This document shows, in pieces, positions 1-50,214 of a stretch of DNA of 50,214 nucleotides (the first letter of the stretch is position 1; each line of letters opens with the position of its first letter). The position numbers and the translations under genes were made by a program. Below the pieces are notes generated by a model, which was given only the letters and a program-made list of their open reading frames with translations, did no database searches and was not told the origin of the DNA. Origin of the DNA: a virus; the IMG/VR virus record IMGVR_UViG_3300013126_000048, positions 1 to 50,214 of that record; one strand, written 5' to 3'.

Positions 1-198
1 GCCGACGCCGGCGCCGCCGCCCAGGGGTGTGGTACCGGAGCCACCGTTGAGGCTGTCGCGGCGCGGCGGGCCGGCGAGCACGAGGGTGTCGTCGGGATGC
101 GCGGCTTCGTACGCCGCGTTGTCCATGTGCCGCTCGACGTGGGCTTCCTGGAAAGTCCAGGAGTTGACGCCCTTGGTGATTCCGATCGGGTTTGCCAT
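1..198 (-). CDS. Virion structural protein, N-terminal part (runs off left edge)
   Basis: Minus-strand frame opening with ATG at 198 behind a good ribosome site (AGGAGCACC) and open to the window edge, giving 66 codons. The protein begins MANPIGITKGVNSWTF and soon becomes Gly/Thr-rich. It lies two small genes downstream of the tail sheath, where contractile-tailed phages usually carry the tail tube gene. That role is inferred from position only; the visible residues show no recognisable domain. Confidence 0.6.
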   Translation of the reverse strand, partial: MANPIGITKGVNSWTFQEAHVERHMDNAAYEAAHPDDTLVLAGPPRRDSLNGGSGTTPLGGGAGVG

Positions 199-207
199 CT
201 GGTGCTC

Positions 208-450
208 CTACGCCTTGAGAAGAGAGTGGATCGTTGGGGCGGCCAAAACGCCCAGTCCTGCGAGTTCCGTTCCGGCCATCACACGCTGCTTCGTCGGCGA
301 GTCGTGCTTCGGGTGTCCGAACAGGTGGTTCGCCGCAGGGACCGTCAACAGGCCCAAGCCAACCAGCTCCGCGACGTGGTGCGCCATCTCGGCGTCCACC
401 GCGAACTTCTGGAAGGCTTGGGCCGCGCCCTGGGCGTAGGGGGAGCGCAT
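208..450 (-). CDS. Small virion-region protein with Y-x2-G...KFA N-terminus
   Basis: An 80-residue protein whose ATG at 450 overlaps the stop of the upstream gene as TGATG. It begins MRSPYAQGAAQAFQKFAVD, the short pattern (aromatic, x2, G, x3, A, then K-F-A or F-G) that opens several other small proteins in this window. The rest contains two Ala/Leu-rich stretches that could be helical hairpins (AELVGLGLLTVPAANHLF and ELAGLGVLAAPTI). Function unknown; the setting between sheath and the next structural gene suggests a virion component. Confidence 0.65.
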   Translation of the reverse strand: MRSPYAQGAAQAFQKFAVDAEMAHHVAELVGLGLLTVPAANHLFGHPKHDSPTKQRVMAGTELAGLGVLAAPTIHSLLKA

Positions 451-776
451 CAGCCGACGACCTTGAGCACGTCGTCGATGGCGGCCTCGTCGACCTGGAG
501 GTACTCCGCGGCCTCCTTCTTCGTGAAGCCGGCTTCGTCGAGGGCGGTCAGCGTGCCCACCATGTGGGCGACGTCGAACGGCGTGATGCCGGCCGACGCG
601 AGCTTGATCTCCGCCTGCTCCCGGTAGTGCTGGATCTCACCGGTTCGCGGGTTCGCCTGGGCGCCCTTGACGAGGTCCGCCACCATGCGGGCGGAGAGGT
701 CGTTGTCAGGCACCGGCGAACCGGCGAGCTTCTGGATCGTGGCCTGCATCGTGCTGGTGAGCTTGGTCTGCGACAT
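450..776 (-). CDS. Small alpha-helical protein next to the tail sheath
   Basis: A 108-residue protein directly downstream of the sheath gene, 12 bases after its stop. It is largely helical by composition, has an early IQKLAGSP motif of the K-[TLVF]-A type, and ends with an acidic helix-turn-helix-like stretch (KKEAAEYLQVDEAAIDDVL). No family recognised. A tail-assembly or chaperone role is possible from position but unsupported by a motif. Confidence 0.65.
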   Translation of the reverse strand: MSQTKLTSTMQATIQKLAGSPVPDNDLSARMVADLVKGAQANPRTGEIQHYREQAEIKLASAGITPFDVAHMVGTLTALDEAGFTKKEAAEYLQVDEAAIDDVLKVVG

Positions 777-788
777 GGGTCAGGTCCC

Positions 789-3200
789 TCAGATGCTGAC
801 GATGTGGAGGCCGATCGTGTTGAGCGGCTTGGGGAAGTCGACTTCGATGTAGGTCTCGATGCGGTCCGCGGAGGCCGGCGATTCGGCGACCGAGGTGATG
901 CGCCCGTCGATGATCGGCGCACCGATGCGCACGCGACGACGGAGCTTCAGGTTCTCGATGCCGGCGTCGAGCGCCGCACGGATGAAGTCCATGGTCTCCT
1001 GGTTGATGTTCCAGATGCCGATGAAGTCGTCGAGAATGTCCGAGAAGAACAGCGACACGAAGTCGAAGTTCTTCACGAGCGAGATCTCGCCGAACTCGAG
1101 GGTCGACGGGTCGGTCGTCAGCTGGTGGATGATGTACGGCAGCGCCGACGGCGTGTCCTGCTGGAACACTAGCCAACCGCCGTTGGAGATCTGCGTCATC
1201 TGCTTGTCGTCGAAGTAGGTGTTCGCGTTGTAGAGCTTGGAGACTCCCGCGATGCCCATGTTCGTGATGCCCTGGTGCGACGGCAGCGAGGCGAGCATGC
1301 CACCGACGGCGCAAGCCAGGTAGAAGCCCGGCTGCGACGCGGCCGGCTGGTGCGTCGTCGGCTTGGCCGGATCACGCGGCAGCGAACCGTCCGTGAGGCC
1401 GGCGATGTCGATGAGGTCGGGCCAGCAGATGACCGCGCGACGGCTCTTGAGACTCTGTGCGACCGAGATGAGCTCAGTGACCTGGCCCGTCTTGTCGAGC
1501 GCGCGCATCACGCGGTACGTCAGCGTCGCCGTGGCCGGGATGAGCGTCACCGGCGCCGTGCGGCTCACGCCGTGCGGCAGCTCGTTGTCAGCCAGCGCCG
1601 TGTTCGAGCCGTTGTTCACGATGCGGACGCGCTGGTTCGACACGACGGTGGCGATGGTCAGCTTGACCGACGACGCGAAGGACGTCTGCGTCGGGTCGGT
1701 CGGCATCTCGAGGAAGTCGCCGGGGAGGACGCCGTCGTCGATGAACGTGCCGTTGGCATCGAACAGGTCGAGCCAGAGCGCATCCAGCGCAGCCGAGGCC
1801 ACCGCCGGAACGACGGTCAGCGGGATGATGGACGTGACACCGCGGTTGACCGTGATGCTGGTCGTCGCCGTGCCCGACTGCGCCGCGCCGGGGATGTCGT
1901 TCGACGGGGCGTTGCCTTGGTTGACGACCTCGACCGAGGACGCGCTGTTCACGTGCGTCACGGTGTACGTGCCATCCCGGTTGGTGGCCGCGTCGTCGGT
2001 GGCGATGATCAGTGTATCACCAGGGCGAACGCCCGCGGTGATGAAATCGATGAGCGTCGGGAACGTGAAAATGCGGATGGCCGTGGGCGCCGCGCCGTTC
2101 TGCTCGACGTCACCGTCGACGTTCGAGTCGATGATGATCTTGTCGTCCGGCAGCGCCGTAGGCGCACCCACGACCATGCGGAACTTCTGCGCCACGCCGT
2201 TCAGGACGGCGTAGTCCGGATCGGCGAGGTTCTCGAACTCCGCCTTCAGCATCGCCATGACGCTGACGTCCTGGATGAGCGGCACGACCGCGTAGATGTC
2301 CTTGCGGTTGGCGAGCGACGTCTTCATCGACGTGTAGCCCTGCAGGTCCTGCGAGAGCACACCGAAGCCCTGGATGGACGCCGAGCTGTTGGTCAGCGCG
2401 GTGAACATGCCCGTGGCCAGTGGGTTGCGCGCGTCGATGAGGCCGAGCTGCCCCACGATCTCGGTGACGCCGTTGAGCGTCTTCACGTCCGCCAGGTCTT
2501 GGCGGAGCGAGCGGTAGGCGACGTAGGGCTCGCCGAAGCTGACCGGCTTGGCCACACCACCGACGAGCAGCGTGACGCCGCCCGCGATGTTGATGATGTT
2601 GGTGGCAGGTGTGACGCTGACGAACGAGCTGTCGATCGCCGAATCGCCGAGCTCCCGCTCAACGCGGAAAGACACCGCCGAGGAGTTGATGAAAGGCGCG
2701 GTGACGTCGTCGGTGAAGGTCAACTGGAACTGTGCGACCGTGCGCACCTTGCGGACCAAGGTGTTGCCCGAGAGCGTCATGATGACCCAGTCGCCCGGCT
2801 GGACACCAGCGAGGAGCATGTCCACGGCGCCCGTGCCCAGGGTGGGCTGCGGGGTCGGCGTGACGACGACGACGCCTGCGCTCCCGTGCGCAAGCTCGAC
2901 GCGAGGGACACCGAAGTAGACCTTGACGCTGGCGGCGTCGACCTTGGCACCGAGCTTGTTGTTCGGGGCGTCTGGCGCAACCACGACACCGGCGCCAACC
3001 GGCGCAACCGAGGAGCCGGTGGACGGGGTGTTCTTCGTGCCGTAGTTGGTGGCGAGCTTGATGTCAGCGCGCTGATCCGGGAAGTCCTGGATCCAGTAGG
3101 CTGGGCCGGCGACCAGGCAGTTGAGCTCGGGCGTGGCCGCGCCGACGCTCAGCGAAGCGAACTCTTGGAAGACCAGAACTGCGGGGCGCTGAGCTGCCAT
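789..3200 (-). CDS. Contractile tail sheath protein
   Basis: 803 residues. The N-terminus (RPAVLVFQEF, then TPELNCLVAGPAYWI) matches the typical opening of phage sheath proteins. The C-terminal 250 residues carry the usual sheath core, with ICWPDLIDIAGL, an internal LPSHQGITNMGI segment and a final strand-rich IDGRITSVAE...ETYIEVDFPKPLNTI region. The middle is a long set of beta-rich insertions, which explains the length; many sheaths are 400-700 residues. The sheath polymerises around the tail tube and contracts during infection. Translation starts at ATG 3200 behind GCAGGAGTC. A motif resembling the window's putative promoter (CCTAACATTC) sits 30 bases upstream. Confidence 0.88.
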   Translation of the reverse strand: MAAQRPAVLVFQEFASLSVGAATPELNCLVAGPAYWIQDFPDQRADIKLATNYGTKNTPSTGSSVAPVGAGVVVAPDAPNNKLGAKVDAASVKVYFGVPRVELAHGSAGVVVVTPTPQPTLGTGAVDMLLAGVQPGDWVIMTLSGNTLVRKVRTVAQFQLTFTDDVTAPFINSSAVSFRVERELGDSAIDSSFVSVTPATNIINIAGGVTLLVGGVAKPVSFGEPYVAYRSLRQDLADVKTLNGVTEIVGQLGLIDARNPLATGMFTALTNSSASIQGFGVLSQDLQGYTSMKTSLANRKDIYAVVPLIQDVSVMAMLKAEFENLADPDYAVLNGVAQKFRMVVGAPTALPDDKIIIDSNVDGDVEQNGAAPTAIRIFTFPTLIDFITAGVRPGDTLIIATDDAATNRDGTYTVTHVNSASSVEVVNQGNAPSNDIPGAAQSGTATTSITVNRGVTSIIPLTVVPAVASAALDALWLDLFDANGTFIDDGVLPGDFLEMPTDPTQTSFASSVKLTIATVVSNQRVRIVNNGSNTALADNELPHGVSRTAPVTLIPATATLTYRVMRALDKTGQVTELISVAQSLKSRRAVICWPDLIDIAGLTDGSLPRDPAKPTTHQPAASQPGFYLACAVGGMLASLPSHQGITNMGIAGVSKLYNANTYFDDKQMTQISNGGWLVFQQDTPSALPYIIHQLTTDPSTLEFGEISLVKNFDFVSLFFSDILDDFIGIWNINQETMDFIRAALDAGIENLKLRRRVRIGAPIIDGRITSVAESPASADRIETYIEVDFPKPLNTIGLHIVSI

Positions 3201-3230
3201 GGGGGGACTCCTGCTTCGGAAATGACTAGC

Positions 3231-3240
3231 GAATGTTAGG
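3231..3240 (-). promoter_or_regulatory. Weak copy of recurrent AT-rich motif before the sheath gene
   Basis: The minus strand reads CCTAACATTC, ending 30 bases before the sheath start codon. It keeps CCTA and TT of the better copies (CCTATACTT) but differs in the middle. A small hairpin (GGCGG-tcc-CCGCC, about 3239-3251) overlaps it. A promoter role is inferred only from placement. Confidence 0.3.
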
Positions 3241-3265
3241 CGGGGACCGCCACTTCAACAAACGC

Positions 3266-3961
3266 CTACGGGATGAACTGTTTGAGCAAGAAAGTGTCGG
3301 GGTCGGTTTCGCCGGACCGGCGGTACTTCAGCACAATGCTGTTCAGGATGGGTGAAATGGGGAGCGTCGACCAGCGCAACCCAAGGGTGATCGTGAACGT
3401 GATGCGCGTCGTCCAGACTCGTTTGTCCACATCCGACGGCGTCGTACGGCTGAGAACCGGGTTCTCCATGTCCTGCATGCCGAATGTGTGCATGATCTGT
3501 TCGCGGCCGGCGAGGAGGTAGAACCAGACGATGTCGGCGAGGATGGCTGACTCGCCGTTGCGGTCGCTGACGACGGAGATGTCGATGGGAATCGTGGCCA
3601 GGCTGTAGAACCCGCGCAGGCCCGTGTGGAGCTGCTGCCCAGCGAAGTTGCCGATGGCAACCTTCGACGCAATGGTGTCCTGCTTGTCAATGAGAATGGC
3701 CGGGCGGTAGTTCCGCGCCTCGCTGTTCTCGGAGAACGACGGCTCAATGAGTAGCTTTCGCGGCTCCTCGGGCGTGTTCTCCTCGTCTTCGCCGGGAGTG
3801 TAGTTCTCTCGCCAAACCCAGGCCAGCTCGTTGGACGGCCGGAAACGCTCCCGCACGATCTCCGTCAGCAGCGCCACCACCGCCAACGAAGAGCCGGGCA
3901 TGACCTCGGCCTGTTGGCCGGGCATGCGCGGGAAGTACTTCGGCTCACCTTCAAGCGTCAT
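3266..3961 (-). CDS. Virion structural protein, neck/terminator-like position
   Basis: A 231-residue protein between the sheath and the zinc-knuckle protein. It has an early hydrophobic helix (SSLAVVALLTEIV), a beta-rich middle (AILIDKQD...LRGFYSLATIPIDISVV) and a late segment VWTTRITFTITLGLRW. Order in the cluster (upstream of the sheath) fits a neck, tail-completion or tail-terminator protein, but no diagnostic motif was recognised. Starts at ATG 3961. Confidence 0.65.
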   Translation of the reverse strand: MTLEGEPKYFPRMPGQQAEVMPGSSLAVVALLTEIVRERFRPSNELAWVWRENYTPGEDEENTPEEPRKLLIEPSFSENSEARNYRPAILIDKQDTIASKVAIGNFAGQQLHTGLRGFYSLATIPIDISVVSDRNGESAILADIVWFYLLAGREQIMHTFGMQDMENPVLSRTTPSDVDKRVWTTRITFTITLGLRWSTLPISPILNSIVLKYRRSGETDPDTFLLKQFIP

Positions 3962-3970
3962 GCAGACACC

Positions 3971-4801
3971 TTAGAACAGCGGGGGTGTGCGCGCCGGATC
4001 CACCACCAGGCGGAACTCGACCGAGCTGCGCGCAATCTCGCTCACGATGAGCTTCTGATGCACGGCCACTGTTTTGAGCTCGGTGGGCAAGACCTTCTTG
4101 ACGATGAAGCGGCGGTCGTCGATCAGAAAGACCAGGATGTCGTCTTCTTCGGCCCGCGGAGCGTCGAGCATCCAGACTTGCAAGACGTTGATGTCAGCCT
4201 TTCCTTCGGGCGTCATGGCCGTCTCGACGGCGGTCGGCGTCCGGCGGGCCAGCGTAATCACCGGGTCGTGGTAGCCCGGCGTGAACCCGGTGCCGAAGCA
4301 CGTCGTGCACGACGCGCGCACGACCTCCTTGGTGTACTTGTCGTAGCACTTGGTGCAGCGCGGCCCCCAGTGCATGCGCTTGCACAACGCGACCGGCGTG
4401 CCGTTGAGACGCTTGAGCCCGATGGACAGATCCCGGAGCATCTTGCGCTTGAGCAGACGTTGACGCCCGTCGAGCGACGGCTCCGTCAGCGAGATCGCTT
4501 CGACTTTACCGCCACCACCAGATGGCGGTGTCGCCACGACTCGATAGAACACGCCGCGCGACAAAGACAGCGCGTTGCGGTCCCCCTCCACAGCTGTGTC
4601 GTCTGAGGGGAAGCGATCGATGTAGTTGTAGATGTTGACGGCGCCGCCGACCAAGAGCTCCCACGGACCCGTGGGTCCGCCGCCGCGGTAAACGTCAAAG
4701 AGGTACGTCCCCGACTCAGACGGGGTCGTCAGATCCCATTGTAGAAACACTCCCCGTGGATGGAGAGGAAGTGTTCTGGTGATCTTGATTCCTAGTGCCA
4801 T
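3971..4801 (-). CDS. Structural protein with FnIII-like start and CxxC zinc knuckles
   Basis: 276 residues. The first 100 resemble a fibronectin-III/Ig-like sandwich (QWDLTTPSESGTYLFDVYR, then GVFYRVVA). Around residues 140-180 is a cysteine cluster (C-x7-RCTKC, then SCTTCFGTG). The CxxC pairs, one followed by F-G-T-G, resemble DnaJ-type zinc knuckles and probably bind zinc. The C-terminal third is beta-rich (DDILVFLIDDRRFIVKKV). It lies among connector/neck-type genes, so it is likely a virion protein, possibly at the head-tail junction. Function is inferred from position. Confidence 0.65.
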   Translation of the reverse strand: MALGIKITRTLPLHPRGVFLQWDLTTPSESGTYLFDVYRGGGPTGPWELLVGGAVNIYNYIDRFPSDDTAVEGDRNALSLSRGVFYRVVATPPSGGGGKVEAISLTEPSLDGRQRLLKRKMLRDLSIGLKRLNGTPVALCKRMHWGPRCTKCYDKYTKEVVRASCTTCFGTGFTPGYHDPVITLARRTPTAVETAMTPEGKADINVLQVWMLDAPRAEEDDILVFLIDDRRFIVKKVLPTELKTVAVHQKLIVSEIARSSVEFRLVVDPARTPPLF

Positions 4802-5457
4802 CAGCCTCTCGGTGCTCCGAACTCAGCTTGACCCATTTCGTTCAGCACGTCCGTGTTCTTGGGGATGCTCAGTGCGCTCCATGCGCTGTTGATGTCATTC
4901 AACGGTCGCTGTGGATCGCTGAAATTGGTCCCCATCATCCGGCGACCGTTGTCAGGTGCGGGCACCTTGTCCGGTTTGGACGCGGGATCTGGCGTCAGGC
5001 CCATGTTGAACTCACCCGCCTTGACACCGCTGGGTTGCGTACCGCCACCACCGGTCACAGGACTGGCGATCCCGGGGAGCTCTGTGCCCATGGTACGGAT
5101 GCTGTGACGCTGACCCGCGGATCCCAACTGGAACACGGAACCAGCGCCCGCACCGGCGGCTTGTTGGCTGAGCGATTGCGGCGTGATGGCGCTCTGCGGC
5201 GGCAGACCCTTGCCGAACGCTCCCGGCGCCAGCGATGGGATCGTGGATGCGGCCGTTGAAGACGTCATGGTCGGCGACTTACCGCCGCCCCCACCACTGG
5301 GCGTGGCTGCGGCGCCCACCGTCGGCGACTTGGTCATGGTCGTCGAAGGGGTGGGTGCGTGAGACTTGGGAGCCCCGGGAGCGACGAGCTTGCCGACACC
5401 GTGAGAGCCTTCGGCGAGCTTCACACCCTCTTCGTACGCACGCTGTAGGATGTTCAC
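4801..5457 (-). CDS. Low-complexity virion protein with Y-x2-G...KLA N-terminus
   Basis: 218 residues opening with MNILQRAYEEGVKLAEGS, again the short N-terminal pattern shared by small proteins of this region. Residues 25-150 are a disordered Ser/Thr/Gly/Pro/Ala-rich linker; the last 60 residues are more ordered (PQRPLNDINSAWSAL). Its start overlaps the stop of the upstream gene. Function unknown; probably a minor virion or assembly protein. Confidence 0.6.
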   Translation of the reverse strand: MNILQRAYEEGVKLAEGSHGVGKLVAPGAPKSHAPTPSTTMTKSPTVGAAATPSGGGGGKSPTMTSSTAASTIPSLAPGAFGKGLPPQSAITPQSLSQQAAGAGAGSVFQLGSAGQRHSIRTMGTELPGIASPVTGGGGTQPSGVKAGEFNMGLTPDPASKPDKVPAPDNGRRMMGTNFSDPQRPLNDINSAWSALSIPKNTDVLNEMGQAEFGAPRG

Positions 5458-5759
5458 AGGTCGCCTCCGCTTTGATCTGTCTGGTAACTGAAGTGACGCA
5501 GCGGCTCGACGCCGGTAGCCGCAGCGGGAGGGCCTGGCTGCAACACGTTGTTCACGGCCGAAACAAAGTTGTCCGCGGCTTGTCCGTCTTCGCCCAGGTT
5601 GGCGTTGGTCTGGAAGGCTTGGTCGATCATGGTGCCGCGCCCTTCCGGACTCGTGGTCGGCTGCTGGTACTCCATGGTGTACGGACTCGAGCGCGTGTCG
5701 TCCAAACCAAACTTCATGAGTGCCGCCGTCACTCCTGTGCGGTAGGCGTGTTTGGTCAT
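5454..5759 (-). CDS. Small protein with Y-x2-G...KFG N-terminus
   Basis: 101 residues, beginning MTKHAYRTGVTAALMKFGLD, the clearest copy of the Y-x2-G-x3-A-h-x-K-h-G opening. The rest is polar and probably disordered. ATG 5759 overlaps the stop of the HNH gene (ATGA), and its own stop overlaps the next start. It may normally follow the gene at 6376-6870 directly, with the HNH gene inserted between them. Confidence 0.6.
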   Translation of the reverse strand: MTKHAYRTGVTAALMKFGLDDTRSSPYTMEYQQPTTSPEGRGTMIDQAFQTNANLGEDGQAADNFVSAVNNVLQPGPPAAATGVEPLRHFSYQTDQSGGDL

Positions 5760-6373
5760 GTTACTCTCAAACTAGCACGACGCACTGGAAGCCATCTGCG
5801 CCAGTCTTTGGCACCTTTTGACGTATTGCAAGACTTGCAGATCGGGCGCAAGTTAGCGGGCCAATGAGTACCTCCGCGCGTAACGGGTATTACGTGATCG
5901 ATCTCTTCAAAAGCGGTGTAACAAACCCAACAACGTCCGCCCCAGTAATCGATGCGTGCGGCTAGCTGCGTAGGTGTGACACAGCCGACTGCATCGCGAC
6001 GATGTTGTCGGTCTTTCATCCATCGAATACGTGCACGCTCCGGGTTCTTTTGAAACCAGGCCCGCATCCATGCACGCCGTTTCTCCGGATCAGCCCAGTA
6101 AATTTCTCGTTGCCGTGCGTTGTAATCATCGCGTTTGCGATCACGGAGTAGCCGCGCCGCAGTGCGTACCTTTTCCGGGTCAGCAGCGAAAAGGCGTTGT
6201 TTGTGCGCTCGCTTAGTTTCGGCCACGGCTTTGCGATTGCGCGCTGTGTACGCCGAACACCGATCGGCCCAACACGGCTTACAGTGGCGCTGCCTTCCGT
6301 CTGAATAGCTGTTGTTCGTACCGAATTCGGTACGTGCTTTTAACTCACCACAAGTGCGACATGCGGACAACAT
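5756..6373 (-). CDS. HNH endonuclease, free-standing homing type
   Basis: 205 residues. The N-terminus has a CxxC zinc-finger pair (CRTCGELK...RHCKPCWADR), the middle is a basic helical DNA-binding region rich in Arg (ADPEKVRTAARLLRDRKR), and the C-terminal third is a complete HNH module: CWVC, EIDHVIPVTRGG, NLRPICKSCN. Such enzymes nick or cut DNA and often spread as selfish genes. Base composition looks more AT-rich than the flanking genes, and the gene sits precisely between two small structural genes, both suggesting later insertion. There is no sign that either neighbour is split. Confidence 0.88.
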   Translation of the reverse strand: MLSACRTCGELKARTEFGTNNSYSDGRQRHCKPCWADRCSAYTARNRKAVAETKRAHKQRLFAADPEKVRTAARLLRDRKRDDYNARQREIYWADPEKRRAWMRAWFQKNPERARIRWMKDRQHRRDAVGCVTPTQLAARIDYWGGRCWVCYTAFEEIDHVIPVTRGGTHWPANLRPICKSCNTSKGAKDWRRWLPVRRASLRVT

Positions 6374-6375
6374 GA

Positions 6376-6870
6376 TCAGCTCGAATGGTGGAAACGAGAA
6401 ACTGCGCGGTAGCCTGACCCCAAACTACCATACGCCGACTCAAGATTTCGGGAGATCTTCCAACTCTTAGCCTTGTCTTCGAACTCAGCCTTCAACACGG
6501 CAGCCAGCGCCAAATAGAGTGCTTGTTTGTCATCAAGACCAATGGGTTGCACATCACCGTCTTGATAGGTCAACTGATTACGCTGCTGCCGGAACGCCTC
6601 GCTCATGCAGAGGAACTCGGAGACGCCGATAAGCAGCAGCCAGATGTTGATGTTCTCCTGCGCATCGTTTGACGGCGGCGTCATCACATTGAAGCGCGCC
6701 ACCGTGAACTTCATGGCTCGGTTGATGTCGTTGTCGGAGAACTCGGGGAGATCGAAGAGGACGTTCTCAACGCCCGTGCCAGGCACCTGTCCAGCCACAT
6801 CACGAAGGAACATACGGATGTCCTCGTTCGTGATGGCCGGCGTGACGGTGGCTGTTGCTGTGACGGGCAT
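6376..6870 (-). CDS. Putative head-tail connector/structural protein
   Basis: 164 residues, mainly helical. It contains ITNEDIRMFLRDVAGQ, then VLFDLPEFSDNDINRAMKF, NIWLLLIGVSEFLCMSEA and a late charged helix. An all-helical protein of this size near sheath and neck genes resembles head-completion or connector adaptors, but this is a guess from size and position. Starts at ATG 6870 behind a strong site (CGAGGAGTCCCG), with a good copy of the putative promoter motif 30 bases further upstream. Confidence 0.62.
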   Translation of the reverse strand: MPVTATATVTPAITNEDIRMFLRDVAGQVPGTGVENVLFDLPEFSDNDINRAMKFTVARFNVMTPPSNDAQENINIWLLLIGVSEFLCMSEAFRQQRNQLTYQDGDVQPIGLDDKQALYLALAAVLKAEFEDKAKSWKISRNLESAYGSLGSGYRAVSRFHHSS

Positions 6871-6900
6871 CGGGACTCCTCGACAAAGGGTGTGGACGGA

Positions 6901-6910
6901 GAAGTATAGG
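6901..6910 (-). promoter_or_regulatory. Candidate phage promoter motif CCTATACTTC
   Basis: The minus strand reads CCTATACTTC, 30 bases before the start at 6870. It is one of the best copies of a motif found in most minus-strand gaps. In a GC-rich genome a TATACTT core in an intergenic gap is unusual. No conserved -35 element is seen upstream when copies are compared. Confidence 0.5.
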
Positions 6911-6912
6911 CG

Positions 6913-7464
6913 CTAGACGAGGATCTCGCGGGCGTCCGGGCCATAGAGGCCCTCCTTGGCGAAGGAAATAACGTAAGAAAATCCGGTGGTGAGGAAGACG
7001 GGACTCACCCAGTTCCCCTGAGCGTCCGTCTGCGTCACTGCAAGAGCCACTGACGTCAGACCTTGATCGAAGTCAGACTTCTTGAACACACGCACCAACG
7101 CGCCTTCGATGGGAAGGCCCCCGATGGTTTGGTAGCGCAACGCGTTGGGCGTTCCGTAGTTGTGGTCCACTTTCACCGTGTTCGGGATCGCGGGCCCTGT
7201 TGCCGACGCCTGAAACGGCACAGACGGCTGGCTCTTGTTGAGCGCCAGATCATACGCGAACAACCGGTAGTACTTCGTCGTGTCGCCAGACGGATCCGTG
7301 TAGAAAAACTTCCCTGCGAGCGTGTCGTAGTTCGGCCCGAGCAGGTTGTGCGGGATGTTGACGAGCAACGTCCAGACGGGCGCGATGAGGTTATCCGCAC
7401 GCTCGAGGTCGTAGCTCGCAATGTCTGGTTCTGCGCTGGGGGCCCAGCTGGCTTTCACGCTCAT
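6913..7464 (-). CDS. Fibronectin-III-like virion protein
   Basis: 183 residues. Residues 1-95 fit a fibronectin type III domain: SWAPSAEPDIASYDLERAD, a central hydrophobic strand, and KYYRLFAYDLALNKS (the Y-x-h-x-A-x-D/N pattern near the last strands). The second half is a further beta-rich domain with GLPIEGALVRVFK and QTDAQGNWVSPVFL, resembling a carboxypeptidase-regulatory/Ig-like fold. Such domains decorate phage tails and heads and can bind surface glycans. It ends in TAG immediately before a candidate promoter. Confidence 0.65.
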   Translation of the reverse strand: MSVKASWAPSAEPDIASYDLERADNLIAPVWTLLVNIPHNLLGPNYDTLAGKFFYTDPSGDTTKYYRLFAYDLALNKSQPSVPFQASATGPAIPNTVKVDHNYGTPNALRYQTIGGLPIEGALVRVFKKSDFDQGLTSVALAVTQTDAQGNWVSPVFLTTGFSYVISFAKEGLYGPDAREILV

Positions 7465-7466
7465 GG

Positions 7467-7784
7467 CTACACGTCCTCAGCAGAACCGCTCGGCGGAGCC
7501 GGCGGGTAGTTGGTTGGAGGGCTCTCCACAGCACCGCCAGATGGTGGTGCGGGAGCCGGATTCACGGGACCTGCGGTACCCACAGGTGGCAACGGCGGTG
7601 GGTTGAACAGCACCGCCACGGCAGCGCCGATCGGGGGGCCCGGCGCAGGGTTTGGCAGCGACGCTTCACCTGTGGGGGCCACAGGCGGCGGATCCAGAAC
7701 TGCGCCACCATCCGGCGGAACCGGCGGAAAATTGATGTCGGGGCACTCGGTCAAGTAGCCCACAGTGGCGAGCGCCAGTGTCAT
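7467..7784 (-). CDS. Proline-rich repeat protein
   Basis: 105 residues made almost wholly of about six imperfect units of 12-18 residues with pattern P-[PA]-x2-P-P-x-G-x-A-x3-N, for example PPPLPPVGTAGPVN and PAPAPPSGGAVESP. The first 15 residues are ordinary. Such sequence should form extended polyproline rods rather than a globular fold. The gene fits tightly between its neighbours with an ATGA overlap upstream, which supports its being real. Likely a flexible or fibrous virion element; function unknown. Confidence 0.6.
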   Translation of the reverse strand: MTLALATVGYLTECPDINFPPVPPDGGAVLDPPPVAPTGEASLPNPAPGPPIGAAVAVLFNPPPLPPVGTAGPVNPAPAPPSGGAVESPPTNYPPAPPSGSAEDV

Positions 7785-8302
7785 GGCACCCTCGCGATCT
7801 GGAACGTCTTGGAGAGGTTCATGCCGTCATACGCGGCAGCGATCTGCCATGTGAACAGGAGACCCGTCGTTCCGCCAAGAGGACTGGTGGCAGCGGCTGC
7901 TGCCAGGTTCGCGGCAGAGTTGTACATGCGAAGTCGTGCGCTCGTGAGGCGCCCACCCACGTGGATCTCTTGATCCAGGAGTGCGTTCTCATGGTGAAGG
8001 CCGAGAAGCCGGATGATGTTCGTCTTGTCAGACGAAACCTCCAGCACCTCGGCGTCGCGGTCGTAGTCCGCGGGGATCGTGAGACCGGCGTCTTCGAAGA
8101 GCTCGTAGACTGCGCTGTAGTAGCCCTCGAGTGTGGACGTCCAGGTTACTGAGTAAAGACCCCCTGTTTGATGCAGGGGGTAGAGCGTAGTGATGATGCT
8201 TCCGAGGGTGTCGATGACCCGAACGCGAGCGTACAGATCTGTTCGGCCGTCAGGCACGAAGATCTGTAGCGGCACCGGTTCATTTAGGGTCGCCCTCAAC
8301 AT
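7781..8302 (-). CDS. Beta-rich virion structural protein
   Basis: 173 residues. The first 95 look like a beta-sandwich (PLQIFVPDGRTDLYARVRV, then GLYSVTWTSTLEGYYSAVYEL), the kind of macroglobulin/Ig-like module seen in phage structural proteins. The remainder (GGRLTSARLRMYNSAANLA...AYDGMNLSKTFQI) is mixed. No enzyme motif. Position within the tail/fibre gene run suggests a baseplate or adhesin accessory. Confidence 0.6.
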   Translation of the reverse strand: MLRATLNEPVPLQIFVPDGRTDLYARVRVIDTLGSIITTLYPLHQTGGLYSVTWTSTLEGYYSAVYELFEDAGLTIPADYDRDAEVLEVSSDKTNIIRLLGLHHENALLDQEIHVGGRLTSARLRMYNSAANLAAAAATSPLGGTTGLLFTWQIAAAYDGMNLSKTFQIARVP

Positions 8303-8336
8303 GATGATTCATCGCCTGTTCCTGCCTCGAACACAA

Positions 8337-8768
8337 TCAGCTGCGTGCGCGCGCAAGGTCGAGAGGTACGAGAAAGAGACCGCTCTTTTCACCACGATCG
8401 CGTCGGCGCGAGCGCGCATCGGCGATACAAACGGCCAGCTCATTTGCACCAGACGCAGACTCGTCCATCTTCGACTGAAGCACGTCCAGCTCAGCGGTCA
8501 AAGCTGAGCCAGAGCGCATCTCGGCCTGGATCTTCAGCGCCAATGCAACATCCAGCTCGCCGACGAAACCCAACTGCTTCAACAGAGAACCAAGAAGGGC
8601 GTCATCGAACTGCGCCTTTTGCCCCACCGCCTTCAACAGCTGCTCTTGCGTGATCTTACCCAGACGCAACAGCACATTGCCGATGCTGGTCGGATCGTCG
8701 AAACCGTTGCGGGATCGCGATGCGTCGTGGTTTTTTTCGGCTGATTGGCGTTTTCTGAACAACATCAT
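8337..8768 (-). CDS. Stand-alone GspE/PilB N-terminal (MshEN-like) domain protein
   Basis: 143 residues. Residues 27-85 (IGNVLLRLGKITQEQLLKAV, then LLGSLLKQLGFVGELDVALAL) match the duplicated helical motif that opens type II secretion and type IV pilus ATPases (T2SSE_N/MshEN). That domain usually binds partner proteins and in some family members binds cyclic di-GMP. No ATPase follows; the C-terminus is charged and ends in an Arg-rich tail. The motif's usual leading R-L-G is changed to S-I-G in the first copy, so ligand binding is uncertain. Two adjacent ATGs (8768, 8765) are possible starts. Confidence 0.6.
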   Translation of the reverse strand: MMLFRKRQSAEKNHDASRSRNGFDDPTSIGNVLLRLGKITQEQLLKAVGQKAQFDDALLGSLLKQLGFVGELDVALALKIQAEMRSGSALTAELDVLQSKMDESASGANELAVCIADARSRRRDRGEKSGLFLVPLDLARARS

Positions 8769-9013
8769 CCCTCCAACAACTTGACCGCTTCGATCAAGTG
8801 CTTTTGGTTCTCATTGCTGATCGTCAACACTTCAACCTGCTTAACCGTCATCTGGATCAAACGGTCATTCAAGTCTTGCTTCTCTTTGGCAAAAGCCGCG
8901 TGTGCGGTGCGGAGTTCCAAGTAGAAATGCCGCGTGATGAGCATGCAGATGCCCGTGATGGTCCAAGGCCCACCCTTTTGCAGCAATTCGACGAGTTGGC
9001 CCAACCACTCCAT
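8765..9013 (-). CDS. Small membrane-anchored coiled-coil protein (holin/spanin-like)
   Basis: 82 residues: a short N-terminus, one probable membrane segment (GGPWTITGICMLITRHFYL, residues 14-32), then a charged helix likely to form a coiled coil (AKEKQDLNDRLIQMTVKQVE). The layout resembles small lysis-associated or membrane-anchor proteins, but no family is recognised, and another gene (31324-31665) is the better holin candidate. Starts at ATG 9013 behind a run of G. Confidence 0.55.
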   Translation of the reverse strand: MEWLGQLVELLQKGGPWTITGICMLITRHFYLELRTAHAAFAKEKQDLNDRLIQMTVKQVEVLTISNENQKHLIEAVKLLEG

Positions 9014-9020
9014 GACCCCC

Positions 9021-9030
9021 CCATTCTAGG
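9021..9030 (-). promoter_or_regulatory. Weak copy of recurrent motif, CCTAGAATGG
   Basis: The minus strand reads CCTAGAATGG just 7 bases from the ATG at 9013. It shares CCTA-x-A with the better copies but lacks the TT. If it were a -10-type element the transcript would be nearly leaderless. Included for completeness. Confidence 0.2.
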
Positions 9031-9048
9031 GTGAACCGCGCGAAAGGG

Positions 9049-9855
9049 CTATCCGAGCTTCCCCTCCAACTTGGCTTTTCTGATAGCCGCACGGCCCTCG
9101 GCAATCATAGAGCGAACGTCATCGGGGCCCATAAGCAGGTTCAGTCCTGGCGCCACGGTGTCCAAGAAAACCACCTGCCCGTACTTCGCGTCCTCGATGT
9201 GCTCACGGTCAGCACCTGCGATCATGTTGTCGATGGATCCGGCGAGCCGATCCAACTTCGTCTTCGGTCGGGGGCGAACCTGGGGGTCCTTTGAGCCACG
9301 CACCTTCAACCCGATGACGGGGATCATAAGGTTCTTTCGGAACCAGCCGTCGTAGTCGAGGAGGAAGTTGGCGCCGCTCATCCCAGCGTCTTCGTGCAGG
9401 TCGCCGTCAATCGCGACCATGTCGAAGATGGGGAGGCACATGCTGGCGAAGAGACGGGGCGCCAAGTCACCCGTGGTGTGGATGTCGGTGCGACCCTTGG
9501 TCCAGTTGGAGCTGGCGATATGGAGACGGGGGCCCTTCAAGTCTTCGATCTTCTTCCCGAGAACGCGGGTGAACTCGGCTTGGAACTTCTTTCCCTGAAT
9601 CTGGCCTTCCTGACCACCACCGAATGGCCAGATGTGTGGGTCAAGGAAATTGCGGGGAAGGAGATCACAAACCATCTCCTCCATCTGCTTCGAAGTCTGG
9701 AACTTGGCCTTGATGGCTGACGCCACAGAGCCACCACTCGTAGTGACGGCCTCTTCGACGTCGATGCCCATGTCCGTGAGCTCGCAGTACGCGCCCACCT
9801 GCACGGGGTAACGCGTGCCGGAACCAGAGGCGGCGGTACGGATGGTCTTGTACAT
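9049..9855 (-). CDS. Patatin-like phospholipase
   Basis: 268 residues. The N-terminus fits the patatin fold: an oxyanion-loop-like SGSGTRYPVQVGAYCELTD, then a strand leading to the nucleophile motif T-T-S-G-G-S (in place of G-T-S-A-G). The second catalytic element is around HEDAGMSGANFLLDY (D-A-G in place of D-G-G/A). Patatins are serine-aspartate acyl hydrolases that cut membrane phospholipids. Here the gene lies among tail and fibre genes, suggesting a virion-borne or late lipase acting on host membranes; that is inference. Start is ATG 9855 (overlapping the upstream stop) or GTG 9858. The changed first Gly of GxSxG lowers certainty about activity. Confidence 0.72.
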   Translation of the reverse strand: MYKTIRTAASGSGTRYPVQVGAYCELTDMGIDVEEAVTTSGGSVASAIKAKFQTSKQMEEMVCDLLPRNFLDPHIWPFGGGQEGQIQGKKFQAEFTRVLGKKIEDLKGPRLHIASSNWTKGRTDIHTTGDLAPRLFASMCLPIFDMVAIDGDLHEDAGMSGANFLLDYDGWFRKNLMIPVIGLKVRGSKDPQVRPRPKTKLDRLAGSIDNMIAGADREHIEDAKYGQVVFLDTVAPGLNLLMGPDDVRSMIAEGRAAIRKAKLEGKLG

Positions 9856-10148
9856 CACGCACCGTCCTTGTTCGCGCGAAGCGTCTGCAACTCCGCCTCG
9901 AGGGCCTCGCTGCGTTTCTCCGCTTTCGTTGCACGGTTCTCGTTGTACTCCGCGCGCAGGTTCGCTGCGGCATACGCCTGATGATGCCCTTCGAGGGCGT
10001 TGGTCTTCTCACGATCCGCAGCGAGCAGAGAGCTGATCGAAGTGCGAAGGCCGCTGACCTCGTCCTTCAACAGCGTCCCCATCTTCTCGATGCCCGCAAC
10101 ACGCGATTCCATCTTCTTCTTCCAGTTTTCGTCATCATCGATTGACAT
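9855..10148 (-). CDS. Small coiled-coil protein
   Basis: 97 residues, highly charged and helical throughout, with heptad-like spacing (GIEKMGTLLKDEVSGLRTS, then NENRATKAEKRSEALEAEL). No domain or cysteine motif. It precedes the patatin gene with an overlap and could be a partner or chaperone. Start ATG 10148 follows GAGGGTGCC. Confidence 0.6.
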   Translation of the reverse strand: MSIDDDENWKKKMESRVAGIEKMGTLLKDEVSGLRTSISSLLAADREKTNALEGHHQAYAAANLRAEYNENRATKAEKRSEALEAELQTLRANKDGA

Positions 10149-10166
10149 GGCACCCTCACAAAAAAA

Positions 10167-10328
10167 TCAGCGTTGCTTTGCACGAATGAGCGCTTCGATC
10201 TGTTCTGGCGTCAAACCTAGTGTTTCGGCTTTGACCTTGGCCAACGGCGGCCCGCTCTTGTCCTGCGCCAAACCATTGGCGTCGACTTCAGTGACAGAGA
10301 TTTTGACCGTCTTGTCGGTGTCAGTCAT
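10167..10328 (-). CDS. Small unrecognised protein, 53 residues
   Basis: Minus-strand frame from ATG 10328 to TGA at 10167, fitting exactly between two genes. It encodes MTDTDKTVKISVTEVDANGL and ends TLGLTPEQIEALIRAKQR, an acidic start followed by a C-terminal helix. The stop of the upstream gene lies 2 bases away and the ribosome site (GGGAGTTGACC) is good. No family recognised. Confidence 0.6.
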   Translation of the reverse strand: MTDTDKTVKISVTEVDANGLAQDKSGPPLAKVKAETLGLTPEQIEALIRAKQR

Positions 10329-10330
10329 GG

Positions 10331-11020
10331 TCAACTCCCAATGTACCAGCGGTACAACATGCCCACGCGGCGCTCAGCGCCGCCGGCGACGGCGTCCAGA
10401 GAACAGCGCAGAAACAGACCCGGCGCCACAGGTGCGACTGTGGGCATGACGATCGTGTCCTGGTAGATGGGCACGGGCGGCAGGCGGTAGTTCTTCACGT
10501 AGCGCACGAGCTCGATGGGCGTGCCAAGCGGCAACCCATGCAGTGTGTGCAGACCCAGGACGTTGTTCTTGTCCACGACGCTGAAATGGCACATGTCACC
10601 GGCAACGGCGCCGGAGATCCAGAACTGTCCTCCCTGCACCAACATCTGTGTCGTGACCTCGATGTCCAAGATCGTAGTGACGCCCGGCGCGCCGACGAGC
10701 TCATAGCCCTCCAGGCGGGCCTGCTCGCTGGCGCTCAGGAACGTTGGGGCGAAGACAGGGTTGCCCTTGCTGTCGACGTGGCCGCCAGTTGGCAGGGGCA
10801 CGCCGTCGTGAGCCGCGATGACGGCGTCGAGTGCCACCTCCTCGGCCGGTGACAGCGGTGCGCGGAAGCGGAACGTGACCTGCACGTCGTCGAAGTCGAT
10901 GGCGTCGAGGACGACGGTGATGGTAGTTGCCGCCGCGACTTGCGCATGAAGTGCGTCGGCGGCGATGATGCCGTCCGAGGCTGTGAAGGCGCTGCGAGCG
11001 CGGACGTAGTTGCTGCTCAC
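10331..11020 (-). CDS. Virion structural protein, probable fibre/baseplate accessory
   Basis: 229 residues, beta-rich, with TTITVVLDAIDFDDVQVTFR early and a later GGQFWISGAVAGDMCHFSVV followed by NYRLPPVPIYQDTIVMP. No enzyme motif. The gene is translationally coupled (overlap at 11017-11020) to the large fibre-like protein upstream. It may cap, attach or fold the fibre. Function inferred from context. Confidence 0.6.
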   Translation of the reverse strand: MSSNYVRARSAFTASDGIIAADALHAQVAAATTITVVLDAIDFDDVQVTFRFRAPLSPAEEVALDAVIAAHDGVPLPTGGHVDSKGNPVFAPTFLSASEQARLEGYELVGAPGVTTILDIEVTTQMLVQGGQFWISGAVAGDMCHFSVVDKNNVLGLHTLHGLPLGTPIELVRYVKNYRLPPVPIYQDTIVMPTVAPVAPGLFLRCSLDAVAGGAERRVGMLYRWYIGS

Positions 11021-12528
11021 GAGATCCTCCAGATCGAGATACTGGCGCGGCGAATGCTGATCGTTGCACTAGAGCTACCGCGACTGAAGTCGAGAGCCAG
11101 CGTGTGTGCGGCAGCGGAGAGGTTGAACTCCCGCGTGCCGCCGCGCGACTCCCACTGATTCGCGACTGTTTGTCGGTTGGTGTTTTCAGCCTGCGTCACG
11201 CCGTCGACTTGTAACCGCGTCTGCGGGTCGCGGTTGGTGGTCCCGGTGCTCACCTCGCAGTACCACGTGATCATGTAGCGGCCTGCTGGCAACACCGGCG
11301 TCGTCAGTGTGACCTTGTTGACGTAGGTTGTGTTGGCGTTCGTCGACGTGCCAAGGCTCTCAGCGTTCTGCCGCTGCGTGCCCCACGGCCACATCGCGTC
11401 GTGCTGCGTCTTGTCCGTCGACGACATGAAGCCAGCGACGCTGGTCGTCGCGGCGGCGTGCTGGCTGCCGCCACCCCGACTGCCGTGCTGCGCGTCCGTC
11501 GCCAGAACGCCGACCCGCACGTCGTCGGCGTTGACGACGATGCTGCCGTCGGCGTTGGCGACGACATTGAATGTGCGGTCAGCGGAGAGGTCGCCGCCGC
11601 CCGTGAGTCCGGCGCCAGCGATCACCTGTCGCGTGTTCTGCACGATGACAACCAATGTCACCGCGCTGTTCTTGAGCAGCTTTCCCGTGGTCCCGTCGAA
11701 CAGGACGATGGCATCTGCGGTCGCCGAAGCGGGACCGTTGACGTTGCCTGACGCGGCCGGTCGCTGAAACCAAGCAGACCCGTCATAGATCCACTGACTG
11801 CCATCGTCAGTCTGATACGCCTCGTCACCTTCTTCGACGACGAGAGCGAGGCGAGCTGCGGCGTCGGCGACGACATCGAACGACGGCAGGGCGGATGATG
11901 GAATCTGAGCAGTTGGCACCTTGCCAGTGCCGTCAAGGCTGGCGAGTCCGTTGACCTGCGCCTTCTGCGCGGTGATGCGTGTGTCGGTCGCCGTGTTGAA
12001 GTCGCTGATCGTTGACGCCGTCTGCGTGCCGGTGTGCGTGGCGCGGTCTCGGAGTTGAGCGGCCGTGGCGCCGCCGGTCTGAGTCACGTTCAATGAAATC
12101 GGCTGTGCGAGTCCGTTGAGCTTCGTGACAATCTGCGCGCCGGTGTCGTTGACCTGTGCGCCAGCCTCGATGCCGTTGAGCTTGTTGCGTTCGGCCACGG
12201 AGGTGATGACGCCGCTGCCCGCGTCGGTGATGGCGTCGATGACAGCCTTGTTGCTGTGCGGGTGATGGGCAAACGGCAAGCCTGCGTGTGCACTGACCTG
12301 GTTGTCATCGAACGCTTGGGCCGCTGGGATCGTATCCCCGCCAGCCGACGCCGTGCGCAGCAGCGCGCCGCTGTTGAGGGCGGCGACGAGGTCGGCGCTG
12401 TTTTGTAGCGTTTGAAGATCGAAGGACAGCGCCAAGTCTCTCTCGACGCCGCTGGGGATAACGAGGCCAAGGTCGTCGACAGTGTAGCTGCTGGCTACTG
12501 TGCGCTTGACGAAGAACGTGGTGCTCAC
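11017..12528 (-). CDS. Tail-fibre-like protein with repeats
   Basis: 503 residues. It has features of phage fibres: NKLNGIEAGAQVNDTGAQ, RATHTGTQTASTISDF, and LASLDGTGKVPTAQIPSSAL, which are typical repeats of fibre shafts. A parallel-beta-rich middle and a C-terminal domain beginning near VTLTTPVLPAGRYMITWY (a TNF/C1q-like or jelly-roll tip) follow. Fibres bind the host surface. The chosen start is GTG 12528, which overlaps the upstream stop as GTGA and has GGAGGGACT ahead; an in-frame TTG at 12540 is less likely. Confidence 0.78.
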   Translation of the reverse strand: MSTTFFVKRTVASSYTVDDLGLVIPSGVERDLALSFDLQTLQNSADLVAALNSGALLRTASAGGDTIPAAQAFDDNQVSAHAGLPFAHHPHSNKAVIDAITDAGSGVITSVAERNKLNGIEAGAQVNDTGAQIVTKLNGLAQPISLNVTQTGGATAAQLRDRATHTGTQTASTISDFNTATDTRITAQKAQVNGLASLDGTGKVPTAQIPSSALPSFDVVADAAARLALVVEEGDEAYQTDDGSQWIYDGSAWFQRPAASGNVNGPASATADAIVLFDGTTGKLLKNSAVTLVVIVQNTRQVIAGAGLTGGGDLSADRTFNVVANADGSIVVNADDVRVGVLATDAQHGSRGGGSQHAAATTSVAGFMSSTDKTQHDAMWPWGTQRQNAESLGTSTNANTTYVNKVTLTTPVLPAGRYMITWYCEVSTGTTNRDPQTRLQVDGVTQAENTNRQTVANQWESRGGTREFNLSAAAHTLALDFSRGSSSATISIRRASISIWRIS

Positions 12529-13109
12529 GAGTCCCTCCAACGCACGAACACGTCGTAGGCGATGTCCTGCACACCACCGGCCGGCGACGCCGCGAAGACG
12601 TCGATACGGTCGCCGGCGGCGAAGTCGATGTTCGCGGTGATGTTCGCGTACACAAAGGCCGTCAGCGTCGTCGTCAACACGCTGACGCCGTTCACGCGCA
12701 CGTCAAGCTGCTTGGCAGGCTCACCGTCGGCGGCGAGCGCGACGACGCCGATGATGGTGCCGTCGCGAGGTGCGCGCACGCCCGTGCCTGTCTGCGGAGT
12801 CTGGATGCTGTTGTGGCGAAGGAGCTGGTTGTCGGCGTTGTCGTGGCCGAAGGAGAGCCGCGTCTCCGACGTCGACAGCCACTTCCCGCGCGTCTGATCT
12901 CGGAAGTAGAGGCCCTCGTAGCCGGCGTTGGTGTTGAGCCACAGGCTCGTGCCGTCGACCTCAGTGGGCGGCGTGGCGCCGACGTGGACCGGCGTGCTGT
13001 TGAGCATGTTCACGCGAATGCGCCCACTCGCATCCAGCTCTGGTACAGAGAACCCGCCACCTTGCTTGCGGAACGTGATGAGGCTTTGGAGCCAGACAAA
13101 GGGATTCAT
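12525..13109 (-). CDS. Fibre-associated structural protein
   Basis: 194 residues. It contains VPELDASGRIRVNML, GTSLWLNTNAGYEGLYFRD and a late beta-sandwich (ITANIDFAAGDRIDVFAA). The mixture resembles short fibre or collar proteins: a shaft start with a small jelly-roll. Coupled by overlaps on both sides (13106-13109 and 12525-12528) to other fibre genes. Function inferred. Confidence 0.6.
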   Translation of the reverse strand: MNPFVWLQSLITFRKQGGGFSVPELDASGRIRVNMLNSTPVHVGATPPTEVDGTSLWLNTNAGYEGLYFRDQTRGKWLSTSETRLSFGHDNADNQLLRHNSIQTPQTGTGVRAPRDGTIIGVVALAADGEPAKQLDVRVNGVSVLTTTLTAFVYANITANIDFAAGDRIDVFAASPAGGVQDIAYDVFVRWRDS

Positions 13110-13576
13110 GACTTGGTCACCACGTTCTTCACCGGCACACTGCCCGTGTTCGTGACCACGGCCGTCAGCGTTTCGACGACGACGCCAGCCGCGTTGCGGT
13201 GCCTGGTGCGGGCACCAGTGATCAGACCGTCTCCGTCTGCGGTCAGGCTGTCCATGTCGCGAATGAGCGTGCCGCCACCAACGTCCTGCGCCGTGACACT
13301 GACGATCACACCATCAGCGTTGAAGACCGGGACCTGTTCGTGGCTCTCATTGAGCGCGTGTGTGAAGTGGTCAAAATCCTCGTGCTGGGACTCACTGATG
13401 CCGCCGCCGGAACGCGGGTTGAACACGCCAAGGCCGTCACGAAGCTGGAACTCACCGACGCTAGGGTCGTAGGTCATCGCTCCGTTCTGCGATGGAGAAG
13501 CGCCCGCATCCGTCTCGAAGCGGATTTCCTCGTTCTCGACGAGCGGCCCTGCTTTCCTATCAGGAGTTGCGGGCAC
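13106..13576 (-). CDS. Structural protein, fibre cluster
   Basis: About 156 residues starting from GTG 13576 (VPATPDRKAGPLVENEEIRF); GTG 13585 is an alternative. The frame stays open further upstream, but that part runs antisense to nothing and overlaps the well-coded gene 13560-14099 in another frame, with Arg/Ser-rich nonsense composition, so the later start is preferred. The protein is acidic with EFQLRDGLGVFNPRSGG and a C-terminal half of beta strands (VVETLTAVVTNTGSVPV). No family recognised. Confidence 0.55.
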   Translation of the reverse strand: MPATPDRKAGPLVENEEIRFETDAGASPSQNGAMTYDPSVGEFQLRDGLGVFNPRSGGGISESQHEDFDHFTHALNESHEQVPVFNADGVIVSVTAQDVGGGTLIRDMDSLTADGDGLITGARTRHRNAAGVVVETLTAVVTNTGSVPVKNVVTKS

Positions 13577-14099
13577 GCCTGTCACCCTTCTTCTTGGGCC
13601 TCTCTTCCTGGGCTGCCTTCTTCGCAGCCTCAGCAGCGTCCTCGGCCGCGTACTGCTGCTTGATCGTGGGCTTCGGGCCCACGTCCTCGGGTGCGACGTC
13701 CTCAGCAGCGGCAGCGGCGAGAATAGATCGGACCTTGTTCTCTTCGTCCGTCTTGAACTTCGACACCGATGCCACAGCCGCCTCGAAGCCCATGACCCGA
13801 CCTTGGGCCATAGCCTTCGCCTGATGACTGCCAGCAACAAAGCTGCTGGCCACGCCCTTGGCCTTCATCAACCAGGACGTGACCAGCTTGCCTTGTTCCA
13901 AATCAAGAGTCCCACCATCAATCTCTTTCTGGACCGCAGCAATGACACCGTCGATTCCATCGGCGATCTTCACTGCTGCGGCACCAGAGCCATCAGCTCG
14001 AGACACATCACCTTTTGCAGCCTCGAGAGCGTCATCCATACGGACGCCGATCTCGTTGGCGGTGTGGATGCGGACCTCAGCTTTGGCGAGACTGCTCAT
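13560..14099 (-). CDS. Ala-rich helical protein of the fibre cluster
   Basis: 179 residues, strongly helical and Ala/Lys/Glu-rich. It has a long central helix (DGVIAAVQKEIDGGTLDLEQ) and a charged tail ending KKAAQEERPKKKGDRRARNS. No cysteine or enzyme motif. It lies between the large structural protein and the fibre genes and could be an assembly chaperone or an internal protein. Unknown function. Confidence 0.6.
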   Translation of the reverse strand: MSSLAKAEVRIHTANEIGVRMDDALEAAKGDVSRADGSGAAAVKIADGIDGVIAAVQKEIDGGTLDLEQGKLVTSWLMKAKGVASSFVAGSHQAKAMAQGRVMGFEAAVASVSKFKTDEENKVRSILAAAAAEDVAPEDVGPKPTIKQQYAAEDAAEAAKKAAQEERPKKKGDRRARNS

Positions 14100-14111
14100 G
14101 GGTAGTTCCTA

Positions 14112-16019
14112 TCAGATCTTCTTGACGATGCAGATGACGTCGCCGTTCTTGACCTTGTGCTCGAATCGCAGGGCGGCGGCGGGGGTCAGCGTCGAACCGG
14201 GGTAGTAGTCGTTGTTGGCACCCGAGTTGGCACCGGGGCGCTCGAGCTGGCCGTTGTAGTACACGTCGTAGTCGTTGAGGAAATCTCCCGCACTCATGTC
14301 CGGGAACGCGCCGTCGATGTTGCCGGCGGCGAGCGAGATGTCGATGTCCGCGTTCACGTTCGCCGTGACGTTGTGGTAGGTCTTGGTCTCGTTGCCCTGC
14401 GTGTAAGCGAGGTTGATGGCCTGCAACAGGCTGACCTCGCCAAAGTTCGTCTCGAAGTCGTCCCACTCAGCCGTGGTGTCCGAGAGCTTGATGCCGCTGG
14501 TCTGCGACCAGGTGCTGCCGGTCTGGTTGCCATCGTCGAGGTAGAGCTCGGCTGCGCCGAGGATGCGAAGATCATTCGCGCCCGTGCTCTCGATCAGACC
14601 GTTGGTCTCACCGATGTTGATGCGCTGACCGGCGGTGCCGACACGGAGGCCGTTGGCGAAGTCATTGATCACGGCGTCGACGTTGAACACGTCGACGGCC
14701 GCGTTGACCTGCACCTCGCTGGTGCCGCCGCCGCTGCCTTCGACGACTGCGAGGAGCTCCGCGTTGGCCAGGTCCCGTAGTGCCCAGCGGATGCCGCCAC
14801 TATTGAGATCCAAGAACGCATTGGTCGTCTGCTCGACCGGCGTGGTGCCTTGGTTGTCGTAGGCCACCTGGCGCGTAACCGTCGTCGACGCCGGCACGTC
14901 GACCGTGCTGCCCTTGAGAAAGTCCTGCTCATTCAGATCTTCGAGGGCCTTACGTTCGATGGCGCTGTAGTGGATGATCTTGCCGGCGAGGTCAGAAGAC
15001 GGCACGGCTTCCAATGCAGAACCTGTCGCGTTCTGACGCACGAAGCTGAGCTGCACGCGGTTCGGTGTCGTGGTCGTGGCCGTGCTGCCGTCGGTGGAGC
15101 TCTCGCTGTGAAACAGCGCATAGACCACGCGCTCACTCGACAGAATGGGATCATGTGTGACGCTGTCGACGACCGGACACAGGTTCTTCGGGCTCAGCGC
15201 ATTCGCGCCACCGACGAGCGTAAGAGAGTGCGCGCCGAAGGTACCGCCGTGCGCTGCCGCGACCGTGCCACGAGTCGTGACAGCGCCGATGGCGAGGGTG
15301 GTGTTGCCGGGGAGCTGCGACGCCAGGCTCAAGATTGCGACGCTGCTGTTCGCTCCACCACTGAGAGTCGCCCCACCCCACGATGCATTGGCCGCCGTCG
15401 TCGTCGTGGCATAGGCGTTACCGGCCGTGCCTCCGATCTTCGCCGCCACATCCATCGTGTCGCCGGCACCGGCAAGGGCACTGACGAAGGTGTTCGCAGT
15501 CGTTGCAGCAGCGTAGAGCGTGCCGGAGCCTGCTGCGAGGTTGATGGCCGCGATGAGGTTGTCGAGCGAGTCGCTGGCGCTGGCGCCGATGAGCACATTG
15601 CCGTCGACGTTTGTGAGTGCCGACTGGAACGTGTACGTCTTTCCACCGGCGTTGACGGTCTCACCGCCGGCGAAGTTGGCCGTCGCCGTGAGAGTGCCAG
15701 TCGCCAGCGTGCCGACGGGGACGTCGTTGATGTTGAAGACTTGGACGAGGACGCGCTTGCGCTCGAGGTCATGGAGCTCTTGGTTCAGGTTCTGAACGCC
15801 GCGCTTGACGCCGTTCTCGAACGTCACCGGAGCGACGAGGTCGTCGTACCAGTTGCCCGTCTGCACATCGCGCAAAAGGCTTGCGATGGAGCGGAGGTTG
15901 TTGAGGTCGTCCTCGATGGTAACCGACGCGCTCTCCATCGCCGACGCAGGCGCGACGTTGTCGACGAAGAGGTCGGAACTGCGGATCTGCTCAGCCTGGC
16001 GGAAGAATGTGCGGGCCAT
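14112..16019 (-). CDS. Large beta-rich virion protein (baseplate/fibre type)
   Basis: 635 residues. The first 110 are helical (ARTFFRQAEQIRSSDLFVDN). Then comes a module found in many phage structural proteins, recognisable by GGKTYTFQSALTNVDGNVLI followed by ASDSLDNLIAAINLA. A long beta region follows, and the C-terminal 60 residues form a small sandwich with the signature DVYYNGQLERP...LRFEHKVKNGDVICIV. A related C-terminal sandwich makes up the next upstream gene. Likely a baseplate, tail-tip or fibre component. Starts at ATG 16019 behind AGGAGCACC, with a candidate promoter 41 bases upstream inside the end of the preceding gene. Confidence 0.7.
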   Translation of the reverse strand: MARTFFRQAEQIRSSDLFVDNVAPASAMESASVTIEDDLNNLRSIASLLRDVQTGNWYDDLVAPVTFENGVKRGVQNLNQELHDLERKRVLVQVFNINDVPVGTLATGTLTATANFAGGETVNAGGKTYTFQSALTNVDGNVLIGASASDSLDNLIAAINLAAGSGTLYAAATTANTFVSALAGAGDTMDVAAKIGGTAGNAYATTTTAANASWGGATLSGGANSSVAILSLASQLPGNTTLAIGAVTTRGTVAAAHGGTFGAHSLTLVGGANALSPKNLCPVVDSVTHDPILSSERVVYALFHSESSTDGSTATTTTPNRVQLSFVRQNATGSALEAVPSSDLAGKIIHYSAIERKALEDLNEQDFLKGSTVDVPASTTVTRQVAYDNQGTTPVEQTTNAFLDLNSGGIRWALRDLANAELLAVVEGSGGGTSEVQVNAAVDVFNVDAVINDFANGLRVGTAGQRINIGETNGLIESTGANDLRILGAAELYLDDGNQTGSTWSQTSGIKLSDTTAEWDDFETNFGEVSLLQAINLAYTQGNETKTYHNVTANVNADIDISLAAGNIDGAFPDMSAGDFLNDYDVYYNGQLERPGANSGANNDYYPGSTLTPAAALRFEHKVKNGDVICIVKKI

Positions 16020-16052
16020 GGTGGTGCTCCTGTGCGACGGTCAAAAACCGAC

Positions 16053-16319
16053 CTACGCAGAAATATAGTCTGCAAGTAGGTGATCTCCCACTTTGGGAAT
16101 CACCAAGAAATTGACGGTGTCGTAGCCTGCGCCGGGACCGCCGGACTCCGTGATGCTGTAGTCGAGCGTCAACGAAAGTCGCTGCCCGTTGTAGTAGACC
16201 GCGTGTGCCGCTGGGTTAAACTTGTCCGGCGTCGTGTACACCTGGTTCACGCCGTTGATCGGACCCGCGAGTCCGACACCGTACTTCTGCGTATGGGCCC
16301 GCCGTCGCGCAATGATCAC
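16053..16319 (-). CDS. Small YYNG-type beta-sandwich protein
   Basis: 88 residues starting from GTG 16319 behind a strong AGGAGGT site. Core pattern: VYYNGQRLSLTLDYSI, an aromatic/Gly turn, VNFLVIPKVGDHLLADYI. The same YYNG-x-L...DY...F...GD arrangement ends the 635-residue protein encoded directly downstream, so the two probably share a small Ig-like domain. It is separated from the capsid gene by a terminator. Confidence 0.6.
   Translation of the reverse strand: MIIARRRAHTQKYGVGLAGPINGVNQVYTTPDKFNPAAHAVYYNGQRLSLTLDYSITESGGPGAGYDTVNFLVIPKVGDHLLADYISA
16061..16068 (-). promoter_or_regulatory. Candidate phage promoter motif CTATATTT
   Basis: The minus strand reads GACTATATTTCTG, lying within the last codons of the gene at 16053-16319 and 41 bases before the start at 16019. 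It matches the recurrent motif except for the leading base. It would give the large structural gene its own transcript. Confidence 0.42.
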
Positions 16320-16334
16320 CGTCGACCTCCTAAG

Positions 16335-16357
16335 AAAAAAGGCACCACAGGGGTGCC
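16335..16357 (-). terminator. Intrinsic terminator after the major capsid gene
   Basis: A 6-bp GC stem (GGCACC/GGTGCC at 16341-16346 and 16352-16357) with a 5-base loop, flanked on the minus strand by a run of T (the A run at 16335-16340). The stem can be extended by A-T pairs. It lies 30 bases past the capsid stop, as expected for a heavily expressed gene. Confidence 0.8.
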
Positions 16358-16386
16358 TTTTCTCCGAGAGGCACCACCCGTATCAA

Positions 16387-17307
16387 CTACGGGATGCTGG
16401 TGAAGTCGATGACCTGGAACGACAGGCGGTTGCCGATGCCGAGGCCGGGAGCCGCGTAGGTCCAGAACGTGATCAGGTCCGCTTCCTGCTTGATGTACAG
16501 GGTCGCATCTTGCAGGAGGTAGAAGTTCCCGAGGTAGTTCTCGGGGCTGTACACGAAGACCTTCTTGGGGTCGTGGATGTGCGACTTGATCGTGGTGACG
16601 ACGGGCATGCCCCACAGGCGCTCCTCGTTCTCCACGCCTTCGTCATAGTGCCGCGACGCCACGTCGTTGCCGACGTCGGTGGCGGGCAGATCGAGAGCCT
16701 CGTAGTACAGGCCCTTGGTCATGGTCAGCTTGCCGATGGGACGACGGCGACCCACGAGCTTCTGGAACGCCTTCTTGAAGGCGGTCGAGTTGAAGGCTGA
16801 GCCGACCGTGATCTGCTCACCGGGGTTGAGCGCCGCGAGCTCGTCGATGGTCGCCTGGAACTTGAGGTCTTCCTGGTCGGCCATGTCTTTGACGCTGTTG
16901 TCAGACAGCATCTTGCGGATGTCGTTCTGGTACGTCATCAGCTGGAACTTCGACTTGGTGAAGTGCTGCGACTCGGTCTTTCCGAAGAAGATCGAGTAGC
17001 GCGGGCCCTTGAACCAGGTCCGCGGGCCAGCGCCCTGGAACTGGACGAAGGTCGCCACCGACTTCGGCTCCTTCTCGACGATCTTCTTGGGCTCGTCCGT
17101 GTTTTCGTCACGGTCGATCTCGTCGTCCGTGAGCAACACGGGCGTGAGGATCTCACGCGCGTACGACTCCTGACGGACGATTTCGCGGATGAAGGCCGAG
17201 CCCTCCGCCGCTGCTTCCTTGATCCGCCCGTCCTCGATCTTCTTCACGAAGTTCGAGTTGATGAACTGGGCGGAAACCTGTTGGGTCTCAGTTCGGTAGC
17301 CACTCAT
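16387..17307 (-). CDS. Major capsid protein (HK97-fold type)
   Basis: 306 residues. It has a helical N-terminal arm (AEGSAFIREIVRQESYAREI) and LTPVLLTDDEIDRDENTDEP. Next comes a candidate E-loop/strand stretch (KIVEKEPKSVATFVQF, GPRYSIFFGKTESQHF) and a long spine-like helix (YQNDIRKMLSDNSVKDMADQ). The final domain has GMPVVTTIKSHI and VFVYSPENYLGNFYLL, typical of major capsid proteins of myoviruses. It is followed at once by a strong terminator and preceded by a small abundant-type protein (17364-17873), which fits a capsid/decoration pair. Assignment rests on the overall pattern, not on a computed match. Confidence 0.75.
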   Translation of the reverse strand: MSGYRTETQQVSAQFINSNFVKKIEDGRIKEAAAEGSAFIREIVRQESYAREILTPVLLTDDEIDRDENTDEPKKIVEKEPKSVATFVQFQGAGPRTWFKGPRYSIFFGKTESQHFTKSKFQLMTYQNDIRKMLSDNSVKDMADQEDLKFQATIDELAALNPGEQITVGSAFNSTAFKKAFQKLVGRRRPIGKLTMTKGLYYEALDLPATDVGNDVASRHYDEGVENEERLWGMPVVTTIKSHIHDPKKVFVYSPENYLGNFYLLQDATLYIKQEADLITFWTYAAPGLGIGNRLSFQVIDFTSIP

Positions 17308-17363
17308 GTGATCTCTCCAGAGGTTCCAGGCTTACGCCCAGAAAGGGGTTAAAGGTGATGGGA

Positions 17364-17873
17364 TCAGGCCGCGAAGCCAGCGCCCTGGGGAACGATGACC
17401 TGCAGAACGCCGTTGACGCTGTCGAGGCCCGCGGGACCGACGACACCCAGGAGCGGCTGCGTGACGGCCGTGCGCAGGATGACCTTGCCGGCGTTGCCAC
17501 CCGAGCCGTACGACACCTGCGCGCCGGGGACGTAGGCGCCAGCGACGAACTGGTCGGTGAGCATGGTGAAGCCGCCGGCGAGAACCGTCAGCTTCTGCAC
17601 GAAGGCGCCCGACAGGTCGGTGTTGCCGTCGAGGGTGACGAACGCCATCTTGGCGGTCAGCGGGGCGGCCACGACGTCCACAGCGGACGCGAGGACAGCC
17701 TTGCCAGTCGAGTTCATCTCGATGATGGCGCCAGGCGGGATCACGCCCGGCTGGGGCGTGCCGTTGATGCCGAGGGCCGGCGGACTGTCGACAGCGAGCA
17801 CCTGGGCGATCGCCGCCAAGGCCATGGGGTTGTCAACAGAGACGATGTCGAACTTGGAGTTGAGCAGGCTCAT
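17364..17873 (-). CDS. Probable head decoration or minor capsid protein
   Basis: 169 residues, small-residue-rich and beta-type: IPPGAIIEMNSTGKAVLAS, then AKMAFVTLDGNTDLSG. PGAIIEMN...G..V resembles phage head-decoration proteins, which form trimers on the capsid surface. It immediately precedes the capsid gene in transcription order, the usual place for decoration or scaffold genes. No catalytic motif. Confidence 0.62.
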   Translation of the reverse strand: MSLLNSKFDIVSVDNPMALAAIAQVLAVDSPPALGINGTPQPGVIPPGAIIEMNSTGKAVLASAVDVVAAPLTAKMAFVTLDGNTDLSGAFVQKLTVLAGGFTMLTDQFVAGAYVPGAQVSYGSGGNAGKVILRTAVTQPLLGVVGPAGLDSVNGVLQVIVPQGAGFAA

Positions 17874-17902
17874 GGTGTTTCCTCGTCGTGCCGGTCAGGC
17901 GA

Positions 17903-18259
17903 TCAGGAGTTGATGAAGGACTCGAACCGTTCGTTGGCCGCTGCGAGCCGTTCCTTCTTGGTCATCGGAGCAGCCGAGCCGGTCTTGTCGCTGGAGGATC
18001 CCAGCGTCTCGACCGTCCCCGTCTTTTCGACGAGCCTCGAAACGGTCGTCAAGACGTCCTCGTCGGACGCCGCCAGCTTCTGGCGAACGTCCTCGGGGAG
18101 ATCATCGCCAGTCGCTTCGGCGAACTTGGCAGCGAACGCCTGGACGGCGTTGTCGCGCGCGGTCTTCACGGCAGCCTGCTTCTCAGCTTCCTGTCCGTCG
18201 ATGAACGCGGCCGTCTGGTCCAGAACGGTGGCGACCTTGAGCAGAAAATCAGCGCGCAT
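17903..18259 (-). CDS. Small helical head-region protein with K-[TLVF]-A motifs
   Basis: 118 residues, Ala/Glu/Lys-rich and helical. It contains LLKVATVLDQ, AVKTARDN, FAAKFAEATG and VRQKLAASDE, four copies of the hydrophobic-x-K-[TLVF]-A pattern common in this gene run. Acidic, disordered segments alternate with helices, as in scaffold or internal core proteins. It overlaps the next small gene. Scaffold function is possible because it lies directly upstream of the decoration and capsid genes, but is not shown. Confidence 0.6.
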   Translation of the reverse strand: MRADFLLKVATVLDQTAAFIDGQEAEKQAAVKTARDNAVQAFAAKFAEATGDDLPEDVRQKLAASDEDVLTTVSRLVEKTGTVETLGSSSDKTGSAAPMTKKERLAAANERFESFINS

Positions 18260-18401
18260 TGGGCGTCACCTTCTTCCGGAGGACGTTCAGGCCGTGAGCG
18301 GCCTTGATGGTCTGCGCGCAGCGCATTTCCTTGTCCGCCTCGACTTCAGAGGCGAACTTGCGCAGCTGCGCAGCGAGTTGGCGGAGTTGATCAGCGGTCA
18401 T
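18249..18401 (-). CDS. Very small head-region protein, 50 residues
   Basis: Starts at ATG 18401 (MTADQLRQLAAQLRKFASEV). The frame is open further upstream but that part is antisense-free nonsense overlapping the better gene 18391-18624, so this start is preferred. One K-F-A motif. The gene overlaps both neighbours, a layout typical of a coupled cluster. Function unknown. Confidence 0.5.
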   Translation of the reverse strand: MTADQLRQLAAQLRKFASEVEADKEMRCAQTIKAAHGLNVLRKKVTPNAR

Positions 18402-18624
18402 GCTTCTCCAGGAACTTGGCGAGATCGGTGTAGCTGATCTCGGGGTTCTCCGCCTCCTCACGAACACTGGCAGCTGTCTTGGTGAGCAGCTGCGCCACCG
18501 CCGTCTTGACGGTGACTTTTGAAGTATGGGACAGGGCAGCGGTTTTCACCAACTGCTCCTGCGCCACCTTCTGCATCACCTCGTCGGCGAGGTTGCCGAC
18601 GGAGACCTTCGTACGACGCGTCAT
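18391..18624 (-). CDS. Small head-region protein rich in KTA motifs
   Basis: 77 residues containing MQKVAQEQ, LVKTAALS, TVKTAVAQ and LLTKTAASV within 50 residues, the densest run of the K-[TLVF]-A pattern in the window. Mostly helical with a polar C-terminus (YTDLAKFLEKHDR). Its start overlaps the stop of the preceding gene (ATGA). Function unknown; see the finding on the peptide motif. Confidence 0.6.
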   Translation of the reverse strand: MTRRTKVSVGNLADEVMQKVAQEQLVKTAALSHTSKVTVKTAVAQLLTKTAASVREEAENPEISYTDLAKFLEKHDR

Positions 18625-18779
18625 CGGCGTTGCTCCTTCGTGTCACGCGCGATCACGTCACGCACCGCGGGGATGCGCGACGCGACCTTCACCAACGCCG
18701 CCGTCACCGTCGACGGCAACTTGGCCTCGGCGGTCTTCACGAGCTCAGCGTAGGTGTTGCGCGTGGTGGCGTCGTACAT
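18621..18779 (-). CDS. Very small head-region protein, 52 residues
   Basis: ATG 18779 to TGA at 18621, filling the space between two genes with an ATGA overlap downstream. Sequence starts MYDATTRNTYAELVKTAEA and includes ALVKVASRIPAV, two copies of the K-[TV]-A pattern. Helical and basic. It fits the local pattern of short, coupled head genes. Confidence 0.6.
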   Translation of the reverse strand: MYDATTRNTYAELVKTAEAKLPSTVTAALVKVASRIPAVRDVIARDTKEQRR

Positions 18780-18782
18780 GGC

Positions 18783-19367
18783 TCAGCCCGTCACCGCGTC
18801 GAGGACGTCGCTCATGACAGCCGCGCCCTTGAGGAACTCGAAGGACGCCGTCTTGTAGATGGCCTCCACCGTGTCGTTGTAGCCGCGGACCTGTTCGTCG
18901 GCGGCCTGCTTCTCGAGCGCGGCCTTCGTCTCGGCGTAGCCCATGTTCTGTGCCTGCGCGACCATGCCAGGGTTCTCGGCGGCGAGCTTGGCGTAGTTGG
19001 TGCCGGCGGGAACGGCGGGCGCCTGGGCGTTGAGCTCGGCGGCCTTGGTCTGCCACTGGCCGAGACGCGCGACGAAGGCATCGGCGAACGCCGCGCCCAT
19101 CACCTGCGCCTGCTTGACCTGCGCGTCCTGCTCGGTGGCAGCCATGTCGGCGGCGACCTTCATGACGTCGTCGACCGGCGAGGTCTTGGCGCTGGCGGTC
19201 TTCGTCGCGGGAGCGGCGGCCAGTGCGTCGCTGAGCGCGCCGACCAAGCCGTCACGGGGAGCGGCGGTCTTCGTCGCGGGGGCGGCGCTGGCCACAGTGG
19301 CGTCCGACGCCTCCTTCGTGGCTTCTTGGGACTGGCGGATGCCTGAGAGAATCTTGTCGATCTTCAT
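18783..19367 (-). CDS. Ala-rich helical head protein with many KTA motifs
   Basis: 194 residues from ATG 19367 (MKIDKILSGIRQSQEATK); the upstream extension lacks a ribosome site and crosses the putative promoter. It contains ATKTAAPRD, ATKTASAKT, VMKVAADMA, QTKAAELN, YAKLAAEN and IYKTASFEF. Composition is that of a scaffold or internal core protein: Ala, Glu, Lys and Gln-rich, helical, low in aromatic residues. A good copy of the candidate promoter lies 19 bases upstream of the start. Confidence 0.62.
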   Translation of the reverse strand: MKIDKILSGIRQSQEATKEASDATVASAAPATKTAAPRDGLVGALSDALAAAPATKTASAKTSPVDDVMKVAADMAATEQDAQVKQAQVMGAAFADAFVARLGQWQTKAAELNAQAPAVPAGTNYAKLAAENPGMVAQAQNMGYAETKAALEKQAADEQVRGYNDTVEAIYKTASFEFLKGAAVMSDVLDAVTG

Positions 19368-19386
19368 CGGAAAACCTCGCGTGAGG

Positions 19387-19396
19387 GAAGTGTAGG
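19387..19396 (-). promoter_or_regulatory. Candidate phage promoter motif CCTACACTTC
   Basis: The minus strand reads CCTACACTTC, ending 19 bases before the ATG at 19367 and just after the stop of the protease gene. It is one base from CCTATACTTC at 6901. It could drive the small head genes, decoration and capsid genes downstream. Confidence 0.48.
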
Positions 19397-19418
19397 TACC
19401 ACCGAACAGAAACACAAA

Positions 19419-21410
19419 CTAGCGCACAACCACGCGCCCCAGTTTTTCCGCAGCGACGTCCACGTCGACAGCGGGGAGAACAACACTGTCACGAACATCC
19501 GTGAGCACGTCCTGCATGTACGATGCGAACTTGCCCACGAGATTCTTACCTGCCCCGTAGAGCGCCAACCCCGACAAGAACGCCATCGCCGGGTGATCCG
19601 ACGAGTACTGACCGACGCGATCGACCAGCTGCTTGTGAATTGGCTGGTTGGGGTCGTTGACGGGATAGCCTCGACGGAGGCGTGAGTCGTAGTCGTGGCC
19701 CAGCGCGGCGACCAGTGCGGCCGAGCCAAGCACGGGAAGGCCCGCGCCGTACTCGCTGGCACGCTTTACTGCGTGAAGTTCCGTGAGCGTGGGGATGTCG
19801 ACCCCCTCCTCGGTGCGGTACTGCGCGCCGGCGCTCGGGCGAAGGTGCTGATAGCCGAGCAGGGCGCCCGTACCCAGAGCCAGCGGCTTGAGCACCGACG
19901 GGATGTTCGGCGACAACAGCTTGTACGCGCCACCGAGCAGAGCCGCGCCGCCAACCATCTTCATCAGCTGCTTCTTCGCGATCTCGTCGTGAGCATCGCG
20001 CGCAGCGCCACGGGTGGTCTGGTAGAGTTGGCCCGTGTTCGGGTCCGTCACGTGAAGCGTGTCGGTCCACAGTGGCTCTTCTTTCCGGAAATCCTGGGGG
20101 ATCAGCGAACGCGACAGGTAGTCGCCGATAGTGGACCGCTTCTCCAGGTACTTCTGCGCCTGGGCGGCGATCTCTGGGCGCACGTTCGACGCGCGGATGT
20201 CGAACAGCTGCGACTGCATCACCTGGTCAAGAAGCTGCGGGTGCTGTGCGTAGAGGTCGAACACCTGACCCTGCATGGCCACGCACGCGTCGAGCGTTTC
20301 TTCGGAGATGTGCGCCCCTGGCGCAAGTCGCGCCACCATCAACCGGATGAACTCCGGGGTAGTCAGGATGACGCCGGCCGCCGAAAGCGTCGACAGCGTC
20401 TCCGCAACAGGGTGCTTGGCGAGGGTCTGGATCGTCGTCGGGTCCATCTCGGGCATGCGCTGCAACGCCGGACGGATGGTGCGGTGGTACTGCTGGACGT
20501 TACGCGCCTCGGCCTCCGAAAGCGGTGACGTCTTGAAATCCACGGGAACACCGCGGATCGTCTTGTCGATGTCCGACAGCTTCTGGATGGCCGCGCGCTT
20601 CTCGTCGACGCGGTCGAGGTAGTCCCCCGAATCCGCGGCAGACCGGATGTTGTAGACGCCGTGCTCGGCGACCTTCTTGAGCATGTAGCCCGTCTGATCC
20701 GCGGGACGCACAACCCAGGAGATGTCGAAGAACCGTGGCGACGGGTTCAACGCACCGGCGCGCAGGCCAGACTTGTGCACCTGGCGCATACCGTTCTTCA
20801 GGTGCTCGCAGTACTGCTTGCGCGTCGGGGCGCGGTGACCGCAGATCGTGCAGACGTCGTACTTGATGCGGCAGCCCATCGACACGGCCGGAAAGTCACC
20901 GTCGGCGATACGCTCGGCGAGATCCGGCGCCTTGGCGTTCTCCACACCGATGAGCAGTTCGACACGGTGCATCTGCGGGTTCCAGAACGCCTTGAGGACG
21001 TCGCCGCAAGCCTTCAGCGGATCAGTGTTCTGGTGGTGCCGGTAGACCTTGCCGTGCTCCTCGAACGAGAGGTAGTGCTGCAGCAGCGTCTCGTCCTGCG
21101 AAACCCATGCGCCGTTGTCTGCGCGACAGCAGCCGCACGTCGGCTGCATCCCGGGCTTGTAGGCGTACTCGTTGAACCCGTCGCCGTTGCGATTCAGGTC
21201 GTAGCGTTCGTAGGCGCCCAGGGCCAGCACGAGGACGATCGTCGTCCCCGGCTTGGGCTGCACCGACTTGATGTAGTCCGACGCCTCGCTGGCCGTCTTC
21301 GTCGAAAAGGACTCGCGCAACGGCCGGCCGTTGGCGCCCCAAAGGAGCACCGGCTGCACCGTGGCTTCACCCGTGGCGAAGTGATCGTCGAGGTCGTAGA
21401 CCTTTCTCAC
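19419..21410 (-). CDS. Candidate prohead protease with long C-terminal extension
   Basis: 663 residues from GTG 21410, overlapping the previous stop (GTGA). Residues 45-200 fit the phage head-maturation protease pattern: YERYDLNRNGDGFNE, a His-rich strand (GKVYRHHQNTDPLKACG), AFWNPQMHRVELLIGV, then DGDFPAVSMGCRI, where the Ser would be the nucleophile and an upstream His its partner. A CxxC/C-H cluster (CTICGHRA...YCEHL) follows and may bind zinc. Residues 250-663 are a long helical extension with membrane-like Gly/Ala/Leu segments (GGAALLGGAYKLLSPNI; ALGTGALLGYQHL) and several K-[TVF]-A motifs. Its place upstream of the capsid gene supports the call. Confidence 0.6.
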   Translation of the reverse strand: MRKVYDLDDHFATGEATVQPVLLWGANGRPLRESFSTKTASEASDYIKSVQPKPGTTIVLVLALGAYERYDLNRNGDGFNEYAYKPGMQPTCGCCRADNGAWVSQDETLLQHYLSFEEHGKVYRHHQNTDPLKACGDVLKAFWNPQMHRVELLIGVENAKAPDLAERIADGDFPAVSMGCRIKYDVCTICGHRAPTRKQYCEHLKNGMRQVHKSGLRAGALNPSPRFFDISWVVRPADQTGYMLKKVAEHGVYNIRSAADSGDYLDRVDEKRAAIQKLSDIDKTIRGVPVDFKTSPLSEAEARNVQQYHRTIRPALQRMPEMDPTTIQTLAKHPVAETLSTLSAAGVILTTPEFIRLMVARLAPGAHISEETLDACVAMQGQVFDLYAQHPQLLDQVMQSQLFDIRASNVRPEIAAQAQKYLEKRSTIGDYLSRSLIPQDFRKEEPLWTDTLHVTDPNTGQLYQTTRGAARDAHDEIAKKQLMKMVGGAALLGGAYKLLSPNIPSVLKPLALGTGALLGYQHLRPSAGAQYRTEEGVDIPTLTELHAVKRASEYGAGLPVLGSAALVAALGHDYDSRLRRGYPVNDPNQPIHKQLVDRVGQYSSDHPAMAFLSGLALYGAGKNLVGKFASYMQDVLTDVRDSVVLPAVDVDVAAEKLGRVVVR

Positions 21411-21847
21411 GGCAGGACCTCTCCGATCAGGGACATGATGTACTCGCGGCCGAGCAGCTGACACCGCTCCGCCGCCAGCTTGCTCTCTCCCTCGAGCATC
21501 GGCAACTGCTCAAGCAGGACTTCGTCCACGAAGACGGCCGCGGCGATCTTCGGCAGGAGGTCCGCGAGGTGGTCTGGCGACGCGGCGGTCTTGGCGCCGA
21601 AGTCCGCGTGCGCCGCGTGGAGCTGCATGACGGTGTCGACCACGCCCACCGCCATGGCTTCCTTCTGGGCCAGGCCGTCAGCGGCCCGTGTGCCGCGAGA
21701 AACCTCGCGCAGGCGCTCGTAGGCGTCGTAGGCGGTACCGGCGATCTTGATCTGCGCGTCCAGGAGGTCGTCGCCCTCGAGGGGCTGCGCATCAAGCAGG
21801 GCGGCGGTCTTCACCGCCTGGTACGTGGAGGCGTAGACGTGCGTCAC
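21407..21847 (-). CDS. Small helical head-region protein
   Basis: 146 residues from GTG 21847 (VTHVYASTYQAVKTAALLD). The frame extends upstream but overlaps gene 21850-22092 with Arg/His-rich nonsense, so this start is preferred. K-T-A motifs occur twice (AVKTAALL, GAKTAASP), with LPKIAAAV and ESKLAAER besides. Helical; no domain. It precedes the candidate protease with an overlapping start. Confidence 0.58.
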   Translation of the reverse strand: MTHVYASTYQAVKTAALLDAQPLEGDDLLDAQIKIAGTAYDAYERLREVSRGTRAADGLAQKEAMAVGVVDTVMQLHAAHADFGAKTAASPDHLADLLPKIAAAVFVDEVLLEQLPMLEGESKLAAERCQLLGREYIMSLIGEVLP

Positions 21848-21849
21848 GG

Positions 21850-22092
21850 TCAACCCCGCAGGTTCTTCAGCGCGTCGAGGCCCGACACAATGTCGCGCCA
21901 TTCCTGCTGCTGCGTCGCGATCTTGGTGCCGATGAGCTGCGCCACCGAGTGCGCGGTCACGTCGGGGAGGTCGTACATGGCCGCAGCCAGCTTGTGGAAG
22001 CCGTGCGTCTGTACGCACTGGACGATCTCAGCCGGCATCTTGTCCATCATGGCGTCGAGCTCGGCGGTCTTGTCGTGCAGGGGGTTGCTCAT
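21850..22092 (-). CDS. Small head-region protein, 80 residues
   Basis: Helical protein with MMDKMPAEIVQCVQTHGFHK followed by LAAAMYDLPD, giving one K-L-A motif. Its ATG at 22092 overlaps the upstream stop (ATGA). No family recognised. It belongs to the run of short coupled genes around the candidate protease. Confidence 0.58.
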   Translation of the reverse strand: MSNPLHDKTAELDAMMDKMPAEIVQCVQTHGFHKLAAAMYDLPDVTAHSVAQLIGTKIATQQQEWRDIVSGLDALKNLRG

Positions 22093-22991
22093 TTGCGGTC
22101 TCCCGAGCCGTGCAGGCCCTTCTCAGTGTCGATGAGGGTCTTGATCGTGGCGTAGTTGACGCCCGCGGCCCCGCCGACAACCGCTTCCCGCAGGAACGAC
22201 CGCACAGCGTTGACGTCCAGCGACAGCGACGGCGCGAACCGGACCATGGTCTGGAAGGCCTCGGTCAGCGTCTGCATCGCGTGCGGTGTACGGGAGACAG
22301 CATCCTGCACAACGGGGTCGGTGCGCACAATGCTCTCGAACAGGCGCTGCCGCTTGGGATCCACGATCAGCGAATTGTGCAGCGAGCCGATGCCGCCGCC
22401 CAGAACGCTGAGGATGGCCTTCGCCACGCCGCCGCCGACGCCCTGCCCGACACCGCTGGTGAATGAGTCGAACGTGTGTCCACCCACGCTGCCCGGGATG
22501 CTCCCGAACGAGCGGTCTGGCAGTTTGGCGCGCACCGCGGCCTTCTTCTCGAGGAACAGATCGAGGTGATTCATCTTGGTAAACATAGGTGACATTTGCA
22601 GATTCATGAGCTCATCCTCACGCCGCTGGTGGTGTGCGCCAAAGGAGCTGGCCAGGATCGGTGCCAGCGCCAGTGCACCCGCGACGACGGGCAGGTTCTT
22701 GGCCGAAGTGGCGTGGGCGCCGGCGGCTCCCAGCTCCCGAAAGAGCGCGGGGCCTTCGTGCGAAAGGGGCGCCATCACGCGCTTCGCCACCCGGGAGCCC
22801 ACGTCGGCCGCGCGCGCAGTGCCCCGGCCGATGCCGGCAGCGACGTCAATGATCCCCTGCCCGCGGGCGATCTCGGCGGGCAAGGCGCGCCGGCCGGCGG
22901 CACGCAGGTCCGCTGCAACCTGCGTTGGGTTGTGCCCCACCGCAAGCTTTTCAAACAACGCTTCGACCTGTTGCTTGAACAGCGGGTTCAT
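22089..22991 (-). CDS. Head-region protein with Gly-rich membrane-like segments
   Basis: 300 residues. Opens FKQQVEALFEKLAVGHN (K-L-A motif). It has an Ala-rich hydrophobic stretch (KNLPVVAGALALAPILASSF, residues about 96-115) and a Gly-rich zipper (SGVGQGVGGGVAKAILSVLG). Such zippers can insert into membranes, as in internal virion proteins ejected with DNA. The C-terminal third is helical. Function unknown. Confidence 0.6.
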   Translation of the reverse strand: MNPLFKQQVEALFEKLAVGHNPTQVAADLRAAGRRALPAEIARGQGIIDVAAGIGRGTARAADVGSRVAKRVMAPLSHEGPALFRELGAAGAHATSAKNLPVVAGALALAPILASSFGAHHQRREDELMNLQMSPMFTKMNHLDLFLEKKAAVRAKLPDRSFGSIPGSVGGHTFDSFTSGVGQGVGGGVAKAILSVLGGGIGSLHNSLIVDPKRQRLFESIVRTDPVVQDAVSRTPHAMQTLTEAFQTMVRFAPSLSLDVNAVRSFLREAVVGGAAGVNYATIKTLIDTEKGLHGSGDRK

Positions 22992-22995
22992 TGGA

Positions 22996-23835
22996 TCACC
23001 GTCCCATCGCCGGCATGTTCTGCTTGATCCACGCCAGGCTGGCGACGAACTTGTCGTAGTCGGCGCGAGCGTCGAGCGCCTGCTTCAACAGGCGCAGCTC
23101 AGCGGTGTCCTCGGTGACGTGGTGACCCTGCAGGGACGCCACCTTCTCCGACGACGGCTTCGGGATGGTCGGCAGGCGCGCCGTTTCGCGCAGACAGACG
23201 ATCTCCGGCCAGCAGTCCAGGCCGTGCTCGGCGAAGGCGTCCTTCTCGAAGGAGGCGTATGCCGGACCGTAACCGGGCGCCTTGCGGAACTCCGCAGCGA
23301 GCTTGCTCAGGGTGGATTCCCAGAGCGTCCCGGCGCTGAGCCGCTCCATCTCGAACTCGCTGGCCAGCTTGCGGAGGGCGAGCACCGCGAGGTCGCGCCG
23401 CATCGGTCGCGGGGCGCTCTCCTGGTCGAGCTCGGACGCGGTCTTCTCGCGGCCGGGGGCCTCGAGCTCAAACCCGCGCCGCTTGGCGCTCATCTGGTCA
23501 GGCAGCTCCCAGGACGCGAGCTTGTCGTTGTGGATGTTGGCCGTCTGGGGGTCAGACTGCGCGGAGTCGACGATGCGGTGAATCACGGCTTCGGGGTCTC
23601 CTGACTCGAATTCGATCATCTTGTCGCCACCGTTGGCGGCGTCCCTGCTCTTGAAGAGCTCCTGGAACGTCGCCACGTTGGCCAAGCGCACCAGCGTCCG
23701 GATCTCGTCCGGCTGCAAGTTCTCGTCGCGCGCGACCTTCTCAGACAGATCGTTGAGCGTCTTCTTGGTGACGGCATGGTCGCGGGCGATGCGGCCCGCG
23801 CGCTCGACGAATTCGGCTTCATTCCAACGGGCCAT
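22996..23835 (-). CDS. Helical head-region protein with repeated K-[TLV]-A motifs
   Basis: 279 residues, charged and helical. Copies of the motif include LSEKVARDE, REKTASELD, LRKLASEFE, LSKLAAEFR and SEKVASLQG. Contains one polar, probably disordered section around residues 75-130. No enzyme signature; a Cys in GLDCWPEIVC is not part of a clear site. Likely a virion internal or core protein by context. Confidence 0.6.
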   Translation of the reverse strand: MARWNEAEFVERAGRIARDHAVTKKTLNDLSEKVARDENLQPDEIRTLVRLANVATFQELFKSRDAANGGDKMIEFESGDPEAVIHRIVDSAQSDPQTANIHNDKLASWELPDQMSAKRRGFELEAPGREKTASELDQESAPRPMRRDLAVLALRKLASEFEMERLSAGTLWESTLSKLAAEFRKAPGYGPAYASFEKDAFAEHGLDCWPEIVCLRETARLPTIPKPSSEKVASLQGHHVTEDTAELRLLKQALDARADYDKFVASLAWIKQNMPAMGR

Positions 23836-23844
23836 GTGTCACTC

Positions 23845-24534
23845 CTAGTGCAAGATGTCCGCGAGCGGAACGGCGAAGTCGTCCGGGCCGACGGTTTCGT
23901 CACGCTGCCCCAGCGCGATCTGGAGCTCTTCAACCGCCTGCTTGGCCGTCGACGGGTTGATACGCTCGGTCAACTCGGCGTTCTTGATGGCCGTCGCCCA
24001 CCACTTGTGGGCTTCCTTCGTCACGCCAGTGGTCAGCCCGTTGCCTTTGTGCGCCATGCCGCGCATGTACGAATCGATCATGGTGCGATTGATGATCTCG
24101 CGAGCGTCGATGGTGGCACGTGGCTTGCCGTACGCCCAGTGCAGGTAGTCGGGACCCACCTGCACGGCGGTCTTGACCAGCTCCTTGCCGTAGGCGCTGC
24201 TGTCATAGCGCGCCGCGTAGCTGATGACCTCGAGTTTGTTCCGGAACACCGACGTGTCCATGAAGAGGAACATGTACGTCTCGATGACGTCGAGATCGAT
24301 GTCGAACAGGCCTTTGAGCTCCGACAGAGGACAGCGCGTCAAGAGGAACGCGTCCAGGATGGCGCGATGCTCCTCTTCCTCGTGCAAATCGAAGGCGTAC
24401 TGCACCAGGTCCGACGAGCAGGGCGCGTTGTCGTAGATCGCGTACAGCGCAGCCATGCGCGGCTCAGTCGGGATTGTACCCGTCCGAGCCGCTTCAAGAA
24501 CTTCGCGGTACCGATGATCCGGGGCCTTCCGCAT
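23845..24534 (-). CDS. Helical virion-region protein, unrecognised
   Basis: 229 residues from ATG 24534, overlapping the upstream stop as TGATG. Globular and helical: AALYAIYDNAPCSSDLVQYA, an acidic-His stretch (DLHEEEEHRAILDAFLL), then FDIDLDVIETYMFLFMDTSV. One K-T-A motif (LVKTAVQVG). The pattern HEEEEH recalls a metal site, but no family was recognised. Between the 896-residue protein and helical head proteins. Confidence 0.6.
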   Translation of the reverse strand: MRKAPDHRYREVLEAARTGTIPTEPRMAALYAIYDNAPCSSDLVQYAFDLHEEEEHRAILDAFLLTRCPLSELKGLFDIDLDVIETYMFLFMDTSVFRNKLEVISYAARYDSSAYGKELVKTAVQVGPDYLHWAYGKPRATIDAREIINRTMIDSYMRGMAHKGNGLTTGVTKEAHKWWATAIKNAELTERINPSTAKQAVEELQIALGQRDETVGPDDFAVPLADILH

Positions 24535-27224
24535 CACTGCTCCATGGCGGTGGCGTCGTTCGGGCCACGCATGGTGGCCGCATTCTGGTTGATCTTCAGG
24601 ATCAGATCACCCAGACCCTTGAACACCGTCCGCAGGTTGTCTTCGAGGCTGATGTACGTGTCGGTGCCGATGTCACCCTTGATGGTCTCCTCGTCCATCC
24701 AGAGCGACAGCAGCACGCGGCCGATGTTGTCCAGCGACTTCTCGAGGTTCGGCACGTACGCGCTGACCAGGTCCTTGAGCGCAGGAGCCTGCGCCATCGA
24801 CGACAGCGCCGCGGCGTCGAAGGTGCCTGCGTCATTGAGCTGGCCCGCCTGCTCCATGAACTGCGGGTTCACCTGACCCATGATGCTCTCGACACTGCCG
24901 TCGTCCGAGTTCATGGTGGCCTGGGGCGGCTGCTGCTGTTGCTGCGACGGGTCCATGCCGGGCTGGGCGCCGGGCTGCATGCCGGGCTGGGCGCCGGGCT
25001 GCATGCCGGGCTGGGCGCCGGGCTGCATCTGCGACGGGTCGCCGCCCATGCCACCGGCCGGCGGTGCGCCGCCAGGGCCGGGCTGCATCGGCGGGGCACC
25101 GCCACCCATCATCGACGGATCCATCGGACCGCCCATGGCCGCCGCGGCGGCGGCAGGGGCACCCATGGCCCCACCACCACCTGCGATCATGTTGGTGCGC
25201 TGCTGGATCTGCTGCAGAAGGGTCATCTGCGACTGCAGGCCCTGCTGCTGCATCATCAGGTTCTGCATGGCCTCGGCGACGGCCATGTCGACCGGCGCGG
25301 GGGCCTGGGGCGCCATCGGAGCGCCCTGCACACCCTGCATGGCGGCCTGCGCGGGGTCCATCGGCGCGCCGGGCTGCGCGCCAGCCTGGGCGTTCGGGTC
25401 CGCGCCCTGCGCCGGGGTCGCTTCACCAGCGGCGACCTTGAGGTACGCCGCGACCTTGGTGTACGTCGAGGGCGACAGGGTCCAGAACTCGAACTTGCCC
25501 ACGGCGGCGGCCGTCTTGAGCGCGTGGTCCGCATCTTCCACGCTGATGTGCGCTTCCTCCGCCAGCTTGCGGAGCGCGGGCACGAACTCGTACGCGGTCT
25601 TCGGCGCTGCGCCGAAGGTGAAGCCGTGCGTGCCCGACTTGACGGTGATCTTCTCACCGCCGTTCTGGAGCACGCCCTGCAGCGACCAGCGGAGGATCTG
25701 CTCGGGTGTGGTGAGGAAGTCGCCCTGGACGAGTGTGCTGTCTTCCTTGGCCGGCAGGAACGCGAAGTCGCTGGGCAAGTAGACGGTGTCGCCGTGCGCC
25801 GGCACCATCAGCTTGCTGACCGGGGAGTTCTTGTCGATGATCAGGGTGCGGCGGGCAAGACCCACCTGGACCACGATCTGGCGAACGCCATCACCCAGGT
25901 CCGTGACCCGGTGGATCTCGACCGGTGTGGTCGCCACGAAGGACGCACCGCGACGCTGAATGAAGATGCCGTGCTGGCCGGCGCGGGGGCCCGCCTGAGC
26001 CGTGTCGCTGACGACGGCCTTGAACACCTTCGAGCCCTCGAGCTCGCCGATGTCGACGGCGTCGCCAATCAGGCGCTGCGCGTCGATCAGCCGGCCGTCT
26101 TCGGTGATGCCGACGTAGCGCTGAACGAAGGGCTGGTCGCTGTGACGCAAGCCATCATCGCCGGGCACGCGATAGTGGACGCCGTGCCCCTGATCCGCGT
26201 TTGCAGGGGAGACGTTGGTCTGGCGGAAGCGGATGTTTCGCGCTGGAACGCGACGACCAGAGCCGTCGTTGAAGAGGTTGATAGGGTTGCCGACGACGAG
26301 CGCCACGACCGGCTTGCCGTCGTTCTTCCAGAGCCGGTACGCCCCGGAGTCCTTGGGCTCCTGCAGATCCAGGTACGGCTGCACCTGCATCGACCGGTTC
26401 AGGTCCTTGCGGCTGTCCTTGGCGAAGTAGCCCTTGAGCGAGACCCCGCTGAACGCCAGCGGCGCCTGCGGCCCAAAGATCTCCTTGAACTCGCCGGGCT
26501 TGGTGGACTTGTCCGCCACGTAGAGCGCGCCGGACCGGGAGAGCTTGGCGCCGTAGTCAGCCACCTTCTCCTGGCGGAGCGTGAGCGCGCTGATCAACGG
26601 CTTCTCACCGTAGAAGTGCACCGCCTGCTTGAGCAGCTTCGGTGTGGTCTCCAGGAGGCGCGCCGTGGCCTGCTTCACGCGGTTGGGGGCCGCCTCGAGG
26701 AACGACAGGAAAGCCAGCTTCGGCTCATCCTGATGGCGCGCCTCGTCGAAGACGCGGCCGGCGTTGTCCGACGCGTAGCTGTACCGGCCCGTCGTCGGCG
26801 GCACCACGGTGTTGCGGATGTCGACGTCGGTGTTGAGCGTCGTCGGCGCCGTCACGCTGGTGCCGAGCTCGCCCATCGACATCTTGTCGAGCTCCTGCAG
26901 CCACTCTTTGGTGAGCGGCACGAACACGTTCATGTCCTTGAAGTACAGGATGTCCAGCGGCTTGACCTGGTTCTCGGCCATGACGACCGGGATGTACAGC
27001 GTCTGCTTGTTGCGCATCACGACGAAGGCGCCGACACCGGCGCCAGCTTCCGCGTCACTGTCCAAGATCTTGAACGTGATCACGTCCGGCGCGATGTTCG
27101 GCAGCTTGTTGATGAGCACGTTGTACGCCATGCTCGAGAGTCCCTGTTCGAAGAGAGACTTGGCTTGATCGCTGGTGCCACCGGGCGCGGCCATTCCCTG
27201 CGTGCGGGGGGACATCATCGGCAT
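24534..27224 (-). CDS. Large virion protein with Gln/Pro/Gly/Met-rich linker
   Basis: 896 residues. Residues 1-560 are globular, mainly beta (GVGAFVVMRNKQTLYIPVVM; ADNAGQHGIFIQ-type strands) and contain QEKVADYG, LRKLAEEA and ALKTAAAVG motifs. Residues about 595-765 form a low-complexity linker of Gln, Pro, Gly, Met and Ala with a short exact repeat (MQPGAQPG). The last 130 residues form helices (VPNLEKSLDNIGRVLLSLWM). The size and architecture suggest a tail, baseplate or internal virion protein. The start at ATG 27224 follows CAGGAGCTC and a candidate promoter is 26 bases upstream. Confidence 0.68.
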   Translation of the reverse strand: MPMMSPRTQGMAAPGGTSDQAKSLFEQGLSSMAYNVLINKLPNIAPDVITFKILDSDAEAGAGVGAFVVMRNKQTLYIPVVMAENQVKPLDILYFKDMNVFVPLTKEWLQELDKMSMGELGTSVTAPTTLNTDVDIRNTVVPPTTGRYSYASDNAGRVFDEARHQDEPKLAFLSFLEAAPNRVKQATARLLETTPKLLKQAVHFYGEKPLISALTLRQEKVADYGAKLSRSGALYVADKSTKPGEFKEIFGPQAPLAFSGVSLKGYFAKDSRKDLNRSMQVQPYLDLQEPKDSGAYRLWKNDGKPVVALVVGNPINLFNDGSGRRVPARNIRFRQTNVSPANADQGHGVHYRVPGDDGLRHSDQPFVQRYVGITEDGRLIDAQRLIGDAVDIGELEGSKVFKAVVSDTAQAGPRAGQHGIFIQRRGASFVATTPVEIHRVTDLGDGVRQIVVQVGLARRTLIIDKNSPVSKLMVPAHGDTVYLPSDFAFLPAKEDSTLVQGDFLTTPEQILRWSLQGVLQNGGEKITVKSGTHGFTFGAAPKTAYEFVPALRKLAEEAHISVEDADHALKTAAAVGKFEFWTLSPSTYTKVAAYLKVAAGEATPAQGADPNAQAGAQPGAPMDPAQAAMQGVQGAPMAPQAPAPVDMAVAEAMQNLMMQQQGLQSQMTLLQQIQQRTNMIAGGGGAMGAPAAAAAAMGGPMDPSMMGGGAPPMQPGPGGAPPAGGMGGDPSQMQPGAQPGMQPGAQPGMQPGAQPGMDPSQQQQQPPQATMNSDDGSVESIMGQVNPQFMEQAGQLNDAGTFDAAALSSMAQAPALKDLVSAYVPNLEKSLDNIGRVLLSLWMDEETIKGDIGTDTYISLEDNLRTVFKGLGDLILKINQNAATMRGPNDATAMEQ
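24961..25028 (-). repeat. 24-base tandem repeat in the Gln/Pro/Gly/Met linker
   Basis: Two perfect copies and most of a third of a 24-base unit (plus strand GGCTGGGCGCCGGGCTGCAT then GCCG) at 24961, 24985 and 25009. It encodes repeated M-Q-P-G-A-Q-P-G. Such repeats can change copy number by slippage. Confidence 0.9.
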
Positions 27225-27250
27225 GTGAGCTCCTGGAGACAGTCGACACC

Positions 27251-27260
27251 CAAATATAGG
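27251..27260 (-). promoter_or_regulatory. Candidate phage promoter motif CCTATATTTG
   Basis: The minus strand reads CACCTATATTTGGGTG, 26 bases before the ATG at 27224 and just past a hairpin. One of the strongest copies of the recurrent motif, in a 127-base gap between two long genes. Confidence 0.5.
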
Positions 27261-27292
27261 TGCCGTCGAAAAAATACGCGACTGAAGATAGA

Positions 27293-27332
27293 TGAAGCCG
27301 GGCCAATCACCGAAGTGAGCGGCCCGGCTTCA
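27293..27332 (-). terminator. Likely intrinsic terminator after the 403-residue protein
   Basis: A perfect 12-bp inverted repeat (TGAAGCCGGGCC / GGCCCGGCTTCA) with a 16-base loop, 20 bases past the stop at 27352. The following minus-strand bases are T-rich but mixed (TCTATCTTC), with TTTTTT about 25 bases later, so it may be a weak terminator or an RNA-stabilising hairpin. Confidence 0.6.
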
Positions 27333-27351
27333 ATCAGACCCGACGCTGGTC

Positions 27352-28563
27352 TCAGGTGGCCGGCGCGGACGCGATCCGGCGCACGCTCTCGAGCAGCGAG
27401 CTTTCCTTCTTGGCGCTCGTCTCGGCGGCGGTCTTGTGCGCCTCGGTGATGTACGCCTGGCGGCCATCACGATCGAGGCCCATCATGGCCTTCACGGCGG
27501 CGACCTTCTGCTCGTCGGAGTAGCTGGCCGGAAGCGACGACAGGACGTCCTCCGCGCACTTGTTGAAGAGCAGGGTGTACGCCTCGTCGGACGAGAGCTT
27601 CGACGCCTGGGTCACCGAGTTGGATCCGCTGGGGCTGTTGCTCGGCGCCTTCGGGTGCACCTGTTCCTTGCCGACGCGTGCGGCGGCGTCCTCGCCGATG
27701 TTCGTGTTGCCCACACCGACGTGGTAGGCCTCGGGGGCGCGGTTCTTGAGATCGAGCGCGGCGACCGAGTCGGACTTGGCCGCGTCGGTCTCCTTGTTCT
27801 TGGTCGACGCCGGCGACGCCACGCCGATCAGGGTCGAGGCAGCCTGCTTGAGCTGGGCGCGGAGGCCCAGGAGCGCGGCCGACTTGTGGGCGTCGGAGTT
27901 GACCGAGTTGGTGCCGCTGGGGCTGTTGCTCGGGCTCACCGTGGGCGCGCCCTGGTGGCCGATCTCACCCTTGGCGGTCTCGAGAGCCGTGTTGCCCGCG
28001 CCGTCGTGGTACTGGCCCTGTGGACGCTGCTTCTGGTCGAGCGCGGCGACCGAGTCGTTCTTCGCGGCAGCGGCCGGCGTGTTCTGGGCGTCGCCGCCGT
28101 GCATCAGGGCGCCCTGGGGGCTGGCGGTTTTCTGCGAGACCTCGGCGGCAGCCTTCTCCATGCAGGCGATGGCGGCGTTGCTGGCCAGATCCTCGACCGG
28201 CGTGTAGGAGGCTTCCTTGAGGATGTAGGCCGCGGCCTTGGCCGCCTCGACCGCCTCGTCCGGGGGCGGGCCGCCACCTTCGGGGATCTTCGGGAGCGGG
28301 GGCGCGCCGGGAGGAGCGCCGGCGTCAGGGCCGATGCCCGCCTGCTCCTGGAGGGCGTGGCCGATGGCGATCAGCTTCTGCGCGATGGCGGCGACGTCTT
28401 CGGGAGAGTGACCACCCTCCTCGGCCACCTCGGGCATGGGCGACGCGTCGGCGACCGCATCCGCGACTTCGTCCATCGCGACCTTGGAAGGGAAGTTGAC
28501 GAGGTTTCGACGAACGAGCTCGTGGGCCATGCCCCGAACCGCAGCGCGCTTGAACAGACCCAT
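27352..28563 (-). CDS. Head-region protein with internal duplication
   Basis: 403 residues from ATG 28563 (MGLFKRAAVRGMAHELVRRN), chosen for its GGAGAAG site. Residues 35-115 are acidic and Pro/Gly-rich. The middle contains a duplicated block of about 55 residues: (K-N/S)-DSVAALD...YHDGAGNT...SPSGTNSV and DSVAALD...YHVGVGNT...SPSGSNSV. K-[T/A]-A motifs occur, including SQKTASPQ and AHKTAAET. The C-terminal 100 residues are helical. Disordered, repetitive and acidic sequence suits a scaffold, decoration or internal protein. Function unknown. Confidence 0.6.
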   Translation of the reverse strand: MGLFKRAAVRGMAHELVRRNLVNFPSKVAMDEVADAVADASPMPEVAEEGGHSPEDVAAIAQKLIAIGHALQEQAGIGPDAGAPPGAPPLPKIPEGGGPPPDEAVEAAKAAAYILKEASYTPVEDLASNAAIACMEKAAAEVSQKTASPQGALMHGGDAQNTPAAAAKNDSVAALDQKQRPQGQYHDGAGNTALETAKGEIGHQGAPTVSPSNSPSGTNSVNSDAHKSAALLGLRAQLKQAASTLIGVASPASTKNKETDAAKSDSVAALDLKNRAPEAYHVGVGNTNIGEDAAARVGKEQVHPKAPSNSPSGSNSVTQASKLSSDEAYTLLFNKCAEDVLSSLPASYSDEQKVAAVKAMMGLDRDGRQAYITEAHKTAAETSAKKESSLLESVRRIASAPAT

Positions 28564-28585
28564 GGTGCTTCTCCTCGATGACTGG

Positions 28586-28598
28586 CCCAAAGACTAGA
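28586..28598 (-). promoter_or_regulatory. Possible variant motif TCTAGTCTTTGGG
   Basis: The minus strand reads TCTAGTCTTTGGG about 22 bases before the ATG at 28563. It partly resembles the CCTATATTTGGG copy at 27251 but with an extra base. Alternative to the copy at 28633. Confidence 0.22.
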
Positions 28599-28632
28599 CC
28601 AGGGGTGGTTATCAGACAAACAGCTGAACGCC

Positions 28633-28642
28633 CCAACATAGG
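28633..28642 (-). promoter_or_regulatory. Copy of recurrent motif, CCTATGTTGG
   Basis: The minus strand reads CCCCTATGTTGGGG, flanked by C and G runs that could pair. It lies 69 bases before the ATG at 28563, in the gap following the gene at 28654-29232. CCTAT and TT match the better copies. Confidence 0.32.
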
Positions 28643-28653
28643 GGACTTGGTGG

Positions 28654-29232
28654 TCAGCCGCCAAACTCCGTTGGACGGCGGGTTACCTGACTCATTGTCG
28701 ATGACAACGGCGACACGGCGGGCCGCGGCGCAAATTGCGGGAGGATGCGACGATCCGCCGGAGGTTCCCGCGAAGGATGAGGGCGCGGCGGCGCCGACGA
28801 CGATGTACGGTTGAACAAGCGACCGACGTGCTCGCCAAGAGACGCACCCAGCGTACCGCCAGCCATGTTGCCTGCGAGCCCCAAAGGCGCGCCAACCAGG
28901 CCCCCCAGAAGAGCGCCAATGGATGATCCGAGCGCAGAGCCCCGCTCAGACGCCGGAGCGTGTGCCGTTTGATACAGGCCGTACAACGGCAAGCCGTAGT
29001 TGAGCGTGGCGTTCAACGCCGTCATGCCCGGGCTCCCGGGCACGTGCGGATTTGCTGCCTGCGCGATCGCCCCACCGCGCGTAAAGAGTTTACCGCGGCG
29101 CAGCTCACGCAGATACCGCGTCGGGTCTCCGATCAAGATCTGCTTGATGTCGTCCCCTGCTCCGGCGCTTTTGACCAGGCCGAAGTCAGCCAGTGCGGCG
29201 TCAACGCCGAGAGCGTGATTCGAGGACGACAT
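28654..29232 (-). CDS. Glycine-zipper protein with Y/H-x2-G...FG-type N-terminus
   Basis: 192 residues. Begins SSSNHALGVDAALADFGLVK, a variant of the short N-terminal pattern of this region, followed by a K-S-A motif. Residues about 95-138 form a Gly/Ala/Leu zipper (GSALGSSIGALLGGLVGAPL and onward), typical of membrane-inserting segments. The tail is Pro/Ser/Arg-rich. It is coupled to the beta-prime C-terminal gene by an ATGA overlap. A virion protein that enters the host membrane is possible. Confidence 0.6.
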   Translation of the reverse strand: MSSSNHALGVDAALADFGLVKSAGAGDDIKQILIGDPTRYLRELRRGKLFTRGGAIAQAANPHVPGSPGMTALNATLNYGLPLYGLYQTAHAPASERGSALGSSIGALLGGLVGAPLGLAGNMAGGTLGASLGEHVGRLFNRTSSSAPPRPHPSREPPADRRILPQFAPRPAVSPLSSTMSQVTRRPTEFGG

Positions 29233-31031
29233 CAGTAGCGACCATCCGTGCCATTGCCGAAGGTTTCCCCGTAAGCATAGGCCGGGACTGGATGAGTCGA
29301 GCTGAAGTCAGTGGCATCGCCGAAATGCGCGCCGCGAAGAAGCGAATCCTTGAGGTACCGGTGCGACATGCGCGCCAGCCAGTCCGGATCCAGCAACGGG
29401 TTGCGCGTCATGGGCTTCATGACGAACTCCACCCGCGGCGCCGAGGTCGCAACAACAACCTCTTTGACGCCGTGCTTCTGCAAGGTGACCACGATGGATT
29501 GCGTGAGCGGGGTGCCGACGGTGAGGTGGAGCACCTCTTTGCCGAGCACGTGCCCGGCGGCCTGCTTCACGGGCAGCGTCTTGGTCTCGTGACTCAGCGC
29601 TTCCCGGTATGTGGGGTAGGGCACGATGTCGCCGCGCAGTAGCTCTGGGTGCGCGTCGGCGTGCTCCAGGATGCGCACATGATTCAGATCGGCGCGAGAC
29701 AAGATCTCGAGGTGTCGTTTGTCGATGTCAACACCTTGCTTCTTGTAGAGCCGGTGCAGCGAGTTAACCAGGTACTGTCGGCCAGCTCCGAGGCCTTTGT
29801 GGTGGACGACTTCGTCGGGCTTGGGCACGCCGTCGGAGAGGGCATCACCAGCTTCGACAGGTTGTTTGACGTGGACCAACACATCGAGATTCGGCGCGAC
29901 GTAGTGCTCATGGTTGTCCACGTAGACATAGTGGCCGCCGTGCGGGGCGCGCACGATCTTCGTCACGGTGCCTGTGTGGTCCGCAAGCGTGGCCTTGTTG
30001 AAGAAGCTCTGCGGAACCTCGATCATCTGCCGAACGCCGGACAAACCCTCGAGCTCCTTTGTGGCGCCTTTCAGGACGCGCACGCCGTGCTTGGCGTTCA
30101 GGGCGAACTGCGTCAGCGGCTCCGACATGGCCTGCGCGGCGCGGACGCCGACGTTGATGCCGATGGCGTGCGGCTTACCCTTCTCGTCCAAGCCCTGGCA
30201 CTTCCGGCAGATGCCTGGATGAGCCTCACAGGTCATGGGCGACCGCACGTACACAGTCTCGTGCGTTTTGATGAGATCCGCGGCCACACCCGGCGTCACC
30301 AGCTCATTGCGTTTGTGTTTGCCGATGTCCCGTGCCAGGTAGCGTCCGACGATGTGCCCGTCGTTAGCCGCCAGCGCCACGCCGTTGTACGTCCCGCAAT
30401 CGTCCTTGGTGATGGTGAACGGATACAGGTTGTTGACGAGGATCTTCGCCAGGTCGCCTGGCTCAGCGACCGACGTCGAACTCTTGATGGTGTTGATGCG
30501 CGCTTCGTTACCGGTCACCCAGTATTCCGCCGGCGTCAAACCTTCGGCGTACGAGCGGCTGATCAACCAGGGCGTAATGGCCCCTCTGTGATCAACCGCA
30601 GCAACGGGTGAGCCGACCGTCTTCATGAGCTGCGGGATGTTGCCTCGTGCACCTGACAACGCCATCTGCGTCATCGTCCCCGGGTGTTCCCGGGTGTAGC
30701 TCATCATCTGGTCCTGTACGCCAAGGATGATCTTTTCGCGCTCGTCGCTGTCTTTGGCGCCCTTCACCTTGGCGATGGCGGGCTGCATGATTTTGTCGCG
30801 CACGGTGTACGCCGGCGCGATGTCGTCCAGGCCAACGGAAACACCTTCCGTGGTGGACAGCTCGTCACCGAGGCGTTTCAGCTTGCTGACGATGCCGACG
30901 TAGGCGTGCGGGTCTTCCTTGGCCAGCGCCGTGAGCTTTTTGTTCAACGCAGACTTGCCGAGGATCTCCGTTGACCGGTGAGCCGCGGGCAAGATGTCGT
31001 TGACCAGGAGCTGACCAAGAGATTGCGGCAC
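29232..31031 (-). CDS. RNA polymerase beta-prime subunit, C-terminal part
   Basis: 599 residues from GTG 31031 behind GGAGG. Residue 1-125 match the region before the bridge helix (GKSALNKKLTAL; VSVGLDDIAPAYTV). The bridge-helix start SGARGNIPQ is near residue 127. A secondary zinc site (DDCGTYNG, then CEAHPGICRKC near 268-278) matches the bacterial beta-prime cysteines. The trigger-loop region is SEPLTQFALNAKHG near 302, where bacteria have GEPGTQLTMRTFH; the catalytic His is kept. It completes the beta-prime begun in the fusion at 32294-37441; the polymerase should need both. The three genes between, and its place in the virion gene run, suggest late expression and possibly packaging. Confidence 0.9.
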   Translation of the reverse strand: MPQSLGQLLVNDILPAAHRSTEILGKSALNKKLTALAKEDPHAYVGIVSKLKRLGDELSTTEGVSVGLDDIAPAYTVRDKIMQPAIAKVKGAKDSDEREKIILGVQDQMMSYTREHPGTMTQMALSGARGNIPQLMKTVGSPVAAVDHRGAITPWLISRSYAEGLTPAEYWVTGNEARINTIKSSTSVAEPGDLAKILVNNLYPFTITKDDCGTYNGVALAANDGHIVGRYLARDIGKHKRNELVTPGVAADLIKTHETVYVRSPMTCEAHPGICRKCQGLDEKGKPHAIGINVGVRAAQAMSEPLTQFALNAKHGVRVLKGATKELEGLSGVRQMIEVPQSFFNKATLADHTGTVTKIVRAPHGGHYVYVDNHEHYVAPNLDVLVHVKQPVEAGDALSDGVPKPDEVVHHKGLGAGRQYLVNSLHRLYKKQGVDIDKRHLEILSRADLNHVRILEHADAHPELLRGDIVPYPTYREALSHETKTLPVKQAAGHVLGKEVLHLTVGTPLTQSIVVTLQKHGVKEVVVATSAPRVEFVMKPMTRNPLLDPDWLARMSHRYLKDSLLRGAHFGDATDFSSTHPVPAYAYGETFGNGTDGRY

Positions 31032-31327
31032 TACACGCCTCCGTACGCGCCCATGCCCGAGTAGTTGTGCCCGTTGGCGCTCGACCCCTCAAGCGAGGCC
31101 GCAGGTCCCCAGCCGGTGGGCTTCTCGAGCTTGCGGTGCGACGACCGACTCCCGTGCACCGTCGAGTAGTCCTCTTTGTCTGCGCGCAGGCGCCGCGAGA
31201 GCCATTCCGCACCGAGGTGCTGAGGGCCGTCCGGCATGCTGCGAGACAGGCTGTCCGACGCCACGCGAATCCCGAAGGACTCGAGTGCGTCGGACGCGCC
31301 CTTCCAGTAGGGGGAAGGGGCGCTCAC
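31031..31327 (-). CDS. Small protein with Y-x2-G...FG N-terminus, inside the RNAP block
   Basis: 98 residues from GTG 31327 (overlap GTGA). Begins SAPSPYWKGASDALESFGIR, a clear copy of the pattern aromatic-x2-G-x3-A-h-x2-F-G. The remainder is polar, basic and probably disordered. Its stop overlaps the start of the beta-prime C-terminal gene, so the two should be made together. Function unknown. Confidence 0.6.
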   Translation of the reverse strand: MSAPSPYWKGASDALESFGIRVASDSLSRSMPDGPQHLGAEWLSRRLRADKEDYSTVHGSRSSHRKLEKPTGWGPAASLEGSSANGHNYSGMGAYGGV

Positions 31328-31665
31328 CCAACGCTCCGCATCAGACCAAGCGCGGCGTGCAGCATGTTGTCAACCTGCGCGTCAGGGATCTTGATCTTGT
31401 GGCGGGCCAGCTCTGCCTTGGCGAAGGCAGTCGCTTGCTTGAGCTTGTCCTCGCCGGTCACAGGCAAGCTCTGCTTGTTCTGCTTGTGTGCCCACTCCTG
31501 AGCGAAGCCGATGGCCTGCTCGATGATGGTCACCAACAGCTTCTCCTGCTCGGCGGAGATCTGCAGGTTGAACTTGGTGCGCATCAGCCAGAGCAGCAAA
31601 CCTGCCCCCGCGGTGCCCAGCACCGGCAGCACAGTCGAGACGATGAACAACAGGATTTCCGACAT
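31324..31665 (-). CDS. Probable holin, LLH-family type
   Basis: 113 residues. An N-terminal membrane segment (ILLFIVSTVLPVLGTAGAGL, continuing LLWLMR) is followed by a cytoplasmic helical part: a charged helix with AEQEKLLVTIIEQAIGFAQE, a Lys-rich turn, then LARHKIKIPDAQVDNMLHAA near the end. This arrangement matches phage LLH-type holins, which permit endolysin release. No endolysin is seen in the window, so the lysis call rests on architecture. It lies between the two polymerase genes. Confidence 0.6.
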   Translation of the reverse strand: MSEILLFIVSTVLPVLGTAGAGLLLWLMRTKFNLQISAEQEKLLVTIIEQAIGFAQEWAHKQNKQSLPVTGEDKLKQATAFAKAELARHKIKIPDAQVDNMLHAALGLMRSVG

Positions 31666-31685
31666 GGGACCTCCAAAAGAACCCT

Positions 31686-31694
31686 AAGTCTAGG
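31686..31694 (-). promoter_or_regulatory. Candidate phage promoter motif CCTAGACTT
   Basis: The minus strand reads CCCTAGACTTAGGG 20 bases before the ATG at 31665; CCCTA/TAGGG arms give it a short palindromic frame. One base from CCTATACTT. It may serve the holin-like gene and the beta-prime C-terminal gene. Confidence 0.42.
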
Positions 31695-31706
31695 GCAGCG
31701 AGGGCT

Positions 31707-32297
31707 TTACAGCAACGGCACCATCATTCGACGCGCGTCGTCCAGGTGGCGCTGATCCTCGAGAAGCGAGTTCTCGATGAGGATGCGCAGGCCGGCGTTC
31801 TCGCCGCACGCCGCCAAGATGTCCCGCTGCCCTTGGATGAGCTCTTTCTCCGCCTGCATGATGTGCATGAACATCTCACTGAGCGTGCCTGTGGACGGCA
31901 CCTTGCTGACCTGGACCTCGGGTTCGCCGCCCAAGGCAGTGATCTTCATGGCGAGGTCGTAGCACGCGGTGCGCTCTTCTTGCATGTGCCCCTGGAAGTG
32001 CTCGTACACTGCGTCCCGGAAGTGCGATCGAACGCGATCGCCGTAGTTGATGTACATGAGCACCGCCGTGTACTTCAGCTTCAGCGCTTTCTGCAGCAGC
32101 TTCAGCATCTGCTCCTGTGGCACCGCGAACAACCCTTCTTCGAGCGAGACGGCCAACGGGTGCGTGCCTTCCGACGCCGTGGGCTGGGGCAGCTCCGGTG
32201 GCGCGGCCGTGGCCGGCGCAGGTGCGGCAGGAAGCGCGTCCGGGGGTGGTGCGGCCACCATGGCTGCGATCTTCGGGGGGAGGACGTAGTTGCTCAT
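31707..32297 (-). CDS. Ferritin-like four-helix protein
   Basis: 196 residues. Residues 1-50 are a Pro/Ala linker. Residues 58-196 fit the bacterioferritin/rubrerythrin fold in order: helix A (LKYTAVLMYINYGDRV), helix B (EHFQGHMQEERTACYDLAMK, followed by ALGGEP), helix C (LSEMFMHIMQAEKELIQG), helix D (ENSLLEDQRHLDDARRMM). Helix C Glu and the helix D His are kept. The helix A Glu appears to be Lys or Tyr, and helix B has H...E order instead of E..H, so diiron chemistry is uncertain. Coupled by ATGA to the polymerase fusion. Possible roles: iron storage, DNA protection or a scaffold; unproven. Confidence 0.6.
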   Translation of the reverse strand: MSNYVLPPKIAAMVAAPPPDALPAAPAPATAAPPELPQPTASEGTHPLAVSLEEGLFAVPQEQMLKLLQKALKLKYTAVLMYINYGDRVRSHFRDAVYEHFQGHMQEERTACYDLAMKITALGGEPEVQVSKVPSTGTLSEMFMHIMQAEKELIQGQRDILAACGENAGLRILIENSLLEDQRHLDDARRMMVPLL

Positions 32298-35200
32298 TTG
32301 ATCTCCACTTGGTCTTGCAGGGTGATCTCACCCCGGTGATACGCGGCCAACGCTTCAGCCTTGGTCTTGAACCGGTGCACCTTCCCGCCGGCCTTGGCCG
32401 ACTGCGTCGCCAGATGCACACCCAGGACCGCTTCCATCGTTGGCGCAACCATGAGCTCGTCTTTGCTGCGGTCGCCGAAGATGAGGTTCGATAGCGTCAT
32501 CTGCTTCACCTCGTGAACGGCCGAAGGCAGCGCAGGCGTGTGGACCTGGAACGTGTCGCCGTCGTAGTCGGCGTTCATGCCCTTCTCGATGAACGGGTTG
32601 ACGCGGATCGTCTTACCTGGTGTCGGCACAGCGTACGCGCCGATGATGTTGTAGCGGTGCAACGATGGCGCACGGTTCACCATCACAGGGCGCTCGGCGA
32701 TCTCGGCCATCAAAGCGTCACGCGCAGCGGGGTGGCGCTTCTCCACCATCTCGTTCGCCTGCACTGCGCTGAAGCCGCGGCGTACCAGCCGCGCCAGGAT
32801 GAACTTGCTGAACATCCCCCACAGCATCTCCTCGGGGACGCCCACTTCGTCCATGCCCAGCGACCCGTCGGGCGCGATGGTGCCGCGACCAGAGAAGTCC
32901 TGCTGCCGCTTGAGGAGCTTCTTCTGGAAGTACGAGCTCTTCGGCGTCGTCTTGCCCGTGAGGTGCTCGATGAACCCCTTGACGTTGCGCTTCTGCAGCT
33001 TCGGGTTGTCGCTGTCCTGGGTGCCGATCACGGCGCCCACAGCGTTGAAGAGATTCTGCCGCAACTTCGCGTGCTCATCGGGAGGGAGCAGGCGATCCTT
33101 CACCTGCGCGTGCAGCGCGTTGTTGTGCAACATGGCGCTCTGGTAGAGGTAGTTCGAGTCGCCGACGACGAGCTCGCCGCCGCTCATGCCGGGCAGGATG
33201 GGTCGCATCACCGGCGGCAGCACGGGCAGCTTCGACAAAACGTACGCGTCGCCGGGTTGCAGCTTCGCCGCCTTCAAGGCCTCGAGTGCCTTGATCTGCT
33301 TGACGACATCGTCCAGCTTGGACGCTGTCACCGTCTTGACCTGCTCCCGCAGCTTCGCCAACTGCGTGTCGACGTCGATCTGGTTCAAGCGCTTCTTCAA
33401 CGCAGCGCCACCCTCTTTGGCGTGGAACTCATCCATCGCCGCGTTGGTCATACCCAGCAAGCGGCGCGCCGGCTCGTGGAACACCGGGTTGAGCAGAGGT
33501 TCCGCCAGATCGACGTGCGACCACTTCGTGCCCGACGGGCCACCCGTGACCGCGGGGTCGAACAGACCGCCGCGCTCAGGCTCGAGGTTCTTGGCCTTGA
33601 CCAACTTCTCGTTCTGCACGGCGCCAGACGACATGCGCATCACGTCGTTATCCGTCAGCGGCCGCAGTGTCGCCGTGCTGCCCTTCTTCTCGAGCCGGAT
33701 GCCCGACGCCTGGATCATGTGCTCGAACTTGTCGTAGGCGAAAGACGTCTTGAGCGGCGGCAGAGGCAGACCGAGCTGCGCCGCACGCCAGAACGCGTCG
33801 TTCTTCTGGCTCTTGAGAATCGACGTCTCCTTCAGCACATTGCGTGCGTTGTGTGCCACCAGGCCGTTGAACTCCATGCCGCCGATGCCCTTGGCACCTT
33901 CGTCACCACCTTTGGTGGGCTGTTGGTTGACGTCGTACGCGCCGGTACCGCGAGCGGAGAAGTTCGAATCCGTCGTCTTGAACAGGCGCAAGGTGTACTG
34001 TGGCCCAACGAGCACGCCCTTGATGTGCTTGCCCGATACCGGGTCAAAGACCGTCTCCTTGTCCTTCACGCCGTGCTGCTTCAACAAGTCCTTGGCCCAT
34101 TGAACATTGTCCCGGCCCGTGAAGTTCTCCATGATGATCGGCTTGCCGGTCTTCTCGGCCACCTTGCCCACAGCAGTCTCGATGATCTGTGCGGGGTTGA
34201 TGCGGGAGATGACGCCGGCCGACGTGTAGAGGATGTCGATGGGCTTGCCACCCTCGTCGCGCACCATCTTGGCGTCAGGGACGATGTGGCTGATGACACC
34301 CTTGTTGCCGTAGCGTCCAGCGAGCTTGTCACCCACACGCATGGGCTCACGCGTCTTGATGGTGACGACCACACGCTTGTCCGCCTTGTAGACGTCGATG
34401 ACCTCGCCCTCGAAATCGTGGTCCCACGTCCGCACTTCCTCGCGGTAGGGGTTGGCCAGGGACTTCTTGAGGTTGCCCAGCAAGGCGTCCGTGGCGGAGA
34501 GCTTGGTCTTCCGCACGGCGGCGATGAGCAGGTCGTGCGGCATGACCTTCTCGCCCTTCTTGATGACCCCGTCCGCGTCGAGATGACGGTACATCTCGGA
34601 GGTGTACTTGGCGCCGTAGTAGAGCCGGTGCAGCTCGCGCCGCAGCGTCATGTCCTGATCGACGTCCATGACCTCCTTGTACATGTGCTCCGACGTCAGC
34701 TTGACGGCGGCGCCCTCTGAGATCACGACAGCGTCGTTGGAGTTCAGGCCGTAGTACGCCATGTAGCCGACGCGCATGTTGCGGCCGAGGGCCAGCTCAC
34801 CATCCCGCGTGAAGTTGGAGTCCGCGAGCAGCTGATCTTCCTTCACATGGTCGCCCGGCTTCACCGTGACGTTGTGGTGGAGGTAGGTCTTCGAGGCGAA
34901 CGGAAAGTTCGTGTCGTACGGGATCTTGATGAGGCCGTCGTCCGCCTTCTCCGCGGCCGACTTCTCGTGCCAGAAGTCGTCGATGTAGTCCTCGAACTCC
35001 GACCACGTCAGAGTCTGCATGCTGCCGAAGCACCACTTCGGGACGTGCTTCTTGTAGCACTCGATGGCCTCGTCCGCCGACGAGAAACCCACCATCAGCT
35101 TGTCCTCGTCGTGGGTGCCGTCCTTCTTCAGCTGCTTTACGCAGTACACCTCGGCGTAGAACCCGGGGTCCTTCAGGTAGATGTCGACGGTCTCGCCATC

Positions 35201-37441
35201 ATGCCCGCGGGTCTTCGGGATGTGTCCGTAGGCCGCGAACATCTCCTTCTCCCAGGGCTCACCGGTCGCCTTGTTCACACCACGACGGATGTCGCCCTTC
35301 TCGAGCTCGATCTTCATCTTGATGCCCTTGATGGTGATCTGGCGCTTGGGCTCACCAGCGAACTTCTCCATCTCGGGTTTGGGGATGAGATACCTGGGCG
35401 CTGACGCCGTCTTCGTTTGGTACAGCAACTCTTCAGGCACACGTCGCGCAACAGCGTGCGTCGCCCCCTGGTCCAGAAGTTTCGCCAGTCGATGACGTCC
35501 GTCGAGAAGCGAACCATCCCGCGCGCGAACCAGCACCGGGTAAGATGTGTCCGCGTCGCGATACTGGTCTGCGTTGAAGCCTGACGCCGGATCACGATCA
35601 ACGTGATCCTGCAGGCCACTCAGCTCAACCGACTCAGTCGGCAGGTGTTTGGTGGCGTCCCACAGACGGTGGACGTCGAACGTCTCACCGGTGGCGGACG
35701 TGTGCGTGTGTTCGCCCGCGTGCTTCCGCGTCCCCGTGGGGTCGATGTAGATGTACTGGCTGTCGACCTTGACGACCTTGCCGCTGGTGGGGGCCACCGG
35801 CACCACCAGCTTGCCGAGCTCGCGCTCGAAGCTCGAGAGCTGGTCCTTGCCGCCGCTGAACAGCTTGCGCGCACCAGCCTGCACCCACGGGACCTGTCGA
35901 TCCACGAGAGGGAGCGCCTGCGTCTGCATCTTGCTGCCCATGGTGGCGCGGTTGCCTTGGATGGACTCCATCATGGGGATCAGGTTCGACGTCGGCGAAT
36001 AGAGCTGCGCCGAGTGGTAGAGCTCGTAATGCACCTGCGATGCGGGCACGTGTTGGACGTGGCCGTCCTTCATGGCGTCGACCAGGCCCGTCATCTTCTG
36101 ACCAGGAAACGCCACGGCGGTGCTGGCCATCTGCTTGGCCGACAAGAGCTCGAACTTCCCCGACGCCAGGTGGCGCACGGGGGTGTAGAGGTTCCCCTTG
36201 TCGTCGCGGTGCGTCAGCATCGACGCGCGGATGTCGACGCCGGCCTTGAACGACTCAGGCGTGCGCACCGGGTCAAGGATGCCCAGGTGCGTGGGGTGCA
36301 GCTGCCGGGCCTCGAGCGGGATGGCGCGGTCAGATGAGATGCCACCCTCGCCAAGAGACGTAACCTTGACCGCCTGGTCGACCATCTCCATGGGGTTGAT
36401 CTGTGTCGGGATGGCGCTGAGCTGCGAGCCGGTGAGGAAGCTGCGCACGCCGGCCGAGAACGGTGACGCCGGCATGATTTCCCGCAGCGTGATCTTGTTG
36501 ACCGCGCGCCCCTTGGTCTTCATGGCCAAGGCCCGTGCGTCGAGGCCGATACGCTCCTTGATGAAGTCGTCGACGGAGTGGAAGGTCTTGAACGCCAGGC
36601 TGTCGCGGTCATCGACGTCGTCGCCACTCTTGTAGACCGACAGCAACTTGTGCGACGCGTCCAGGATGGCCTGCGGTGTCACCTTGTCGTGTGCGTGCCC
36701 CAGCGTCACCGCATTGACCTCGGGGTCCATGCTGGTCTGCGCGAAGGCGCCGTGGATGGCGGTCACACGGTCGTCCATCGACCCTGCCGTCTGTTTGGCG
36801 GGATGGATGATCTTGCCGTACAGTTTGTCGAGCGCCTGGTCCTCTTTGCCGATGAACGACCGCTGGTTTTCTTCCGCAGTGCCTCGGCCCCAGGACTTCG
36901 CGATGGTCTCGTGCGCCACACCGAGGCGCCGCAACACCGGATAGAGCGGGATCGTCGTCGTGCCGTACTCCATGTACGGGTGACCCTTCTTCGCGTCCAA
37001 GGACAGACGGAAGTTGGACCCCTTCGACAAGTTGAACGACGTCTCGAGCTCCTCATTGGCGCGACGGCGCGTGTACACGCCGGGCTTCATGCGGATCTGG
37101 TTGGAGACCTGGTACTCGTTGCCATCGAGAACGAAGGTGTGTCGTTCCGTGAAGTACGGGAGGTTGAGCAGCGTGAAATTCTTCACGCGCTCGATCTCCT
37201 TACCCGACGAGTCCTTCATCACGAGCGTGGCTCGCACGGGCTCGTGCAGCGAAGAACCCTCGAGCAGCGCCTGCTTCTGGTCGTTGGGCCCGAACTCACG
37301 CTCCACTACGTGTGGGTCAACGAGCTCGATGGTCTTGTCCCGCAGCGTCAACGGAAACGCTTTGACCAAGCCCTCCACGGCACGGGTTCGGATTTGCTTT
37401 CGGCGCGTCGCCGCGTCGGTGAGGACGGGGGTGAGTGACAT
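32294..37441 (-). CDS. RNA polymerase beta / beta-prime N-terminal fusion with inserted domains
   Basis: 1715 residues. Beta part: LPYFTERHTFVLDGNEYQVS near 94, HPTHLGILDPVRTPES near 382, NRATMGSKMQTQALPL and GDKLAGRYGNKGVISH near 1035 (both active-site lysines kept). Beta-prime starts near 1265 (EPERGGLFD, then WSHVDLAEPLLNP). Clamp-helix region NYLYQSAMLHNNALHAQV, DFSGRGTIAPD, NRAPSLHRYNIIG and the catalytic NADYDGDTFQVH near 1622 follow. It stops about where plastid rpoC1 ends. An insertion of about 225 residues (600-825) is annotated separately. The beta-prime zinc ribbon is absent and the beta flap is very short. Start ATG 37441; the frame runs open further upstream but is antisense to a plus-strand gene. 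Confidence 0.92.
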   Translation of the reverse strand: MSLTPVLTDAATRRKQIRTRAVEGLVKAFPLTLRDKTIELVDPHVVEREFGPNDQKQALLEGSSLHEPVRATLVMKDSSGKEIERVKNFTLLNLPYFTERHTFVLDGNEYQVSNQIRMKPGVYTRRRANEELETSFNLSKGSNFRLSLDAKKGHPYMEYGTTTIPLYPVLRRLGVAHETIAKSWGRGTAEENQRSFIGKEDQALDKLYGKIIHPAKQTAGSMDDRVTAIHGAFAQTSMDPEVNAVTLGHAHDKVTPQAILDASHKLLSVYKSGDDVDDRDSLAFKTFHSVDDFIKERIGLDARALAMKTKGRAVNKITLREIMPASPFSAGVRSFLTGSQLSAIPTQINPMEMVDQAVKVTSLGEGGISSDRAIPLEARQLHPTHLGILDPVRTPESFKAGVDIRASMLTHRDDKGNLYTPVRHLASGKFELLSAKQMASTAVAFPGQKMTGLVDAMKDGHVQHVPASQVHYELYHSAQLYSPTSNLIPMMESIQGNRATMGSKMQTQALPLVDRQVPWVQAGARKLFSGGKDQLSSFERELGKLVVPVAPTSGKVVKVDSQYIYIDPTGTRKHAGEHTHTSATGETFDVHRLWDATKHLPTESVELSGLQDHVDRDPASGFNADQYRDADTSYPVLVRARDGSLLDGRHRLAKLLDQGATHAVARRVPEELLYQTKTASAPRYLIPKPEMEKFAGEPKRQITIKGIKMKIELEKGDIRRGVNKATGEPWEKEMFAAYGHIPKTRGHDGETVDIYLKDPGFYAEVYCVKQLKKDGTHDEDKLMVGFSSADEAIECYKKHVPKWCFGSMQTLTWSEFEDYIDDFWHEKSAAEKADDGLIKIPYDTNFPFASKTYLHHNVTVKPGDHVKEDQLLADSNFTRDGELALGRNMRVGYMAYYGLNSNDAVVISEGAAVKLTSEHMYKEVMDVDQDMTLRRELHRLYYGAKYTSEMYRHLDADGVIKKGEKVMPHDLLIAAVRKTKLSATDALLGNLKKSLANPYREEVRTWDHDFEGEVIDVYKADKRVVVTIKTREPMRVGDKLAGRYGNKGVISHIVPDAKMVRDEGGKPIDILYTSAGVISRINPAQIIETAVGKVAEKTGKPIIMENFTGRDNVQWAKDLLKQHGVKDKETVFDPVSGKHIKGVLVGPQYTLRLFKTTDSNFSARGTGAYDVNQQPTKGGDEGAKGIGGMEFNGLVAHNARNVLKETSILKSQKNDAFWRAAQLGLPLPPLKTSFAYDKFEHMIQASGIRLEKKGSTATLRPLTDNDVMRMSSGAVQNEKLVKAKNLEPERGGLFDPAVTGGPSGTKWSHVDLAEPLLNPVFHEPARRLLGMTNAAMDEFHAKEGGAALKKRLNQIDVDTQLAKLREQVKTVTASKLDDVVKQIKALEALKAAKLQPGDAYVLSKLPVLPPVMRPILPGMSGGELVVGDSNYLYQSAMLHNNALHAQVKDRLLPPDEHAKLRQNLFNAVGAVIGTQDSDNPKLQKRNVKGFIEHLTGKTTPKSSYFQKKLLKRQQDFSGRGTIAPDGSLGMDEVGVPEEMLWGMFSKFILARLVRRGFSAVQANEMVEKRHPAARDALMAEIAERPVMVNRAPSLHRYNIIGAYAVPTPGKTIRVNPFIEKGMNADYDGDTFQVHTPALPSAVHEVKQMTLSNLIFGDRSKDELMVAPTMEAVLGVHLATQSAKAGGKVHRFKTKAEALAAYHRGEITLQDQVEIK
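34965..35640 (-). other. Insertion in the beta subunit: ParB-like and InPase-like (polyvalent) domains
   Basis: Within the polymerase fusion, between beta segments matching the VVKV...IYIDPTG strand and the IPYDTNFPF...KTYLHHNVTV stretch. First comes a ParB-like segment (YPVLVRARDGSLLDGRHRLA near residue 632). Next is QTKTASAPRYLI, which carries the local K-T-A motif. Then comes a domain strongly resembling the inorganic-pyrophosphatase (InPase) domain of phage polyvalent proteins: GDIRRGV...EPWEKEMFAAYGHI, GHDGETVDIYL, EDKLMVGFSSADEAIECYKK. The acidic motif D-G-E-x2-D resembles the pyrophosphatase D-x-D-x2-D. Domain names come from recall of the families. Confidence 0.85.
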
Positions 37442-37445
37442 GCCT

Positions 37446-37455
37446 GGAAGTATAG
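37446..37455 (-). promoter_or_regulatory. Candidate phage promoter motif CTATACTTCC before the polymerase
   Basis: The minus strand reads GCTATACTTCCAGGCATG, so the motif ends only 4 bases from the polymerase ATG. If it acts as a -10 element the transcript would be nearly leaderless, or the true start codon lies downstream; otherwise the promoter lies elsewhere. It is a near-exact match to the copies at 6901 and 19387. Confidence 0.42.
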
Positions 37456-37485
37456 CTCGCGGCGGCAAAGATGGCGACGTGTTCT

Positions 37486-37494
37486 TGGTATAAG
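37486..37494 (+). promoter_or_regulatory. Possible extended -10 promoter, TGGTATAAG
   Basis: On the plus strand TTGGTATAAGGAC gives a TG-n-TATAAG extended -10 element 38 bases before the start at 37533. No good -35 is seen. It would serve the plus-strand gene through a host sigma-70-type polymerase, opposite the minus-strand motif at 37446. Confidence 0.35.
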
Positions 37495-37532
37495 GACAGA
37501 GCCGAACCATGGCTCGATCAAGGGAGAGAAGC

Positions 37533-38426
37533 ATGGCTGACGTGATCGAGACGCCGAAGAAGAAGCCGGTGACGAAGAAGAAAACAGCGGCGAAGAAGAC
37601 AGCGGCGAAGAAGACAGCGACGACCAAGAAACTCACGGCGCTAGAGCAGCGCATGCTGGAGTTCGAGGCGACCTTGGCGGCGCTGCGCGGGGAGTCTGCG
37701 GCGCCGGCGGCGGAGGCACCCGTGGCCGTGGCCGAACCCGTGGGCGAGGTCATGTTGTTCGACGCAAAGTTGGGCGACCTGCCCACCGTCCCTGAGATCC
37801 GCCAGTGCCTGTGGAAAGGCGTGCGCGGCGAGTTGACCGTGGACGAGCAGTCCCTCGCCAACTTCGTCAGGGAAGCGACGGCCGCCCGCGGCTGCCTGTT
37901 GTGCGGTGCCAGCAGCCACAAGTCCATGGCCGCCGGTCCGTGGAACAAGGTCCGGCTCTGCGCGTGTCCGCTGATGCGGGTGCGTGAAGACCCGAACGTG
38001 CTGCTGGCCAAGCAGCGCGGGACCAAGGCCGGCAAGGGCCGCAAGGGAAAGGGCCCTGCGACCGAGATGGTCGTGGAACCGGTCACGCCGGCGTTCCTGA
38101 CCGTCTACGAGCCGTGGCTGGAGGCACGGAAGGCGGCGGACGGGGGGATCGGCTGGCTGCGCGAGCAGGTTGAGGCGCAGAGCCTCACGCCAGCGACGGT
38201 GCTGTACCGCAAACAGTGTGCGTGCAGCGCGCAGTTCGCCATCACAGCGGGTGTCGCGTGGCGCGCCATCCGGGATCACGACCTGGGGCGCTACGTGGAG
38301 GCCACGAAGTGCCTCAAGTGCGCTCGGGCCGCGGAGACGCGGCGTGACAGCGGGGTTGAGCCGCGGAAGCGGAGCAGCCTGGGGACGCTGGGCGATGTCA
38401 TGGCGGCCTCACAGGGGGTCGCATGA
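37533..38426 (+). CDS. Lys/Ala-rich, cysteine-motif protein (unrecognised)
   Basis: 297 residues from ATG 37533 behind GGGAGAG. The first 35 residues carry a histone-H1-like basic tail (KKKTAAKKTAAKKTA), likely to bind nucleic acid. A coiled stretch (LEQRMLEFEATLAALRG) and an acidic Ala/Pro linker follow. The second half contains several Cys pairs: GCLLCGASSH, LCACPLM, KQCACSAQF and KCLKCARA, which may form two zinc sites. It is a single plus-strand gene between the polymerase and portal genes, with its own candidate promoter and a terminator. Function unknown. Confidence 0.7.
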   Translation: MADVIETPKKKPVTKKKTAAKKTAAKKTATTKKLTALEQRMLEFEATLAALRGESAAPAAEAPVAVAEPVGEVMLFDAKLGDLPTVPEIRQCLWKGVRGELTVDEQSLANFVREATAARGCLLCGASSHKSMAAGPWNKVRLCACPLMRVREDPNVLLAKQRGTKAGKGRKGKGPATEMVVEPVTPAFLTVYEPWLEARKAADGGIGWLREQVEAQSLTPATVLYRKQCACSAQFAITAGVAWRAIRDHDLGRYVEATKCLKCARAAETRRDSGVEPRKRSSLGTLGDVMAASQGVA

Positions 38427-38470
38427 ACATTCGCTTCGTAAAACTGATCGACCGGAAGCTGTTCCGGTGA
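38423..38470 (+). CDS. Possible 15-residue leader-like reading frame
   Basis: ATG 38423 overlaps the stop of the preceding gene (ATGA) and reads MNIRFVKLIDRKLFR before TGA, just ahead of a terminator. It is basic and amphipathic. It could be a real tiny coupled gene or chance; there is no independent support. Confidence 0.2.
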   Translation: MNIRFVKLIDRKLFR

Positions 38471-38482
38471 TCAAAAAAGAGC

Positions 38483-38510
38483 GCGCCACCGAGAGGGGGC
38501 GCATTCTTTT
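38483..38510. terminator. Bidirectional intrinsic terminator between convergent genes
   Basis: Stem GCGCC (38483-38487) / GGCGC (38498-38502) with a 10-base loop, followed on the plus strand by ATTCTTTTT and on the minus strand by TCTTTTTTG. It sits between the convergent ends of the plus gene at 37533 and the minus gene at 38514, and could stop transcription from both sides. Confidence 0.72.
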
Positions 38511-38513
38511 TGG

Positions 38514-39023
38514 CTACAAGCTGGGTTCGTCTTTTTGCCCGCCCGTTGACAGTGCGCCGGCCCGCGTCTTCCTACGCTGGTTCAGCTTCTTCTCGAACCA
38601 CTTGAGCGAGATCAGGATGCTGCCGTCTTTCTGCGTGACCTCGTTCTCCGAACCGAAGAGGTACTCACCAGAAAGCGTCTTGTTGATGATCGCTTCGTAG
38701 TCCGGCAGTTGAGTGTGCGGACAGGTGTAGTCGCCCGTCGGAGGAAGGACCACCGACCCGGAGCCGACCGCAGTCACACAGCGAGTGCAGCTCTCATAGG
38801 CCCGGTAGATCAGGAACACCGCGCGTCGACACGTGAAGTCGTAGGCGATGGCACCTTCGATTGCAGCCGGGTCTTTGGTGGCGTCGACCACCCGATGGTG
38901 GGGCGCGACCGGGAGCGGGAAACCGTCGGTGAGATCGCGACCCTCGGTGTTGACCGCCTCTGGGGGTTGCAGCGCCTTGCCGAGCAGCGCTGCGAAGCTC
39001 TCATTGTTCGTCGGTACGGGCAT
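38514..39023 (-). CDS. Portal-linked structural protein
   Basis: 169 residues, directly downstream of the portal gene (7-base gap). Contains AIEGAIAYDFTCRRAVFLIY, a C-x2-C pair (ESCTRCVTA) and a late basic helix (SLKWFEKKLNQRRKTRAGA). The genes beside a portal are often head-assembly or terminase partners; no terminase motif is visible here. Function unknown. Confidence 0.6.
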   Translation of the reverse strand: MPVPTNNESFAALLGKALQPPEAVNTEGRDLTDGFPLPVAPHHRVVDATKDPAAIEGAIAYDFTCRRAVFLIYRAYESCTRCVTAVGSGSVVLPPTGDYTCPHTQLPDYEAIINKTLSGEYLFGSENEVTQKDGSILISLKWFEKKLNQRRKTRAGALSTGGQKDEPSL

Positions 39024-39030
39024 TCGTCAC

Positions 39031-40776
39031 TCACATCGGTTGGGGTTGTCCGCCGGCCATCTGAGCGCGGGCCTGCATGGCCTGTGCATTCTGCTGCTCT
39101 TCCAAGCGCTGCACAACCACGGCGTACATGACGGCGTCCTCGACCTGCAAACCGTGCATCTGCGAGCGGCGCGAACCCGGATCCAGCTGCATCAGCTGCT
39201 GCACAATACCGTCTGCCGCAGCGATGACGGCCTGCTGGTCGTAGTTCAAACCAGCCTGGCCCTGGACCTGCTGCTGCACCTGCTGCGCCAGCGTGTTCTG
39301 CATCTTCTGCATCTCCGCCTGGAGCTTCTGCTGGAACTTGGCCTCGTCCAGAGCTTCCTGCAGCCGCTTGTTGCGCTCCGAGTCCAGATCCAGGCCCAGG
39401 CGCTCAGCCATCGTGGTCAGCGACACCACCGGGTACTGGCCGCCAGCACCGGTCGCCAGGCTGATGATGGTCTGCTTGGTCTCGGTGTCATCGACCATCT
39501 TCAACGGAGCCAACTTCGTGTTGGTGGTCTCCCAGCTCAAAAACTTCGAAATCTTGTCGGTGTACCACTGCAACAGGTCGTTCATGTCGTCAGCGTGATT
39601 CTGCGTCTGGTTCTCGATCAGCCGCAGCGTGGCCTCCATGCCGGCCTTCGTCAGTCCGCCGTACAAGAACTCCTGCGGCACGCCGAGGGCCGCCATGATG
39701 TCCTTGTTGGCTTCCTGCAGCTCGCCCAGGGTGAGCATGGCGCGGCCGTCGCCGCCCATGCTGGCCACGCCGAGGGGCACAGGCGCGAACATGATGTGCA
39801 GCGGGTCGCGGCGCCAGCGCTTGACGTTCTCTTTGAGCTCGTCCTGCCAGCGTGCGAACGAGATCATCTGCGTGATGTCTTGCTGCCCCTGCTGGACCGG
39901 ATGAAGGATGCGCATGGGCACAACGTGCTCGAGCGCAATGGCTTCGTTGGCCTTGCGCAGAACCATCGTGTAGAGGAACAGCTTGAGCGTCGACGCCAGC
40001 GGCGGGAAGCCCCACTGCTGGTCGATGCCCGACGGCGAGGCGACTTTGCTGTGGAAGATAGCGTCGGGGGCGAAACGGAAGAGCTTGTTGTCGCGGATGT
40101 TCTCCAGGAACTCCAGCGGCGTCGAGTTGATGAGGTGCTTGGATCCGGCCTTGACCTTGTCCTTCACATCCTGCGGGATGTTGTAGTAGTAGATCGACTG
40201 CCCTGTGATGGGGTTGTACTCGATGTCGATCTGCTTGGGGTCCCACCGGATGATGTGGATCTTGCTGGCGGTCATGACCTTGCGGTCGACGACCTTGCCG
40301 TTGACGGTCTTCTTGCACTTCTTGCAGTGGTAGGTGAACGACAGCTTCTTCAGGTCGAACTTGTAGTCGACGTTGTTGATGTTGGTGAGCGTGTCGCACT
40401 CAGGGCACTTGAGATGACGCACGAACGGGAAGTAGATCGACGAGAAGTGGTTGCCGTAGACGTGCTTGTCCAGGGACGCGCGCAGAAGTGCCCCCTTGAT
40501 CTTCAAGGTCTTGTTGTACAGGTGTTTGTACTTCCGCCGAAGCGCGTCGTTCGAGGTGTCGTACTCGATGTCCGTGATGACGAGCTCACCGAACTTGCGC
40601 AGCGCGGCGTAGATGTGCGCGCTGTTGTAGAGCAGGTACTCGCTCCACCGGAACAGATCCTTCAACTTGCGCGGCGCGAAACCGGTCAGGAAGTCGAACG
40701 CTGGATTCGGATGCGCGGCCGCGCGATTGAACGCGGTCAGGCTATCAGTCGACGAGAAGTCAGCGCTGGTGGTCAT
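39031..40776 (-). CDS. Portal protein with zinc-ribbon insertion
   Basis: 581 residues. Portal features: an N-terminal helical part (LFRWSEYLLYNSAHIYAALR), KTLKIKGALLRASLDKHVYG, the clip/crown section with LGVPQEFLYGGLTKAGMEAT and LRLIENQTQNHADDMNDLL, and a C-terminal Gln-rich coiled coil (LQAEMQKMQNTLAQQVQQ). A four-Cys zinc ribbon (CPEC near 123, CKKC near 150) is inserted in the N-terminal third. The portal is the dodecameric ring through which DNA is packaged. It stands apart from the capsid gene, about 22 kb away, separated by the polymerase block. Confidence 0.78.
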   Translation of the reverse strand: MTTSADFSSTDSLTAFNRAAAHPNPAFDFLTGFAPRKLKDLFRWSEYLLYNSAHIYAALRKFGELVITDIEYDTSNDALRRKYKHLYNKTLKIKGALLRASLDKHVYGNHFSSIYFPFVRHLKCPECDTLTNINNVDYKFDLKKLSFTYHCKKCKKTVNGKVVDRKVMTASKIHIIRWDPKQIDIEYNPITGQSIYYYNIPQDVKDKVKAGSKHLINSTPLEFLENIRDNKLFRFAPDAIFHSKVASPSGIDQQWGFPPLASTLKLFLYTMVLRKANEAIALEHVVPMRILHPVQQGQQDITQMISFARWQDELKENVKRWRRDPLHIMFAPVPLGVASMGGDGRAMLTLGELQEANKDIMAALGVPQEFLYGGLTKAGMEATLRLIENQTQNHADDMNDLLQWYTDKISKFLSWETTNTKLAPLKMVDDTETKQTIISLATGAGGQYPVVSLTTMAERLGLDLDSERNKRLQEALDEAKFQQKLQAEMQKMQNTLAQQVQQQVQGQAGLNYDQQAVIAAADGIVQQLMQLDPGSRRSQMHGLQVEDAVMYAVVVQRLEEQQNAQAMQARAQMAGGQPQPM

Positions 40777-40796
40777 GTCGTCTTTACCTCGAGCCT

Positions 40797-40806
40797 CAAT
40801 CTTAGG
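40797..40806 (-). promoter_or_regulatory. Weak copy of recurrent motif, CCTAAGATTG
   Basis: The minus strand reads CCTAAGATTGAGG, 20 bases before the portal ATG at 40776. CCTA and TT match other copies. Small hairpins (GCCT/AGGC, and GCGG/CCGC near 40817-40830) also lie in this divergent 76-base gap; the plus side holds no clear promoter I can name. Confidence 0.3.
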
Positions 40807-40852
40807 CTGTTCTCACGCGGCGGTATCCGCTAACATCGTCGGGGAAAAAATC

Positions 40853-42928
40853 ATGACACAACTCAACCTCGTTCAGCTGAACAACACGCCCGTTTTCACG
40901 ATCAACAGCACCGACCCCACCTACGCCCGCGTCCATGCAGGCATCTTCGACAAGAAGGGCGGGCGCTGGCTGTTTCCGGCATATGCGCCGTTTGGTCTAC
41001 TGGTCATCGCCGATCTGCGCAAGGTGGCTCCTGCGCTGAAGTACACCCCCGAAGTCGAAACGCACGTGGCGTACTTGGAGCTTATCCCCAAGCTCCTGAA
41101 AGAGCGATCCCTGCCTCCGGGCTTCAAGTTCCACGGCTTCACACCCTTTGACCACCAGCTCGAGGGGTTGTGCCTGATGCTGCACCACCCCCGATTCGCC
41201 TTGTGGTGGGAGCCGGGCTGCGGCAAGAGCCGTGTCCCCTTGGACCTGATGCGTGCGCAGCCTGGTCGACGCACGCTGATCTTGTCACAGAAGGTCACCT
41301 TGGAGAACTGGGTCGAGCAGACGCAGATCCACACGGGTGGGCAGCTGCGCGCCGCTGCTCTCATCGGCGACACCGCGCGGAAGCGCAAGATCTTGCGGAA
41401 CTACGATCAGTACGACGTCGTCGTTGCTAGCTACGGTACCGCTCGCAGCATGGGGCTGCCCCGACTGTACCGTCAGGCTCTCGCGCGCATCAAGGAGCTT
41501 GAAGCGAAGGGCAAGAAGCTGACGGAGTCGGGCCTGGCGACGCTGGTTCGCGCCGTGCGCCGCCTCGGTGAAGCTGACGAACAGATCGAGTACATCCAGA
41601 AGTGGGCTGACGGCATGTCGTTCGCCGATGTGGCCCGTGCGGTGGACGTCCAAGTGAAGACCGCGCCACAGTGGCTCGAGGACATCGACTACCAGATCTG
41701 CCTGGTGGACGAGAGCCAGAACATCAAGGAGTCGTCGTCAGCGCAGACGAAGACAATCGTCGAGCTCGGGAAGAAAGCAGGCCACCGCTACCTGATGTCG
41801 GGCACGCCCACGTCAGGCGACCCACGTCACCTGTACCCGCAGATGCGCTTCTTGTCGCCCGCCATCTTCCCCGAGGATTGGTTGCGGTTCTCAGACCTGT
41901 TCATCGTGCGGTCGCCGTTCAACAAGCGGATCGTCACCGGCTACAAGAACCTCAACATCATCAACGAACGCGTGGCGCGCGTCTCCGACAACAAGAAGAA
42001 GGAGGACTGCCTCGACCTCCCTGAGCGCGTCATCATCGACACACACGTCACGATGACGAAAGAGCAGATCGGGATCTACAACACGCTCATCAACGCCATG
42101 GGCATCGACCTGACTGCCTTCTTCGACAACCCGACAGGTACAGGGCTGGAAATCCAGAATGCCGCCACTCTGTTGAACAAGCTCGGCCAGGTGGCTTCGG
42201 GCTTCGTGCTGGACAACAGCGTGAAGACCAGCATGTGCGACGGCTGCCCGCACCTCAAGCAGTGCGTCGAAAAGAAGATCGTCCCGTACACGCCCGACTG
42301 CAAGGTCGCGCCAGAGCCCGCGCCCGAGACGGTGAACTACTTGAAGGAGAACCCCAAGCTCGACGCGCTGGATGAGATGCTCGACACCTTGCTCGAGGAC
42401 CCGTCGCGCAAGGTCATCATCTGGGCGTACTACCACGCCGAGCTCGACGCCATCCAGGCGCTGCTCGACAAGAAGGAGCTCAAGCACGAGCGCATGGACG
42501 GCAAGGCCACAGGCAGCCTGCAGGAGCGCATCACGCGCTTCAACAACGACCCGAATGTGCGCGTATATTTGGGGCAGATCGCAACAGGCGTCGGCATCAC
42601 ACTCAATGCTGCCACGTACATGATCTACTACAGCCTTGACTGGTCGCTGGAGAAGTACCTACAGTCCATCGACCGGAACTACCGGGCGGGTCAGGTCAAG
42701 AAGGTGACCGTCTACCGGCTGATCGCGAAGGGGACTGTTGACGAATACAAAGCGGCCGCGCTGAGTCAGAAAAAGGACCTCAGCACGGTGTTGACGGGCA
42801 AGCTCGCGTGCGTGTCATGTGCGAAGCGCATGGAGTGCTTGCAAGAGAACGTCGAGCTCTACGACCCCGGCTGCCTCTACCAGCGGTCGGCCAAGCGGAA
42901 GATCGCCAAAGCGGAGTTGCTCAAATGA
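40853..42928 (+). CDS. SNF2-type DEAD-like helicase with two C4 modules
   Basis: 691 residues from ATG 40853. Superfamily 2 signs: Walker A WWEPGCGKSR (118-127), TLILSQKVTLENW (motif Ia-like), DESQ (286-289, replacing DEAH/DExx), MSGTPTSGDP (316-), and a C-terminal helicase half with VIIWAYYHAELDA, YLGQIATGVGITL and QSIDRNYRAGQVKKVTVYRL. The last is close to the SNF2 Q-x2-D-R-x2-R-x-G-Q pattern. Two cysteine modules have identical spacing, C-x2-C-x5-C-x11-C: residues 462-483 and 653-674. Both end Y-x-P-x-C. They probably bind metal. SNF2-type phage helicases act on DNA in replication, recombination or repair. It overlaps the next gene (ATGA). Confidence 0.88.
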   Translation: MTQLNLVQLNNTPVFTINSTDPTYARVHAGIFDKKGGRWLFPAYAPFGLLVIADLRKVAPALKYTPEVETHVAYLELIPKLLKERSLPPGFKFHGFTPFDHQLEGLCLMLHHPRFALWWEPGCGKSRVPLDLMRAQPGRRTLILSQKVTLENWVEQTQIHTGGQLRAAALIGDTARKRKILRNYDQYDVVVASYGTARSMGLPRLYRQALARIKELEAKGKKLTESGLATLVRAVRRLGEADEQIEYIQKWADGMSFADVARAVDVQVKTAPQWLEDIDYQICLVDESQNIKESSSAQTKTIVELGKKAGHRYLMSGTPTSGDPRHLYPQMRFLSPAIFPEDWLRFSDLFIVRSPFNKRIVTGYKNLNIINERVARVSDNKKKEDCLDLPERVIIDTHVTMTKEQIGIYNTLINAMGIDLTAFFDNPTGTGLEIQNAATLLNKLGQVASGFVLDNSVKTSMCDGCPHLKQCVEKKIVPYTPDCKVAPEPAPETVNYLKENPKLDALDEMLDTLLEDPSRKVIIWAYYHAELDAIQALLDKKELKHERMDGKATGSLQERITRFNNDPNVRVYLGQIATGVGITLNAATYMIYYSLDWSLEKYLQSIDRNYRAGQVKKVTVYRLIAKGTVDEYKAAALSQKKDLSTVLTGKLACVSCAKRMECLQENVELYDPGCLYQRSAKRKIAKAELLK

Positions 42929-43374
42929 AAGTCATCCTCGAGACCGCCGACCTGATCCGCATCATCGGCGCCCACTTCGGCTCCGAGTTCGACACGGAAA
43001 ACGTGACCATCAGAACGGACCCTTTTGAGGTAGAAGTAAGAGGGATCCCTTTGCCAACCGGCGAAAAGGCTCCCTCGGCGCCGCCGCGCACAACCCCACC
43101 ACCACGGATGACTCTGGTGGACGACCCTGAACCTTTTGCCCCCGACGCCGACGACGCCGAACGCGTCGCTCGCCGCGCTGACGACAACGCCAGCGTGGAT
43201 CCGCCGCCGCCTGGCATGGATGAGTCGGAAGCCATGGACGTGAACGGGTCCCCTATGGCCTTGATCGAGCAGTCCCGTCGGCTGCAGGCCGAGCTGGACC
43301 AGAACCGACCCGCGCCGCAACGCAAAGGCGGCAGCAGCCGCGCCCCCACCGACTTCCACGATGAGGTGACTTGA
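42925..43374 (+). CDS. Small protein coupled between helicase and nuclease
   Basis: 149 residues from ATG 42925 (overlap ATGA with the helicase). The first 40 are ordered (KVILETADLIRIIGAHFGSE, EVEVRGI); the rest is a Pro/Asp/Ala-rich disordered acidic tail. No motif recognised. Coupled to the downstream nuclease by TGATG, suggesting a shared role. Confidence 0.65.
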   Translation: MKVILETADLIRIIGAHFGSEFDTENVTIRTDPFEVEVRGIPLPTGEKAPSAPPRTTPPPRMTLVDDPEPFAPDADDAERVARRADDNASVDPPPPGMDESEAMDVNGSPMALIEQSRRLQAELDQNRPAPQRKGGSSRAPTDFHDEVT

Positions 43375-44267
43375 TGACTGATGGGAAGCCCAAAGAATCC
43401 CGTACCGACAAGCTGCTGCGCATCCTGCAGGTCCCTGATGACTTCAAGGACCCGACCCTGCCGAGCGGGGTGTTCTCCCACAGCCAATACAACGCCTGGC
43501 AGATCTGCGGCCAGGCATACGAGTACAAGTACATCACGAAGTACAGCACGCCCGAGTACGTCGCCACCGCCAACGGCAGCGCCATCCACAGTGGCATCGA
43601 ACACGCCTTGCTGGAGAAGATGGCCGGCAAGGTCCCTGACGTCGTCGAAGGGCTGGAGATGATCTCCAAGATCCTGGACGACAAAGCGCAGAACATCGTT
43701 GACTGGTCGGTCGGCGGTGATGACGCGATGGACTTGAACAGGCTGAAGAAGAAGGCTCAGCGACTGTACAAGACGTTCTATCTGCACGCACTGCCGCGGA
43801 TCAACCCTCTCGCCATCGAGAAGGGCTTCGCCAAGCGTCTGGGCGACGTGCCGGTCATCGGCTACATCGACCTGGTCGACGAAGTGCCCGCGTTGGAAGT
43901 TCCCGGGATGACCCCCGAAGAACTGGCGCTGGCACCGAAGAAGCGAGTGACGGTGGACTTCAAGAATCCGCGCGCCAAGTGGTCCAAGGCGCAGCTGGAC
44001 ACGAACACGCAACTGACCATGTACGCCTTTGTTGAAGGCACCCCCGACGTGCGCATCGATCAGTTTGTGGACCTCAAAAGTGGCCCGGTCTACCACAGAG
44101 GCGACAGCACACGCACTCCGCTTGACACGGAGATCCTCGTCGACCACGTGAACGAAGTGGCGGACTTCATCCGCAAGGGTGTCTTCCCCAAAGCAGCCAT
44201 CGGCAGCTGGGGCTGCAACAAAGACCACTGCAGCTTCTGGTCCATCTGCCGCGGTAAGAAACGCTGA
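43374..44267 (+). CDS. Cas4/AddB-like PD-(D/E)XK nuclease with iron-sulphur Cys set
   Basis: 297 residues from ATG 43374 (an upstream TTG is less likely). Order fits the RecB-like family: first Cys C45 in NAWQICGQAYEYKY, His72 in GSAIHSGIE, Asp166 in GYIDLVDE, the catalytic V-D-F-K (Asp195, Lys197), Gln213, then C281, C286 and C292 near the end. The 1+3 cysteine layout is that of Cas4 and AddB enzymes with a 4Fe-4S cluster. Such phage nucleases resect DNA ends for recombination or replication. A second protein of the same layout is at 48553-49371. The operon with a helicase supports an end-processing complex. Confidence 0.85.
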   Translation: MTDGKPKESRTDKLLRILQVPDDFKDPTLPSGVFSHSQYNAWQICGQAYEYKYITKYSTPEYVATANGSAIHSGIEHALLEKMAGKVPDVVEGLEMISKILDDKAQNIVDWSVGGDDAMDLNRLKKKAQRLYKTFYLHALPRINPLAIEKGFAKRLGDVPVIGYIDLVDEVPALEVPGMTPEELALAPKKRVTVDFKNPRAKWSKAQLDTNTQLTMYAFVEGTPDVRIDQFVDLKSGPVYHRGDSTRTPLDTEILVDHVNEVADFIRKGVFPKAAIGSWGCNKDHCSFWSICRGKKR

Positions 44268-44290
44268 TCTGGAAACCTCAAGGAGCACAC

Positions 44291-44716
44291 ATGGCCCTGA
44301 AGCTCGAGAACAAATGCACCCGTTGTGGGCGCGTCACATCCACCGAAGTGCAGAACTTCGCCGAAGCCGCCAAGGTCGAAGAGACGGAAGCGAAGCGTGC
44401 GGCCGTCGTCAACGACATCAAGCAGTTCCTGGCCGGCATTCCGCCGGAACACCTGCCTGACCTGTTCATCGTCCGCAGGGGCCAGGAGCACGTCGTGCAG
44501 ACGTACCTCTGCGAAGACGAGGACGCCAAGCGCGCATGCGCGAAGCGCGTCGACACGCTCGTCGACGAGTGCAAGACTTTCGACCCGCGGAAGCCCAAGA
44601 CAAAGAAGCCGGCTGACGCACCGGCTGCGCCCGAAGCTCCGGCCGAGCCTGCGGCGGCCCCGACCCCGACCACGCCCAAGAAGAACGACAAGACGAACAC
44701 TGCCGCCAAGCAGTAG
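44291..44716 (+). CDS. Small protein with N-terminal CxxC and Ala/Pro/Lys tail
   Basis: 141 residues. Starts LKLENKCTRCGRVTS, one CxxC pair; a second Cys pair is LCEDEDAKRACAKRV (near residues 75-88). The middle is helical and the last 45 residues a Lys/Pro/Ala/Thr tail. It resembles small phage zinc-binding DNA-associated proteins, but no family was recognised. Good ribosome site (AAGGAGCACAC) before ATG 44291. Confidence 0.65.
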   Translation: MALKLENKCTRCGRVTSTEVQNFAEAAKVEETEAKRAAVVNDIKQFLAGIPPEHLPDLFIVRRGQEHVVQTYLCEDEDAKRACAKRVDTLVDECKTFDPRKPKTKKPADAPAAPEAPAEPAAAPTPTTPKKNDKTNTAAKQ

Positions 44717-44738
44717 TTCGCCATGAAGGAGAACGCCC

Positions 44739-44903
44739 GTGGACAAGTACGGTGTTGAAGAGGAAGAGCTCCTCGCGGACAAAACCGCGCAAGATCGGAC
44801 CGTGTGTCCGGTTTGCAAAACGCCTCTACGCCCCGTCGACGAGACGGGCGTTCTCCTTTGCCCCAAGTGCGGCTCCAAGCCTTTTGAAAAGGCAGGTCGC
44901 TGA
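44739..44903 (+). CDS. 54-residue zinc-ribbon protein
   Basis: GTG 44739 behind AAGGAGAACGCCC; the protein reads MDKYGVEEEELLADKTAQDR, then VCPVCKTPL and LCPKCGSKPFEK. The two CxxC pairs make a complete zinc ribbon. Its stop overlaps the next start (TGATG). Likely a small nucleic-acid or protein-binding factor. Confidence 0.7.
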   Translation: MDKYGVEEEELLADKTAQDRTVCPVCKTPLRPVDETGVLLCPKCGSKPFEKAGR

Positions 44904-45160
44904 TGGCTACCCGCACTGCTCCTGACGAACTGGCGCAACTGAAGCGCAAATTGGCCGCGAACCAACACTTGATCGACAAGCTCAAGATGATTCGCGCGCT
45001 GCACACGGTCACGTACACCTCCACGAAGCTCGTGGATGCCATGGCCGTGGAGTTCTACTACGCCATCGGGGACGTTCTCGAAGGCCAACAACCCCAAGAG
45101 CTCAAGCTCAATGTGATCAACAAGGAGGAGTTCTTGAAGGAGATTCAAGATGGCTCGTAA
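44903..45160 (+). CDS. Small helical protein, unrecognised
   Basis: 85 residues, helical and Lys/Leu-rich (DELAQLKRKLAANQHLIDKL), with a central VEFYYAIGDVLEG. Its stop overlaps the next start. No motif recognised. Confidence 0.65.
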   Translation: MATRTAPDELAQLKRKLAANQHLIDKLKMIRALHTVTYTSTKLVDAMAVEFYYAIGDVLEGQQPQELKLNVINKEEFLKEIQDGS

Positions 45161-45449
45161 GCGCAAGGCAGCCCCCGCCATGGACTGGTATGGCGCGGTG
45201 TCTGCCGCGAAACCCATTCTGCTCATGACCATCGAGTTCTTGATCCACACCAAACGCCTGGCGCCGTACAGCAAGGCTTTGCGCCTGCTCAGCATCGCCG
45301 TGAACCAGGCCTTGGCTGACAGCGACGACGACGTGGTGGTCGCCGCCGTACGCAAGACCCAGAAGCAGCTGACCGGGCTGAACGCCGCAACACCGGCAAA
45401 AGGGCGCGCGGTGTTGAAGAAGCTCAAGACGCAGATCGCTGAACTCTGA
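45150..45449 (+). CDS. Small basic helical protein, unrecognised
   Basis: 99 residues beginning RKRKAAPAMDWYGAVSAAKP, then ILLMTIEFLIHTKRLAPYSK and repeated basic helices. It overlaps the previous gene by 11 bases. A DNA-binding role is possible from the charge but no fold was recognised. Confidence 0.65.
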   Translation: MARKRKAAPAMDWYGAVSAAKPILLMTIEFLIHTKRLAPYSKALRLLSIAVNQALADSDDDVVVAAVRKTQKQLTGLNAATPAKGRAVLKKLKTQIAEL

Positions 45450-45474
45450 CCCGCCTACTGCTACTGGAGAAGCC

Positions 45475-46392
45475 ATGACCGAAGCCAAGGCCAAGAAGAA
45501 CGCACGCTCGGCGCCGCTGAACGGCCCTGTGTCTGAGGTGCCCCTCGCCAACATCGTCCTGCGTCAAGCGAACGTGCGCAGTGAGTACACGAACATGGAC
45601 GCCATGGTCAGCAGCATTCGGGCTGAGGGCGTCATTCAGCCGGTGACACTGGTACACATCCTGGATGAAGCCGGGGAACGCACCGGAAAGGGCGAGCTGA
45701 TCGCGGGGTACCGCAGGTACTTCGCTGCCAAGAAGGCCGGGCTCACAACGCTGCCCGCGCACTTTGTGTCAGCGGACGAACATCGACGGCACCGGTTGGC
45801 CATGATCGAGAACCTGCAGCGCGAAGACATGAACCCGATGGATCGCGCAGCGGGTATCAAGAAGATGATGGACGACGAGTCTCTCGACCAGAAGGGCGCC
45901 GCCGGCAGTTTGGGCGTGTCTGAGAGCTACGTGTCGCAGCACCTGGCGCTGCTCAGCCTGCCCAGCCGCGCACAGAGCGCGGTGCGCAGTGGGCGCCTGG
46001 AGATGACGCATGCGCGAACCCTGGGCCGGCTGAAGGACGACGAGACGATCCTGGGCTTGCTCAAAGAGGCGCAGACCCTGACGGCCAGTGACCTGAACAG
46101 CCGGGTCGACCTCCTGCTGTCAAAGGAGAAGGCTCGCGCTGCCAAAGCAGCGGAGAAGAGCGAGAAGGGGTCTCGTCGCAGCGCCAGTACCGACAGCAAC
46201 GACGAAGCGCCGGCTCGCAAGAGCCTGGCGGAGCAGTACGCCGACGCCGAGCTCGCGCCCCTGAACAAGACCGACCTGCGCAACGAGCTGCGGGCGCGGG
46301 CGGAGAAGCTGCAGAACGCCAAGACCGAGTCCAGTCGCAACGAGCACAAGTTCGTGCTCAAAGGGCTGGAGATCGCTGCCGGCCTGAAGTGA
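45475..46392 (+). CDS. ParB/Spo0J-type protein
   Basis: 305 residues. The ParB N-terminal domain is clear: VPLANIVLRQANVRSEYT, IRAEGVIQPVTLVH, GELIAGYRRYFAAKKAG (ParB box with Arg-Arg), then IENLQREDMNPMDRAAGI. A helix-turn-helix (GAAGSLGVSESYVSQHLALL) follows and the C-terminus is charged. It may partition the phage genome, regulate transcription, or act on DNA as other phage ParB-like proteins do. No ParA is visible here. The start follows CTGGAGAAGCC. Confidence 0.85.
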   Translation: MTEAKAKKNARSAPLNGPVSEVPLANIVLRQANVRSEYTNMDAMVSSIRAEGVIQPVTLVHILDEAGERTGKGELIAGYRRYFAAKKAGLTTLPAHFVSADEHRRHRLAMIENLQREDMNPMDRAAGIKKMMDDESLDQKGAAGSLGVSESYVSQHLALLSLPSRAQSAVRSGRLEMTHARTLGRLKDDETILGLLKEAQTLTASDLNSRVDLLLSKEKARAAKAAEKSEKGSRRSASTDSNDEAPARKSLAEQYADAELAPLNKTDLRNELRARAEKLQNAKTESSRNEHKFVLKGLEIAAGLK

Positions 46393-46395
46393 AAT

Positions 46396-47226
46396 TCACG
46401 CAGTAAAGACGTCCTCGGTGTCGCTGATGCGCATGCCCTCGAGGCGTGTGCGGAGGCGCGCCAGGACGTCTTGCTTGATCTGCCGGACCCTCTCTGATGA
46501 GAGCTCCAGGCGGTTCGAGATCTGTCGAAGGTTCTTGTGCTCTTCGCGAACGCCGAAGTAGGCCAGGACGATGTACCGGTCGCGCACCTTGAAGCCGAGC
46601 TCCATCAAGGTGGCGTGGATTTGCTCAGCGCCGTAGGTGTTCAGCAGAGAACGCTCGAGGTCGTCGTCCATCCGATGCTCGTCGATGACCTCGCTGGGCT
46701 CGAGCACCACCACGGCTGCGTCGTTCTCGATGGTTTCGCCCATGCGACGGCGCAGCCGGAGCGCTTTCTGTCGGTAGGCGGGCACGTGCACCAGACCTGA
46801 ATTGTCCAGCTCCTCGCGGATCTTTTCCCGGATCCACCACGCAGCGTACGTGAGAAAGCGGGTACCGACCCGCAGGTCGAAACGGTCAACTGCGACAAGA
46901 AGCCCCAGATTGCCGGCTGAGATGAGCGACTTCAGAACATCGATTTTGTAGTTGTGGCCGCGTGCCTGACGGGCGTAGTCTTTGGCGACTTTGATCACGA
47001 ACCGAAGCGCGCCTTCGATGAGCTTGTCGCGTGGTCGGTAGTTGCGCGGCGCATTGCACTGCTTGCAGGCCTTGTGCACCTCGCCGACCGGAAATGCCCA
47101 CTTGCACTTGGTACAAGTACGATACTGTACAAAAAGCGCCCGCTCCTCGGCAGCGGACAGCAGAACGCAGTCCCGCACATCCTGGTAGTACGCCTCCATT
47201 GTGCGGTCATCGTCCCCGTCCGTCAT
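46396..47226 (-). CDS. Sigma-70-family factor with an internal zinc ribbon
   Basis: 276 residues from ATG 47226 (GGGGAGGGTC upstream). Region 1.2: MEAYYQDVRDCVLLSAAEE. A C-x2-C-x12-C-x2-C ribbon (Cys 38, 41, 54, 57) sits where bacterial sigma-70 has its non-conserved region. Region 2: LIEGALRFVIKVAKDYA, SLISAGNLGLLVAVDRFD, GTRFLTYAAWWIREKIREEL, with Tyr127, Trp130 and Trp131 for -10 opening. Region 4.2: LRQISNRLELSSERVRQIKQ. It is the only minus-strand gene in this arm, convergent with ParB (3-base gap) and divergent from the gene at 47363. It probably serves the phage polymerase, though redirection of host polymerase is possible. Confidence 0.9.
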   Translation of the reverse strand: MTDGDDDRTMEAYYQDVRDCVLLSAAEERALFVQYRTCTKCKWAFPVGEVHKACKQCNAPRNYRPRDKLIEGALRFVIKVAKDYARQARGHNYKIDVLKSLISAGNLGLLVAVDRFDLRVGTRFLTYAAWWIREKIREELDNSGLVHVPAYRQKALRLRRRMGETIENDAAVVVLEPSEVIDEHRMDDDLERSLLNTYGAEQIHATLMELGFKVRDRYIVLAYFGVREEHKNLRQISNRLELSSERVRQIKQDVLARLRTRLEGMRISDTEDVFTA

Positions 47227-47362
47227 CGTCCCAGACCCTCCCCGCTGAGCCTTGATACACCAGGCTTGGCTCTTGCGCCGCACATACGATGCGGGTAGCG
47301 TACCACCCGCCTCTCACGGCAATCCAGAAGATCCGACGCTCAAAAAAACCAAGGTAGACAAC

Positions 47363-48478
47363 ATGGCGAAGCAGAAAGAGACGAAGTCTCAGACGTCCTC
47401 CACTTCCGCGGACGTCAAGCCCGAAACCCCCAACCAAGAGACCACCCAGATGGCCACCGACAAGACGGAGGGGGCCTCGACGGCGCTGGTCCCCGCTTCC
47501 CAGAACGCTGCGCCCGCGATCGTCCCGGCTGGGAATGACAACATGGCCCGCAACAAGGCCTTGGCCGATCGGCTGCCGCCCCAGTACCGCGAAGACGTGC
47601 TCTTCATGATCCGCCCGTCGCCGGACCAGTTCTTCGACCTCGTGTCGAAGATGGAAGGCGAGAGCCAGGGCGCGATGATGGAGCTCATCAAGAAGACCCG
47701 GCCCAAGAAGCAGGGTGCGCACACGTCGAACGACGGCTTCTCGCCGACGCAGCTGCGTGTGAACCAGGGCACCGGCAACGACCCGGCCAAGCCGCCCAAG
47801 CACCCGCCCGGCAACTTCTACTCGACCGACAGCCGGGACATGAACGACGAGATCGAGTGCGTCGTCCTGGGCTTCTACGAGGGCCGGACCATGTGGCCGC
47901 CGCGTGATGCAGGCGGCGAAACCGGCAAGGCACCGCTCTGCTACTCGTTCGACCGCAAGATGGGCAGCCGCTACGGCGACTGCGCCAGCTGCCCGAACGC
48001 GTCGAAGAAGTACACCGAGGGCGGCTGCACGCGTGAGATCACCGCGTGGGTGATGGACCGGGCCATGACCGGCATCTACGAGGTGAAGTTCAGCAAGAGC
48101 TCCATCGGTGGCGGCGAGGCGCTGGCGCGCGTCATGAAGACGGCCAAGTTCCTGTGGGAGCGCTGGTTCGTCATCAAGAACGAGGCCCGCACCGAAGGTG
48201 ACCGTCGCTGGTACGTGACGACCGCCAAGCCGTTCAGCGATCCGAAGAAGCCGGACGCGACGTTCACGGACGTCGCGCTGCACCCGCTGTACGAGGGCCT
48301 GTCGCGCCTCATGGACGCCGACGTGTACTACCCGGCGCTGGCCGACGTGTACGACCGCGCCAAGAACAGCACCGACGCTGGCGGCCCCGTCAGCTCCGGT
48401 GTCGATGAGCAGAAGCTGCTCGGGAACGCCGCGTCCGACGGTTCGCCGGACTACAGCGGCGACAACCCGAACGTCTGA
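47363..48478 (+). CDS. Cys-motif protein of replication module (possible ssDNA-binding)
   Basis: 371 residues from ATG 47363. The first 70 are a disordered Thr/Ser/Glu-rich stretch. The central part has DEIECVVLGFYEGRTMWPP, then YGDCASCPNASKKYTEGGC (C-x2-C-x10-C), ITAWVMDRAMTGIYEVKFSK and FVIKNEARTEGDRRWYV. The alternating strands around a cysteine motif suggest an OB-type, nucleic-acid-binding fold, and the neighbours are nuclease and primase genes. This is the sort of place a phage ssDNA-binding protein would occupy, but no family is clearly recognised. A strong terminator follows. Confidence 0.65.
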   Translation: MAKQKETKSQTSSTSADVKPETPNQETTQMATDKTEGASTALVPASQNAAPAIVPAGNDNMARNKALADRLPPQYREDVLFMIRPSPDQFFDLVSKMEGESQGAMMELIKKTRPKKQGAHTSNDGFSPTQLRVNQGTGNDPAKPPKHPPGNFYSTDSRDMNDEIECVVLGFYEGRTMWPPRDAGGETGKAPLCYSFDRKMGSRYGDCASCPNASKKYTEGGCTREITAWVMDRAMTGIYEVKFSKSSIGGGEALARVMKTAKFLWERWFVIKNEARTEGDRRWYVTTAKPFSDPKKPDATFTDVALHPLYEGLSRLMDADVYYPALADVYDRAKNSTDAGGPVSSGVDEQKLLGNAASDGSPDYSGDNPNV

Positions 48479-48493
48479 GCCCCTGTGGGGGCG

Positions 48494-48529
48494 GGCACCA
48501 CCCTGGTGATGGGGTGGTGCCTTCTTTTG
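48494..48529 (+). terminator. Intrinsic terminator after the Cys-motif protein
   Basis: A 10-bp stem (GGCACCACCC at 48494-48503 / GGGTGGTGCC at 48512-48521) with an 8-base loop, followed by TTCTTTTG. It lies 16 bases past the stop at 48478, before the next gene. Confidence 0.85.
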
Positions 48530-48552
48530 TCGTCGCCTACCCCGGAGCTCCC

Positions 48553-49371
48553 ATGTCCGCGCCACTCGTGATCCCGGAGCACGTTCTCCAACAAGCCCCT
48601 TGGTCCATCAGCAAAGCGGGTGTGATCGAGAAGTGCAGCCAGCAGTACGACTACAAGTACGGCCCCAACAAGATCAAGGAGTTGACGGTCTACCAGCCGG
48701 CGACTGTCGGCGTCACTGTGCACAAGGTGCTGGAGATGACGCTGGATGGGACGCCCGTCAAAACCGCGTTCCAGCACGCCATCGACCAGAACAACCTGAC
48801 GCTGAATGAGATCGACGAGGTCAAGACCTTCTGGGACCAGATCGACCGTTTCACGAAACGTATGGCGCAGTTTCAGACGAAACACGGTGTGCTGCCACAG
48901 AACCGCTTCATTGAACGCAAGTGGGCGATCAAGCCTGACTTCTCGGCGACGGACTTCTTCGACAAGAAGGGGCTCTTCCGCGGCGTGGTGGACTTCGCCA
49001 TGCTGACCGCGTCCAAAGACCTCATCATCATCGACCACAAGTCGGGCAAAGAGAAGGAGCTCAAGGAATTCGAGGCGCAGTTCCGCTCGTACTGCTTGAT
49101 GGCGCTGGCCAAAATGCCGGACCTGCGCGGTGTGCAGACCGCCATCAACTTCACGCTGACGGACAAGCTGGTGTGGAACCCCTTCGTCAAGGCCGAAGTG
49201 ATCCGGGATCAGTACCGTCCCTGGATGGTCGACTACCTGACGAAGTCGACAGTCGGGTTGCTGCAGCCCCCTGTTCCGGTCAAGGGGTGGTACTGCAACT
49301 ACTGCGGCTACAAACCCATCTGCACCGCCTTCGGGGGTACTGGACGTGTCCCAGAAGAAGCCAAGCAGTAA
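48553..49371 (+). CDS. Second Cas4/AddB-like PD-(D/E)XK nuclease
   Basis: 272 residues from ATG 48553 (GGAGCTCCC ahead). The layout parallels the nuclease at 43374: C28 in VIEKCSQQYDYKY, His57 in GVTVHKVLE, Asp147 in FRGVVDFAM, catalytic I-D-H-K (Asp161, Lys163), Gln176 in FEAQFRSYCLM, and C248, C251, C257 near the end (WYCNYCGYKPIC). Family members carry a 4Fe-4S cluster and degrade DNA ends. Overall similarity to the first copy looks low outside the motifs, so they may be an old duplication or two acquisitions. It overlaps the primase start by 26 bases. Confidence 0.85.
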   Translation: MSAPLVIPEHVLQQAPWSISKAGVIEKCSQQYDYKYGPNKIKELTVYQPATVGVTVHKVLEMTLDGTPVKTAFQHAIDQNNLTLNEIDEVKTFWDQIDRFTKRMAQFQTKHGVLPQNRFIERKWAIKPDFSATDFFDKKGLFRGVVDFAMLTASKDLIIIDHKSGKEKELKEFEAQFRSYCLMALAKMPDLRGVQTAINFTLTDKLVWNPFVKAEVIRDQYRPWMVDYLTKSTVGLLQPPVPVKGWYCNYCGYKPICTAFGGTGRVPEEAKQ

Positions 49372-50214
49372 GCCGGTCGCTGCCACCAAGCAACTGTCTG
49401 ACAAGCAGATCCGGCGCATCTGGTCGGAGCTCAAACCGCAAGTGCTGCTCGAGCGCTTGCGCTCACTCCAGCCAGGCGCGAAGTGGACCGCGTCAGGCAA
49501 CCGCTTGTCTGGTTGCTGCCCCTACCACGACGACAACACGCCGTCGTTTCACGTCGACTTGGCTCGTGGGTTTGCCAAGTGCTACGGCTGCGAGAAGTTC
49601 GTCTCGAGCCCCATCGAGCTCTGGGCGAAGCTGACGTCCAAGAACCGATCCGAGGCGCTGCTGGACCTGCGGCAAAGCTTCGGGTTGAAGTTCCTGACCA
49701 GCACAGCCAACGCGCAGCTGGACGCGTGGGATCGAAACCAGCTTCTGAAGAAGCGCATCGCGGAGATCTGCCACAACGAACTGCTCCACGCGATTGCCGC
49801 GCCCAACGACCCACTCTACGGGCACTGCCGAAACGCGGTGCGCTACCTCATCAACACACGGTCGCTTCCTGTCGACACCATCCCGACGTTGGACATGCTC
49901 GGCGTCATGCCGCCCATGGCTCGGATCCTTGATACGCTCGACGCCGACGCTGCCGCGGAGAACACGCGGCGCGAAGAAGAAGCGCAGCGTGCGGGTGAGC
50001 GCGTCGTGAAGGTCGTCTCGCTCAGTCAGGACGCTCGCGACTACCTCGTGCAAGTCAACGCGTCCTGGGTGGGGTCGATCGTATTCCGACTGGACCTCGC
50101 GCCGGGCATCATCGGCCGCATCAAACTGCGCCAGCCGGACACGAAGATCTACCACATCATCGCCGACGCCTACGAAGAGGACATGGGCTTCTTCGGCCTC
50201 GGTTGGTCGATGTA
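49346..50214 (+). CDS. CHC2 zinc-finger DNA primase, N-terminal part (runs off right edge)
   Basis: Open frame from GTG 49346 to the window end (289 codons). Residues 40-95 hold the DnaG-type CHC2 zinc finger: SGCCPYHDDNTPSFHVD and AKCYGCEKF, with C-x2-H and C-x2-C ligands, followed by SSPIELWAKLT. The following part is helical and may lead to a TOPRIM domain beyond the edge. DnaG-type primases make RNA primers at the fork. The GTG overlaps the end of the nuclease gene, with GGGGGTACTG as a possible ribosome site. Confidence 0.85.
   Translation, partial: MSQKKPSSKPVAATKQLSDKQIRRIWSELKPQVLLERLRSLQPGAKWTASGNRLSGCCPYHDDNTPSFHVDLARGFAKCYGCEKFVSSPIELWAKLTSKNRSEALLDLRQSFGLKFLTSTANAQLDAWDRNQLLKKRIAEICHNELLHAIAAPNDPLYGHCRNAVRYLINTRSLPVDTIPTLDMLGVMPPMARILDTLDADAAAENTRREEEAQRAGERVVKVVSLSQDARDYLVQVNASWVGSIVFRLDLAPGIIGRIKLRQPDTKIYHIIADAYEEDMGFFGLGWSM

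Follow-up and report, generated by a model that had tools for sequence, protein, structure and literature searches.

The window, the whole stretch of 50,214 nucleotides that was analysed, is a 50-kb virus record in its entirety and carries the genes of an RNA polymerase (RNAP) on its minus strand (Table 1). The first of these is a single intact open frame of 1715 codons in which the β-subunit is fused to the N-terminal half of β′. Pfam matches along the protein follow the order Rpb2_3, InPase, Rpb2_6 and then, within β′, RNA_pol_Rpb1_1 and RNA_pol_Rpb1_2. RNA_pol_Rpb2_3 thus lies upstream of an insert and RNA_pol_Rpb2_6 downstream of it (E=1.2e-48), whereas the β′ catalytic motif NADYDGD is found at residue ~1623 of the fusion protein. 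With the Rpb1_5 match of the second RNAP gene added to Rpb2_6, Rpb1_1/2 and NADYDGD, the catalytic motifs of both β and β′ are present. An AlphaFold model of residues 1-1190 has a mean pLDDT of 83, and the PDB structures closest to it in fold are all β-subunits of bacterial RNAP. The first-pass annotation had taken the protein for an RNAP β-subunit, which is correct as far as it goes, yet it is a β/β′-N fusion and the rest of β′ is encoded by a separate gene.

The two RNAP genes are separated by a gene for a ferritin-like protein, which overlaps the end of the β/β′-N gene. On the opposite strand, a DNA helicase gene (40667-42928, plus; phrog_62, E=5e-91) adjoins the portal gene.

Table 1. Positions of the polymerase genes, their neighbours and the parts of the insert in the window
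Feature	Position	Strand	Basis or remark
Portal protein gene, upstream of the RNAP gene	39031..40776	minus	30% identical to Arash Gp204, E=2e-98
RNAP β fused to the N-terminal half of β′	37441..32294	minus	1715 aa, ATG at 37441
Whole inserted cassette, residues ~571-836	34934..35731	minus	Between strands YIYID and LIKIPY
ParB-like stretch, residues 580-680	35402..35704	minus	phrog_17560, E=3e-7; alignment with phage ParB-like proteins
KTA motif linking the ParB-like part to InPase	35405..35413	minus	KTA density in the insert zone
InPase (polyvalent-protein type I pyrophosphatase), residues 699-820	34982..35347	minus	Pfam PF18823; predicted fold
DGETVD acidic metal-ligand motif (D748, E750, D753)	35183..35200	minus	Conservation alignment
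E779-D780-K781, second conserved acidic/lysine site	35099..35107	minus	E/D at 779 and K781 in all rows
KSAA linker motif after InPase	34952..34963	minus	K-x-A-type motif at the same place in relatives
Ferritin-like protein gene	31707..32297	minus	Pfam Ferritin, E=6.9e-14
β′ C-terminal part, 599 aa	29232..31031	minus	Pfam RNA_pol_Rpb1_5, E=9.7e-20

In an alignment with relatives in which 0-36 residues occupy this place, the cassette stands out as ~265 extra residues. In the AlphaFold model (residues 1-1190), the loop that receives them is flanked by predicted strands at 563-567 and 838-841, and by sequence the insertion site corresponds approximately to residue 742 of E. coli β. InPase-like and ParB-like segments had been noted earlier between conserved β segments, and this is borne out: LLDGRHRL (35509-35486), GHDGETVDI (35206-35180) and DEDKLMVGF (35110-35084) lie in one minus-strand frame within a single open reading frame, flanked by Rpb2_3 and Rpb2_6. 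The insertion therefore stands, but the extent first assigned to it, 34965-35640 (~225 residues), is slightly too small, as the cassette covers residues 571-836 (nucleotides 35731-34934).

Profile search, structure prediction and fold search all agree with the InPase identity proposed for the second part of the cassette. The match to PF18823 scores 104.7 bits (E=4.5e-30) against a Pfam gathering cut-off of 26.8; the domain is modelled by AlphaFold with pLDDT values of 90-98, and a fold search of the PDB places inorganic pyrophosphatases in all the top ranks (E=4.7e-5; OB fold). By sequence, the best PDB match of the RNAP-borne InPases is the virion portal 9b41 (E=2.8e-21), followed by cellular pyrophosphatases. 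Chance similarity was ruled out by the E-values and by the recurrence of the domain. A search of these phages for the canonical soluble pyrophosphatase, PF00719, gave sub-threshold echoes only.

The acidic residues of the domain are well conserved. D748 and D753 are invariant, and position 750 is Asp or Glu in all RNAP rows and in 48 of 50 others, although the motif DGETVD differs from the DGDPxD that cellular enzymes have. Conservation around E779-K781 is inflated, because the outside InPase comparison sample was partly picked by the DEDK pattern. Mapping onto E. coli K29/E31 is ambiguous, in that alignment to PDB sequences shifts it by two, and we therefore claim only the D-x-[DE]-x-x-D and D/E-x-K sites. 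The InPase domain is under purifying selection, with a dN/dS of 0.02-0.07 among close-clade relatives, about equal to that of flanking β; between the window and L002, a pair with dS near saturation, the value is 0.37. Its GC3 of 0.91 is in line with the surrounding gene. The InPase most probably hydrolyses phosphoanhydrides, with pyrophosphate (PPi) as the first candidate substrate.

The assignment of the preceding stretch as ParB-like holds in part: it is backed by a motif and by the small family phrog_17560, but not by a Pfam match or a confident model. Its alignment with phage ParB-like proteins is centred on AD.SYPI.V..DG...DGRHRLAKA and includes the DG.HR motif and flanking strands of the ParB/Srx superfamily. 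One of the aligned proteins is annotated as ParB (cd16393) and another is a virion protein of PA5oct. Searches of Pfam, NCBIfam and PDB sequences returned no match to the stretch, and tblastn found no relatives of it in IMG/VR. Its model has pLDDT values of 35-59 and a weak fold match to a ParB/Srx protein of phage EL (E=0.17). For comparison, the DdrB-like ParB domains of polyvalent proteins have a lineage-specific D/N after strand 2 and a helix with a tyrosine (PMC5512222).

Among the polymerases examined, the ParB-like part is present in the window only. Its GC3 of ~0.64-0.66 is the lowest of any 101-codon segment of the gene, the values elsewhere being ≥0.80. Because GC3 is low there while that of the InPase matches its surroundings, the composition suggests that the ParB-like domain was placed before the InPase by a recent gain. 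Restriction to one contig and an aberrant GC3 could also be the marks of an assembly chimera, but we regard this as barely credible, as the gene is one intact frame of 1715 codons and 12 other distinct contigs also have an InPase in that loop.

Scans of IMG/VR provided 117 non-redundant polymerases with both flanks, from which a β tree was built without the insert. The same loop has 0-36 residues in 102 of the 117, whereas it holds an InPase in 12, a GNAT acetyltransferase in two and some other domain in one. With the truncated L004 added to the 12, RNAP-borne InPase is found in 13 distinct contigs, the window included. At least five changes at this one site are required on the β tree. The β loop is thus an insertion hotspot, because the same site is empty or filled by InPase, GNAT or another domain. 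The GNAT domains (L027:9708-10094 and L112:5690-6085) are on separate branches of the β tree. At L009:9708-10145, and also in L010 and L011, the loop carries a domain of ~146-148 residues (LWVGHSRGADRL), for which Pfam and NCBIfam gave no match above cut-off. In L047, a second stretch (10113-10415) follows the InPase in the same loop.

Elsewhere in its RNAP β gene, L004 has an intein-like insertion of 352 residues (L004:3177-4232) at RTPE^SF, and other β loci spanning 5.3-6.3 kb may hold further intein-like insertions. The cassette might accordingly be viewed as the remnant of a self-propagating intein or homing element, or as a neutral insertion in a permissive loop; the L004 insertion, the homing endonucleases near the RNAP gene in relatives and the foreign composition of the ParB-like part are compatible with such an origin. 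The strong purifying selection and the conserved active site make it very improbable. An intein or homing element was rejected specifically, as the searches detected neither a splice domain nor an endonuclease domain in the insert and the InPase is under purifying selection.

InPase is present in two β clades and is kept on RNAP throughout one clade of 10 rows. In the InPase tree, the domains of the window's clade group together (100/99), separately from those of L074 and the L028/L047 pair. The polymerase of L074 is inside the window's β clade, yet its InPase is nearer to non-RNAP InPases, which suggests replacement. When all RNAP InPases are forced together, a single origin is not rejected (AU p=0.28). 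From the trees, two or three captures of InPase by RNAP are likely, though not proven.

The domain also occurs on other proteins. The large genomes with InPase in RNAP (five records, 168-194 kb) contain exactly one InPase each; a second copy was found neither in these genomes nor near the β loci. Of 25 relatives without an RNAP InPase, seven have the domain in another gene and 18 have none, a count in which fragmentary records may hide some. Two of these seven genes, at L281:1902-5258 and L283:1788-4967, encode homologues of the window's putative head-maturation protease (19419-21464; 35% identity, E=9e-43 and 9e-34) to which an InPase is attached. In the L104 genome, sister to the L028/L047 pair, a longer open frame ends in what seems to be a stand-alone InPase gene, for which the L028 insert is the closest match (47%, E=4e-35). 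In Pbunavirus and other myoviruses, the InPase is found on portal or minor head proteins.

Several known systems share parts of this arrangement. The virion RNAPs of the cultured Salmonella phage Arash and of Vibrio phage D69, which belong to a system comprising Arash and Vibrio phages D69/D148/D181, are β/β′-N fusions like that of the window, with 36-37% identity. Arash also has a separate β′ C-terminal part (Gp216, to which that of the window is 31% identical) and the same gene order, portal - small gene - β/β′N - ... - β′C. Unlike the window, neither Arash nor D69 has an insert at this loop. In Arash, the β protein Gp206 has the highest spectral count among virion proteins and the β′ protein Gp216 is also abundant, with the authors allowing for carry-over of abundant proteins (PMC10585845). 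Packaging of the InPase-bearing polymerase is a matter of homology only, because the Arash polymerase is without the insert.

Polyvalent-protein InPases (PF18823; PMC5512222) resemble that of the window in Pfam family, conserved acids and presence on virion or injected proteins, but their carriers are large polyvalent proteins or the portal, whereas that of the window is inside RNAP β. Similarly, the portal of the Pbunavirus phage Pa193 (gp19, PDB 9b41) is a packaged protein with a C-terminal InPase (E=2.8e-21), though the host protein is not a polymerase; gp19 residues 529-765, the InPase part included, have no density (PMC11042391). In the Bacillus phages AR9/PBS1, the β-subunit of the virion RNAP bears an HD phosphohydrolase domain (PMC7598289, PMC7824862). 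As in the window, a phosphohydrolase domain is thereby carried on a β-subunit, but the HD fold is unrelated and located at the N-terminus of a split β fragment, and in the AR9 annotation the HD-bearing gene is a join of six segments. The mReC polymerases of Caudovirales (Weinheimer and Aylward 2020, PMC7481178) are, by their description, from metagenomic tailed phages, and their β and β′ resemble cellular RNAP closely enough to be detected by profiles, as do those of the window. Within the portion of that account considered here, the markers are MCP/TerL of VOG11186/VOG01069 together with the mReC RNAP clade, and inserted enzyme domains, in contrast to the window, go unreported. Polyvalent proteins in the sense of Iyer et al. 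2017 bring several effector domains into the cell on one injected chain; in the window, ParB-like, InPase and RNAP parts share one chain, which would resemble them if it is injected. The literature searched, outside which lie most subscription papers and preprints, contained no earlier report of a pyrophosphatase inside RNAP β.

On balance, and with somewhat better than even confidence, we favour a reading in which the polymerase of the window is a virion RNAP that at the same time brings passenger enzymes into the cell upon infection and in which a loop of the β fold before the double-psi barrel has been turned into a docking site for passenger domains. The gene would encode the β/β′-N subunit of a virion-type multisubunit RNAP, which would be packaged in the phage head and reach the cell by injection along with the DNA. 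It would bring its passenger, the InPase with the recent ParB-like part in front, into the cell, where, as infection begins, the InPase would hydrolyse PPi or a related phosphoanhydride nucleotide. We infer packaging in the phage of the window, catalysis, the substrate, and carriage (not a service to transcription in cis) as the reason for the fusion. A carrier role is preferred to a need in cis because one loop holds several enzymes and InPase is on other virion proteins too. The alternative homes of InPase, the portal-RNAP synteny with Arash, the hotspot and the conserved acids point the same way. Counting against it are a possible single ancient origin of the RNAP InPases with later losses (AU p=0.28) and the 10-row clade, since persistence of InPase across that clade would fit a role in cis as well.

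In such a role, already proposed in the first-pass annotation, the InPase would hydrolyse PPi as it forms at the polymerase's own active site and thereby draw transcription forward. For polyvalent InPases, PPi clearing as well as hydrolysis of nucleotide signals was proposed by Iyer et al. 2017 (PMC5512222), and the HD phosphohydrolase on virion RNAP β in AR9/PBS1 provides a precedent (PMC7598289). InPase is moreover the commonest insert, kept across the 10-row clade, and its acids are conserved. Nevertheless, relatives have GNAT or nothing at the same loop and carry InPase on unrelated virion proteins, and we consider clearing in cis rather unlikely as the reason for the fusion. Host pyrophosphatase, too, is abundant, which speaks against it. 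Use of the insertion for packaging or DNA contact, the other option raised in the first-pass annotation, is speculative, although the orthologous polymerase is packaged in Arash virions. Less probable still is that the InPase, like GNAT in relatives, serves anti-defence or host takeover by acting on host nucleotide signals or proteins instead of PPi. In its favour, Iyer et al. 2017 (PMC5512222) suggested nucleotide-like substrates for related InPases, the loop is taken by GNAT domains in relatives and InPase is found on many virion proteins, but the fold and ligands match true pyrophosphatases and the window yielded no defence-related context.

Parts of the insert are flanked by K-x-A/G motifs, notably KTA. 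Across the polymerase family, the density of KTA in the insert zone is 16 times that in the rest of β. The proteins of the window, many of them structural-type, contain 13 KTA against 4.2 expected, ~3 times what composition predicts. It is our conjecture that the K-x-A linker motifs may be maturation-protease sites. Tentatively, and with somewhat less than even confidence, the one β loop could be a socket for exchangeable effectors (pyrophosphatase, acetyltransferase, ParB-like and others) and virion RNAPs modular delivery vehicles. Cleavage of K-T-A-type linkers by the capsid maturation protease might free the effectors, making the polymerase both an early transcriptase and a polyvalent effector precursor.

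If true, this would join virion RNAPs and injected polyvalent effectors, ideas so far kept separate. The window offers a natural case of a multisubunit polymerase with a pyrophosphatase in its own chain, so that the old question of whether local removal of PPi aids transcription becomes directly testable, and it names a loop of RNAP β that tolerates whole enzyme domains.

Two further observations concern the window and its relatives. Between 17903 and 28590 (minus), KTA/KTG is found at linkers of several structural-type proteins, where it may serve maturation cleavage or targeting. An RNAP relative with 43% identity lies in L274, a 64-kb contig of Desulfovibrio sp. An276, and may be a clue to the host.
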